Shown here in pieces: positions 1 to 64,000 of a DNA stretch of 64,000 nucleotides. This DNA comes from Paramacrobiotus metropolitanus (lineage: Eukaryota > Tardigrada > Eutardigrada > Parachela > Macrobiotidae), in contig NW_026570225.1 of the NCBI RefSeq assembly GCF_019649055.1, positions 1,550,001 to 1,614,000 on the forward strand, read 5' to 3'. The translations under genes and the position numbers were made by a program. A model generated the notes under the pieces. That model had not been told where the DNA came from, ran no database searches, and saw only the letters and a list, made by a program, of their open reading frames with translations. How positions within the stretch are numbered: the first letter of the stretch is position 1; every line of letters starts with the position of its first letter.

Positions 1-3000
1 TTGTAACGTGTATTATTATCTTATATTTTGGCTGCTTTTTGGGGTAAAAATTATATTATTTTGCCCACTCTATTTGCTGTAAGTACTAAAAAGTAAGTAC
101 TTTCTGCATGTGAATTCCTGGAATCCTGGTTTAGTGCCAGAGACACGAAAAAAACTGAATGTTGGTACTCGCATCTGTAAATTCGTTGCTAATCATGCAT
201 ATACTCAGAACATGATGCAATTCAACTTTGCGGATTCTGTTACAATCTTATGCAAGAGATCAAGAATGCAAAACAACAAACATAGTTCGTTTTTTTGTTA
301 CACATCTTTCGCCCGATGACTTTCGGCTTCGAAGGCGCTTCGATTTCCGCATTATCAATGTTCACACCCACTAGAAACAAAAAACAAAATAATGTTATCA
401 AACGTTTGCAACACTGAAATGCAAAACCGCGTAAAAAATGTTATTCTTCGCTAAACGCTATTAAACGAGAGATTAATCGCTGCCTTGACAGTTAATTTTT
501 GACGGAGTACAACCATTCTCTTTTTTTTCCCTGGCGATTCTGACAGTCCTGACTCACCGTTATGTATCTGTAGCTTGCTTCAGGCGATGGACCAGTTTGT
601 AAAATACCAATCTTTATAGCTACTTCGAAAATTGTTTGTGCACCTTGGTTTGAGCTGTTTTCGGAGTGTATGGGTTCATTAGAAAGCTCATAAATCGCGC
701 TTTTTAATAGACATAGTTTCAAAATCAACACTAATAGCATAAACGCGATAGAAATTTTTCTGTTGTGTGAGCATTAAAAAAATCTAAGCCAAGCACCAGA
801 TGGAACATCTTCAGGTCTGATGTTTTCAAATGGAACTTAAAATTATTTCACACACTGGGTTTATTCAGAAAAATCTTGAATAAAAAGCTAGGAAGATACA
901 AGTTTTGAACATGGAACTAATTCTTCTTACGGAGAAAATCACTGAGCGTTGGAGTTCGAATGACTATATCGCAAAACCAAGAAAACCCAGTGTGTAGAAT
1001 AATTTTTCTTTCCAATGGTACCAAGGACGACCAATTCCATTGCGGCAGTGGAATGCAATACGCGTAAAACTCTCCGAACTTTACTTCCAGTAAATCAAGG
1101 TTTTCGGGTTTTGCAAATGGTCCGCTGCATCGGTGGACCAGTTTGAGCAGACAACCACGCTACCTGCAGGCTGCGCATGGCGTTCATGAAATCGCCGCCT
1201 GCGCACGGCTGCAGCGGTACGCAGACACGCAGCCCGCGTGCGGTTGGGTATGCTTCGATTGAAACTGTGATGGCAGCTACGTGAATCGAACCGTGCTGCT
1301 GCACCCCTCCGTCGTTTTGGACCCGCGGTACCTTTTGGTTTTAGACGGATTTGGGTTTCTGTTCTGTTCTTTGCTTCTCAAAAGACTTCTCATTTTAAAA
1401 AGCATTTTTTTCTGTTCTAGAAAATGTAGTTACTGTAACTTCTCTGGGGATGAAGCAAAGCCAGTCTATCGCCTTCACCTAATTAATACTTTGACCAAAA
1501 CCGATCATCCTTCTCCACTGCAACCAGTCAAGCCGTTTAATGATTTGATATCGGTAAATAATTCGAGCAAACATTAAACAATCTGTAAAGTGCGCATATT
1601 TCAGAGAATTGATCACCATATAAGCTCAGCCGGCATTTCCTATCATAATTTTTTGTTCATCATGACCGAAACCGACTACAGTGCGTTCAGTGCCGTTCAC
1701 TGAGTTTTCACAAGAAGCTCGCCCACCTTCTTCTGGTAAATTGTTTAATTATTTGGTCAGACCGCAGTATCTCTAAGCCTTCGTGGTTGGTAATCCCCTC
1801 CTGACTACAAGCTGCGACCACTGCAACAGTATGTGGAATACGGGTGCGCGAAAGTTCGTCAGCTGCACGTTGCGGAAGTCCGTTATACTTGGATTGGAAT
1901 ACACGGAAGACCTATTACAAAAACGGCGTACAAAATTCTCCAACCAAAATCTACAAAGAAGATCACTCACAGAGACAATTGGTCATATGTACGAGGGCCC
2001 TTTCATAAGTTTTAGTCTTTGCTGCACGGTTTTGAACTAAATCAAATTTACTTTTTCGAATCCATAAAATCTACTTCTCTACTCTGTCTGCACTGCAGGC
2101 ATCTGCTCCCCATTTCTTGAAACGAATTCAGAGAAAAATGACGCGGTAAAGAGGAGATCGACCCATAAAAATTCTGTTTCTCTTCTTTTTATGCTTTTTG
2201 CTCTTAGACATCTAATACTGCATTTAAAGTGAAAATTATTTTGAACTAGTAGAAGGCTAGGCTATGTTGATAAAATGGCTGCGTCAAGATATTCTTGCGT
2301 GATGTTGCAAAACAAATGAGCGAAAGGACGAAAAGTATAGGTGCGTGCTATCTTGGGGTTGCCCCGTACGGAGGCTATACCGTGTCAAAGTCAATCTTCT
2401 CCAAGCTTATCTGCGAGGAGTTGCAGCGATTCCTCGAAACCATTGCTTCCTAAATGTTTAGTCCCTCTACTACTGCTTTCATGGTTCAACGAGATTATTA
2501 TTGTTCGTGCCTTCGTGGCTGTTTTACAAGAGACGTTGTCCAGATGTAAACATTAAAGTATGGTTCCTCAATTCCCTGGCCTACGTCACAGAAGATTGCC
2601 CAGCTCGAAATAGCTTAACCAGTCCACAAACGTTAGAACGTGATGGCAATGAATCAAGGAAAAGAATAAATAATTCGCCAAGAAATAAAACTCCAGTGTT
2701 CTTTTCTAGCAATTTCTTGAAATATGTAAAGAAAATCCGCGGTCGGTAAAATGTTAACTCATTATTGACGCGAGGCATTTTGAGCCTGGGTACCAAATAC
2801 CAATGCACGAACGGATGCCAGTCGCCAGCCGTGGGCGGTATCACCTCGGCCATTGCCCTATGATCTAGTTATGAATGCTACACTTTTTGAACAATCAGAT
2901 CATAATTTTATTAATTTTGGTTCGTATCAAAGGCTAAAACTTATGAAAGGGCCCTCGTATTAGTATTTCTTGTCACTTAAAACAAGGTTGTCAAACGTAC

Positions 3001-3037
3001 CCAGGTATAAAATGCCTTTGAAAATAGAGAAACTCAC

Positions 3038-3131
3038 CTGTTGTTGATAAAGCTCATCAGCAACAGCGGCCAGTTCCCCCAAAATTTTTAAGCTGCGGGC
3101 TATAGCCACCCACGTCTGATTTCGTGAGAGC
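3038..3131 (-). CDS. candidate internal exon, unknown product
   Basis: A 94-base minus-strand block is bounded by a good acceptor (TTTTGCAG) and a good donor (CAG|GTGAGT). Its open frame encodes an amphipathic helix containing SLKILGELAAVADEL. A possible preceding exon ends at a GTAAGT donor near 3424 and may start with MENRIVASYS. I do not recognise the family. It could be part of a small minus-strand gene or a chance open frame; the coding claim is weak. Confidence 0.25.
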
Positions 3132-3780
3132 CTGCAAAAGTATCTCGACACACAGGAAAGCAGGTTACCGGTACAAAACTTGCCATTTTTAATTTTCGGC
3201 AAATACGCAAGTGCGATAAAGTAGTGATAAAAAAGTTCGCATGCAGGAACTACTTGTTGCCTGTTGGATATGCTATATAAAAATGCATTTCTAATTTTCT
3301 GCGTACATCGGCAGGAACGGCACGACTGAGTGACAATCAAATCAAACTGCAAATAAAATGATAAAGCTTTTCGACCCTGCTGCGCATTTGCCAACGTAAA
3401 TAAATTTTAGCACTGCAGACTTACGGAATATGAGGCAACTATTCGGTTTTCCATTTCCTGTCATTATGATTAAACGTAAGTAAGAGGTAAGTTCGTCCTG
3501 ATCGAGGAAGCACCGCTAAACTTGGACAATGCCGGTTTTAGCAGTAGCAAAAAGCATTATTAAGTTACAGTAAGAATTACATCATTATATAGATATACTA
3601 TAACTATATAACTTTCTAAGAGATTTATTACTTTTGCTAACTAGTAAATATTACTAAGTATTACATTATCATACCATATACTTACCTTCTTAGGAGATTT
3701 ATTACTTTTTTCAAACACTGCGTCTTTTAGGAAGGACACATACAGTGTTTTTTAGGAAGGACACATACAGATACAGGTAT

Positions 3781-3946
3781 TTTACATAAGTAAGTACTGC
3801 TATAGATATTTTACTATATATACACTTACTATATATATATTATATATGTATATTATATACTTATATATATATATATTATTATATACTTACTATATATTAT
3901 ATATTTATTATATATACTTACTATATATATTTTACTATATACTCAT
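3781..3946. repeat. AT-rich microsatellite (TATATACTTAC-like)
   Basis: The stretch is made almost only of TA dinucleotides interrupted by ACTTAC and ATTTAC units. This is a degenerate simple repeat upstream of RTTN. I see no gene in it. Confidence 0.8.
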
Positions 3947-4298
3947 ATTGCGTAGTGCGTAGTGCGTACATAACAGTATCATGATACAATCTAAAAAAAA
4001 TTTTCGTGGTTCTTTTTCCAAGATAAGTAATTATAAAGTACTTGCTGAAGTCGCGGTGATACCGCACACTGGAGAAGTTACGTACGTAAATCACAGTATA
4101 AAGACCACCGACTCACAACGGCGACAATCCTTTGCCGTCGTTTGTGTTTGCCTGTTTGGAAAATTTGGAAAAAGTTTAAGTAAATAACTGCAAATTAAGT
4201 TAAATGTTTAATAGTCAGTAAGTGTTTTATAGTGCTTCTGATAATAACATTATTTAAAATAACCTGGACATTCACCGCAGATTTGTCATTTCACCGCA

Positions 4299-7200
4299 AT
4301 GGAAGAACCAGATAGTGCGTCAACCATAGCCACGACGTACTCGAGCTGCTCCCCCACAAAGCCACTCGACAGCTTCACCAATCCTCATGCCCACACATTC
4401 CCTGATGTGCAGTCTTCTCGACCTCCGCCAATCCACAATAGGGATCACGACCCTGCTGATCCCTTCGCCATTGCCACCTTCCCCTGGATCGGACTGTCCA
4501 TCCGTGATCACCAGCTGCTCAAGCGCCATGCACAGCTCTTATCCTCGGAGGACGTGCATGAGGCGGAGGACGCCTGTCGCTTGCTCTTGGATGTGTACAT
4601 CCATGATTTCCCCGCGGAGATCTTCCTGCAACGCCCCGGAATTCTGCAGGCATTGTGCGCTTTAGTGGAGTCCAAGAAGGAGCCTCTCCCGTCGCAGGCT
4701 TTCGCCTGTTTGGAGGCTTTGTCCAGCCAGTTTGCTGTGAGGTTTCGCGAGGTATCCATGAGCATGCTTGCGGAGGAGGCCATTGATCACGTGCAGCTTG
4801 GGGATTGTAGTATGTCGGTCCCACGTTCTAGTAGCAGCTTTCCTCGGTCATCTTTTAATGCCATTTGGAGCGGTTCGCCGTCGTCGTCCGGTTCGTATGG
4901 CAGTCGGTCGACCACAGCATCGAGGTGCGTTTAATTGTGTTTGCATGCTGGGTCGGTTGTATTGATGTACTCTACTGAGTCTACTCGTACAATATTTTGC
5001 TTGCTAGATAGTGTTAGTGCTGTTAATTACTACATATTCATATAGTACTGATTGATTTACGAATGTTATACGCAATTTGTGTTGTCATTACTGTCATTAC
5101 AACTCCGCCTAAAAAAATTCTTGCAGTTATGTGATGCTTAATGTCTGCTATTTTCCCCTTGTAATATCTTGTTTCAACGATTTTTGGTGAGGCTGCTTTT
5201 TCTGCACGGATGGCTTTGATTTTGTTTGCCTGTTTACTTTTTTTCCTCTGGTCGTAGCAGGGCGATTTATCCGGAATAATTCCCAACGATTCTTAAAAGT
5301 ATATTCGATATAAATCAATTTTCATACTACTGTAAAACAATATGTCGATCATTTTAGGTCTTCCGCTTCCTTGGATGCGGTTTCAATGGAAACTCCCGAA
5401 GAAACCTTGGAACTGCAGCTGCGCCAGCTAACGTTCCCGGTGTACCTGTGCGCTGTGATCGAGTGCTGTCTGAACACTCTGGGCGAAACTCTCCCGTTGG
5501 GCATCGCGCGTCCTCTGCTCCTTTTGGATCTCACCTGCCGCCTCCTGCGCGTGGTCGTACATCCCAGCCTGTGGGTGTCCCAGTCACCGAGCTCGCTGAA
5601 AGTGGCCGAGAATGTCCTGCATTCTCTGAAAGCAGCCGGCAACCGCATTCTCTACCATGCTACACAGACTGAACGCGGAATGCACCACGTGCAGAAGTCC
5701 CGATTGATTTATGTTGGTTTGGTAAAAGCCGTTTGCATCTTACTGGATATCGTATCCTTGTCCCACGTCGATGTATTCCCGCCACCCTTCAGGTAATTAA
5801 TTTTTAATCATCGGGATATTAGGTGAATTTTGTGGAAGGAATTGTAAAAAAGCGGCTTATGTAAATTTAAGGATTTTACGCTTTTTTTGGGCAGACGCAG
5901 AAATCGGAGAGCGTGAAAGCAGCTTCGAATGGAGATTAAATACTGTTGATTTAATTGAAATTGATTATTAAAAGAATTCGATCTGTATTATTTGTTTACC
6001 GTTAACCCTCCACGCTTCCCCTCTATCCGAATTGCCGATACATGGTAATAGTTTATTCAGTTTCATTTGTAGATCATGTATACCATGGATCTGCCAAGAT
6101 GAATCTCTTGGGCTGTCTTATCCAGCAATTCGCGGTAAATGTCTTCGTTACCTTGAAGCCCTTAACCCCATCAGCTGTGATGTTTACGTCTCTGCTGTGG
6201 ACGTTTGCTCAGCCATGACCGCCACCTGTGATTTTCTCAGAGGCTTCGATTCCAAATGCCCATCTGCCTTTCCCTCTCTTGCTCAGCGAGCGCTAAAAGG
6301 CATTCCCTCCTTAGTGTTCCACCAGAGCAATCATTTCATCGAAACCTGCTTTCAGCTGTGCTCCGCTGCCCTGGGAGCCCTCCCCGAGAAGTCTCGACCA
6401 TTTATGAAGCTGGTGGTGCGGCTGCTGGCTTACCCCAATACTGGTGTACGGAAACAGATTTACGAATCGTTGTTTAACTTTTGCGCTGGAATTCTGAATG
6501 TGGACAGCGCAGCGGATCCCAACCGTGCACCTGGCCAGGAAGTAATCTTTCTTTTGTCAACGGAGGTGTTGCGAGAAGTGGTTCTCTATGGATTATTTCA
6601 GCAGGAAACAAGACTGTCGGCACAAAATATTTTATCCTTATTAAGCCAGAAGTTGTTGATAAGGAATAATGCTGTTTGGAATCGATTAAAAACGGTCGCC
6701 AGGACGTTGTTTTGTGGCTTATTCGTCCACGCTGATTTAGGTTTGGATTTGACTTTCGTATGTATTACTATTATCTGTGACACTTCATTTTTTTGCCTTA
6801 TTCGTTGTCTTTTTATTACGAAAATCTAGGTTTCTCTGTATTTGGTTTTTTATTAAACTTTTTTTTCCGGCATTTGAGGTCATTCCCTTTTGTTAAAGTG
6901 ATTCTTAATTTTTTGAATGTTTCTTTCGGGTTTCGTATGGTTGACGTCGAATCGGAATATGTGGAATATCGGAATATCTGGAATCGTGTTTGTGATGGAT
7001 TGGTACATTTAGGTTTTTGCAGATTCGGATTTTGGAAGGCGAATAATATCCTGGGCCCAATCCCAGCCCGATGACGAGGCGTTGTTTGATTCCGTTACGC
7101 GTCTTCGTGCCGCTTTCGTCCTGATGTTCCATCCCAACCGGTTGGTGCGCGGCCAGGGTGCCGAACTTATCCTCAAGCGCATCAAAACAACAGCTTACCT

Positions 7201-10200
7201 CCGTTTGCATGGAGACACTCTTAAACCTGATGTCCAACATTCTTTCGATGATCTCCACGTGGAAGAGCCATTCTCCACCGAGAGTTTGGAGCGGAGTATG
7301 ACAATTTGGACGGATACGCGGATGGATATGACGGTGCGTTGGCCAGCATTGCGGCAGATCTTTTTACACTTGAGGAAGCCTGAAGCACATCCCGCGTTCT
7401 ATGGCATGCATGGACCCGATACCCTTGTTTCCATGTTGCGATTGATACTGGAGAGAACTGAATTAAACTACACACCCGAGAACTTGGTACTGTTGTTGGA
7501 AACAGTGCTCACAGTCCTGTTATACAACGACAGTAAGAGCGAAGTGATAATTGGAAAATTGAAAGTAGAAATGTAGCATGACATCTGCAGAAATTCGGTA
7601 GCGATGTTTGCATTCCGTTTTTTGCTTTTCGTAGAATGGCGAACAGAGAACGCCGCAATTACTCATATCTACGAGTATATCTTGTGCGTTCTGTCCCTCA
7701 TACCGGTGGGCACTCCGATGTGGAATCAGCTGCAGTGCGCTGGATCCAGTATAATTTTTCTCCTGACATTTAGCGACATGATCATTCGTCGCGATGGATC
7801 CCTCTCAATCTGTTGCACATTTTACCGGGCTGTCCTTAATCCCTGCAATATGATGTTTCATGATTTTCATCAGAAGCAGTCCCAAGTTGGGTCATCCTGT
7901 GATCTCCTGCGTTCTCCTGTGGCGGAAATGCTCGTTATCCATTGGAATGTATCATTGGCTGGAGGCGTTACATCGCTTTTGACAGAAGAAAAAGACGTGT
8001 GGAATGTGGACTTTGCGCCGCGACTGACTATAGATGACCGTACTAAATTGGTGCTGCGTACTACCCACCCGATGTGGGGTTTTGTTGCGGCTGCGCGGAT
8101 GCTAGAGAGCGCCGGAAGCCATGGCGCTGCAATGGAGGCGTTGGATGCTATGAAAGTCTATCAGATCTTATGGAGTTTTCTGCCAATGACACAACAAACA
8201 GAGTTGCCGCATTCCGTGGAAAGCGCCTTCCGGTACATCTCGGTGTTGCCTCATAACAGTTCAGACCTGCTGTTACTGAGCAGGATCGCGGATTTCGTGG
8301 CTGTGTCTGCTCAAAAGTATGGTTGTTAATTCAGATTGTTTGCGGTAGGATTTGTTCATGGAAATCTTATTTAGGCACTCGAGAGCTGGTCGAAGTTCCC
8401 CAGCAGCATGTTGGATTCATAGTCTGATTGTGGATTCTCGGAGCATGTTTGTCGAAGCGGTGAGGAAGTCTAATAAAGAACTGACGCTTTTGGCGACTGG
8501 GAAAACCAGTCTGCGAGTGCCGTACATTGCCGCTTGTAAAGCGTTAATGAAATCTGCCTGGAATCTTTTCGAACATGTTTCCAGCGTGGTAGGTAGCGAT
8601 GAGTGGGATATGGCGCAGGTGTTGGAGGTGTTCATAGAAACTTTGCGTGGTACTCTCAATTCTCCGGTGCAGGATTTTGGAGCGCTGGTTGCTTCGGAAA
8701 AATGCGTGGCACTGTTTTGCAGCAATCCCCTGGTAGGTTTAAAAATTTATGCAAATTACATACTTTTTACAAATTTGGCCTCGAGTGCATAGCCTGCACG
8801 TAATGCCTAATATCCAGTAGTTTCAATAACATTATCTGAAGCTTTGCACGGGCAGCGCCGGGCACCAAAACGCCGCATGGCTTTTAGATAAAATACAGGT
8901 GCTATTACTGACTTACTGTCCAGTTGCAGGTTGGTACATATATAATTTAATTATACACTGCAAATGATGAATTAGCGCATGTGTTTTTGTGAAGAATATG
9001 AAGTGCGTATGATTTTACTAGGTGGCCAAGCAGCCGGAATCCATTTCATTCGTACCCAGTGTCATCTGTTGCCTTTCAACCATTACACAGAACAACAGCG
9101 AGCCGAGTGTATCTTTCCTTGGGCGGGCCATAGTCCGCTCGGCTGCTTTGGCGCTTTTGAATTTGGCTTGTTATCAACTGGAATACAACATGTTCCCGGC
9201 AATGCTAGAGTCCTGGAGAAGCCAGGATGAAAATTTTCTGTGGATACTGCCTCTTTTTGCGCACCGTGACCCTGTTGTTAGAGCAGCGGCTTTGAGCACG
9301 GCAGCCGCTTTGTGCTCGTTCAGGGAAGGACGGGTGGCGATGATTAATGCTGTTAAGTTTGTGCCCGGAGGATTGTGGAATACGGCGCTAAGCTTCGTCT
9401 TCAGTGAGGATGAGCCGGATTTAGTCAAGTACTCAGCCATCAGACTGCTGACCGTCTTGCTTCAGTTGGATGCTAAGCGCAGTGATTTGGTCTTGCTGGA
9501 TGATGTGAGTTTGCATTTCTTCCGATTTCCCTGAATCGCGTCTACCGTAGGATTTATAAGAGTAATATAAGAACTGTTTGGTACGATTTGGTACACGTTT
9601 GGTTTGGACTGTCTGATACGATTGGTTTGGTCCGATTGGTACGAATCAGTACAAATTTAGTTGGAAAAAAGATATCTTTCGAAAATTATTTGGTTTTACA
9701 CACGGGTGATGAGACTATATGAATCTTTAGGAAAGCAACGTTGAACTGGAAGGGAACGATGCCTTGTTCTCCATGCTGGATCGCTTAGATTTTTATCAAA
9801 TGATCTTTCGATTACTGCAGAAATTTGGCGGCGCTATTCATAGTCGTACGCCCGGTGAATATTTGGTTGGAGCGGTGTTTAATTTATGTGCTACCATTTT
9901 GCGCCGTTTGGGCAAGCGCTGTTTGGTGAAATTTCAAGAAACACAGTTCTTCCATGCGGCTCTTCATGTCTGTTTTTTGGCTCGAAAATTTGTTGAGGAT
10001 TCGCCGAAGATCGTGGACAGAGTGGGGGTTTTCTGTGATTTGTATGCGCTAATCATTGTAGCAGCCGGCTTGGAGGAGATCGTTACCAACGTCGTAGCCG
10101 AAAGTAAGTGAAAGAATGCGGAATACGTAAATTGTCAGAAACTTTTTGCGCTGCCTTTGTTTATGTGGTATTTTTGTGTTTTTTCCTGGGCATAACCTTG

Positions 10201-12504
10201 TAATTCGCTTACATACTTCAAGTATGAGTTACAGTACAAAGTATTTAATAGGTATTTAATGACAGGTTAAACGTTATCAGTCATAAAACTTTAAGCAAGC
10301 TTTTCAGTGACTTCATGCCGATTTTTTTAGTTTTTTATCTTGATCTCTAAAATTTGTTTTCCAGTTTCCTTTGCTTGATCTGCACTGCAAACAGAAATTG
10401 CCCTGGTCTTGTCCCAAGTAATTTTACAAACAGACCAGAGGAATTTCTGTCACTTTGATTGCTTCTCTTCAGTTATGCTGTATTCTGTAACATATCCTCA
10501 GTAAATTGTGGAAGAGCATAAATATGTAATTAGCTGTTCGTTTAGTCAGTAGTAAGTATGTTTGCAAGTATGTAGGTCGTGAATTGTAAGGATTTAATTT
10601 CGGAATCTGCACACCTGTTGCGCCGCTGGCGTGATGCGAGATGTGTGTCAACTGATAGTAATTAAAAGCTCACAAAGGATTTTGTACAACGGTCACTACG
10701 AAATTTCAAACGTGCGTAATTATTGTCCAGATATGCACACTGTGAGTGCTGCCTTCACCCTTTTGTCTACACCAGCCCCTGTCAGCCATACACTGTGGCT
10801 GAACATATACACAGCCCTTTCTATCTGCTTGCGCAATCCTTCTGTGAAAGAAGCCGGGTGGAAATATATAGAGGACCAGCACACAGCGTTATTACACAAC
10901 TCCAAGTACATTTTGTCACTGGCAACAGTCGAACCGGACCACCAACGCTTGCAGATCGCCTACCTAACATTTGTCGAGTCCCTTACGGAACGCGATCAAC
11001 CGGAGGTGGACGATTTTCTCTGGCGTGGTACGGAGACCATCGGTAGCTTGGTGACCAGTTTTTTGGTGGGACAGTTCGCCCAGCCGGCCGCCTGGGAGGT
11101 GGCTGGATGGAGTGAGTTGCTGAAGAGATTGCTGCTCCGCTACGACGCAGTGCGACGAGTCGCCATGGACAGCGGCCTCGTGGAAACGGTGATTGATGCG
11201 CTGCTGGAGATGGATTCTACCGTCTCCAAAGATCTCCACGTGCATTCACGCAATGTCTTGAAGAGCAGGATGACCGAGCCGGTGAAAACGTGTTTGGAGC
11301 TGCTGATGAATTTGTTGTTTGGGAATGTGGAGGCCAAGCGACTGGCGGTGAAGAAAGGGCTGGCATCAGTGCTGATCAGTCTGTGGATCACGATTGTTTG
11401 TGACGTTGAGAGCTTGCATATAATCTTCCTCAGACTGCTGTGTACTTTTGGAGCAGCGTGTCAGGAGTCGTTGGCGTCTTTTGTAAAAGGTAAAGGAACT
11501 CGTGAAATTCTCCTAAAACTACCTTTTGCATCTGCTGAATTTACAGAATCCGACCATTGTCACACGATGCCGCTGACCCTCTTCCACGTGATAATCACGG
11601 ATTTGGAGGAACAACTAGCCCAACCGCTCCCCCACCCGGATATCACGCCGCTTCTCTTCGACCTCCTGGCCCAGATGTCGCTCAATCCGCAGTGCCGCGT
11701 CTTCATCCGCAAATCCATCAGCATCCATCGTGCACTGCCAGCACCCACCACAACGCCCCGACGACCCAAAGCCAGCCAGGTGCTAGATGCCATGTGGCTG
11801 CATGTACTGGCCAATCTGTCGTTCTTTGACGACGGCCTGTTGTTAATCTTGGCTAAAGAAGATATCTGCAGTATACTGTTTGATTATCTGGAGGTGGACG
11901 GTTTATTTAAGGAAGTGTACATATCCGCTATGCTCATACTACGGAATGTTACGTTCTGCCGGAAGGGAATGATACGGCTGACAGGAGCGCGGGGTGTCCT
12001 GGCCAGACTGCTGAGATTAAGCTCGCTGCACTCCGAACCCAAAGTTCGCGTATACGCCTTATCTTGTTTGGTAAGTGAAGGCAAGTCTGACGCTTTTGAC
12101 TTACATTAGTAGGCCGTTCCTAGATTTTTCACAGTTGATCGTGGTTTTGATTTTAATTATCTTGCACAATTTCTGTTTTTTTTGCTGTTTATAATACATA
12201 CAGTTGAATTAGTGATGACCTTTAACTTTATCGAAACTTGTATAAGCAATAATGAATGAAAAAAATGACCTTACATTTCAGTCGTACTGTGAATCGTACT
12301 TGTGTGGGGTTTTCTGAGTTGCTTCTAAATGTACAGTTGGAAGTGCTGCATGACCAAGTGAAGCTTCGTCACGCTGCCAAAGCCATCTGCTTTGATGAGC
12401 TATATCACGCGCGTGCCGACGATGAACCACAAATGTTCCAGCTGCGTGCCCGCGTATTAGCGTGTTTGGATGATCGACCAGGCGCTTCATATGAAGAAAG
12501 ATGA
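4299..12504 (+). CDS. RTTN: rotatin, centriole/ciliary armadillo protein
   Basis: Rotatin is a large alpha-helical repeat protein needed for centriole assembly, cilia and left-right patterning in vertebrates. The first exon carries the family hallmark: FPW followed by a repeat and then DFPAEIFLQRP, and the second exon carries the conserved ETLELQL segment. Exons I place by splice signal and frame: 4299-4924, 5358-5792, 6073 to about 6735, about 7011-7532, 7635-8316, 8375-8732, 9022-9504, 9731-10103, 10659-11489, 11547-12070 and 12337-12504. The intron 11490-11546 is only 57 bases and in frame, so it could be retained. The exon 3/4 junction is ambiguous (GTTTGG or GTATGT donor). The open frame before FPW is only about 60 residues, far shorter than in human rotatin, so the N-terminal domain is either missing or encoded upstream. 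The last exon's start was chosen for phase 0 and a good branch site. Confidence 0.85.
9569..9655. repeat. degenerate TTGGTACGA repeat in an RTTN intron
   Basis: Imperfect copies of TTGGTACGA and TTGGTTTGG follow each other in the intron between the exons ending at 9504 and starting at 9731. This is a short degenerate minisatellite with no evident function. Confidence 0.6.
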
Positions 12505-13335
12505 CAATAATGGACGTTCGATTGAGGAGGTAAGATTTCCGCATACTTTAGTTGTTCTGTCCTTGTTATCGCTAAAGCATGATGATCCGGTAAAAGGTCT
12601 GAGAACCCCATTCGTGACCGATTCAGTCTGGCCGAACCGCTCGCGCTAGTGACCTGCCGTTGCGGTGAAGTTGTAGCCGGCGGGATCGGACGAATCCCAT
12701 AGCATACCACACACCAAACGTCGCTGCTAGGAATGCTCGAATGAAGCTGTTTCGAGTGTTTTATGCGGCGTTGGACATAACTTCGTTAATTGACATGTGG
12801 ATTTGAGCGGAGTGGTGAGGCTGGACAGCTTCGGTCGCAGGGGGACGTTGATCACATTGTGCATCTGATTTTTCCTGCAGGCTGAATTATTGCAGTAATA
12901 CGAGAGATGTTGAAACGATTCACTTATATTTGGTTATGTTCTAGATCGCAGCTGCCGAGTCGGCACACGAATGTCCTCAACCGAAGTCGCTATTGTTTAT
13001 ACTTTTGGGATTAGTGTTAAATAAGATTGTTGTTTTTTCGATGTTGCCAATCGCAGTGTCAGTATTGCTTTCTTTTTGGGCACCCTCCATACTTTTATTG
13101 GGATGTAAGAAAATTTGTTGATGTCTTGTTTATTGTTGCAGTTGTGGCGGGGCTTGCTTAAAATATCTTTTAACGTCAGTGTCGTAAAAATCAAACAAGA
13201 CATGCAGAGTAACGTAAGTTTTACTGCATTGAATTCAACGAAAATAATAAGCTCGTATACAGCAAAACCCGCAAGTGTTATCCCTTCGTCAAACAAACTC
13301 ACGTTAACACGGACCTTCGAATTCTTTGAAAAAAG
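12505..13335. other. intergenic region between convergent genes
   Basis: RTTN (+) and the clip-like gene (-) converge here. The stretch presumably contains both 3' untranslated regions. A short alternative frame continues past the RTTN stop to a GTAAGA donor at about 12530, so RTTN could have an alternative 3' end. Nothing else is recognisable. Confidence 0.5.
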
Positions 13336-14329
13336 CTATTGCTGAATTGCCTTTTGCCGCTTAAGAAATTCTATGACCTCTTTGGGCGGAGAATAGTCGA
13401 CGCAGCACGTCTCCGTCAGTCCACAGCCCTTTCCATCTCCCGATATCTGACTAGAACATTTGCGGGCAATGTCGCTGTCCTGCATGCACACTCCATGGTG
13501 GCTGCCCAGCGAATTCACCGCATTGATGGCCACACACTGTTTCGGTCCCTTTTGCACTTGGGCCGTCAGACCGAGGCCCTGGCCGGTCAGACCCAGTGCG
13601 CGCGTCTCGTTATTCAGGGCGTCCACACTGGCCGAACCAGTCAGTGTCACCGCATTGTTCGCGCTGTTAGAGCCACCGGGCACAGTTCCTTCACCGGATG
13701 ATCCGGATCCCTGGCCTCCCGCACCGGCCGATGGAGCCACGGTGGTTGTTTGGTAGAAATACGAAAATCGGTAGTTTTGAAAAGCTATATTCTGTTCGGT
13801 TACTACAGGTTGTGCGTATACCGGCGGGTTTGGAATGTCTACGATCGAACACGAAGATTGTTGAAATTAATACCCTACAGACCCGAGTATAGGGTAAAAT
13901 ATACGAGCTAGCTATTGAGGCAAAAATACTCATTCTCAGTTTCGTGTAAGTTTTGCAATCCGGAGGTAATGTGTACAGTCTACAGCACCTTTCGTCTTCT
14001 CATAAATATGGAACGCGGGCCTAACGCCTATCACTGAAAACTTTTTTTACTGGCAACAGATTCTATACTTATTAGTGGTCAGGTTATACAGTACTCATGG
14101 TCAGTCCTTATCATCGTATACGAGTTACTGACGCACACAAAGCTCTGCCAAACCAGCGCTGCGGCACTCCGATCCACGGAATCATCGGTGCGGTAGGAAA
14201 ATCTGATCCGAAATTCCCGAAAGAGCCACTTTGGGAGTAAGGATACGCCACAACGTATGCCATGACAAAAACCAGTTCTAATCCCATAAACATCATCGCG
14301 CCGGTCAGCATTCTCACTAGGCTCCTCAT
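13336..14329 (-). CDS. secreted protein with a clip-domain-like C-terminus
   Basis: Two exons, 14122-14329 and 13336-13838, join with matching phase 1 (donor GTATAC, acceptor GATCGTAG) to give about 236 residues. The N-terminus has a hydrophobic signal peptide (residues about 8-28, with the core FMGLELVFVMAYVVA), followed by an aromatic and proline-rich stretch and a Gly/Ser/Asn/Ala-rich linker. The C-terminal 60 residues contain six cysteines spaced C-x15-C-x9-C-x10-C-x5-CC, with glycines before the second and after the fourth. That is the layout of arthropod clip domains, which usually sit in front of trypsin-like proteases. No protease domain follows: the protein ends about 20 residues after the CC. 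It may be a regulator, matrix or defence protein. The gene lies directly downstream of the snoRNA host on the same strand, so a shared transcript is possible. The clip assignment rests on cysteine spacing only. Confidence 0.6.
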
Positions 14330-14737
14330 TGTTAGAAATTACGTAAAACTTTAATGAGATTTTCACCGACAAAAGATGATCACAAGGCCACAATGTTCAA
14401 ATGTCAACCTGGTCAAACCCTTGTTCAAAATGAACGTCTAAACTCAAACAAGCTGAAGCAACGTTCTGCCATCTCATCATGTCCGAAAAAAAAACATAAG
14501 CGGAAGATAAACACAACCGACGTACCAGTATTCAAAATATCACTCAAGCTCGAAAACTATTCGTGAATCGCGGCATATTTCCTCATGCGCGGCAGATCAG
14601 ACAGTGCTCAATACTCCATGCTCTAACCGAACAGCATCTTCGCACCTAAAAGGCCAAACAGACAATAAATCATAAGCATCACCGATGAGCAAATTGCCTA
14701 TGAACAAAAGTAGGATGGATACTGATTAATACGGCCA

Positions 14738-14798
14738 CTTCAGAAAGACTAATCGAAGTAATCATCTGCTTCAGTTGTCCCTATCTTTTTCATCATTT
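14738..14798 (-). ncRNA. box C/D snoRNA, two 28S rRNA guides
   Basis: Box C (ATGATGA, 14790-14796) and box D (CTGA, 14740-14743) enclose an internal CTGA (D') and GATGATT (C'). The guide before D' contains AGATAGGGACA, complementary to the 28S segment UGUCCCUAUCU. The guide before D contains TTCGATTAGTCTTTC, complementary to 28S GAAAGACUAAUCGAA over 15 bases. Both targets are highly conserved 28S sequence as I recall it. The RNA would direct 2'-O-methylation with fibrillarin. Confidence 0.85.
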
Positions 14799-14981
14799 GC
14801 TGTTAACCCTTGTTCCTGCAAGAAACTGTCGGCCATTTATAAATAAAACTTACGGATAGTAGCAGACACGATCACCGACAGTTGCCCGTAATTCCGAACA
14901 TCGCCCTGAAATGTGCTATAATTTAATGAACTTCGATACGCTGAAATTTTACAACTACCGAGTGCAAAACTATGTATTTGT

Positions 14982-15061
14982 TCTCAGACAGCCAAGGAAC
15001 GGTATTTTGGATAATCTACACTGAGCATGTTCAGCTGGCAGAATCATTTTTGTCATCATGA
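14982..15061 (-). ncRNA. box C/D snoRNA, 28S rRNA guide
   Basis: Box C is ATGATGA (15053-15059) and box D is CTGA (14984-14987). The D guide contains CCTTGGCTGT, complementary to 28S ACAGCCAAGG. A possible D' CTGA at 15031-15034 has no target that I recognise. The D box lies 79 bases upstream of the acceptor of exon 14854-14905. Confidence 0.75.
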
Positions 15062-15254
15062 TTTTCTAGTCTCACAAAAAAAGCTAAGTAACCTAGCAAA
15101 TTCGCTTCCTGTATCACATGACGTACCGTTCTTCCAATTAGAATGTATATTTCCGTTTATGGCTAGAAATCCGCCGTAATCTAGAACATAATTTTCTATC
15201 ATAAAGACTTCCACCAAAAAACGATAATTTTTTCGATTGATACGCTCCAAAAGG

Positions 15255-15314
15255 GTTCAGTACGGGTCATGTTGTAATCAGTATTTATAAGTGAGACTCC
15301 CGATATCATCACTA
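15255..15314 (-). ncRNA. box C/D snoRNA, possible 28S guide
   Basis: Box C is GTGATGA (15306-15312), D' is CTGA (15278-15281) and D is CTGA (15257-15260). The D' guide CTCACTTAT can pair with 28S AUAAGUGGG with one G-U pair. The D guide has no target I recognise. The D box is 77 bases from the acceptor of exon 15127-15180. Confidence 0.65.
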
Positions 15315-15461
15315 TCAACTGGCACATTTAATTTAGTCCTATCCAATTTACCAAATGAATCCATTCGACCAGCGACCCACTTCAACCACCACGGCTGAAA
15401 ACAGAACTAATAAGCTTATTTTGGAATGCTAAATAAAGATATTCAGAAGAGTTTTCAGTGA

Positions 15462-15534
15462 ATTCAGAACAAACTCATGCAGCATATACAGACTCAGTAT
15501 CGGTGTTGACGTTAAATAAAACAAATCATCATGT
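15462..15534 (-). ncRNA. box C/D snoRNA, 28S rRNA guide
   Basis: Box C is ATGATGA (15526-15532), D' is CTGA (15494-15497) and D is CTGA (15464-15467). The sequence CGTCAACACC upstream of D' is complementary to 28S GGUGUUGACG. It sits in the intron between exons 15594-15642 and 15352-15394. Confidence 0.7.
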
Positions 15535-15714
15535 TAACCAGGCAGAACGAAGGGAGATAACTGTGGTTTAGAAACTGCAAACGTCCGTCGTACCTGCCGA
15601 CTTTTGCACGCTCCACTGTGCCGGACCGGGTTCGGCGGCAGCCTGCAAATATTCATTGTCTTAAAGAATTTGCGAAATAAATTTCTTTCAACATCATCAT
15701 TTTAAACAGGTATC

Positions 15715-15786
15715 ATTCAAACTTATTGGTGGTAAGTTGAAGTCTCGTCATGCCGTATCAAGAGTAGCAAATAGATGTAATCACTT
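15715..15786 (-). ncRNA. divergent box C/D snoRNA, 28S guide
   Basis: The boxes are non-canonical: C is GTGATTA (15778-15784), D' is TTGA and D is TTGA (15717-15720). The D' guide TATTTGCTACT is complementary to 28S AGUAGCAAAUA, and GTTTGAAT before D matches the adjacent 28S AUUCAAAC. Position in the intron, 75 bases from the acceptor, fits the other snoRNAs. Confidence 0.6.
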
Positions 15787-16186
15787 TACCAGGAATACAC
15801 AGAAAGTACTGCAACAATAAGTTCGTATTTACCATCGGTAAGTGTTTTCCGACTTGGCTGCTCATTTCCCATTTGGCGTATAAACTGCAGGAAAATCAAA
15901 CAGTAAGATAAGGAAGTTCGATTTTAATTCCCCGTATTATTTCTGATTTCCCTCAGAGACCTAAGTACCAGTGGAAATCATTTTGCTTTGCAGCAATCCC
16001 AGAAATGTATCAGCACTAGGATAATGAAAGTTCGAACAAATAAATTATACGTATAAATTTACCTTTCAATCATAACCCCTTTGTTTAACAATTCCCGGTG
16101 AGGTCATCTGAAAATAAATACGCATGAACTAAACAGTCATACTGGAAAGAAAAAAGTCCAAATAATTTGTACTGGCATTTCATGAT

Positions 16187-16248
16187 TTCAGATAGAGCTA
16201 ATATGATTTTGTTATCATCATGTTCTATGTGAGCTGGTATCTCATCAA
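16187..16248 (-). ncRNA. box C/D snoRNA, 18S rRNA guide
   Basis: Box D is CTGA (16189-16192). Two C-like boxes are present, TTGATGA (16240-16246) and ATGATGA (16215-16221), so the second may be C'. The guide TATTAGCTCTA is complementary to 18S UAGAGCUAAUA. The D box is 82 bases from the acceptor of exon 16063-16107. Confidence 0.75.
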
Positions 16249-16437
16249 ATCAGGAAGTCAATTTAAATGCAAGATGACCATTAAACTTTTCCTGTGAGCT
16301 TACCAAAGGGAAGACTTCCAATTTTGAGTGCCGTTAAACCATACCAACGAAAGAAATCTACAACCAGGAAAACAAGCCAAATCAGTACTTATGTTCTTTA
16401 TGGCACAAAAAAATCTTTACGGGAGCTTTGACACGCT

Positions 16438-16504
16438 TTTCAGTTAGGCAAACAGTTTTTTGTCACAATGAATCTCAAAGGTGTCCTAAGAAATATCATC
16501 ATAA
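16438..16504 (-). ncRNA. box C/D snoRNA, 28S AGGUGUCCUAAG guide (copy 1)
   Basis: Box C is ATGATGA (16496-16502) and D is CTGA (16440-16443). The D' guide CTTAGGACACCT, followed by a TTGA-type D' box, is complementary to 28S AGGUGUCCUAAG over 12 bases. It shares this guide with the snoRNA at 16742-16819 but differs in its 3' half. Confidence 0.8.
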
Positions 16505-16741
16505 AACAAAGCGCTTCTTTTACAGCTTCTTCCACAACCCGACAGTTTCAACAGCTTTATAATTTTTATAAACTAATCATACTAACACTTACGATTGTAG
16601 TTTCACTTCTCTCGTCGGAGTAAAGTCTTCATCTTCCCATGTCGCAGCAAATTAATCGACCTGTAAATCGTAATCATAAAAATTCGGCAACAACCATACT
16701 CAATTAAGACAAGTACTCAACGACAGTGAAACTGAATTTGA

Positions 16742-16819
16742 AGTCAGACAGTACGAATACAAATTTTCTTGTCTGTTATCACGGCGAATCAAAAGGTGTC
16801 CTAAGATTTGTCATCATTC
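16742..16819 (-). ncRNA. box C/D snoRNA, two 28S guides (copy 2)
   Basis: Box C is ATGATGA (16811-16817) and D is CTGA (16744-16747). The D' guide CTTAGGACACCT matches 28S AGGUGUCCUAAG. The D guide TGTATTCGTACTG is complementary over 13 bases to 28S CAGUACGAAUACA. The D box is 84 bases from the acceptor of exon 16593-16660. Confidence 0.85.
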
Positions 16820-17033
16820 TTCGAGAGTCGGCTTGTACTCCAAAGCTTATAAGCACTGTTATACTACCTACATCACCTACCACTTACCAGTAATCAGACT
16901 CATGAATTACTGTCCAACAGACTTGCAGGTCTTCAAGCTAGATCGTTTTCGCCTCTCTGAAACAAAAATAAAATCGTAAACTATAAATGCATCTCAAAAA
17001 ATCCGGGACATGGCAATCTAAATTTAGCAATTT

Positions 17034-17094
17034 CATCAGAGAGGGCAAGTTATTGTCGTCAAAAAACCTAGGTAACGTAAACTAATCATCACTT
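17034..17094 (-). ncRNA. box C/D snoRNA, 18S rRNA guide
   Basis: Box C is GTGATGA (17086-17092) and D is CTGA (17036-17039). The D guide ACTTGCCCTC is complementary to 18S GAGGGCAAGU, next to the universally conserved GUGCCAGC loop. The D box is 80 bases from the acceptor of exon 16888-16956. Confidence 0.8.
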
Positions 17095-17201
17095 CTGAGA
17101 CTTCTCATTGACTGCTCAAACTTTCTCGACAAGAACTGCGAAAACTCACCGGTCCGAGCAGCTCCTCGCAGACATGTCCAAGGTTCGCCAAGTTCTTCAG
17201 T

Positions 17202-18230
17202 CTGAAATTATTTCGTAGAGATCAGGTTTCTCGTCAAAACCGTGCATGCCATGTTATCACTTTTAAAATAAATCTTGAAAAACCGAGGCAGACATACATG
17301 AGAAATAATCAAACTGTAAAACGGACGGAGTAGCACTAGTCTTATTTGAGAAACTCAACCCACACGATCAAACTTTCAAGCGGTCCCCCGCTACCGGCAT
17401 ATTACGCAATTTTTTCGTTTATTTTCTGGTAAGAAGCTTGCATTAGTGATGAACTGCTTTCCTGCTGTCAGGCGCACCAATGTCATTTCAAAATATAGTA
17501 CTTAATTCAAACTCGAAATCATTAAATGATTAAATGCTATAAATTATGTAATATGGGAAACCGTCAGAGATCTTGGTGGAAGGTCGTCAAAATGCACTCT
17601 GTGCATTCAGAGTCCAGATCTGTTTCATCACCCCAGTTCCCCGAATTATTAAATCTTTTAAACCCATTACATCAGCAACAGCAGCAACCACTACGCCTAT
17701 CATTAAAATCGTTTTCGTCCATACCTATCACTACGGACTACGGAGTACGGATCACTTTGCCGGTGAAGTTCCCGTCGCGACTATCAGCGCACTGTAGGAC
17801 GGCAGACCATCCATCACGGACATGTTCTTTCAAACCAAACCGCAATTCAAGAAATTCCAGTCGGAGGGCAAAACAGAAACCCGAAAAAGATTTCGCAACT
17901 CAAGAACTACAAAATTCAAGAACTTCCTCAGAAATTCGGTACAAAACTTGAAAAACCTGAAAATCATCACAATTCACAACTTGAACCTGGAGTTTCAAGT
18001 TTAAATACAGTGCGCCGTACGGTAGGTAACTAGGTACATAGCTACTAGCGACTTCGCATACTCGAATCGACGCGGACCGCGAGTGCAGTACTTACTGGAA
18101 GAGAGAACTCAGAGAAGCACTTGCCGCGAGTCGAATCATGTTTGGTGTCAATGCCGAAGCAAATCCCGCCATGGTCCACATGGTGGTCCCATACCATTAG
18201 ATATTTTGGTTTTGATTTTTTATTAACTTT
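17202..18230. other. no confident gene
   Basis: This stretch should hold the 5' end and promoter of the snoRNA host (minus strand). The longest open frame, 17526-17951 (+), has low-complexity composition with a short Gln run, and I see no domain in it. Confidence 0.4.
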
Positions 18231-18233
18231 TTT

Positions 18234-18540
18234 GGAAATGGCTATCCTCAAAACCCTGGCATCACAATTGGCTATTGACTATTGTCAGCACCTTTCACCT
18301 CGTTTTGGCTGTTCGCACCACTTTTCAAGTGAATTTTTCACACCACTTTTGGCTTTTCCCCGGCCACAAAAAAAACAAAAAGCAGTTAAATGCAATAAAA
18401 AAGGGGGAATAAATTCCGAATAGTCAAAACAGGGGTGCGAAGATAGCGACAATAGTCCAAAGTGGTGTTAGAATTCCTTTCAAAAAAGTGGTGGGAATAG
18501 CCATAACGGGGTGCGAGATGGTGGGATTAGCCACACCCTA
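18234..18540. repeat. imperfect inverted repeat (foldback element)
   Basis: Sequence near 18240-18300 (GGCTATCCTCAAAACCCTGG and following) is partly inverted at 18430-18540 (GGGTGCGAGATGG and GGGAATAGCC). The middle has CACCACTTTT units in both orientations. It resembles a decayed miniature inverted-repeat element. Its boundaries are uncertain. Confidence 0.45.
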
Positions 18541-18550
18541 ATTTTTTGCG

Positions 18551-19252
18551 TGTCCGAACATTTCGGCATAGGACATTTCGGCATAAGACATTTCGGCATG
18601 AGGGCATTTCGGCATGCGAATATTTCTGCTGTTTTCTAACGTTTTCTTATGAATTCTTATATCTTAGGTTTTCTTAGGCTTTCTTGGGTTTTCTTTGGTT
18701 TCTTAGGCTTTCTTAGGTTTCTTGGGTTCTTAGGATTCTTATGCTTTCTTAGGTTTTTGTAGAGTTACTTAGTTTATAAAATCCTCGCGTTTTTTAAATA
18801 TGATTTTGCAAGTTTTCTAATGTATCTCATGCAAACCTACGTTTTCTTATTTTTATAAGGTTTCGGTTTTGCATGTTTGGCATGTTTTAGGTTTACTAGG
18901 TTTTAGGCCTTCTGAAGTTTTAGTTTTTTTTTAAATTCTATGGATTTTTTCTTAACTTTCTTAACTTGGATAAAATCGGCTTATAGGTTTCTTACCATGG
19001 TCATAATGTTATTAGCACAAGCCAGTTACAACGCATGAGTTTTACAACAAAAACAGCATTACAGTTACAATCTAATTTATCCGCTCCTTCCGCCATGGTC
19101 AGGTATTATGATACTATTATCATTATAAACATTTTATGCCGAAATGTCCTTATGCCGAATTGTCCTTATGCCGAAATGTCCATATGCCGAAATGTCTTAT
19201 GCCGAAGTGTCCAATGCCGAAATGTCCCTATGCCGAAATGTCGGTACGCCAT
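18551..19252. repeat. foldback element with ATTTCGGCATARGAC tandem arms
   Basis: The left arm (18556-18620) has about four copies of CATTTCGGCATARGA. The right arm (19136-19250) has about seven copies of the reverse complement, TATGCCGAAATGTCC. The interior is rich in TTTCTTAGGTTTT-like units. The structure is a terminal tandem array facing an inverted tandem array, as in foldback transposons. No coding capacity is visible. Confidence 0.75.
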
Positions 19253-19793
19253 TTTTGTGAAGATGTTATAAAATTCAAACAATAGTCTGTTACATAGCGC
19301 TGACTTTTTTTAAAAGTCGCTGAGAAGACTGCCCGAATCAAAGTCCATTGAGATAACGCAAAACAACCACTACCGTGATAACACATGAACTGTTATGACG
19401 GCAGCTGTGAACGCGAAGTAAAAACACGTACTAGACATCTAAGTGGAGCAAGCTGGCATCGATGGTGAGTGCAGTGCCGAAATAAAAAGCTACTCGGGAG
19501 TAGGTTTTCATTTCGGCATAACGTTTACAACAGTGATGTCCCGTTTTTTTCACGGGCTCGGTAAATCACGGGAAATTCCCGCACCCCGCACCCGCTTTTG
19601 GCTCGGAAGCGGTAGCGGGAGGCTTTCTGCTCGGATCGGGTGCGGTCGGGAATAAAGCCTGATTAGTATACCCGCCCGCTACTCGGGAAAACACGGGATT
19701 TCTTAGAATTAAAAAAATTTTATAGAATTTCTAGCAATTTTCGCAGCCAAAAAGTGCGTCAGCTTCGCGCTTCGCGCGAAAGTTGGTGTCTTA

Positions 19794-20451
19794 GGGTGGG
19801 TCTCAGATTCAAAGCGCATCTAGCTGCGATACAGCGACTCCAGTCTCCTCGCGAGGTGGCATCGAGTATCGTATCTGTAACCGTGGCCACGGATACAGCG
19901 GCACCGGCCATCATTTCGGAAACCAATTTCGGAAACCGTTCATTTCGGAAACGTTCACTTCGGAAACCAATTTCGGAAACCGTTCATTTCGGAAACGTTC
20001 ACTTCGGAAACCATTAATTTCGGAAATCACAAATTTCCGAAATAATCAAGAAACAAAAGAAAACATAATAAGAATAACAAAAGAATTCATAAAAAAATAA
20101 TACAGTAACTCAAGGAAGCATAAAAATCTAAGAAAAGTTTAGAAAATAAGAAAACCTAATAAAACTTAAGAAAAAATAGGAATAACAAAAGAAAACATAA
20201 AAACGGAAGAAAACCTGAAAATACGAAACCTAAAAATACACTTGGATAATAACATAAGAAAGAAGCACGAGACAGCCTAAGCATAAGAATAGTATAAACA
20301 TAAGAAAACCGAATAAAATTTTTCTGTTGTTTTCACAAAGAATGGTTTTCAAAATGAATGGTTTCCGAAATGAATGGACACCCATACGGCCACCTCGTGT
20401 GGTTGAGCTACAATGCCATAGCGAGATTTGCTTCGAATCAGAGTCCCACCC
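19794..20451. mobile_element. nested MITE, Harbinger-like (TTA duplication)
   Basis: It lies inside the hAT-like element. The left terminus GGGTGGGTCTCAGATTC is inverted at the right end (GAATCAGAGTCCCACCC), and TTA lies outside both ends (19791-19793, 20452-20454). A 3-base TTA duplication is typical of PIF/Harbinger; a Tc1-type TA duplication remains possible. Its centre is a foldback array, listed separately. Confidence 0.7.
19910..20380. repeat. foldback core with TTTCGGAAACC arms
   Basis: The left side repeats CATTTCGGAAACGTTC and AATTTCGGAAACC. The right side has the inverse, GGTTTCCGAAATGAATGG. The interior is A-rich with AAGAAAACCTAA units, the reverse complement of the TTAGGTTTTCTT units inside the element at 18551-19252, so the two are probably related. 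Confidence 0.65.
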
Positions 20452-21362
20452 TTAGGCACTGTGCTGGATCAAAATTACAAATGTAATAAGCGGCGGCTTG
20501 CTCGTGACGGAAACGTGGGTTTCGAAAGGAAATCGAATTGTTGATGGCGATAATAATATATTTATGGCAATTCTATAATTATAATTAAGAGCCAGGCTCA
20601 GTTTTTCTGAAAAATAAAAAGTAAGATTTATCATGCAGGTGACAGCAGGTCTAGTCTTCTAAAAAATGCCTATCCGTTAAACTTTTTGCGAAACTTTATC
20701 ACAAAAATTTTGTAATAAATTTGTAACAATTATGGAAATTATTGATTCATTGAAAATCGGGAATCGGAGCGGGTTGCGGGACGGTCCGAGCGCTCGGGTG
20801 CGGGAGCGGGTGCGGGAAAGTTTTTGATCGTGAAAGTGCGCTCCGGACATGAAAAACTGCAAACGGGACATCACTGGTTTACAAAGTTGTGGGTGTGCTA
20901 TATTTCATATCGCCAATCCGTGCTCTTGCGCTTATCTCGGATGGACTTTGGTTTTGACGGCTAGTAAGGCAAACAGATCAACCGTCACGGCATGTAACGG
21001 ACTAATATAACAGTCCAGAGACCCAGCGGCCGGCATGTCTGGATCGCATTGTAGACAGCCAATTTAATGATTCATAAATAAATGTTAAATTGTTTTTGTT
21101 TTATAAATTAATGTAGATTATAAATCGTTGAGCCAGCTATGTAGTTCTTGGGTACGGGAGCGCGGGACCATTTAGCTCTAAACTGTATGCACTGGGCAGT
21201 CGGGTGCTCTGGATTCGTACCGGTCCCCTTTTAAATTTTTTGATCAACGAACATCCAAATATTATATGCAGCATTTTGGTATTTCTGTAAATATTTGTTT
21301 GAAGAAACAGTAAAGACTACACACTTTGATTGATTCCAATCATGTAAAAAAATTTCCAAAAA

Positions 21363-21433
21363 TGCGTTGTCCGGGAATCGAACCCGGGTCGCCCGCGTGG
21401 CAGGCGAGCATTCTACCACTGAACCAACAACGC
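21363..21433 (-). tRNA. tRNA-Gly(GCC)
   Basis: The 71-base minus-strand sequence forms a perfect 7-bp acceptor stem (GCGTTGT/ACAACGC), has the A box TGGTTCAGTGGTAGA, an anticodon arm CTCGCCTGCCACGCGGG with anticodon GCC, and the B box GGTTCGATTCC. The discriminator base is A. There is no intron and CCA is not encoded, as expected for a nuclear eukaryotic tRNA. Confidence 0.96.
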
Positions 21434-22447
21434 TTGCTTCTGTTGAATACTGTGCAACAATTGACATAGTGGCAGATGCTTTTCTTTGAAATTAACCTTT
21501 CGCTGCAGTTTTTTTAAGTGTACAGTACTCGTACATTACGTTACAGTACGCTGTACAGTCATTACTCTAGAATCCTAGATTCAAGAATCGTCACACCAAT
21601 AACGTCATGGTTCTGCGTTAATTATGTTTTTGAAGAAAACAGATTTATTTGCGGTGTACTACTTAACTCGCTTATTTCTAAATTTGTTTGTTTGTGAAAT
21701 TATTTCGAAAAATTACGGGCCATGGGAGACGGAACTGCAAAGCTCAGTTATAAGGTTGGAAACAGCACAGCTACCGCCACAGGCCACTGAGGCCAGAAAC
21801 GGATGAAAGAGTTTTTCAGGCAGCGGTTAATGAGGAAAGGCGATAATTATTAATTATCTTGTGTGTCGGTGACACTGTGTGATGGGTACAGTCCCTGATC
21901 AGGATATACTGTAAGTTATCAACAGTATCATACAGGAAGTGTTTTTGTTACTCAGGATCAGTTTGTGTATACTGTACTTACCATTAGATCGCTTACATCA
22001 CTTACATCATACAATGTAATACTTTATACTTATTAAAGTTTAAAAATTTGATAAATTATTTTACTGACAAGGAGTGGCGATTAATTTGCCGCTGAGTTTT
22101 GTTTTACTGTGGTCTTTCTAACCGGAAGTCTATCCCGAACCCATACGAAGCTTCGAGCGGGTCGGTTTGATACTGCAGCGTCGCAACAAGTAGACGCCTA
22201 TGGAGGGGGCTGCGGTAATCGCCGAACGGTGTGGCATTTTAGTTCCCACTTTCCTAGACTAAAAAAGTGATAGAGCTCATTTGTATTTGTGATGCTTGTG
22301 TTTGTTATTCAGTTATTGTACTGTATTGTGCATTTTTGGAGAGTTCGATGTCGCTCCTTAAAGTCTCCTTTCATACAAGTGTTATTTCTGTTTAGTTACA
22401 TGGATTAACGATCTGTACTATACTCGCAATCTGTCCCAACTCGCAAG
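21434..22447. other. intergenic, LARP7 upstream region
   Basis: No gene is recognisable. This holds the 5' flank and probably the leader of LARP7. Short near-repeats of GTACAGTACTCGTAC occur near 21520. Confidence 0.5.
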
Positions 22448-25036
22448 ATGAGTTCTAACAAGAGTCGGAAGAGAAGTTCTCTTCTGGGGAAAATTCGCCA
22501 GCAGGTTCGTACGAGAAGAGCGTTGTTTGCTTTCTGATTTCAACTTGTTTAAATGGCATAACTACTGTACATGCAGCATGAGCATAGGGATCATAATTAT
22601 TATGGTTTAATTACTTACTTTAGCGGTTTAGCCGTGTATGGTAGTACCGTTGCAGTCTTGCTGATTTACAGTCATTTACTTGCTGTACTTTACAATGTCT
22701 TTAACACTGCCACTCTACTTACAGCCTTACATCTACATTCTAGGCTGAGATTGATTTTTCAGATGGAATTTTACTTCAGTGATGCCAGTTTAAGTAAGGA
22801 CCGCTTCCTGCAGGAAAAAATCAAACAGTCGGAAGATGGATGTAAGTAGGCGCTGAACAAAAGCCCCAGTTAACGTGTTGCAAGTTACAGCAACTACCTA
22901 AAAACAGTAAAATGCTCAACTTTTAACCTCCAGTTAGGTTATGTAATTCAGTATTCATTATAAATTTTAATACCTACTTAAGAGTAGTTAAGACTACAGA
23001 AGCTTGTGGGTGCCAGGCGCTTCGCTTGCCCTCTCTTTTTACGGTACGATCGTCGAGTACTAATAATTATTATGGTTTGCGCTGTACAGATGTTCCTGTA
23101 TCTCTCTTCCTGTCCTTTAACAAGCTGCGATCACTGACGACAGAAGAATCTCTTATTCGAGAGGCCGTCAAGACTTCTTCTTTGCTGCAGGTAACATGAT
23201 TTCTTACGCTGGCAATTAAAATCCGTTTTTTTGTAAAAACGAGAAAGAAAACATCGCCAAACGATGTGACTGAAATAATGATTCCTTCCAAATTTTCTGG
23301 CATTATTGAACTGACTTACAGGATAAAAAAAAATATTTATATATTTCATGCTTTATTTACATTTGAGTGCAAACCTCGGGTTTCTGCAGCTTTCGGAGGA
23401 TGGCTCGAAACTGAAACGCTGTGTGCCCATCAACTCGGATTTGGGACCGGTAGATGAAAGGACTCTGTATGCGGTAAGCTGATTGATTGATTAAGTCCTG
23501 CGTGATTTAATTGACAGTTTGCGGAAATTTTAGGAAAACATTCCGATGCATGCTGATCATGAGTGGCTCAAGAGTAAATTTTCCGTTTTCGGGCCAGTCC
23601 AGTACATTAGCCTCCCTAAATTTAAGGCATTAAAAACGATCAAAGGGTTTGCCTTTATCGAATTTGACAGTCCTGCTGCGGTTCAACGTGCCTGCGAAGT
23701 AAGTGGGAAGATAGATCTTTTTGCATCACTACTCGTGCCGGAACGGATATTACGTACAAAACAACATCAACGATAAGTACTAGAAGTATGCCGAAAGACA
23801 GTAAAGCACATGTTAATCAAAGTAACGTTTTAGTGTAAAATTACTAGTAGTTTTAATTAGTACTCGTAAGGGTACATTTAAGTTTTGCAGAAAATTTGTC
23901 CGTTTAAGGGGATGAGGCTTCAGCTTGTTTGGTTTTGACTTCAGTATTTTGCTCTTCCTTCCGCTGATTCTCAGCCAATGTTTGCTAAAGAAGCCGACTT
24001 GCCGAGCGTTCCCATTGTGACTATTCAGGATTTCGACGAGGACGAAATATCTGCCGCACATGGAACGAAACGCCGACACGACGATGTGGACACGGAAACT
24101 CCGGCTCTCCTTCCATCTAATGTTTCCGCAGAGTCAAAGCGTCACGAAGGTGAAGTTCCAGTCGCTCCTAAACCGATGTACCGGTTGCAGACAAAACCCA
24201 AAGGAGCACCTAGCAAACCCAATGCTCCTATCCTTGATCTCCGTCCTTTGAAAGTGATGCCCAAAACCCAGTGGATGGAATTGAAGAAGCGCTACCTGGA
24301 TCTGCAGAAAGCCAGCTATCGTGCCATCAAACAGAAACTCAACATGCTTAACGTTGGGGATGATGATCAGTCAGAAAGTAACGGAATGAAAGATGATGTT
24401 GACCTAATGATGGATAGCGACGATGACGAGATGTCGGAAGTGTCGGTGGATAAGGTCAAACCGCAGTCGCCGCACAGGAGAGTGCAAGCACAAAAGAGGC
24501 CGCAGAAACTGAGTGCTCCCACCAATTCCCCTGTTAAATCGACGGAGAAGAGTGTTAACCAGGTGCTCGGTGCCATTCTGCACTGGACCCTGTCCACTCC
24601 GATGGAAGACCGGAAAAAGTTAATTCAAGATGTTCGCACCATCAAACATGTGGAATTTGTGGATGTGCAGAACCCTACGGAGGTTATTGTGCGATGTGCT
24701 ACCGCCGAGGGTGCTAAGGAAGTTCGAGAGGAATTAATGAAGCGGGATAGTGGAAATGTGATCCGAATTCTTGAGGGTGACGAAGAGAAGGCCTACTGGA
24801 CAAAGATTGAAAGTGATATGAAGAAGCGCAGTGTCATGGGAAAGCAGCGACGCGGAAAGGCTAAGGTACGCGACGGCACTGCTCAGTCTGACGTAAGTTG
24901 CGGCTGATAAATGGGGAGCATTCATTGGCTTTGTTTTCATACGGTTGTATTGTAGGTTGTGGCCAATGCTGAAGAAGAAATGGAGAGTGTGGTGAAGGGA
25001 AACATTCACAACCGGCTTCATATAAAATTTGAGTAG
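22448..25036 (+). CDS. LARP7: La-related protein 7 (7SK snRNP chaperone)
   Basis: LARP7 binds the 3' end of 7SK RNA and stabilises the snRNP that restrains P-TEFb; in some animals it also promotes U6 modification. Exons: 22448-22504, 22763-22841, 23090-23190, 23390-23473, 23534-23698, 23975-24892 and 24956-25036, all consistent in phase. The La motif starts at MEFYFSDASLSKDRFL (residue 20), and RRM1 follows with KGFAFIEF (RNP1). A charged linker contains the family-conserved segment around WMELKKRYLDLQKAS. The C-terminal xRRM carries HVEFVDVQNP and GDEEKAYW, and the protein ends HIKFE, close to the HIRFSEYD end of human LARP7. The start ATG gives a short basic leader (KSRKRS), as in the family. 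Confidence 0.93.
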
Positions 25037-25608
25037 GCGCCTATCGTTTCCTGTTTTTGGGAATGGCAGCACGCCTGGCTATGGGTGTGACGTACAATTG
25101 CCATTATTGCAATCTGTAAATACGGTACAAGGGTACTTTAGTGTTGATTTGTTAAAGAAGTTGTTTCAGTAAGTTGATGCCTTGATGGTGATTGTTGGTT
25201 TTGCTTTTACGACGGATTGACCTACAGGAAAGTCGACTTTGCTGCTAAAAGTTTTGATAAATTGTTAATGAGATGCCGGTACGTTGATTAATTGTAGTCG
25301 CGGTACGTTGATTGCGGCTTATGTTCTGTATAAGTTGAAGCTACAAAAATTGCGCGTGGTTCACCAGGCGTTTTACTGTAGAAGCATAATTCTCTATGTT
25401 AGAAGTACCGATTAAGTTTACCACTTGACACCTCGAAAAGTTTTTGTAAAGCATATTTCAGAACTGGACAAATCAATAGTTCCACAATGGAACTTCCACT
25501 GCTTTAATGAATTTAACATATAGATATACTAGTACAATGCGCATGGTTTTAAGTACCTTATCTACCTATAACCTATTAATCGTAAATTCCATCAATACTG
25601 TTTAGCAG

Positions 25609-25693
25609 ATTAACGATAAGTACTAATCTAACGATAAATACTGTATTTATCTAACGATAAATATCTAACGATAAATACTAATCTAACGAGTAC
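25609..25693. repeat. short tandem repeat, TCTAACGATAAATACTAA
   Basis: Four to five imperfect copies of TCTAACGATAAATA, sometimes with CTAA, follow each other. It is a minisatellite-like tract downstream of LARP7. The rest of 25037-26146 shows no gene. Confidence 0.7.
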
Positions 25694-26146
25694 TTTCTTA
25701 CAAGAGTTTAGGTTTCTACCCACAAGAGCAAGCAACGCGGTAGAAATTTTTTTTCTGCTATTACTTCGTTCTTTGCTTCCCGTTAATAGTTGTCTTTTCC
25801 CGATCTTCTCACTCGGTTGTGTTTGGCAGTAATATAGATATTAAATATAAAGGAGCGCCGTCTCGTAACACTATAATGCACAGAGGTCGATGACAAAACT
25901 CATATCGCATTATGTCGGTACAGTGAGCACACTCAGCATGTAGGCGCTCTACTATCTATCGCTTTCTGGAAACACTGACAGGAAGTACAGTACGTTATTT
26001 ATTAAAATTTTTTGTGCAAAGGCACTCTGCTGCGAAGGAAAAAATTGCGAAAAACAATATAAAATGTAACTTTTGTCACGCTGACGTCTGCAGAACAACT
26101 TAAATAACAGCGGAAGGAATGCCATGAAAATCATTAGCACATCAAT

Positions 26147-26905
26147 TTATCCGAAAAGTTGCGACACCTGCTTGACAGTGTCTTCCGGCGACGTCACCGT
26201 ATGCCCCACCGTCCTCGCATCTTCAAAAATCTCATGGTCATTTCCTCCAGGCATGGTTTTATCGCCAAAAAAGTGGATGATCTTGAATCCGTCCTTTTCC
26301 AAATGCCGCAAACAGTACGTCTTATCCCAACCCTTGGGAAACACGTCGATACTGATTTGTCCACCGATACTGAACACCAATCCCAAATCAGAAAATTTCG
26401 CACGGAAGTCATCAATCATGGTCTGTCGTATCTTGTGCTCCTTGTCGTACTCCACAAATGCATCCCGTTCCGCCTGTGAACAGGAACGCCCTACAGGGCA
26501 CACATTCAGCATGCCTTTGCGGAATTCGATGAATGTTCCGCGCTTGAGTGGCAGACGGATTTTAGAAAGATACGCCAGTGCATAGTTGATAAAGTCCTGC
26601 AGTACTTCTTCGCCAAAGTGTTTCTGCAGGGATTCTTCGTGGATGAGTTGGCCATTCTTGAAGGCCACGAGGCCGTTCTCGGAAAAGCAGTAATCGAAGC
26701 GCATGGCTTCCTCCATTCCACCCATCTGTTCGGCGATCTTGGCCAGATCGGAGCCTCCAACTAAACCTACGTGCACTTTCTGCTGCAGATTCTCCAGGAA
26801 GTTCTTCGTCGTCGCCGTAATGCAATTGCGCGGCTTCGTCAGTGTCCCGTCCACGTCGAACAGGCAGATAACGTCACACGGACGGTCTAACATTTTGGGA
26901 ATCAT
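26147..26905 (-). CDS. PMM2: phosphomannomutase
   Basis: Phosphomannomutase interconverts mannose-6-phosphate and mannose-1-phosphate in the cytosol, feeding GDP-mannose and dolichol-mannose for N-glycosylation. The 252-residue frame has the HAD nucleophile motif DVDGTL (Asp at about residue 16), the conserved [10 protein letters not shown], the substrate-binding stretch with [16 protein letters not shown], and the C-terminal [16 protein letters not shown] that binds Mg2+. Length matches the family (about 246 residues). I chose ATG 26905; the frame stays open to an ATG at 27049, giving a 48-residue hydrophobic extension that I doubt. There are no introns, unlike most genes here, so a retrocopy origin is possible. 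PMM1 and PMM2 cannot be told apart by eye. Confidence 0.93.
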
Positions 26906-27049
26906 AGCGCGTCTTAGAACACGGGAGAGGAATGCCAAAGTTGTTGCAGAACTTCTAACAATTAATTTTAAGCAATTGCTGCGGTGTTGCAGCACGGTGA
27001 GATGCACAATACAATGCAACCAAAACAGACCGACAGCGCTGCTGATCAC

Positions 27050-29734
27050 AAATTACTGCGCAGGAAGCAAACCTGACACAATTATTCAAACTGAAATTGA
27101 AAACTATAGGCCGATTTAGAAGTTTTCTGGCAAAACTTTTATACGAAAAAATTCAAAAAAATAAATCATGACACCATACCAGAATTATCGGTAATTTGCT
27201 TGCCAAAATTAAAAAACGCTTTGAAAATTTTCACGCTTTTATGTGACTTGAGCGACACGAAGTCACTGCGACGTGGCAGTATGGTGACTCGGTGCGGATA
27301 CAAAGTAGATGCAAGCAAGCGTGCAAACGTACAAATTTCTTCGCCGGAAAATGACGACGAAATTAGAACATACATATCTTCGGCATTTCGGTGCGTTGTT
27401 TACACCGACGCCAGACATCGATCGATACAATCGCAAACGCGGCGACAGACTCGAAAATAATTATGAACCATGCGATATTTTTATGAGACTACTCTATGTG
27501 ATGCAAAGTGGAGCCACATGTAATTCGAGATAGAACGCGAAGGTCTACGCCGCATACACACATTTGCAAAACCCATACGGCGCTGTTTGTTGCATAATCG
27601 CGCGCAATTAGGTTTTCGTTAATTTTTAACGAGAAGTACTCCTCTCTGGCACTGTTAAATTGCTAACTGCACCTGTATATTACATAATTATTTTGATGTT
27701 GACGTCCAACTGCTTCACGACTGAATATACTGTACGTATGGAAGGTTACAACTATGAACCATCGCCTGATTTCCTAATGTATCTATTTTACAACTGATCG
27801 AGGAACCAACGGAAGACACTGCATTTTTGTACAGGTTTTTTCTATGCTGATGTGTTAAGCGATTCTTCTTTTCGCCTTCGCGCGAAATATTTGCCACACC
27901 GTTTCCGTACCAGATCTTGTCAAATCAGAACGAAAGCCAAACAGCTGAACTAGTGACGTCAGAACGCCACTGCTGTCGTCTGCATTGCCCAAAGTACCGC
28001 CTCTTAAGTGACCATGATTTCCGGCAAATTGTAAGTAATCTGGAATGTGTTAAATTGTGGAATAAGTATAAATTATACTTTAGTGTCAAGTGTCACCGCT
28101 GGAAGGCTGCGAGAAGGACCAGTTTGTTAATCAAACGTCGAAAATGTTAATGTATACTCCATGATCCTTACAGTCGTTGCATGAGATAATAATGAAATCA
28201 TGGAACGATCACCATGAAAATGGGGAATATCACTAATACGGGATAGCTAATGCTAACCTATGTTACCTCGGATTACAGTATTTATTAGTATTATATAAGT
28301 ATTCATTACGATACGGACCATAAGATCGTGATACGAAAGTCTCTCATTAAAAGCTATTTTCTAGCGAATTTCACAGTCAGTGTGAAAATGTGGCTATTAG
28401 CCGTAATCACTTCGTGATGAGCTATCATGCAGTTATAAACGCAGTTTATTAATTGTTGCTGTTTCTAAGCCGATGTCATTATTTTTTTACTGTACCAGGA
28501 TATTTGTAGACGGAATAAGGACTATTAGCAAGTAAGGAGTAAAGACGTAAACAACTTTCGAAGTGAACTCTCATGCAGTGCATGCACAACAGTATGACGT
28601 GAATTGCTACGGTACGAGTACGTATGTATTGTAAAATTACTACTTTGTAATACGCCAGTTTCCGACAGTTAGGCTTAATTGTTCGAGACCGTTTTCCTTT
28701 AACCTGATCGAGAATAGTTTTAATCTTTTAAGTAATTGTTTTATGCAAAACCAGTCCGGCATTATGTGAATAGCGCTAGCTGTGATCCGACAGGAATGAG
28801 CTTTCCTTTGCTGACCACCGGTGTGGCGCAGCGGTGCTGACCATGAATGAAAAGGTCACTCGATCTGTATATCGTACATTTGAATAATCACCGCCGCCGC
28901 GGTAACAGTGAAACCTGCCTGCTGCAATATAAAAACGCATAAAACGAACTGTACTCTTAAGAGAATTTTAGTGATTTCTGGAAAACTGCAGTGCTGTCAG
29001 TATAATAACGTCTTTTTTGCACAATTTGGAGAAGTAAAGCACCCAGGACGAGATGCACTCTAACAGTAGCTCTAAAATTCTCGGCGTAAAACTGCTACGG
29101 GTACCCGGTAGTGGTACACACTTGTAAAATGTAGCTAATCATCGGAAGTCAACGCGTTGTCAGCGTTAATTGTTTTCAGCTCAATCGTCATGTTTATGGG
29201 TTATGCGAAGTGTTTCGCAGAACAAAAGGCAGGGATGCTCGAAGTGGATGTAGCGTTTTCCACACCAAGTCAGCTTTTTTGTAGCGAAAATTCCTTCGCT
29301 GCACGCACAACAATGATAACGATTAACGAGTGCTGCAGGACAGCTGGAAGTTTTTACTTAAAACACTGTACGGTGCAACCGTTGTACGTTTGTTGTCTCA
29401 AGTCATACTCCACGTCAAGTGCAGTGGTTCTGCTTGCGCATTACATTTTCCACATGATGCCTTGATATGTGTTTCACAAATCCGGTTCATAGGTCTATAC
29501 CACAGGGACAAACATACGGTGTGGCTGCCTGTGTTTTTCCGGCGTTTTGTTCACTCGCCTTAATATTCTCACTAGAGAATATCGCTGCCAGTCGAGTTGT
29601 TTGTTGAGAGAAACTTCCCGTGCATGGCTTAACATGTAGATTGTACACACTGATTAGATGGTTCTCTCTTTTAATTTTTATCTTTCTTGACCATTATAAA
29701 TTGACTTGCAGCACACTGTCAGCAGCGGTGAAGA
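27050..29734. other. no confident gene
   Basis: Short frames at 27200-27533, 27917-28150 and 29157-29465 lack recognisable domains. The last begins with a hydrophobic stretch and could be a leader exon. The 3' part presumably includes the promoter and 5' leader of the zinc-finger gene, with a possible acceptor at about 29711 just before its ATG. Confidence 0.4.
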
Positions 29735-31014
29735 ATGTCGCTGCAGTCCAGTGAATTGCGGGGATTTTTAACATCATTCAATGCAAAGTTTGCCAGCAGA
29801 CTGACGGAGTACTACACATCTCGACATCCAGGCCAATCAGCCTTTAAAAAATACGTCCGTCCCAGCAGCAACTCCAACAACAACACCCACAATCAGAACA
29901 GCCACAGTACAAAAATGGACGACGACAAGCGGTCATCGGTCATCAAATTCGCGTGCTCCGCGGTTGATACACAGCCGTTGGATTTGTCTGTGCCCAAACC
30001 GTCAACGTCAACAAAATCCAAAAAGACCATATCACTGGCAAAGCAGCACGAACCAGTCAGCCTGTGTAAGGCAGACAGCGAGGAGAAAACGCTGACCGAA
30101 AGCCTCAGCGATGAAAAACTTGTAGGCATCAAGAAAAGCAGTAAACTCGGACAAGAATTTGAGGTGGAAAAAGCCGACGGGAGAGCGGAATGTGGATTGT
30201 GTGGCAAGTTATACGCGACCAAGAAGTGTTTGAAGATTCATCTTCGGCTGCACTACGGCATCAAACCCTACCAGTACGTTGCAGTGTCCGGCATGCAAAT
30301 CGTGACCTTTCCAACGTATTTCTCTTGTTCCGTAGGTGTAGTTTCTGTCCGAAGAGTTTCGCTCAGTCCAATGTTCTGAAAGCGCACATTGCCTACCACA
30401 CCGGAAGGCGGGACTGGGTGTGTGAGATCTGCAATAAAGCCTTCACACAGTCGGCACATCTGCGCACGCACAGGAAGACGCATTCGTCGCAGAAGGATTA
30501 CCAGTGTCCATACTGCCAGCGGTGTTTTAGTTCCAAGCGTACGTATGCGTTATCGACAACCATTAAACTCCATATTTATTTTTGGACTCTAAAATTGCGG
30601 TCTTTTGTAGAGAGATGCGAAACTCATATTCGCCATCACACTGGCGAGCCGAATTACCGCTACGTGTGTCTGGCGTGCGACAAGTGCTTCACGCGCAGTG
30701 AATCGCTGCGCTACCACGAGAATTCCGTCCACCGGGGATTTCGGCCCTACATCTGCTCAGACAGGAGCTGCGGGAAGACATTCAGTCGGCAGTCCAGTCT
30801 CAAACGCCACATTCGCTCCGTGCACGGGCTCAAACAGGAACAGGAATCGACACCGGAAGTGGAGACTGCCACTCCGTCTGTCGTTGATGTTCCGCCGCCG
30901 GTTGGAGCCGGCAGTAATCCGCCCATTGTCCGTCCCATCTGTCACGTCGCCCCTCCGTTTTTCAACCATCTGGTGCGGTACAATTCAGCGGATGTCGACT
31001 GCAGCGGTATCTGA
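29735..31014 (+). CDS. six-finger C2H2 zinc-finger transcription factor with PLDLS motif
   Basis: Three exons, 29735-30273, 30336-30538 and 30611-31014, join in frame. Residues about 89-93 form PLDLS, the motif by which many repressors bind CtBP. Six C2H2 fingers follow: CGLCGKLYATKKCLKIHLRLH, then CSFC...H-x3-H, CEIC...H-x3-H, CPYC...H-x3-H, CLAC...H-x4-H and a final finger with a wider CSDRSC spacing and H-x4-H. Linkers between early fingers are TGEKP-like. The tail is Pro-rich. The junction from 30273 to 30336 restores a complete second finger and the one from 30538 to 30611 a complete fourth. It probably acts in the nucleus as a DNA-binding repressor. I do not assign an orthologue. Confidence 0.88.
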
Positions 31015-33240
31015 TGGAAAAAAATTTGATTTGCTTTGGTATAATATGGAAATGCTCAACCGGAGACTGTGAGTCTACATTCGCACTGTGTTGTTTTATT
31101 GAATGTTTTCATTCTGCCACTTTCAGCATTTGGTTTTAATTTTTGCCACATAGAATTTGATGATAGCTTGTGAGGTTTCATAAGACTGTAGCAGTATATA
31201 GAAGAGGTAGATTGCTCAAGGTGCATACATTATACATACATTTTATTTGGATACAGTAAGCCGTGAATTGCCGTGGCAGCGGCTGCCAAGACTTGATCAT
31301 AAATAAGAAAAACATGTGATAACGACGCTCTGCAAGTTACCCGTAGGTCGTAAATGTGATACAAAGTGTCGGTAAATAGACGATAAACAGGGCCGCGGGC
31401 TGAATGCGATGGTTGCTGTTTGTTGCACACATGCGAAGGTTGCAATGCCGGTTAAGCCCGACGACTAGCTCCTGTATCTAGTCGAAATTCTCTTGTATAC
31501 GTGCGCGTCTGCAAGGTTCCGTAAACGAAAAAGTTTGACTGCCGATTGTTAAGTAGCGTTAAATGTGCTGCTGGCAACATTCGCGTTTTTCTCAGAATGA
31601 CATAAACGTGTGAATGACTTCCATCTCACTGGTTTACGTTGCTTTGAATGGCCACCTGCAGATAGCGCGCGTAATAAAAATGCGATTACACTGCAAGCGC
31701 CAGCATGCATCATGCATGCATCAGTATGGGGCGCATAATAAAATCGCTTTTCGTATTTTTAAGCAATTAATTTACTTATATAACACTTTTAAGAAAAAAT
31801 GGCACGCTAATTTAAACGGACTCATCACTAGATTAACGATACAATTTGTAGAATACCGACTTTACACCGATATATCGGAAAATCAGCTGAATGAATACAG
31901 CTGAATGTACAGTAAAACTCGTTGACTGGTTATAAGTATATTTTTTGCGGAAAGCCGGAAACGTTAGTTAAACAGCAGAATCCCGGTAATGATCCGGTAT
32001 TGCCCTGTTTATTACGTGAATCTGTAATGAATTAACAATGTACCTGAACAACTAAAATAAACTTGAAATAATAACTTAACTTGGTGAAATCTTTTAAATG
32101 TCTGTGGAGATACGTTTACATCGACGATAACTAGTACTGTACGACGTGTACATACGTTTAGGTACATGAAACCGAATACTATGGTGGTTCGTGTTTTCAA
32201 GAGAGAAGATATTACAGAATTCTGTAAAATACGTGGATCTACGATGTCATTCTAATATTCCTCCGGTAAAAAATGGAATTTAGACAAATGAGACGATTTA
32301 GACAAAATGCATGCTTTCCACAGTATTTCGTAATGCTTACAAAATCGGAACAGCCTGAAACATTATTTTAATAAGGAGCCGTGACGTATTCAAGAAATTT
32401 CCATATTTCCGAAGCGAACAACAATTACGGCACAGTAAATTCGAGATAAGATAATATAATTTTCTTCTCTAGATCTGCTGAAAAAAAGGCTACGTACGTG
32501 CGGTTATGTAAAACAAGTTTTTTGCTGCTTATTTCGCTGGTGTACAGTACAGCGACACACTTGGTGGTACAGCCACTGAGCCACATGCACACTTGGTGCC
32601 GTTAAATGATTAAACAAGAATCTGCAACATTTATTTCTTCTTCTTTGTCAAATACTTCAAACGATATACACTATACGGTACGAAAACCATTTCAGGCGCT
32701 ATTCCTATAGCCACCTTTTTAAATAACATACAATATCTTGTCATCAGTACTCGTAGCGGTTTCAAGCATATGCTCTCATTATGACATATAAATGAGCAAA
32801 AGAATATGCTATTATATACAAAAACGATTGGTTACAATCGACTATCGGTGCATACCGCTTTCCGGTAAATTCTTTTATCACGATGAAGCCGAAGCGATAT
32901 ATTTAGAACTTCAGACGATTCAACAGTTTTCAGCTTAAACACTTATCATCCTCCAGTCCGCGCGAACTGTTCACAAAAGGTGAAAATCAAGGTAAGCAAC
33001 ATTTTCCAAGCATAATAAACGAAATGAACACCTTTCTATGCCACCATGTTTCAGATTTCAATCCCCGTACACGCACAAAACACAAATATTGTAGTTTATT
33101 CGATTAAAACGTTTTAGAATGCAAAAGTACAGTCATCAGTCATCCAAAGTACCGCCGAAATAATGAAAACAGAAAAACGATGGAGATAATTCCCATCGCG
33201 TTTGTCCAAACGTTACGCCGTCCGCCGCTGACATTTGGCA
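31015..33240. other. no confident gene
   Basis: The first part is likely the 3' untranslated region of the zinc-finger gene. Small frames at 31230-31445, 31614-31904 and 32012-32200 have no recognisable domain. The base composition is AT-rich. Confidence 0.45.
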
Positions 33241-34441
33241 CTAGAATTCTTTATTCATCTCAGGCCTGAGCTGTGCAGTGGTCTGTATTTGGAGCGATGC
33301 TTTATCTTCCAGGTGATTTACAATCACACCCGGCAAATCTCCCCGATTATTTTGCGAAATCTGCATAGTACACACAGGCACAGTTAATGGAACTTTACGG
33401 TCGACTATCAGCCTAATGAATCATAATATCAATTTATTTATTATTGTATCGTATTTAAGTAATTCAACGCCTGTTACATTGTTATGTACAGTACTTGAAC
33501 AGTAGTGTCGGAATTTTTGTACCTGAAAAATTTGTACATCGTTCCGCTGTAAAATGTCAACCACCGCGGGCGGAAGCTTCCCGCGGGCCGGCAACGTGCC
33601 CACAACTCGCACACCAGAACAATCCAGCAACTTCCGCACCGCCGGGAAAAATCGGGGCGACTTCAATTCCATGGATCCAATTTCGTCACAGAAGAACACA
33701 CATGGTTCGGATGAGGCGGCGGCAGCTTCCAGCATCGGTAACACCAGGGATTCAAACCGCTCCAACTGCACATAGTATTTTCCTAATGTCGGTGCCGGCC
33801 CAACCGGTTTCCTGCGCAATAGTTACAGTACTGTACATCATTATGGATACGCCGTAGCACGCCTGTGATGTGATTAGTTTCATGCGGCAACCAACCAATT
33901 CAAGATCCAAATAGCGATAATTAGTCGAAATTGATACAACCTTATCGGGAAAAGAAAGAGGAAGATTAACTGATTGTGAACTGTGCAGTGTGGATCACTT
34001 ACTCGATTGTTGCCAGTGGGCAAGTCGCTCCACTGACGAGATCGCGCACAATGAATCCGCTGCGGATACCATCAGGAGTGCGCTGTTCGTCCGTGCAAAA
34101 TCCATTGAACATACATTTACTTTTCACATCACTAGACGTATTTTTCAGGTGCTGGAAGATCTTGCCAATACACGTAGTTTTTTCCGGATCCTGAAAATAC
34201 TCTTTTACAATCCCCAATCCGAAGGATCAGACACTATCAGACATATCTGTAAATTATCACTGACACGCAATCGTGTTGCTCTGCTCATGTTCGCAACCAA
34301 AGTAACGAATTCACTAGGCAGACATTCACTTTTTCAACTGACTACGCAGTATAAGCATGCGTTTTTTCACTCGTAAACCTATTGCGCTGGAAATAACGAA
34401 CCGGGCATCCCTTGGATGAAAATATGACGCTTTCCCGGCAT
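33241..34441 (-). CDS. NTPCR: cancer-related nucleoside-triphosphatase (NTPCR), apparent frame break
   Basis: NTPCR is a small THEP1-type NTPase that hydrolyses nucleoside triphosphates in vitro. Exons on the minus strand: 34402-34441, 34003-34190, 33523-33811 and 33241-33360. Exon 1 encodes MPGKRHIFIQGMPG, the start of the P-loop. Exon 2 supplies the lysine/threonines and a FNGFCTDEQR segment matching the human DGFYTEEVR. Exon 3 carries the conserved CVFFCDEIGSMEL (Walker B) and GTLPARGK. Exon 4 encodes SQNNRGDLPG and the stop. Exon phases fit except between exons 1 and 2: a run of six A bases (34177-34182 as T on the plus strand) leaves exon 2 one base out of frame right inside the P-loop. 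The rest is conserved, so this looks like an indel in the assembly or a young null allele. Confidence 0.85.
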
Positions 34442-35045
34442 TGCGCCGGCGATCACGCTCTGGCCAAAATTCGGAAGAGAGAAAGTGCAGCGCTTTTAAC
34501 AATCAAATGGTTATAGTCATAGGGATATTATATATAAAACGATAAATATTAAGTAACAGAACAATTTATGACCTGACCCAGATTATTAATTCTTGGAAAC
34601 GCATCAAACTTAAGTATAAAAATCCGGTCAGTTCAACAAGGAGAATACGACAACAGAAAATAACAACTTTTTCGTACGAAGTACGAAGTACTGAGCCTGA
34701 TAAAGATAAATCATCATAAATGCAAATAAAAGTCACACAGCGAAAAACTAGTGGGGGTAAACAGTAATAAGCATCACGGTGCATGATTGCAGTGTCGCAG
34801 CGCTTAACTCCCGAGTCGTTCAGTTACTTATCAGCATGGTCAAGGACCAGGTGCGCTGCTAAAGCATATGGACGTCGTTCAGCATAACAAATTACAAATT
34901 TTGGTTTCTTGTGACTTTTCTCTATATCAGTTGTTGCTTTCGAATTTCAAATTATTTATCTTAATTTGTGGTAGATTGCACGCTTTTCTGGTTTCTTAGT
35001 CCGTGTTTTTATTTTGGATACACGATTGCATTTCCTGTCCAAGTA

Positions 35046-35903
35046 ATGGGGGAAAACGGGGACGCCGAAGCGATGGATACACAGGAAGCCGCTTCCGAAG
35101 TACCACAAAAGGCATCCTATGAAGAACGTCTGCTATATGTTACCGAGATCGCCAAACCCATGGCCGACAAGAAGCTGACGAAGAGAATCTACAAACTAAT
35201 AAAAAAAGGTCTGTAATAACGGCGCCTATGGTAGATTGCGACTGCATGAGCAATCGTGCTAGTCTGAACAATGGTGAATTTCTGCAGCCAAAAAACAGAA
35301 AGGGTTCCTCAGAGCTGGTCTGAAAGATGTGCAAACCCGTCTGCGAAAAGGCGACCGAGGGTATGTACCTTAACAGCTTGTGGAGGGTTCGTTTGCTTTA
35401 CTGCTGAATGCATTGTAGTTTGGTAGTATTCGCTGGAGATGCGCAGCCAATCGACTGCATGTGTCATTTGCCTTGTGTCTGCGAGGATTTGAACGTCCCT
35501 TACGTGTACACTCCATCCCGACAGGTAGGATCGCCCTTCTGTAGATCGGTATTCTGGTGATGAGCCTGTTTTCTGACTACTTCAAGGTTGAATACGAAGG
35601 TTAAATGGCGTTACATAACCAACTGATTGTACTAAAAATTTGAGTTAATCTATGATTTTACCGTATTGCTCGTCGCACTTGGAAAAGTGTTGTTTTTTAT
35701 CTTAGCAGTTTGCACCACAATTTCTGCTTGCATCACGATTATGGATTTAATTATTTGCTGATAGGTTATGCTTTTAGGATTTAGGCTTGGCTATGGGCAC
35801 CATGCGGAAAGTCATGATGATGTTGATTTTGCCCCATGAGGACTATCGTGATCTATACGACAAAACTAAACAGGAAATCGAAGGTTTGCCCATTTCTAGT
35901 TGA
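35046..35903 (+). CDS. NHP2: H/ACA ribonucleoprotein subunit NHP2
   Basis: NHP2 is the L7Ae-family core protein of H/ACA snoRNPs, which guide pseudouridylation of rRNA and stabilise telomerase RNA; it acts in nucleoli and Cajal bodies. Four exons (35046-35208, 35288-35360, 35419-35524, 35778-35903) give 155 residues, close to human NHP2 (153). Conserved parts are [34 protein letters not shown], the core [11 protein letters not shown] followed by [19 protein letters not shown], and DLGLAMG in place of the family's DLGAAAG. All phases agree. The ATG follows an acidic leader as in relatives. It is transcribed divergently from NTPCR, 605 bases away. Confidence 0.95.
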
Positions 35904-36256
35904 GCTGTAACGAGCATTCGATTCTGTATGTACTTTATCTTTTTCATTGTTATTGTTTTATTGTTGTTTAACGCCTAATGGGGTTTGACTTTGCTGCACG
36001 CGGAGATACCATACGCTGACCATCGAACGTCGGTTTTATGTTCTGTCCGAAAAAAAATCAGAAGGGCTTCGAGTCACGAGTGTGAGCCATTCCACGATTA
36101 TTGTAGGAATATCTACATATGTACCTGTTTTTACTATTTGTAAATTTAGCTAAAGACCACAGTTAAAAAAAGCAACAGCAGATTTTTTAAACAGACAATT
36201 TCGCGGTTCCAAAACACGTTTATATTTGTTCCAAAAAACCACAGCAGCGCTCGGAT

Positions 36257-39200
36257 TCATTCGTCAATTTGTTCATGACTGCGATTGGCACTGTTTCTGG
36301 TTACACGACCATCTCGTGTAGGGGAATAATTTTTCTTGGGATGTAAAAACTGCTCTTCCTTCTCTTGTACAGAAACACGCTTTTGTTCTTCTGTCTCCTT
36401 CACGTCGGTTAACTGCTGACATTTCTGCTTCCCCAACCTTCGATAACCTAGTGCACAAGACATTAATTGTATCACAGGGTATATCACTTCGCGAATAACG
36501 GAGAACTTAGAAAGCAGCACAAACAAAAGTTCCTTACGCTGCACAGCGTCCGCTGGATATACCGAAGTGCAATTGGGACATCTGACATTCGTGTTTTGAT
36601 TGCGTGGGCTGATCATGCGAACAAGGCATGCCGAATGGCATCGTTTCCGGCAATCCACGTTTGTACACTGATAAGCCTTTAAATAATAATTCGAAGCCAA
36701 AATATTCAAACGCGTGTGAGGAATGCGCAGCCGTATCACACACAGCCAGGGGCGTAGGGAGGTATGGGGCCAAGGGGCCGTGGCCCCCCAAAAGGCCAGG
36801 CAATGTATTACTGGCCCCCCCCCCAAAAGAAAATCCACTGGCCTCGGGCGGCGAAGCCGCCCGGGGCCAGTACAATTTTTTTGGGAAAACGTAAAATTAA
36901 TATTAACGCTGACATTTAATTTAAACCCAACATCCTCTGATAAAATGCTGATTCACTGTAAATAAATTAAAACACTGTGGCATCTTCGGTTAAAACACAG
37001 AATTAGTAAACAATTGAACGTCGGACGCCCAAATCAGTGGCGAATTTAAAGGGGGTGGGTACGGAACACGTGCCCCCTCCGGAATTGTTTTAAAAGTGGG
37101 TTCTTCAGAAAACTAAAGGGGGAGTGTTGCTTATAAAATGGTAACCAATTTTGCATAAAATCGTTTAAATTCATTTTTTTCGTGCATTTCTAGCGATTTT
37201 GCAGTTAAATCGATTGTTAGCTTCGCGCTCCGCGCGAACATAGCTCTTTATTGTACTTTCATACATTAATCTAGTCTCCGCACGAAACTAGCATTGAGTT
37301 AAATCATCAATGCACAAATGTGCTATTATTTACATTTGCTCATTTATTCTTAACAAAAGCATGCTCCAAGCGTTTTACTTTAAATTCGTAATATTCAGCT
37401 ATTTTTTACAGAATTTCTAGCAATTCTCCCATAATAACGTGCGTGCGCCAGGTTTAAATTCCCATGCTGTGTATGCAAAACACAGCAGGTTAATGGGTTA
37501 CCTGCTACCGAGATGAAACTATTAAACTATTAAACCTTCGCGCTTCACGCGAAATTTACGGTTTCTGAAGACCAAACATGATACAATCTTTCTTCATGCC
37601 CTCTAGCTTCATTTCGCTGCAAAAAAATAAAACTATTTCTACTATTTTTAATAGAATTTCTAGCAATTTTGGCAGGAAAATCGCTCGTTGGCTTGCGCGC
37701 GCGAAAATTAATAACTGATATAATTTTTGACCCTGCACCTTGCTTTACACGCAAAGGTCACCAACTTACGCCCAAAGGTCACGCACAGGCGTGCTGGTAC
37801 CCTGGGCGCTCCCTCGCATGTAGTAGAGGCGCACTCACAGGGGTGTACCCTTGGGGTGCCTCCCCCAGTGGTATGCCCCTGGGGTGACCCCCAGATGTGC
37901 ACCCCTGGCGTACACCCTTGGGGGCACCCTTATTATGTTGGTTCGGCTCGCCTTGGCCCCCTCCAAAAACGAAAGCTCCCTACGCCGCTGCACACACCTA
38001 ACAGAATCGACTGTTTGCACCGACGTAGTCGGTAGAATGTCGTATAAATTATAAACCGAGGATATTTTAAATAAAGATGTTCAATTTATTTTTCAAATTC
38101 TGATCGAAACAGAAATGTTCTACGAAATAATAAGTAAAAGTACTCGTACTGAAGATCCGACTGGAGTGTTCGGGCAATCCAAAAGACAACCCAGCCGAAA
38201 TACACAAAAAATGCGAATCTGAGACCTTGTGAAATCCACAACACCGTCTTCCTATGGAACTTACCTGCGCAGTTATCAGTCCGCGGCAAAGTGCGCACAT
38301 TTGCACAGCGTCTCGGTTCGTGTCGCGAAGGAATGGCTCCAACTCCGCCAGTGTTCGCGGGCCCAACGACACTTTACCTTGATCCTGCGCGTGAACACCC
38401 AACCAGTTAACCAATGCGGATAATCATGGTAGCCAACATTTGTATCATTTTGTATGCAGTACGCACTACGCACATCGTCTGATTCCGTAAGAAAGCCTAA
38501 ATTAATGAACTGGTTGACGATATCGGAGGCCGCATGTTGAGATATTTTGAACTGCGACGCTGCATCGCGAGACATGGCCTGGTGCTTGGTGATGAAGCCA
38601 CGCTCCGATTCCAGAATCTTCGGAACCTGCCAAATCCGATATAAAAATAAAAAGTACTAAACTGCAGCAAGATGTAGGATAACTTTGTGAAGTTTCTTTC
38701 TGTTAACTGCCCCTTGTAAAAAACAAAACTAACGCTTGCTTACCACATTATACAAGAGTTCCAGTTCAGCCGCCTTAAAAATTTCCTGTAGTTTATACAC
38801 GCCTCCTTTGGACGAATTTGCCTAGAACCATACAACAAAATTGAGAGGCGTGTCACCGGAAGCGCGGTTTGGAAAACTAACGGAAGTCTTTAACAGTTTA
38901 ACACTTATTAACCCAGATCTGAGTAAAACAGCAACAACTGGTTTATCTGCTTGAAGAAGAATGTATTTCTGAATCACACACCTACACTCGCGAAGAAACC
39001 ATCAATTTGCATCATTCGCCAAATCCATATCATGCGCAGAAGTTACCAGGTGTTAATATCGTACACAACAATAAATTGCTACATTTTGATTTTAAATGCT
39101 GCTAACTAACGCACCAAGCAATAGTAACTTTCGACGCTGTTTCCAGATGACACTCTTTTGATAACAAGATTATACTTCTTCAGTCTCGTATTGATCACGC

Positions 39201-39692
39201 TTATTGTTGTGGCCAGAGATTTCAGATATTCTTGCGGAGTCTCAGGACATTTCACTGAAAATACAGAACCGTGACAAAACTCACAGATTTTTTAATAATC
39301 GCAGTGAGTTCCTGCTGAAGCATTCAACGTTTCTGTCTCCCGTTGCACATAATTTAGTGGCACTGCCACTGCTTCCTTGGCAAATACTTACCACCAAATG
39401 CTTCGCAGGTTTGTCGAAATGTCTGATGCACGGTGGCGCTATTCAGCATCGAACTATTCATGTAAACATTTAAGAGTGAGCGATGAAAGGAGCCAAAGCG
39501 GGCGAAATCCACCGCTTCTTGAATGACAGGCCCTGCTTCTGCAACGTCTGCAGCGGTTCCGCCCGACGTACTAGCACGAGGAGAGGCATCTCGGGATGCT
39601 TGAGAATTCTGGGAACTTTGTTGAGTTTGTTGACGCGTTCGCCGCGGAGATGTACGAAGACGTTGCGACATGTTGTCAAAAGCTGCCAGCAC
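36257..39692 (-). CDS. NSMCE1: SMC5-SMC6 complex subunit NSE1, RING-like E3
   Basis: NSE1 is the RING-like subunit of the SMC5/6 complex, pairing with NSE3 and NSE4 in DNA repair. Exons: 39392-39692, 39115-39254, 38744-38821, 38474-38626, 38265-38384 and 36257-36667, the last probably containing a small in-frame intron from about 36540 to 36450. The N-terminal winged-helix region includes QEYLKSLATTI and later VPKILESERGFITKHQA. The last two exons join to give RTLAELEPFL, DAVQMCALCRGLITAQ and then CTNVDCRKRCHSACL with RCPNC, the C4HC3 RING-like finger. Here the second cysteine pair is C-x4-C rather than the human C-x2-C. A Ser-rich leader precedes the conserved part; a second ATG at 39671 is equally possible. 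The intron before the last exon holds a hAT-like element. MRPS10 starts divergently 489 bases away. Confidence 0.9.
36747..37990. mobile_element. non-autonomous hAT-like element in an NSMCE1 intron
   Basis: The left end CAGGGGCGTAGGGAG is inverted at the right end (CTCCCTACGCCGCTG), 14 of 15 bases matching. The flanking 8-mers are CACACAGC (36739-36746) and CACACACC (37991-37998), 7 of 8 identical, as expected for an aged hAT target duplication. The ends are rich in GGGGCC and GGGTGCACCC words. The interior contains repeated TTCTAGCAATTTT and GCTTCGCGC modules. There is no transposase frame. Confidence 0.8.
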
Positions 39693-40180
39693 TTGCTTTC
39701 AGAATACGACTGATGACTGTGTCGGGGCTCAGATTATGGCTATGCAATATCTGATCGAACACATTAACTGTTAAAACCACTCAGCTATGCAGTCAGCGAC
39801 AAATCATCACTGAAAATGAAAACAAGCCAGAGGACATTTACCCCTTTTGATTCTGAACAACCACCAGCGACAAAAAACATTCGGTGCAGACTGAGAAGCA
39901 GAAATGTGGAAAACAAAGAGGGGATGTTGCGATGTTGGGCGCTACCGACCGCCCCATGGAGGCATCGTTGCAAACCGGAAGTCTCAGAGATCGCCGAGTA
40001 AAGTTGTAGAAAAACCCCGCTATAAGTGCAAGTTGATATAAAATAAATACAAAAATAAAGTTTAAACAGAGTTTATCACTGTTTATGGTTTACCATTGAT
40101 TTGACGTGATTTCCACAGAATTTTGATGTGCTATATTGAGTTTTTAATGCTACTGACGTTATGCTTGTTTCGGAATAAAA

Positions 40181-41635
40181 ATGCTTGGCCGTTTACCAGT
40201 TATGTTTTCGACGGCAGCGCGCTTGACAGCACAAGCCTCTCGATGCGCATCCTGCGCTGGGCAACATCTTGCTGAATCTTCGCGAATATCTTTCATAAGC
40301 TGTGATCCCGGTCTTCCTTTCTGGCGAATATGGTCGCGTACTTATGCAAGGGCAGCTTCAGTCCGTAGGACTGTTTCAGAACCCATAAAGACCGACCACG
40401 GAACGACATTGAAAGTAAAATTTCATAAAATGCTCGTTTACCGCTTTACGCACCATAATGTTGCGTTTATGCAGTAATGTAATTATTATATTATGCTTTG
40501 TTGTGTTCGGATGAAAACAGCAAATGTTGATGTTCAGCAAATAAATCTTAAGTTTGTCTTGTAGTTGCAACAAGAATCTCAGGAAGACGATAAACTTTTC
40601 CGTATGATTGAGATGGAACTGAAAGGACATGAAGACGCTGTTCTCACCAGCTACCAATGGTTTTTGTGTCAGGCAGCTAAAGAGCTCGGCATCCCTGTGA
40701 CGCGTGTGTAAGTTAGTTTTATTAACTTTATCATTGATTAATTAGCTGCTCTTCGACAGTGGTCTCTGTAATGTTGTCAATGAAACTGCAGTACTCTGAG
40801 TACTGTCAATGAAACTACTGTACTTTGTGGTAGTGCCACTGCCATTAATATCATGTTATGGACCAGAGTGAATGTGTGGGTAGTTGGTACAGACTACAGA
40901 CAGCGTTAAACGGTTAAACAATAAATTGTTATGTTCTTAATCGACATCGATCGCCTCTTCCGATTTTATGCGAAATAAGAAAAGACAGCGACAGTAATTT
41001 GTGTTTCTGTATTGTTCCAGATACACTCCTTTGCGCAATTATGAACGTTTCTCATTGCTGAAATCTAAGTTTATTTATAAAAAGCATTTCGTGCAGTACG
41101 AATTGCGGACGTATCAACGGGTCATACAGGTAATCATACTTATCTTGTTGTAATGCAGTGGCTGTAAAGGAAAGCTATGCAATCGTCCTTTAAAAGTAAA
41201 AGTGTCATTTAAATTAGCGTATAAAACCTGCTGAAGCATATGGTTAATAAAAAATGAGTCAAAGTTTTCATGCATTTAATTCACGAAATCGTTGTAATCT
41301 GTTAGCTGAAATATCTTACGGGCTCCACTGCGGATACATATCTGGAATACGTACAAAGAAATTTACCGGAAGGAGTTGCAATGAAAGTTCTTAAGGTAAA
41401 ACCTGTCACTGGTGAACTGAATCCCGGTTAGTTTCTTTAGTGTTGTTTCATGGTTCAATGCTGAAAATGAATACGAGTACACTGTTACTGTACACATATA
41501 TGGTACAACAGTGTAGTTTATTTTCCGTAAACTTAGCATAACGACTAACATTTCTTTTTGCAGTGTCAAATAGAAGAATTTCCCAGTCATTTGACGCCTC
41601 CTGAAAGCGAAAAGCCCCAAGATGTAAAAACATGA
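40181..41635 (+). CDS. MRPS10: mitochondrial small ribosomal subunit protein uS10m
   Basis: uS10m is part of the head of the mitochondrial small ribosomal subunit. Five exons (40181-40414, 40565-40707, 41021-41129, 41306-41395, 41564-41635) give 215 residues. The first 40 residues are rich in Arg, Ala and Ser with no acids, a typical mitochondrial targeting peptide. The S10 domain is unmistakable: [78 protein letters not shown] and VAMKVLK. Phases are consistent throughout. It is convergent with the HIRIP3-like gene (425 bases apart). Confidence 0.95.
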
Positions 41636-42059
41636 GTTTTTTTATGTTTTCCCCAGTATGTGAATGTTTTTCAGTGAATCTTTTTTCCATGAATGCTTGT
41701 CCATTGTCAATTACTTCGTGCGTCGGATAAGAAATTCACTTAATTTTGTGGCACTTTTTTGAATATTCTGATTTGCCATACAAAAATAGCTGACCATGCA
41801 AACCGTGGATCAAAACTGTTCTGCCCTAAAAACCGAATGCTTTCGTTTACCTGGAGTAAAATTTTGCAGTCATCAGGCAAGCTTTTAAGTGCCCAGTGAT
41901 TTACACCACACATTTACAATAATTCGAAACACAAATCCCTTCTGACCATAACCACTATAGTACCAGAAGCAACCTCAACGGTATAATGGTTTGTGCAATA
42001 CTATCAAATTTAAAACCAAAAAGGGCAACGTAAAAAGTCCTCGACTTATTGTCCATTTA

Positions 42060-45000
42060 TTATTCCGAATCGTCTCCGATACAGTCTCGCAGACCGGCAA
42101 AAGCATCTCCATCTTCCTCCTCATCGTCGCTCCGATGAGCTAGTGCACCCACATTCAAATCGTCTGAATCAGATTCGTCACTAACGGAAGTTTGTTTCAG
42201 CCGTCTGCCTGCAGGCTTCTTCCCAGAGTGTGCACCATGCGAAACGGGCTCCGGAGCTGCACTGCGTGATCCCCGTGTTCGCCCTACAATTCAAGGCTGG
42301 TAAGGCATGAGAAAGCGAGCAAATTAAAAACAATCGGCTAACCAGACACGATATTTTTTGTGTCCAACGATGCAATCTCAGCGGCAGTTTCTCGCTTTGC
42401 GCGCAATTTGCGGCACGACTCTACTGTCGGTTTCCTGCAAATAAAGATTTTGATATACCTAATTACGAAACGAATCTTCATCTGTAAAAAGCTTTGAGAT
42501 ATCGCGGCCAACCCAAAATAAATCAAACGAGAACATCTGGGATGTGCAAGAAACTGTAATCACAAATACCGCATTTTCTCAATGGTCTCCCTATTCGAAA
42601 TCGACAAAATCAGTAAAAGCCAAAATTAGTAAAAGCATCTCCTTGGAAGCTGCTTTAAACTTCAACAGACGTTAAACTCTGGAAACAGGGTATGGCGGAT
42701 GCCCCAATTTCGTCATCCATTGCCTTACCCTGCAAGCCTTGTTCAGCCAGGTATTCCAAAATTCGCTCTTTCTGTTTCTTCACTGAGTTGATGCCAGCAA
42801 AAAACTTTCCATAGTTGTTGATTCGTATGCCAGCTTCTTTGAGGTACGTTTTATAACGTTTGAGCGGGTCATCCTTCTCCTTAGCACTAGCATTTTTACT
42901 GTCTTTCTGCAACAAATACAGGTACTTATTTCCAACCAAACTGAAAGTTTTGAGATCAAAAGAGTAAATTCTTGACCAACACAAGTAAACAACTACTACC
43001 TTTGTTTTCTCGTGCGAACCACTGTCGGAATCGTCAGCCTTAGTCGACGCGCCAGTTTCTGTTGAAGACTTCGATCTTGCAGCGTTACCAGAATCGTTGC
43101 TTTTCTTGCTTTCAGCTTTCGTGTTAGTTTCCTTTCCAGGTTTTGCCTGCAAGAATTAATAGAGAATAAAATTCTTGTGCTCATCAACAACTCTCTTCGT
43201 AGAAAAACGTGAACACTTACACGTTTATCGTTTTTTTCAGATGCTTCACTGACTGATTCTTCTGATGACTCTTCGGCCATCGTTTTCACAGAATTTGATT
43301 TTGCACCATTACTCTTGCCCTTCATCTGCAAAATATGCAACTTGCAGAATACGAAAAAAGACAATTTACTGTCAACGAAATCTCAATAACTCACGAATTT
43401 GTCCACTTCTTCAGCAATATCACTGTCCGATTTGTCGGATCCGGAAGACTTTTCAGTATTTCTTTGTGTAGAAGTTTTCGAATGTTTCCGCGATTCTATA
43501 CTGCTTTCCTGTAATACAACATAAGGTATGAAATGGAAGTCCAGTACGAAGCCACATAAAGATGAATGCACAGCGTAAATATCCAAACAAAAAACACCGA
43601 TAATTTCCAAAATTACTATTTTCGAGAGCTTTTTGGGGTTATCTGACACATCCGAAGAGTCCTCAGGCTTTGGACGTGCACTGTTTTCCACTTTGCCATT
43701 GTTCTTCCGATTTCCCTTCTAAATTATGAACATAAGATGTTAAAATGGATGAATAATATTCGATTGAACAACATTTGGATAACGTCAAGTTCAGTCCATT
43801 AAGCATATCTTACATTCCTTTCCATGGAATCACTTTTGACTTGCTTTTGTGAGACCAATTTCGGGGCGGCTTTTGCAGATTCGCTCTTTGAGTGCTTTTT
43901 CTGACTATTCTGAATCTCCAAAACAAACCATGTACTAAAACGGTGAACACGAATGACAGAGCGAATGTATTCACCTGCTCGTTCTCTGAATTATCATCTG
44001 TACTGGCATTTTCACCGTTTTTATGCGAAATACTGCCTTCTTCCACATTCGACGCCGACCGGTGGAGTTCCTTGGAAGACGATTTATCGTTCTTTGCCGG
44101 CGAAGGCTACAAATAAAACCGCTGAGCAAAAACATATAAAATCATAACAGTTCTACCAACCGGATATAACTGGAACTCGAATTCCACCAAGGCACCAACG
44201 TATAGTATGTGCAGTAAAATAGTACGTCTATGCTACCAATTTCAGTACTGCAAAAAAGCATTCAAATATTGTTAGCCTCAATAATGAAGAAATAATCAAG
44301 AACTACATCTCATAACAAAAACAACAATTTTGCGCTGTAATAAACGAAAATCGATTTTACTAGTTACCTCCTTGACACCGTTAGCGTCGGAACTTTTGGT
44401 TGTCATGTTCTAAAATACCCTAGTGTTTGTATACGTTAAATCCACGAGATGATTATTAATAATTTCAATGCCAGTCGTACAATTTCAGCTTTCGCAGGCG
44501 ATGATTTGGAAGCAATTTTCGGTGCGACTTTGACGGCAGCCGCTTTCTTTTGCTTTTTACTGGACACTTCATCTTCACTGTCAGATGACTCAACATCCCG
44601 CTTTTTTGATCGAGCGTTCTCCTTCAGCCTCCTGAGCATCTATGAAAGCACGAGGATAAATTGCAACCCAACCAATTGTGGATAGAGGCAAATAAGTACA
44701 AATGCGCTTTCATTTGCATACACTGATATAATTACCATACACCTTCAGACAAAAAAGGTTGGAATAATAAGAACGAGAACAACATTAAAGAAAAGTCCAA
44801 CAACCCATCAAACAACAATAAACTTCAAATATTTTTCTCAGCTACGCTGCTGCTTACTACTAAATAATATCCCGAAGAAGAACGCCATCAGAACATAGCC
44901 TTCAAACTTTCGTATCATTCAGGCAGACAAACTGTGAAAAACTATTAAGAGTCTCGGTTATGAAAGTGCCAGGTATTTACCGCTTGATGTCGCTGCTTAT

Positions 45001-45406
45001 TAATTTCCGTATCGGAATCGCTTTCATCGGAATCATCGCCAATTGTCGGGATTTTCTTTCGCTTGACGTCTTCCTTCGAGGGAGAAACATTCGGCTCAAT
45101 CTCCGGCGAACTCTCGTGGAGTTTTCTCTTCTTAGAATTTGCTTCTCCGGAGACTGCTCCCACCTGCTAACGCCTCATTTATGATTCCTACCTCCAAAAA
45201 TGATAAACTGACACGGAGCAGTGCAGAAATCGAAAATCTAGACATCAATGGGAAGCAGAAGACTACGGGGACTGTACCTCCGCTGGTCGAACAATTTTTC
45301 TGACTGATGAGCATTTGAAATTCTTTACTGGTTTACCGCTATCCGTGACTAATTTGTTCGGCTCCTCTGGCTTGTAGACACACAGCTCCTCGCTTTCACT
45401 GGACAT
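42060..45406 (-). CDS. HIRIP3: HIRIP3-like histone chaperone with CHZ motif
   Basis: HIRIP3 binds histones through a CHZ motif and interacts with HIRA. The gene runs in about 14 small exons. It starts MSSESEELCVYKPEEPNK at 45406, followed by many exons rich in Ser, Asp, Glu and Lys (for example DDSDESDSDTE and SSDSEDEVSSKK). The conserved C-terminus is KRYKTYLKEAGIR, INNYGKFF, ILEYLAEQGLQG, then KPTVESCRKLRAKRE, AAEIASLDTKNIVSG and an acidic end. Nearly all introns are phase 0. The junction from the exon ending at about 42734 to the one starting at about 42436 does not keep frame: the donor leaves one base after GLQ while the acceptor needs two. A missing G in a GGG run at the donor would explain it. 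CHZ similarity to human HIRIP3 is otherwise clear. Confidence 0.85.
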
Positions 45407-46910
45407 TCTTCAGCAGCCTGCCAGCCACTACACTTCTCCCCAGTATCCCAATTCTGAATCAAGGAAAGCAGAAAGCCAGCAGTCCGACACAGGCACAGCA
45501 CTATCTAATCGACAACTTGTTCATCAGTTCAGATCACCTATTGTTTTCTTATAAGCAGACATTTTACAATTCGATGTCAAAACCCAAACAGAAAACACTG
45601 GAGAGCTTCATTAAAGAATACTTCTAGTGATCGTCATTGGGCTTTTTACTAACTTTTAAATGCAAAGAAAATCCAAGATTCTTTTCTTAGTCATCAATAT
45701 AAAAGAATACAAGATATCAAGTCACAAGTGCACTATTTAACTTTAAACGAGCACATACAGCAAGTAATTACATAATTACAAGAAGTTATGATTTAACTGA
45801 TACATTTGAATGATACATGTGATAATAATTATTGTGATTAAATCATCAGTCTTGTCGAAAAAACCAAATATAGAAAAAGCAGTCTGTGGCCCTGCTACTG
45901 GGTGGCCGAACAAAATGTCGGTCTGATTTACCATGGTGCGCTTGGTCTGACCAATCTTCGGCCTTGATCGACGTACTAAGAATTTTTCTGGTCGAACAAT
46001 TTTATCCGAAAGCGCAAAATGATTATTGCATACAGAAGTTCAGCGAAGCTTACATTATACAAAGGTTTCAGTTTTTTTATATTTTGTTTTTAAAAATATT
46101 TGGAAGATTTCCTAGAAGCGGAAATTCGAAATTACCTATGGCCCTTTATAAATCAAAAAATGCTGTTACCCTACCAATTACTAAATTAGATCAATGTATC
46201 TCCCCTTTTTTCGGTAGAGGGGTGTTTATAGTTTTTTACTGTAAAGGAACTGCAGCATAGTGGTGACCGTATGTGACCAGCACACCGGATAGCTGAAATT
46301 CCGCACGAGTAATAAGCAATAGTCAGGTGAAGGCGGGCCTGAGAGATTCCCTGTACGACACTTGCGCCGCTAATATTTCAGAAGAGATCGTACGTAGGCA
46401 TTTACAGAAGCGTAAGTCTTTTACGCTTGTATTACGTTGTTTTCTGCTGGTTCAGCTATTACCCGCATACCAAAATGTATAGAATTTATTTCTCTACAAT
46501 TAGGTCCATAACTTGTTCAGGAAAATTTGAAATGAGCAATACAAGGAAAGTTTTACCGAAAATGTCTAAATCCCATCTGCGAAATCAGCCTGTGAACGCC
46601 CTCGTATGGCAGTGCCGTGCAGTAGCGCAGCACAAGACCATTTCGTTTAATGCTTTCTGAAACACTCTCATAAGGTTTTACTTGACAAATTCTACAGTGA
46701 AATGTGGAGAAATAAATTCTCTACATTTCACTGCCTACCTAGCAGTTACAATCTTTCCGAAAAACGTTGTAATCAACGAAATAACGATCCAAGCCATAGA
46801 ACCCAATGCTATCTCTCTTCTGAAACATTCTGCGCACATGTGCAGTACTGTGCCCGCATGCACGTGCCTATTGCTCATTCTCGTGATATCCGCAAGCAGC
46901 GTTTTTGAAA
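45407..46910. other. no confident gene
   Basis: A frame at 45886-46260 (+) is long but has no recognisable domain. A near-perfect hairpin lies at 46695-46733 (17-base arms, one mismatch, around a 5-base loop). Confidence 0.45.
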
Positions 46911-47239
46911 ATTTCTGACTGAAGAAGAATCCTTTGGGACAGACAAGAATACCAGCCTTCGGTGTTTATGCAGTTCCCGGTAACACAAGGATTTGCTGGA
47001 GCTGCACACTCATCAACGTCTACCAAAAACAGCAAAGTTATATGTAACACCAAAACGAAACCGCAGCGGCGTTGCGCCCGAATATACCTATGCACTGGCC
47101 GTTGACGAATGTATACCCAGCCAGACAGTCACAAGTATACGATCCCGGTGATTTTCGGCAAGTTCCTCTTCCACATGGATTCACAGGAATGCACTGATTG
47201 ATCTCGACACAAGCCCCATTTTGCACCATCCAGCCTTGG
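46911..47239 (-). pseudogene. decayed copy of two EGF-like segments
   Basis: This block closely matches 54275-54603, including the intron between two EGF exons, so it arose by DNA duplication. The first EGF still reads CVTGNCINTEG but then has WYSC for SYSC, and a 2-base deletion shifts the frame before CPKGF would appear. The second EGF ([12 protein letters not shown], then SPGSYTCDC) is intact, but its upstream half is replaced at 47239 by unrelated sequence. It is probably non-functional. Confidence 0.7.
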
Positions 47240-47394
47240 TGCCATAGGCTGTCGTGTGCCTTTTCCGCTGGACGACATCCGCGGCACTTCTCACACCAAT
47301 GAACGCCACCTTGATGGCTGTACGACATCTGCGTGGAAACACGGATTATGCCTCGCTAGACACGGTTGGGCTGTCGCATGTCAAGGCCACTTCC

Positions 47395-47680
47395 AGTCTA
47401 GAGCCCTGCACGAGCCCAGCCGCTCGGCTCGGCTCACGAGCGCTCGGCGCTCGCGAGCACTTCGAGCGAGCAGGCGTCGTTTTGCGAATTTGCGAACGAG
47501 CTGAGCAATAGAAAAAAAACTGCGAGCGAGCTGAACAAGCGGGATGGTCAGGTGCGAGCGATCGCGAGCCTACAGGCTGATATTGTGCGAACTGGAGAAG
47601 TTTCTAGTACAAAATTACATTGACCGACCTGAAAAAGGTCTTAAACCACCGTCACCTTCGCGCTTCGCGCGAAGTGATTT
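47395..47680. mobile_element. GC-rich transposon fragment
   Basis: The block begins CTAGAGCCCTGCACGAGCC, then has runs of GCTCGGCTC and GCTCGCGAGC, and near its end the CTTCGCGCTTCGCGCGAA palindrome seen in the two hAT-like elements. I do not find a matching inverted end, so it is a fragment, plausibly hAT-derived, inserted between the two duplicated EGF blocks. Confidence 0.45.
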
Positions 47681-47750
47681 CCTAACTTTCCTAGACCGGT
47701 TGGGACTCCACTGGATTTAACTTAAATTAAGCTCCACCAAACTAATTTAC

Positions 47751-48335
47751 CAACACAAGCAGATCCGCGCACCGCTTGATACCCGACAGGACAGTAGCAC
47801 TGGAATGACCCATCCATTAAATCTACGCATCTCGTCCCCGAGACACCCACACCACAGATACCGGGCAGTTGACACTGGCGTACTGCCATACAGCCTCCCG
47901 GCATCTATTGAAACCCTTCGGACAGCGGCACTGATAGCTTCCACGCTGTTCATGCACATTCCCGGGGAACAGAGATTGGGTGATTCAGCGCACTCGTTGA
48001 CGTCTTCACAGCGATTATTAATTAATTCATAGCCCGTTGGACACAGACAGGTGTATCCTCCAACCATATCCTCCTGGCAAGTGTTGATTGTACAAGTATT
48101 GTACATGCAAAGTGATGCACTGGTTGATTTCTAAAATTGGTTTCTGATTAGCGCCGTTCTGCGGTTGAAGTGTAGACAGATGGAAACGATGGCGTCGAAA
48201 AATACTTACTTATACATTCCTGCCAGCCCACAAGATCATAATTGGCCGGACCCACGCAGGTGAAACTGCCCGCCAAGTTGACACATTGGCTTGGTTTGCA
48301 TGGATTAGTCTTGGCCACGCACTCGTCGGCATAGA
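47751..48335 (-). pseudogene. duplicated EGF block, frame-broken
   Basis: Two segments: 47751-48130, near-identical to 57570-57940, and 48210 to about 48335, an intact EGF (ECVAKTNPCKPSQC, then GSFTC) with a GTAAGT donor. The first encodes CLCPTGYE, DVNECAESPNLCSPGMC, then loses frame at NSV where GSYQCRCPKGF should follow, and later resumes as CQLPGICGVGV. It also has a small insertion near 48108 relative to the other copy. Both copies share the main frame break. Confidence 0.65.
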
Positions 48336-48399
48336 ACGGTGATGTCGCAGTTTGAATTTGGTTGGTTTAATCCTTATTGTTAAGCATTTCTACGCTAAG

Positions 48400-50995
48400 G
48401 TAAGGGTAACCAGTAAAAATTTCCATCGGTTTCGCAAAACAGCGAAAACATTAACAGCACATTCATCGATATCTGCAACGAAAGCGTCATAGATGTACTG
48501 ACTGGTTTGGTATTATAATGTACTATAATAACAATAATGCACACTGTGTAACGCAAAGATACTGCCGCATACGCACGGCAAAAGCAATTACAAACCTCAA
48601 ACGACTCAACCGCTGCTACAGTCAAGCCGTCCACGTAAGGACCCAAAATGTTGTGTTCCCGTACACGCAAACTGTGATCGGTTCTACAAAAGTCGTACTA
48701 TATGAGTAACACAATGCATAAGGGCGATAAATTTATGTGGTCAAGGTATTCTGAAGTAAGCCTTACGGTTAGCCTTTACATCAAACAAAATTCAGATATT
48801 ACTAATTTAATATCTCGAACTAGGCATATAGTAGACCTTCTCGTTGTAGACTCCGATGTAAAATACTTCTACCTTGTACAATACCTTCTTTGTGACATCG
48901 TTCTCCACTCGCAGAAATAATTCATTACATAACCGCGGATTATACCCGGCTGTTCTAATGTAAATGAACCATCATCGTGTAAGACTTCCCGGAACCTACA
49001 AATATTCATGAAATCGATTTTGAAGCAACAGTCCTCATAACACTTCTTCGCTGAATCAACTGCTGCAAATATCGGTTTGTCCATATGCGAAGATGCAGGC
49101 ATTGTATCTATGAAAGGCATTCTCCAGAACACTGCTTCCCAATGCACAGTACTCTTAACTCTAGCTTTATTGTTGGCCCTACTAAAGTTATTTTCAAAAT
49201 TGATATATCAACAGTAGGGTACCAGACCACGGTCAGAAGAGCAAGAACAAGAGACTTTACGCTGCGTGCGGCATCTAATTTCGTTTTTAATCACAGTGTT
49301 TATTCTGCAGGCTGCAGACTTATAAATGTAGAAGAAACGAAAGCTCCAGATTAGCTGTGAATACACACTAACGCCTACACGAAAAAACAAGCCATATAGC
49401 TTCAAATCCCGAATCCGAGATACTTTCTAAATCGACCAGTAAAATTCGCCCAACGTCACTAAAACAGCGGCCGCTGGCCAACGTGAATCGATTACTTACG
49501 GAGATGGTCTCAAAGAATGGATAATTATATCAAATATTTTGTTACGATCTATCAAATTTCTTTATCCAACCCATTATGACAATGCAGCTAACAGCGCAGT
49601 CTACACTTATCTCTATCACCAGACTCCGCATAACTATACCTGAAATCAGACGACTCAAGCACAGCACGTACAACCTCTTTCTATGAGCCCAGCACAGACT
49701 GATAGAAAAAAATTAAGTACTCATATTGAAATCACTACTCTCGGCTCGTAATGGAATCTACCGGCCGCCGTCCGTTTACGCTACCGCGCATTTCGGCAGC
49801 TACGTGCCCAGTAGTGTCCAGGTTTGGTACTTCAGCACACCGAGTTTGGACTCGCCACGAAAATTCACAAATCTTGTGACCGAGTGGTATAATAATTTTT
49901 CTGACAGAAGATTCTGAATCACACGACGTCAGACGACGCGGCCACGTCACCGTAGTCACGCACGCTGCATTATTTTGATCAAAATTTTACAGTTTTTGCA
50001 TGCATATCTATGATAAAACTTACCTGCAAGTAACCTACAATTGTCGTGGAACCTAAATTAAATCCCCAACAATGCGGTTTATCACACATTTTAAAATTTT
50101 GTATACTATTTTCGTACTTACCCTACATCTCGCGATGGAAGCCGCATTGAAACAGCTTATGACGAGCACCCTTTCGAAATAATCGTCGAAAAAGGGTGCT
50201 CGTCATAAGCTGTTTTCAGGAAAACCGCAGTGCCTAGAACAGGCCGGAAGGTAATCTACCTTATCTGTCTGTTATAGACATTGCAACTTTCACTCTAAAC
50301 GTTTTAGATACTGGAGACTCGACCGTTTCGGTTCGGTAAAAAGATATTCCGGTCGATCCGAAAACGACGTCCACAGCTTCTTCCACATTGACAACATCAT
50401 AAACTGGCTTTCTTTTGTGGTTAACGGATACGAAATGTATGTACTATTACGTTCATTCCAGAAGACATGCTGACAGAAGACAAAGTAGCGAACGTTGGCG
50501 GCAGTTCTGTAGCTTCGATTACGGAGATCCAATTAAGCGTTAAATAGTCGCTAGACACATTCAACTGTAAAACAGTTCTTACTCGACAGACCTCTTCATT
50601 ACGACGGTAGCATCGTCGCTCATCAAATTCGGCTTTTGATTGATCGTCTTCATCTTCCCAGGTCCTCATTCTCATTCCTCTCTTCATCCATCCTCATCAG
50701 TTTCCTCATCGGTATCGCCATCGCAAATTTCCATACTCAGATCCCACCGACGCGAGATTTGTACTTGTAACACTCCCACAGTCTGCGTCCAAAAAGGTGA
50801 ATAACTGCCAAAGCTTACGAAAATTTTCAATCGTTTTGTTCAGTTTTTAAACCGGAGACCATTAATTTTTTGCGGAACTTTCAGCGTATATACTTGAATC
50901 TTATTTATACTTTCGCTTTTGGTTTTATCAATTCACACAATGAGTGATTGTTGTGGTTATTAACAGTAGTAAGTAATAATATTGAATGTACCCGG
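48400..50995. other. no confident gene; possible divergent exons
   Basis: A minus-strand frame at 48869-49147 is Cys-containing (KKCYEDCCFKIDF) and could be a domain of the EGF gene, but I cannot name it. An acidic minus frame near 50640-50740 (GDTDEETDEDG) could be a cytoplasmic tail. Both are weak. A perfect hairpin lies at 50150-50215. Confidence 0.35.
50150..50215. repeat. perfect hairpin, 25-bp arms
   Basis: AAACAGCTTATGACGAGCAC and the following five bases (50150-50174) are exactly inverted at 50191-50215 around a 16-base spacer. It is not inside a recognised gene. Confidence 0.9.
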
Positions 50996-53900
50996 AGTGG
51001 TGCAGTCGCATCCAGTATACTTCTATCCATCGTCGCAAAAGCACTCGGATTTGGCCGAATAAACCAAGCATACGCCGTGCACACAGTTGGGCGAATATTC
51101 ACCTAAAACCGCACACGCTTTATTGCGTGTCAGTTCGTTTGTTTTCGACGTGTTGTTAGTAACGAAGGCAAACATTAATCTTTGTGTCTTTTACTACCGT
51201 ATTCAATTTTATGTACTTGAACTGAATGAAGACGACGAGTCCTTGTAGGCTCTGTTCAAAGGGAAAACACTTACGCGACCAGGGAATGTAGTCGCGATTA
51301 TCATCCGTTCCTCCAACACAATCCGGTCTGCCGTCACATAATTTTGAAAGACTATAAACTTCCAGAACATCGGAAGAGGCATTCAACTGGCACGCAAAAC
51401 ATCCTAGCTCAAAATTAACAACAAATAATTCCCGCTTATCCGCATTTCTGGTTAATAGCTGGACGCGGAAAACGATAACCTTTGCTTGGTTTCCACCTGC
51501 ATTAAGGGAATTACAAAGCAGATTAATTTTAGCGAAATCCTTATTTGAGTCGTATTAAACACACAAAAATAACCCCGTTAATATCCGTTACTAAAAAATA
51601 TACATTTCAACGTCAGCAACGTACGAGCACACGTTGGTCCTTCCACAGCCTGGAAGCCGTCAAAACACTGGGAAGTGTATGACCCGGGTACGTTAATGCA
51701 GTTCGTTGCGCACAAGGAACGACAATTTTACAATTCGTTCACATCTGGTCAGCAGAAAAAATGTAGCAGTTTTGAGTATTTTATCTTGCAAAGATACAGT
51801 TGTCAGGTTTCAGACTTTACAGATAATTACGACATATAGAAGCACGTACCAACACAAATCGTTTGACCATTTGGTTGGAATGAGACTTTGTAACCTTTGT
51901 TGCATTCACACGTGTAACTCCCGACGGTGTCAATACAGCGACCATTCAGGCACAGATTGGGCTCGGTCATGCATTCGTTGATATCTGCAAAAAATAATAA
52001 CTACACCGTTGTAAAATTAATTTGGGCAGCGAAATGAAATTTATCGTACTAACACAATCTGGGTTCCGTTCTGAATCATCTGGAAGCCTTTTGGGCAAGT
52101 ACCGTAGTATCAATCAGTAAACCTAAGTAAATAAAAACAAACACATTGACATGACCTATAGTTGAAGCAGTTTATTTAGCAAATCAAAAACACACTCCTG
52201 CCCTGGCCACATATATCCTTGGCAAAATTAATAATGCACTCGCAGTCGTCCAGTGATCGTCCATCGATACCGATTTGGTAGTATGCCGACAAGTGCCATC
52301 GCGGTAGCAAGTTAACGGTTCACAAATATTTTTTTGCCTATCACATACAAAACCAATAAAAAAGCTAAAGCGCATAGTAGTGACGTCCACCGTAGAGATA
52401 GCTTTGCAGATCGTTGCCTTAGGATTTTCAGAAGTGAATCCAGGAGGACAAAAACAATAAAAGCCACCGTCCGTGTCCTGGCACTGTGCGTTGGGTGCAC
52501 AAGGTGCACTCATTGATATCTGTAAGGAAAGGTAACTGTAAGCAAAGATTTCGCGGATAAACCTGGAGCACCAGAATTGGTAAACTTACAGACGCATGTT
52601 CCGCCAACAAACTCGTAGCCAGCATCACATCGACATGTGTTCCTTTGGTACATTGGCATACACCATGGCGACATGGAGCCAGTTCGCATTCATCAACATC
52701 TGTAATTGGCAAGTTTTTAATCTAAAGCTTTGTGTTGGTACGTTATACTGAGACGACATTCCTGAAATCCCTGCAAAAACTTATACCAGGATTAGGTACT
52801 AGGTAGTGAAATTTGCATTCGTTTTCGTAGACGTCAATGAATGTGTTCCACCTTTCAATCCATGCAACCCAGGAAACTGCGTCAATACTCCAGGAAGTTA
52901 TAACTGCTTATGTCCTTTTGGCTGGACTAACAGCACCGGCGGCGCCTGCACCGGTAAAAACATTTCCGAAGTTTTGAAGTTAACGGTTTACCCTGTACAT
53001 CGTGTTTCTTACAGCGATCAACGAATGTGCCGGTCCGGTGAATCCCTGCATACCGGGTGACTGTATAGATCTGATTGAAAGCTACCAATGTGTCCGCAGA
53101 GGCACTGATACGATCCGAGGGTGTCAATACATTTGACAGCACCCGAGGCCGCAGGGAGGTGGGATGAGTTCACACTCGTTGATTTCTGGATAAAATAATT
53201 TTTGCTTAGAGTGTAACAATTCTTTCCGAAGAACTTACGACTGCAGTTTTGGGAGGTTATAATGTGGATCGGTATCACGGTGGGGAGTTGCACAAATACG
53301 ATCCTTGCGTTAAAGCGCTGCACACAATTAATAGCGCAATTCAGCAAAACGTATGTATCGTAGCTGAACATCTGACATGTTCCACGTACCATGTTCCGGG
53401 TTTGCACTTGTCTTCAATAGCACAGTAGTTGATTTGTTTGCAGGCTCCGTTCAGGAACTGAAAACCGAGTGGCGAACAGTTAGAACTATTCGCCACTCGT
53501 CTGCAAAAGCACAGAAGCTATTATCACGCACTTAACGTGCACCTAACTGCAAATAAGGAAATTAAAATGCTCACTTCGACACAGTTTCCAGGTGCACATG
53601 GATTCGGATTGTCCCTGCATTCCAGTATGTCCACACACGGTCTCGTCGGTCCTCCGGCGTTGCGGAAGCCCGGAGGACACCTGTAGGCGAATGCACCGAT
53701 GGTGTTCTCACACTGTCAGTCAACTAAGAGTTAAATACAAATCCCAAATCATATTAGATTGAATAAGCCTGCTTCCCCAACTTTTTAAATTTTTAACTTC
53801 AAATTGCGAAACAAGAAAACAAAACATTTGATCATACTTACGCATATTTCTTTCATAAGGTCATTTTCCATCCCGTCTGAACACACAGCTTCTGCAGAAA

Positions 53901-55397
53901 TCATGACTTACAGCCTTTATTTCCACTGCTTTATAAAAGGCAAATATTCACTGCATGCCATTCTTCCATCGCCATAGTATCCCGGTGGACATCTGCAAAC
54001 TGGTCCATCAATACTATTAGCACATGGAAGCGCTAGGGCTCCACATCCGACGTATTCGCAAGTATTCAAATCTAAAGATGCACTCGATTACTACAGATGG
54101 AATCAGTGTGACCGAACATTTAGCTTCCGACACATACTGGCACATTTTCCTTCGATCCAGTCAAAATTAGGGGGACTGGTGCATCGATAACTTTCCGGCG
54201 TGTTGACGCATGTACCACCATCTGGACAAAGGTCACCCAGGAATTCCACGCATTCATTTCGGTCTTCACAAAATTTCTGATTCAAGAAGAATCCTTTGGG
54301 ACAGACACAAGAATACGAGCCTTCGGTGTTAACGCAGTTCCCGGTAACACAAGGATTTGCTGGAGCCGCACACTCATCAACGTCTACCAAAAGCAGCAAA
54401 GTTATATGTAACACCAAAACGTAAATGCAGCGGCGTTGCGCCCGAATATACCTATGCACTGGCCATTGACGAATGTATACCCAGCCAGACAGTCACAAGT
54501 ATACGATCCCGGTGATTTTCGGCAAGTTCCTCTTCCACATGGATTCACAGGAATGCACTGATTGATCTCGACACAAGCCCCATTTTGCACCATCCAGCCT
54601 TTGGGACAAATGCAGCTATAGGATGCAGTCACATCTTGACACTGACCAGGAGTAGGATTTGTAATCGCGCACTGCTTGATAGCTGAAAAATACAATACAT
54701 GCAACAACAATGGCGCTGGCTGTGTTTTCGTAACCAAAATCGTTTCGTTTTGGTTTGTTTTCTTACGGATACAGCCTCCCAGTGTATTTTCGTAACGGAT
54801 GGACATGAGCATTCGTATGAGCCTTCCAAATTCTGACATCGTCCAGGTGAGCATGGTGGATCTGAAACAGCACATTAGGACATCTGACAGTGTCAAAGGC
54901 CGTGCATAAATTTCTGAGAGCCATACAACATGCAGTGCAAGCGGCGTACCAACAAAGTGTTCCGCTGAGGAATCAAACAGAAAACCTTTAGGGCATATGC
55001 AGGAATAGCTTCCCTTGGTGTTAACAGTCTCCGACCAGACAGGGACTGTACAGCATACATTCATCGATGTCCACGCACTTCGGAGGGTAACCAATCTTCT
55101 GCCAACCTCTTGGACACTGGCAGTCGTTAGAACCGTCAGTCATGGCAGTGCTATCTCCGGATTCGCCACATAGATTTGTACTGCTTTCGCAGACATTAAT
55201 GGCTGCAGATAGCAGCCGCCAACTTTCAGAAAACACCCAGCAAAGAATTCGAATGCAATTGTTACCTATGCAGGCACCGTTGCGGCGTTGCCTTGACCAC
55301 GGAAACCCGGTGCGCACTCGCAGCGCGTCATCTGTTTATCCGGCGCAGAAATGCAGCGCGAATTGGGACTACACCCCGCTTTTTCACAATCAATCGC
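50996..55397 (-). CDS. multi-EGF/LDLa extracellular protein locus, fibrillin- or LRP-like, damaged
   Basis: At least a dozen minus-strand segments encode EGF-like modules, many with the calcium-binding signature D-[IV]-[DN]-E-C and C-x-N-x-x-GSY-x-C. Intact exons are phase 1-1, as usual for EGF modules; the clearest are listed separately. At least seven others carry one-base frame breaks or stops: near 55290 (GFRGQGN), 55030 (GDC then VNTKGSYSC), 54800 (SCPS then YENTLGGC), 53120 (PPCGLG then [10 protein letters not shown]), 52640 (CRHG then CRCDAGYEF), 52510 (DINE then APCAPNAQC) and 52250. An in-frame TAG lies in the segment near 51030. Such proteins act outside the cell in matrix or receptors. 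The density of breaks contrasts with the intact housekeeping genes, so this is a pseudogene, a decaying array or a badly assembled repeat. The full gene model cannot be drawn. Confidence 0.6.
51276..51403 (-). CDS. LDL-receptor class A-like exon
   Basis: The exon has an acceptor TAG and a GTAAGTG donor. It encodes CFAC, a stretch ending [14 protein letters not shown] and then YIPWSR. The CDG-x2-DC-x2-GTDD pattern is the acidic calcium site of LDLa repeats. It supports a receptor-like architecture mixed with EGF modules. Confidence 0.6.
51850..51984 (-). CDS. intact calcium-binding EGF exon
   Basis: A 135-base phase 1-1 exon encodes [16 protein letters not shown], then [16 protein letters not shown] and a final Cys. 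All six cysteines, the NEC start and the beta-hydroxylation context are present. The donor is GTACGT. Confidence 0.8.
52831..53088 (+). CDS. EGF exons on the opposite strand (inverted segment)
   Basis: Two EGF modules read on the plus strand, against all neighbours. Exon 52831-52953 (acceptor TTCGTAG, donor GTAAAA) encodes [17 protein letters not shown], then [14 protein letters not shown]. The second starts at 53025 after TTCTTACAG and encodes [16 protein letters not shown] then ESYQC, where it runs directly into a minus-strand EGF that also ends at SYQCLC. The two modules therefore meet tail to tail near 53088, marking an inversion breakpoint. Confidence 0.75.
53575..53712 (-). CDS. EGF-like exon
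   Basis: Between an acceptor (GACTGACAG) and a GTGAGC donor the open frame encodes [16 protein letters not shown] and later [17 protein letters not shown]. It joins the C-terminal half of one EGF to the N-terminal half of the next. Confidence 0.55.
53952..54071 (-). CDS. EGF-like exon
   Basis: A 120-base exon encodes [15 protein letters not shown], then [17 protein letters not shown] and a final Cys, with a TTTAG acceptor and a GTGAAT donor. The cysteine pattern is complete for a non-calcium EGF. Confidence 0.6.
54138..54383 (-). CDS. two-module calcium-binding EGF exon
   Basis: A 246-base phase 1-1 exon encodes [33 protein letters not shown], then [18 protein letters not shown] and NTPESYRC. 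It is the intact source-type copy of the block at 46911-47239. The donor is GTATGTG. Confidence 0.8.
54452..54682 (-). CDS. two-module EGF exon
   Basis: A 231-base phase 1-1 exon encodes [27 protein letters not shown], then [16 protein letters not shown] and [15 protein letters not shown]. The first module has Thr-Pro where a cysteine is expected. The donor is GTATATTC. Confidence 0.75.
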
Positions 55398-57367
55398 TAT
55401 AAATAATTATTATCATTAAATGCGTCATCAGTATCTCGTTTTGTTAGTTATCATTATGTAGTCACGTATCATCTTATTCAGTACTTCATAATTCACATCC
55501 TTTATAATAAAAGAATAAGAAGGTGCACAAAAATCGTGTCTGTCTCCCTTTTCTGAGCGACACAGTGAGCGAAACTTAGGTCTCTGTATATCATTCGATA
55601 ACGCAAGGTATGTGGATGAGCTCAAAAGAGTTAGTTTTGTGAAAACCAAAACCAGTTTTGAGAAAACATTCCAGAACCTAACATGCAAAACCTACGGGAA
55701 CGTCAAAAACCTGTTAACGCTATAACTGCCACCTCGAGTGCGAGAGGCTGTGGTAATGCGAATAATGCATTAGCTTACTTATTTCGCTATCAGGTTCGTT
55801 AGCACACCACAGTTCACAACAGCCATTACCGTTATGGCTCTGTAGCCCTCAATCATAAATTTTTCTAAAAAGTCTTTTCAAAAAGCAAGTGAAGTTTAAA
55901 AGTGGCTATTTTGAAAGACTTCACAGTCAACGTGCTATCCCGTTACGAATGGCTCAAAATTCCATAGATAAAGTAGTCGCCTCCCAAAGTGGTTTGGTTC
56001 TTCACTCACAGAGTTACGGTGCCGTATTAATTTTACCAATTAGGGTATACCGATTAGTGTCCAATTAACCGATTAGTGTCCAATTTGTGCAATGCCTTCG
56101 GATCGGAAGGGGACGCTATTTGGCGGGGCGGGGGGGGGGGAGACGTGGTCGCGGATAGAATACCTAAATTTGTTAAATTTGTTTGCTCCTTTAGAGCTTC
56201 AAAGTCATGGCGAGACAGCTACACAAGGTAAGGGAGGCGGGAGGGAACGGTATCGCGGGGATTCTGTCAATGGGGGCACACATATTTGCAAAACACGGTA
56301 ATAGTTAGGTAACTGGTCAGTGGTCAGTAGGAATTAGTCGGTCAGCCATCTTGGAAATTTTTCACATTTTGGTTTTTTTTATTATTAAGCGTGGCTGCGT
56401 GGGCAACAATAGTGGTCGAATACTGGATTCTGGAATCAGATTGTAATTACGGACAGATTTGGAGTTCAAAATGGCGGAAAATACAGTCTGTAGTAACAGT
56501 GAGCCGGACGCGTGATGTACCGGCTCAGTAAAACACGGAAAAGTCACAGTGGTAGCGGGAAATTTCGCTCCATGCGAGTGCTTGGTCAAATGGGCCTCCT
56601 GCTTTTCAGAAAATTTGAAAAGGAAAGGGTTGACCTAATTATTATGTTATTACAGTTGTCATTTGTCATGAAAATTGTTGTGGCTTTTGACGATTTTTAT
56701 GAGAATTATCTATGAAGTTTAAAATTCCATTAAGAATTTTATACCAGTAACCTTTGCGAAAATTAAATGAATTAATTTTGTTACAAATTCCAACGCTTTG
56801 GTCCAACATGTACATCCAAAAGGTTTGACGTCAGAAACACGCCAATTTTGATTTTGTTTTTCGAATGTTTTTTTATATATAATGCCCTAACAAAAACAAA
56901 ATAAAACACGGGAAGTTTGACAATGCCAGCTTGACAATGATTGTGGTATAACAGTGCTGTAACGGGATCCGGACGCCCGCGCCGATCGGGAAATGCGGCC
57001 GGAAATCGGAAGTGGCAGACGGGGTGTCTTTGAATTTATTTATTTAAAATTTATTTACTGTTTGTAGAACTAATAAGGTGCACATGGAAGCGGCAATTTT
57101 TGAGGGGAAACTTTCAAATTTCTACGCGTTATTCCGCAATCTGAGCCAACGAATCGACGAGACGTTAAGCCATTCAAACATTTGCCTATGCAAATAAATT
57201 AAATTGCACGAGGTTTCGCTCATTAAAATTACATTTGTAATCGTTATTTTATAGTTTTGCGTTTAGTATGAAAAGGTAATAATAATCCTTCGCGGACTTA
57301 TTCCGCGCAATTTGCGCGGGGTCTGCTAGTGTTCTTATAATTCTATCAATTTTAAGCTTTGTCGTAC
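55398..57367. other. no confident gene
   Basis: This is mostly AT-rich sequence with a long G tract near 56126-56141 and no recognisable domain on either strand. It separates two EGF-bearing blocks. Confidence 0.45.
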
Positions 57368-57940
57368 CAACACACCGCCCGTTCATTGTCTGGTAACCTT
57401 TGGGGCAGTTGCAGATATATGATCCCGGACGGTTCATACACGTTCCAGGAGTACAGGGATTCATCGCGCATTCCTTGATTTTCAGGGAACACAGCAGAAA
57501 ATTGTATCGCATCGAAAATAATGGAAACTGTGGATTCAACTTAAATTAAGCTCCACCAAACTAACTTACCAACACAAGCAGATCCGCGCACCGCTTGATA
57601 CCCGACAGGACAGTAGCACTGGAATGACCCATCCATTAAATCTACGCATCTCGTCCCCGAGACACCCACACCACAGATACCGGGCAGTTGACACTGGCGT
57701 ACTGCCATACAGCCTCCCGGCATCTATTGGAAACCCTTCGGACAGCGGCACTGATAGCTTCCACGCTGTTCATGCACATTCCCGGGGAACAGAGATTGGG
57801 TGATTCAGCGCACTCGTTGACATCTTCACAGCGGTTATTAATGAATTCAAAGCCCTTTGGACACAGACATGTGTAGCCTCCAACCATGTCTTCCTGGCAA
57901 GTGCCGATCGTACAAGGATTGTACATGCACTGGTTGATTT
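57368..57940 (-). pseudogene. EGF block, second copy, frame-broken
   Basis: Segment 57570-57940 (acceptor TTTCAG, donor GTAAGT) encodes NPCTIGTC, GGYTCLCPKGFE and DVNECAESPNLCSPGMC. It then loses frame where GSYQCRCPKGF should be, meets a TAG and resumes as CQLPGICGVGV with DGSFQCYC. Its 371-base length is one short of the multiple of three expected for a phase 1-1 exon. Segment 57368 to about 57490 encodes ECAMNPCTPGTC with GSYICNC and has a GTACGA donor but no clear acceptor. Confidence 0.65.
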
Positions 57941-58501
57941 CTGAAATTAATAATTATTGCTGATTAAAGCCATTTTGCGGTCGAAATGTAGACAATTGCT
58001 GGAAATGATGGCGTACGAAAACACTTACTGTACTTATACATTCCTGTCTGGCCATAAGATCACACGTGCCGGACACACGCAGGCAGAGCTTATGGTGTCA
58101 GGAAAATTCAAGCATGTAGAAATTCCGGGATATTGATAACTCTTAAAGCAGCGCTTAACTTTGTCGAACTTTGTCCAATCAATATCGTGACAATAAGCGG
58201 TTATTTGTGACTGTACCGTAGTTTATAGATGCATTTTCGGAACTATTTGTCAGCAGAATGGTACAGAACGGTGGTGTTACGGTCTTATTTTGGTTGGTTT
58301 AATCCTTATTGTTAAGAATTTCTATGCTAAGGATGGGAAGTAGGTCTTGTCGGGTAGATAATTTCGGAATAACTTATCCGCGAAGATTTCTGCAATGCCG
58401 TATGTTTCAGCAGTGATTACGGCACCGGACACCAGCCCATTCAATTACTGCCGCGCCGGTGTTGCACCGCACTACGGATGTAAATTCAGTACAATACGTA
58501 C

Positions 58502-58618
58502 TTCGAAAATCTCAGCCACTTTACGCTGCTGTGCCAGGGAGCAGTAATTCTCAATCGATAGGATTACAGGATAATCAGACGTTACGAAAGCTGTCCGGAT
58601 GATTTCTTCCACGATTGT
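58502..58618 (-). pseudogene. orphan phospholipase C X-domain exon
   Basis: A 117-base exon (acceptor CTTCAG, donor GAA|GTACGT) encodes 39 residues including [20 protein letters not shown] and QQRKVAEIF. This is the core strand/helix of the catalytic X domain of phosphoinositide-specific phospholipase C. A following piece near 58330-58390 (IFADKLFRNYL) resembles the next X-domain segment but does not join in phase. I see no catalytic His exon or Y domain nearby, so this is a fragment, lying just outside the duplicated EGF block. Confidence 0.6.
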
Positions 58619-59817
58619 CTGAAGGATGATAAGAATGACAGTTAATAGTTAATTATCACTTTGTATATAATATTATGTGTTCCCTATAACCAAGTAAACA
58701 CACACACACCACAATCGGCAAGATCACAGTTAAACACAGTTTTTATATAAGGGACTCTCAGCAAGCCAAGCACTGATTCCGGTGATTCCACGGCGCGGTG
58801 ATTCCACACCGGCGGAATTGTACAGGACACTGGCGGCGCAGACGGCATCAAAGATCTGTTGTGAGTCCGCGGGTGCTTTGCCTATTATCAAATGTTAATA
58901 AAAACAGAAAATCAAATGTACACATGCACACCCTTCATCTACATACAGTAAAATTCCATACATAGTAATGAAAAAGTTTTCTGAACTTGCTGCAGCAACA
59001 ACAACAGATAAACCAACATCCCTTTTTCAAGTTTCTTGTCATACTTCTACCGAAGAAACCAAATTTACAAAAATTTTGTCACCCTGACGTTTTCATTTAA
59101 GTGAGTGTGTGTTCATTACCGGTACATGATACCAAACTGATGTATTACATGCACGGGAGATTTCGCTTTATTGCGCTCTCATACACCGTAAATTTTAAAA
59201 CGCATAAATTACAAGAAACATAGATTTTGAAATTCATTTTAGAATTTAAAAAATTCTGGAGCTCTGGTTCGGAGTAAAAACGACCGTGATCCTCGTATTC
59301 GATCGTTCACATGCAAATTTTTGAGAAGATCGCATCGCATACTCATGATGCATTTGAACGCTTTAGAACTTTATTCTACTCATATCAGGTTCTCATAACC
59401 GGTTTTTACACCAATTTTTACAAAAAATTAAGAGGTATTTTAGGGTGCGCGAAACGAAAGTTCCCGGGAATTCATACGAACGCAGTGCATTATGCCGGCG
59501 TAGTTGAACAAGAATATGCGCTATATTAATTTGAAGTGCGACTATCAAAACTGCTCATGCAGCACTGTATTTTCCCAAGGTGCGTCCAAAACTAGACGCC
59601 TGACCAGACCAGCCGAACGAACAGAAATTACAGGAATTTGTATTATTGTTCCTACGTAGAAATTAAAACCGCACGAGAACGGAACCGATAACCATGCGTG
59701 CCCGCTGGTCAGGACTATAGCAGAGTAATTGAGCAGTCAAAGGAACCGAACCGCGCAAAGGGTCACACTATCCACTGACCGAACCTACGAAATAACGGGA
59801 ACCGCACGTAACCGCCG

Positions 59818-59892
59818 GTGAAATCTGTTGATCAACAGATTTCACTTATGATTTAAATTCACTCACGGTTCACTCATGAGTCATGAGTGAAC
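59818..59892. repeat. two perfect palindromes
   Basis: 59818-59845 is a perfect 28-base palindrome centred on TTGATCAA. 59868-59892 is a perfect inverted repeat (GTTCACTCATGA, one base, TCATGAGTGAAC). They lie 22 bases apart. Confidence 0.9.
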
Positions 59893-60102
59893 AGAAGTTA
59901 TCTGTACAGGACCTCCTATTCCCGCTAGTACTGGCTTGGACCAGATATGAATGGACGCTATTGTCCAAGGTCAACCATTTATCGCCTCCCTTTGATCATT
60001 ACTACACTGATCGGAACATGCTAAATTCGCCAGCATTTACAGCTTTTTTTACATTTTGGCTTTCTTGACAAAGCTAAAGCGGTAGCATTCCATATCCAAA
60101 GC

Positions 60103-60540
60103 GTGCAAACTTACTTTACGGAGATAATATATAGCAGATTCACAGTGCAGGTAAAATTACTGCTAAAATTGTTCAGCATGCTCCTAAAGGGTTCACATCC
60201 ACTTTGTTTTCAAAAAGTACCCGCCGTGAGACCAGCTAATTGGAAGCCCCGAAAACTTCTGATCAGAATAACCGGAAACCAAAACCCTTCAAAGTTTACA
60301 TCGAGTCAAAATACATCTATCTCACTGGATGCCATACAATACAGATACACCATTCGCACCGATCGCCCAACTAGTAATGCAATACTACTGTTGAACGGAG
60401 CGGCGGTTGCACAACAGCCAACATGCAAAGTAAAAAACGTAACCTACGGCTACGAAGAATCCGGAATGAACTGTTCAGTAATCAGTAGTCAAAATTTTCA
60501 AGCAGAATGGGAAGTTATCGTTTTGCCGGACGTGCCATAA
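60103..60540 (+). CDS. hypothetical protein, uncertain
   Basis: The 145-residue open frame ends in a stretch with two cysteines and a beta-strand-like pattern (ISLDAIQYRYTI, then ILLLNGAAVAQQ, then WEVIVLPDVP), which resembles a small secreted or Ig-like fold. I recognise no family. A GTAAAA at about 60151 and an AG at about 60219 suggest the 5' part may be intronic. It could also be a chance frame. Confidence 0.25.
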   Translation: MQTYFTEIIYSRFTVQVKLLLKLFSMLLKGSHPLCFQKVPAVRPANWKPRKLLIRITGNQNPSKFTSSQNTSISLDAIQYRYTIRTDRPTSNAILLLNGAAVAQQPTCKVKNVTYGYEESGMNCSVISSQNFQAEWEVIVLPDVP

Positions 60541-62032
60541 AATTGATTCTGGCAATCGAGTGCTAGTCAGAGCTCTCGCAACAACACCATTGACACTTTC
60601 TAGTGGTCAGAGCAATCGATCGAAAGTTATTTACCGCTGCCAATACCACTAACGGAAACTACGGAGTAACCTAATGAACAACACAAGCAAAAAACGGCAC
60701 ATGCGATTAGACTTACCGTTAGAATGTTTCGACAAGACTGTTTCCCGCTTCGCTTCGGTCTTTTAATGCAAGCCAGCAGCGGTGCACTTTATTTGCTAGT
60801 TATTCTGAAACGGCCGAATTTCAACATGAATTTACTTAACCTACAGGAGTACCAATATTCCAGGGATCGGTGGTGGCGGTGGCGCCTTGGTGGCGCGCAC
60901 CAGTGTCCCATTTTTGTACTGTAGCAAAGCTGGATACGGTGCTGTATCGTAACGAGATACGCTTTAGAAAGGGGACGAGGCCTTAGGCTGTTTTTGTTAC
61001 CGTTAAACGGAAATAATGGGATCTGTTCCTAAAAATTCTGTTCCTGCTAACACCGTTCTATCTTTATACCTACATCTCAGTGAGCGGAACCGTTACCACT
61101 GTGCGCCGTTTGGCCTTCTGTTCAGTATTACTATTATTAAAAGATTTTCAATATTCCCAGAATAATCAAAATGATAGCCAATGTCATGGATCAGAATGCA
61201 GATGCCGTGTAATTACAGAGTAACAGAGCAGTTAGCAAATTAGCGCCGCTCTTCGATTATTAGTCGTGCTATTACTATTAATTTTCCGTCTCGTGATTAT
61301 TAAATGCAAAATCTTACAACAAAAACACATTAAAATGAAAACTCTTAACAAATCAAAGCTAGTAAATTCACTGTAATGTATCGTTCTGTGTCTGTTTTCA
61401 TATAATAAATTCATTCCTATCAAAGTTTGGACAATATGCCAAACGATATTTTGACCTATGGCTAGATTTTGAATTGTACTAAAATTATTTTCCTGGAAAT
61501 TGATCGTAGACCACAAGAGCATCCGAGGCGAAGCCGAGGATGACTCTTGTATATCAAATATTGAGCGCCGAGCGCAGCCTTGTTAAAATATTACTCGTCG
61601 CTTGAAACGGAATCCAGTTCGGCCGACGGCCGACGCGCTATGCCCGAGTACTGCACTGACAGCAGTGAAACTGCAGTGTGAAACTTCAAAACTTAGGCAA
61701 AAAAATCGCAGATCTCGCTGCATCAAGCCAAACCGTACCTTTTGGCTTGCCCGCCTATTGAACAAGGGTTCCCGAGTGGCAATGCGAGTGGGCTTACTAT
61801 GTTGACATTCGTTTTCCTTAGATCCTAGTTGCGGAAAATTTGGTAGTAATGGACTTAAGTCATGAGCGTTCGAAGTGCCATAAAACTATAAAGTCGAAAG
61901 CAAGCGGTATACTCCAAGTCTCCAACTGAAACTGATGGGAACGCTCCTACTGGAGCAACTGGAGGCCCGAACTGACGAACTGAACCGGTTCATTTCATCA
62001 GTTTGACTGGAGCTCCGCCCCTCCAGTTGAAG

Positions 62033-62186
62033 TACAATGTACGACAAAGAGGTTGAACCGATCAGTCGGTCCGCGGTTCAAAATAACCTCGCAAGCGTCC
62101 AAGTTTTAGTGGTGGCGTGTCGTTGCGAGGTTATTTTGAACCGCGGACCGACTGATCGGTTCAACCTCTTTTTGTCGTACATTGTA
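62033..62186. repeat. long near-perfect hairpin, 62-bp arms
   Basis: The left arm 62033-62094 is inverted at 62123-62186 with only a 2-base T bulge, around a 28-base loop. Arm identity implies recent formation or selection on structure. Confidence 0.92.
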
Positions 62187-62206
62187 TCTACTGTAGACTT
62201 TATTTA

Positions 62207-62265
62207 CAGGGTGCCATCTTGGCGAGAATCGTCAATTTGACGATTCTCGCCAGGATGGCACCCTG
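62207..62265. repeat. 59-base palindrome
   Basis: CAGGGTGCCATCTTGGCGAG and the next nine bases are inverted immediately, with one centre base and one mismatch. It begins 20 bases after the hairpin at 62033-62186. Confidence 0.9.
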
Positions 62266-63330
62266 TGGCGGTTGGCAGCCGTGCGCCTAAGGTGCGCCGG
62301 GAAGTCATCGTATGGCCCATAACAACAAGTTCTTATCCTGGCACTCTTTGAACAGCGCGCGTTACGCGCTGTTTATGCACTCAAAGATGTCCTTTAAACG
62401 CATGGCCAAAGTCCCTTCTCCGATCTTCTTCGCATTGGCTTCGATTCTCTTTGGCTTCCGGAGATTGTACCGCGCTGTGATATCCGTGAAGTCAATCATG
62501 TCGACCAAGTACTGCGGCGGACGGTACGCTTATGCTAAACATATCTATATGCATAACTAAGCATATGCTGCAAATGCAACCCCTCGTTCGCTGGATGGCT
62601 CGCTGTATACGAAAAATACGAGTATACATAGTTGTGGACCTGTGGTTTCCATTCTTGTCTTTTACGCTGGACGAGAGGCCGGAGAGCGTACAGGTATACC
62701 TCGAAACAAGACCTATGTTAGGCGCTAAACTTCAAAGCACTGTAGTCAGTCAGCGTATTCACCGCAAAGCAGCTTGTTTCCGTTGCCCTACCCCTAACAG
62801 TTCTGATTGGTGGCTGCCTTTTCTGATTGCATGATACCACACCGGACTGCAGCGCCGCATTGCAGGAGAACCTCTCTTAAAAATTAAAATACACATCTTT
62901 ATAACATTCAACCTGTAAGTAAGGAACCGAACGGGATTCGCAACTTCGCATGCGATAACATTTATAACATTCGTATCTTTATTTAGATACGCTTTCCACG
63001 GAACCGAATGCAGTTTTATCAGTGTAGAGGACCTCTGAATGACATTCTGCTAAACGTGTCAGTTATAACTGTAAGTCAGAGTTATTCAAGTATCAACTTT
63101 TATTAGCGATTCGTGCTGGGAAATGAATACAAGAGTATCAGTTAACAAAAAAAGCATAACATCATTTCCGTTCCGCCAAATGAAAGGCAAAGTAAACATC
63201 TTCCTTCTCTACCACGTCGCTAAATGTACCGAGAACAGACACTGCATTTCCTCTCTGAATCTCAATACCAATTCTTAAACTCTCCTGAGCGGGGGTTGCC
63301 TGTACTGTCGATGATCTTTCTCGACTGCTC

Positions 63331-63740
63331 TTAGAAGAACTTCTTCGTCAGTGGTCCAAATGTACCTGTAGTTTCGAACGCCAGCGGCTGTGCGATGTAA
63401 AGGTCTGCCAGCCCGCTATATTTTTCTAACTTCCGGTTTTCCCGTATTTCCGCTGCACAACCCGGCACTCTGGACGTCTGTGCGATGTACGTCTGCGCAA
63501 ATGTGTCCGCCACGGTTACATCCGACACCAGCGGCTTTCCGTTTTTCCAAGGAAAAGTTGTCACACCGTCGGGCCGCTTTCCATCGCTCTATCCAAGCCC
63601 GCCGGCTCGAGTGACGATTGCACTTTTGCCGAACTCAACACCCGTTTGGTCGCTTCATTCAAAACTGCGTGGACACCGTGTCTTCCTTTCGCTAACTTGC
63701 ATACCAGCTCGTGGTGTCCTAGACTGTTCTGCTAAACTTG
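63331..63740 (-). mobile_element. retrotransposon ORF remnant (post-RT region)
   Basis: The frame reads DGVTTFPWKNGKPLVSDVTV, ADTFAQTYI, KLEKYSGL and FETTGTFG. The WDVT-type motif, KYS and ETLG-like motif in this order are typical of the C-terminal part of reverse-transcriptase polyproteins in invertebrate genomes. An upstream piece (GHHELVCKLAKGRHGVH) is in another frame, so the copy is broken. The exact clade is not determined. Confidence 0.55.
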
Positions 63741-64000
63741 CTTGGGTTAACAAATACAGGTGCATACAGGTGCATACGGTATTAAGCCGGAAACATCGCA
63801 AAATAATAACGATAAACGCTAACGTTGTTGTGCAAATGGTAATTACTTATGTACAAGCACATCTTAACAGAATATCTATATTATTCTTATTTTATCAGTC
63901 TTGAAGTACTCCTAAGCAAACTCTGTAAACAGAATACAATTAATTCAGGTTTTATAATGTGCTACAGCTGATACTAGGAGTGCAGATCAGATTATATACT

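Follow-up and report, generated by a model that had tools for sequence, protein, structure and literature searches.

A probable noncoding host gene for multiple box C/D snoRNAs on the minus strand of a tardigrade contig

Which kind of gene may occupy a stretch of DNA that gene-finders relying on reading frames would leave blank? In the 64,000 nucleotides of the Paramacrobiotus metropolitanus genome analysed here (hereafter the window, to which all positions refer), such a stretch was singled out by a sequence-only reading that proposed a multi-snoRNA host gene, resting on a splice chain, closed exons, C/D boxes and rRNA guides within 14738–17201. All four are found, the locus proved to be larger than described, and we regard it as very probably a noncoding multi-snoRNA host gene transcribed from the minus strand. 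Since genes of this type are known from flies and vertebrates, it would add one more member to an established class; for tardigrades it would supply about ten guide RNAs together with predicted methylation sites, and no paper on tardigrade snoRNAs was recognised by title.

The chain of short exons follows the minus strand from 17201 to 14697 with consensus splice sites, as had been claimed, and consists of exons A–J (43–69 nt, 17201–14854) followed by K. Exon A (17150–17201, 52 nt) is flanked by the acceptor atttcag and the donor GTGAGT, and then come B (16888–16956, 69 nt), C (16593–16660, 68 nt), D (16304–16357, 54 nt), E (16063–16107, 45 nt), F (15833–15884, 52 nt), G (15594–15642, 49 nt), H (15352–15394, 43 nt), I (15127–15180, 54 nt) and J (14854–14905, 52 nt). 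The ten introns from A-B to J-K measure 156–235 nt and have GT...AG ends. The last exon, K, is set at 14526–14697 with a provisional 3′ end, a donor-like GTACGT being located at 14525 and an ATTAAA at 14355. Upstream of the chain, candidate pyrimidine tracts for a TOP/TCT start are found at about 18106–18097 and at 17890, and a mixture of TOP/TCT and canonical starts is described for snoRNA host genes in an excerpt of PMC6954239. A possible upstream protein exon at 18200–18096 with a good donor at 18095 was discarded, its frame standing isolated among short repeats. A search of the genome (169,799,020 bases in 533 contigs) with 2971 bases of the locus returned one match, the locus itself, and among phages the locus was without match.

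The sequence-only reading had at least one exon closed in all frames; exons B and E both carry stops in all three, and closed frames extend to the joined exons as well. Counted from A onwards, leaving out a presumed first exon further upstream, and with K run to 14360, the joined exons A–K are interrupted by 14, 16 and 13 stops, frame by frame, and their longest ATG frame encodes 51 aa. This bears directly on the best surviving alternative, namely that the exons belong to a protein gene, as its untranslated 5′ part or even as coding sequence, for instance to the secreted-protein-like frame from 14327 on the same strand. This frame (MRSLVRMLTG...) starts 28 nt past the ATTAAA at 14355 and could be reached by exon K, but given 13–16 stops per frame the leader would be about 0.9 kb long with many short frames, and it is simpler to assume that a short gene of its own follows immediately downstream. 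We therefore hold a protein-gene leader to be improbable.

The introns of the putative host gene were inspected for C and D boxes lying about 50–75 nt apart. Nine elements, one per intron, had been announced, and in nine out of the ten introns one is indeed found (s1–s4 and s6–s10), while intron E-F holds no convincing box C/D element and a tenth one, s0, is placed upstream of exon A, beyond the span 14738–17201 initially delimited. In s0–s4 and s7–s10, box C (RUGAUGA) and box D (CUGA), exact or one-off, are separated by 52–72 nt, and guides of 10 bp or more immediately precede D or D′ in s0, s2, s3, s4, s6, s9 and s10. The outermost element, s0 (17555–17642, minus strand as all others), is SNORD24-like, with the guide CCACCAAGATCT directed to 28S AGATCTTGGTGG (12 bp, exact in the Rfam LSU consensus) and a terminal stem of 9 pairs. 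In s1 (17030–17100) the guide ACTTGCCCTCT is directed to 18S GAGGGCAAGT and reaches 11 bp, on the Rfam and ciliate 18S only. The double-guide element s2 (16740–16822) combines a SNORD58-like D′ guide to 28S AGGTGTCCTAAG with a SNORD41-like D guide to CAGTACGAATACA; the next one, s3 (16434–16508), is a second SNORD58-like snoRNA, and its predicted target is shifted by one base in the 3′ direction relative to the s2 target. SNORD44-like s4 (16183–16252) has the guide ATTAGCTCTA to 18S TAGAGCTAATA. What can be delineated in intron E-F, s5 (15953–16010), is a weak and doubtful C/D-like element without a good C box, for which a guide of 11 bp is obtained only if G-U pairs are counted and for a site that is not a known one. 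In s6 (15709–15790, SNORD76/24-like) the guide TATTTGCTACT to 28S AGTAGCAAATA is accompanied by degenerate C and D boxes and a 4-pair terminal stem. Two further elements, s9 (14982–15064) and s10 (14738–14801), are again double guides: s9 by its D guide CCTTGGCTGT to 28S ACAGCCAAGG and a D′ guide to the SNORD47 position, 18 nt beyond, s10 by a SNORD74-like D′ guide TGTCCCTA and a D guide TTCGATTAGTCTTT to 28S AAAGACTAATCGAA, which we take to be the SNORD77/80 position. Site names used for s1, s4 and the D guide of s10 are likewise our assumption, the chicken table employed below being without sequences.

As guide RNAs, s7 (15462–15538) and s8 (15255–15317) fared less well than had been suggested: both stand as box C/D elements, but the guide of the former is weak and the latter comes without a target. 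The guide CGTCAACACC offered for s7 against 28S GGTGTTGACG lies 4 nt away from box D′, so that the target is uncertain, and its D box is one picked out of several. For s8, recognised by its boxes, no guide of at least 10 bp was found against the Rfam consensus, the ciliate rDNA or the organism's own 18S. Terminal stems comprise 4–9 pairs in s0, s2, s3, s4 and s6, 3 in s1 and 2 in s8, s9 and s10; that of s7 has 4 pairs and is offset by 4 nt from the boxes. Folding of five elements revealed no case of a stability exceeding that of shuffled sequences (threshold z under −2); C/D snoRNAs are usually weakly structured. Two additional candidates were rejected, a SNORD61-like one at 17973–17912 (21.8 bits) in which a fitting guide is absent, and an element at 14480 possessing a C box but neither CTGA nor a good guide.

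Unspliced snoRNA precursors exist in other lineages, plants and yeast producing snoRNAs from polycistronic or independent precursors, and one may thus imagine that the tardigrade elements are released from such a transcript and that the splice-like signals around them arose by chance. This is very unlikely in view of their placement: there is one element per donor-acceptor pair, and the interval between the last base of box D and the 3′ splice site, which for s1–s10 equals 79, 83, 82, 80, 68 (the doubtful s5), 70, 69, 76, 78 and 42 nt, falls within 69–83 nt in eight introns, with s10 as the exception, in agreement with PMC8162545, an excerpt of which describes intronic C/D snoRNAs as occupying a conserved place ahead of the acceptor. 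A donor 39–90 nt upstream combined with an acceptor 66–85 nt downstream accompanies 8 of 10 elements (s0–s4 and s6–s10 considered, s10 and s0 being the two that lack it) versus 11–12% of random placements, corresponding to a binomial probability of 1.2e-6 with thresholds chosen after the elements had been seen.

Since the reading as a host gene of guide RNAs presumes partners in rRNA, the guides were compared with three references: the Rfam consensus, a ciliate-like rDNA contig contained in a bacterial MAG record, and the organism's own 18S, so that 28S guides were judged on stand-ins. The rDNA copies of the genome were located by a 5.8S family search; pattern searches of the genome yielded decayed 28S fragments and, in addition, one match with 3 mismatches. 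The proposal that the guides match conserved rRNA holds for the larger part of the targets, as AGGTGTCCTAAG, AGATCTTGGTGG, AGTAGCAAATA, GAAAGACTAATCGAA, ACAGCCAAGG and GAGGGCAAGT are exact in the eukaryotic rRNA consensus of Rfam and TAGAGCTAATA is exact in the organism's own 18S, where s4 obtains an 11-bp match. For the remaining ones it is not borne out on the stand-ins: TGTCCCTATCT is one base off both consensus and ciliate, with the s10 D′ guide pairing over 8 bp before a mismatch; CAGTACGAATACA, the target of the s2 D guide, is interrupted by one mismatch on the consensus and by two on the ciliate within its length; and GGTGTTGACG (s7) was not matched in the consensus or ciliate stand-ins. 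The last two are presumed to be rRNA targets. Besides, the D′ guide of s9 is paired at 11 of 12 positions on the ciliate and has three mismatches on the consensus, and the organism's own 18S reads GGAGGCAAGT, that is the s1 target minus one G, in both copies read.

C/D snoRNAs direct methylation to the base that pairs with the fifth position upstream of box D or D′. By this rule the predicted targets of s2 and s3 are the neighbouring bases AGG[U]GUCC and AGGU[G]UCC, and the two sites of s9, both C residues, lie 18 nt apart, that of the s10 D′ guide 28 nt before the first of them and those of s0 and s6 12 nt from each other. An adjacent pair of targets like that of s2 and s3 is listed for chicken U58 (U3682 and G3683), and the spacings 18, 28 and 12 coincide with 3376−3358, 3358−3330 and 2124−2112 in the same chicken table (PMC2653536, table 1). 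According to an excerpt of that source, one chicken U58 copy resides in RPL17 and the other in a further mRNA (PMC2653536).

To what extent combinations of boxes and guides are peculiar to this stretch can be judged from exact C boxes, counted as positive if a D or D′ box occurs within fixed limits and is preceded by a guide of 10 bp or more with one G-U allowed. On the minus strand between 17660 and 14690, 7 of 10 exact RTGATGA boxes have such a guide to rRNA. The plus strand opposite yields 0 of 1, and the other 61 kb of the window, both strands taken together, yield 0 of 15, with 1 of 15 reaching 9 bp; 200 dinucleotide shuffles gave a mean of 0.025 and a maximum of 1. The seven include s7 (box at 15458), which pairs only with a ciliate stretch, probably by chance, leaving 6; this ciliate site is not known to be methylated. 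In the case of s4 it is the inner C box (16221) that was counted. Two elements stay outside the seven, s1 since its target is one G shorter in the organism's own 18S, and s6 on account of its inexact C box.

At gathering scores, Rfam profiles detected only a tRNA in the window and no snoRNA. Among 22 matches in all up to E 10, most others of which are due to chance or overlap, those falling on the elements below the gathering score are SNORD58 on s3 (36.6 bits, the best sub-cut-off snoRNA score, versus a gathering score of 42) and on s2 (33.0 bits), SNORD24 on s0 and s6 (24.7 bits each), SNORD74 on s10 (24.1 bits) and SNORD41 on s2 (21.0 bits). The guide UCUUAGGACACCU is common to the SNORD58 family (RF00151) and s2/s3. 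Genome-wide, with 64 of 81,185 first-look candidates scored, SNORD58 gave at least 2 matches at E up to 1, and both that are listed are s3 (E 2.1e-4) and s2 (E 0.0022), situated in neighbouring introns; sub-cut-off matches to SNORD58 also occur in 2 of 14 bacterial and archaeal control genomes. The degenerate C or D boxes of s5 and s6 and the confinement of all these matches below the cut-off could be taken for signs of a decayed host-gene relic with snoRNAs no longer working, an idea deserving hardly any credence as guides of 11–14 bp in s0, s2, s3, s4, s9 and s10 would hardly outlast decay.

Thus a noncoding multi-snoRNA host gene fits best and is supported at the level of sequence by the splice chain, the closed exons, the near-constant distance between C/D elements and 3′ splice sites and the guides, which point to rRNA positions known as methylated in other organisms. 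From these features we infer the following course of events. The locus would be transcribed by RNA polymerase II, and its short exons would be joined by splicing into an RNA devoid of a long reading frame. The excised introns would then be trimmed, each giving rise to one box C/D snoRNA, and the snoRNAs in complex with fibrillarin would direct 2′-O-methylation of 18S and 28S at the base five positions upstream of D or D′.

As for known systems, vertebrate UHG/SNHG1 displays the same architecture, and its snoRNAs U22 and U25–U31 serve other sites; none of them was recognised at the tardigrade locus. The sequence-only reading was right in referring to vertebrates, where GAS5 and UHG are of this type, but the type is not confined to them, as Drosophila Uhg genes belong to it too. 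In an excerpt of PMC4430873 the latter are described as having up to 16 introns with a single snoRNA in each save two introns, and no recognisable frame (further sources on Drosophila Uhg hosts, likewise excerpts, are PMC13228274, PMC5932544 and PMC9710044). Noncoding multi-snoRNA hosts are reported for human, mouse and fruit flies, with none found in C. elegans at the time, in an excerpt of PMC2653536. The likeness to Drosophila Uhg (dUHG) consists in an invertebrate noncoding host with one snoRNA per intron and refers to architecture alone; none of the site names was found among fly snoRNA names in the literature.

The comparison with GAS5, a gene of a phylum far from Tardigrada, goes further and relies on guided sites instead of exon sequence. 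The gas5-like host of chicken (mRNA CR387333) is noncoding and spliced, harbours ten intronic box C/D snoRNAs and has no conserved frame, as stated in an excerpt of PMC2653536, and resembles the tardigrade locus in being a noncoding spliced host with box C/D snoRNAs in its introns. Moreover, 5 of the 10 predicted tardigrade rRNA sites that can be looked up are common to both, namely 18S A165 and 28S A1469, A2124, C3330 and C3376 in chicken numbering. GAS5 differs in lacking the SNORD24, 58, 41, 103 and 53 type sites present in the tardigrade locus, which in turn is distinguished by the double guides s2, s9 and s10. The order of snoRNAs is different from that in the chicken host as well (PMC2653536, table 1), and this weighs little because order varies among vertebrates too, according to an excerpt of the same paper (PMC2653536). 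With 75 rRNA sites tallied in the chicken table, ten of them in gas5 and the SNORD41 site having no entry (PMC2653536), the 5 shared sites stand against 1.3 expected (P 0.0027 for n=10 and 0.0046 for n=11) in a test that was post hoc and covers only nameable sites with names partly assumed. Because mismatches break the pairing of s9 D′ and s10 D′ with the stand-ins, the test is given both with these two sites and without them: the overlap becomes 4 of 9 (P 0.015) if s10 D′ is omitted and 3 of 8 (P 0.068) if s9 D′ is omitted as well. A search of the literature by title found nothing on GAS5 beyond vertebrates. One may speculate, though with considerable doubt, that the tardigrade locus and vertebrate GAS5 derive from a common ancestral host that predates the protostome-deuterostome split and has been preserved solely for its snoRNAs, with exons drifting and snoRNAs being exchanged. 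The locus offers a concrete test case for whether a host-gene content like that of GAS5 is ancient or was assembled anew.

The host gene is flanked on the minus strand by a gene resembling those for secreted proteins (14327-13339), with a hydrophobic start and a cysteine-rich end, which begins directly past the possible poly(A) signal of the host; a Pfam scan of its presumed second exon (13866-13339, minus) returned no match. On the opposite side, an open frame of 141 codons (17526-17951, plus) runs antisense over the SNORD24-like element s0 and probably occurs by chance, and short repeats spread over approximately 18530-20100, with frames reading like 'RHFGIG...FRH' and 'SETFTSETNFGNRSF'. Further along the window are located a gene for tRNA-Gly (GCC) (21363-21433, minus), a frame with an RRM_3 domain (23978-24907, plus; E 3.1e-9), a phosphomannomutase gene (26150-27049, minus) and a gene whose product is a zinc-finger protein of the C2H2 type (30190-31011, plus). 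Elsewhere in the genome, the HSP70 family gives 88 exon-wise matches, lying on contigs C72, C13, C6, C45 and others, with several on each of the first two, and this family is perhaps expanded.

In the strongly conserved 18S stretch that is the predicted target of the s1 guide, both copies of the organism's own gene (loci L015 and L011, contig C184) read GGAGGCAAGTC, being one G shorter than the Rfam consensus and the ciliate-like rDNA, which read GGAGGGCAAGTC; the missing G may be an assembly error or real. A 5.8S gene was found at locus L012 (C12:1850500-1859500), which may represent a partial rDNA copy, and the 18S core motif was not found in the 2.9 kb upstream of this gene. Decayed fragments of 28S rRNA are present at L001:1501-1662 (C137:200471-200632; 80% identity over 162 bases) and L002:1501-1544 (95% identity over 44 bases), no further rRNA being seen in these two loci.

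BQJP01000067.1 (locus L006), filed under a Thermodesulfobacteriota MAG, is a eukaryotic rDNA molecule, and its presence there is likely to reflect contamination. The contig carries CCCCAAA/GGGGTTT telomere caps and rRNA genes interrupted by several insertions, and we take it to be ciliate-like.
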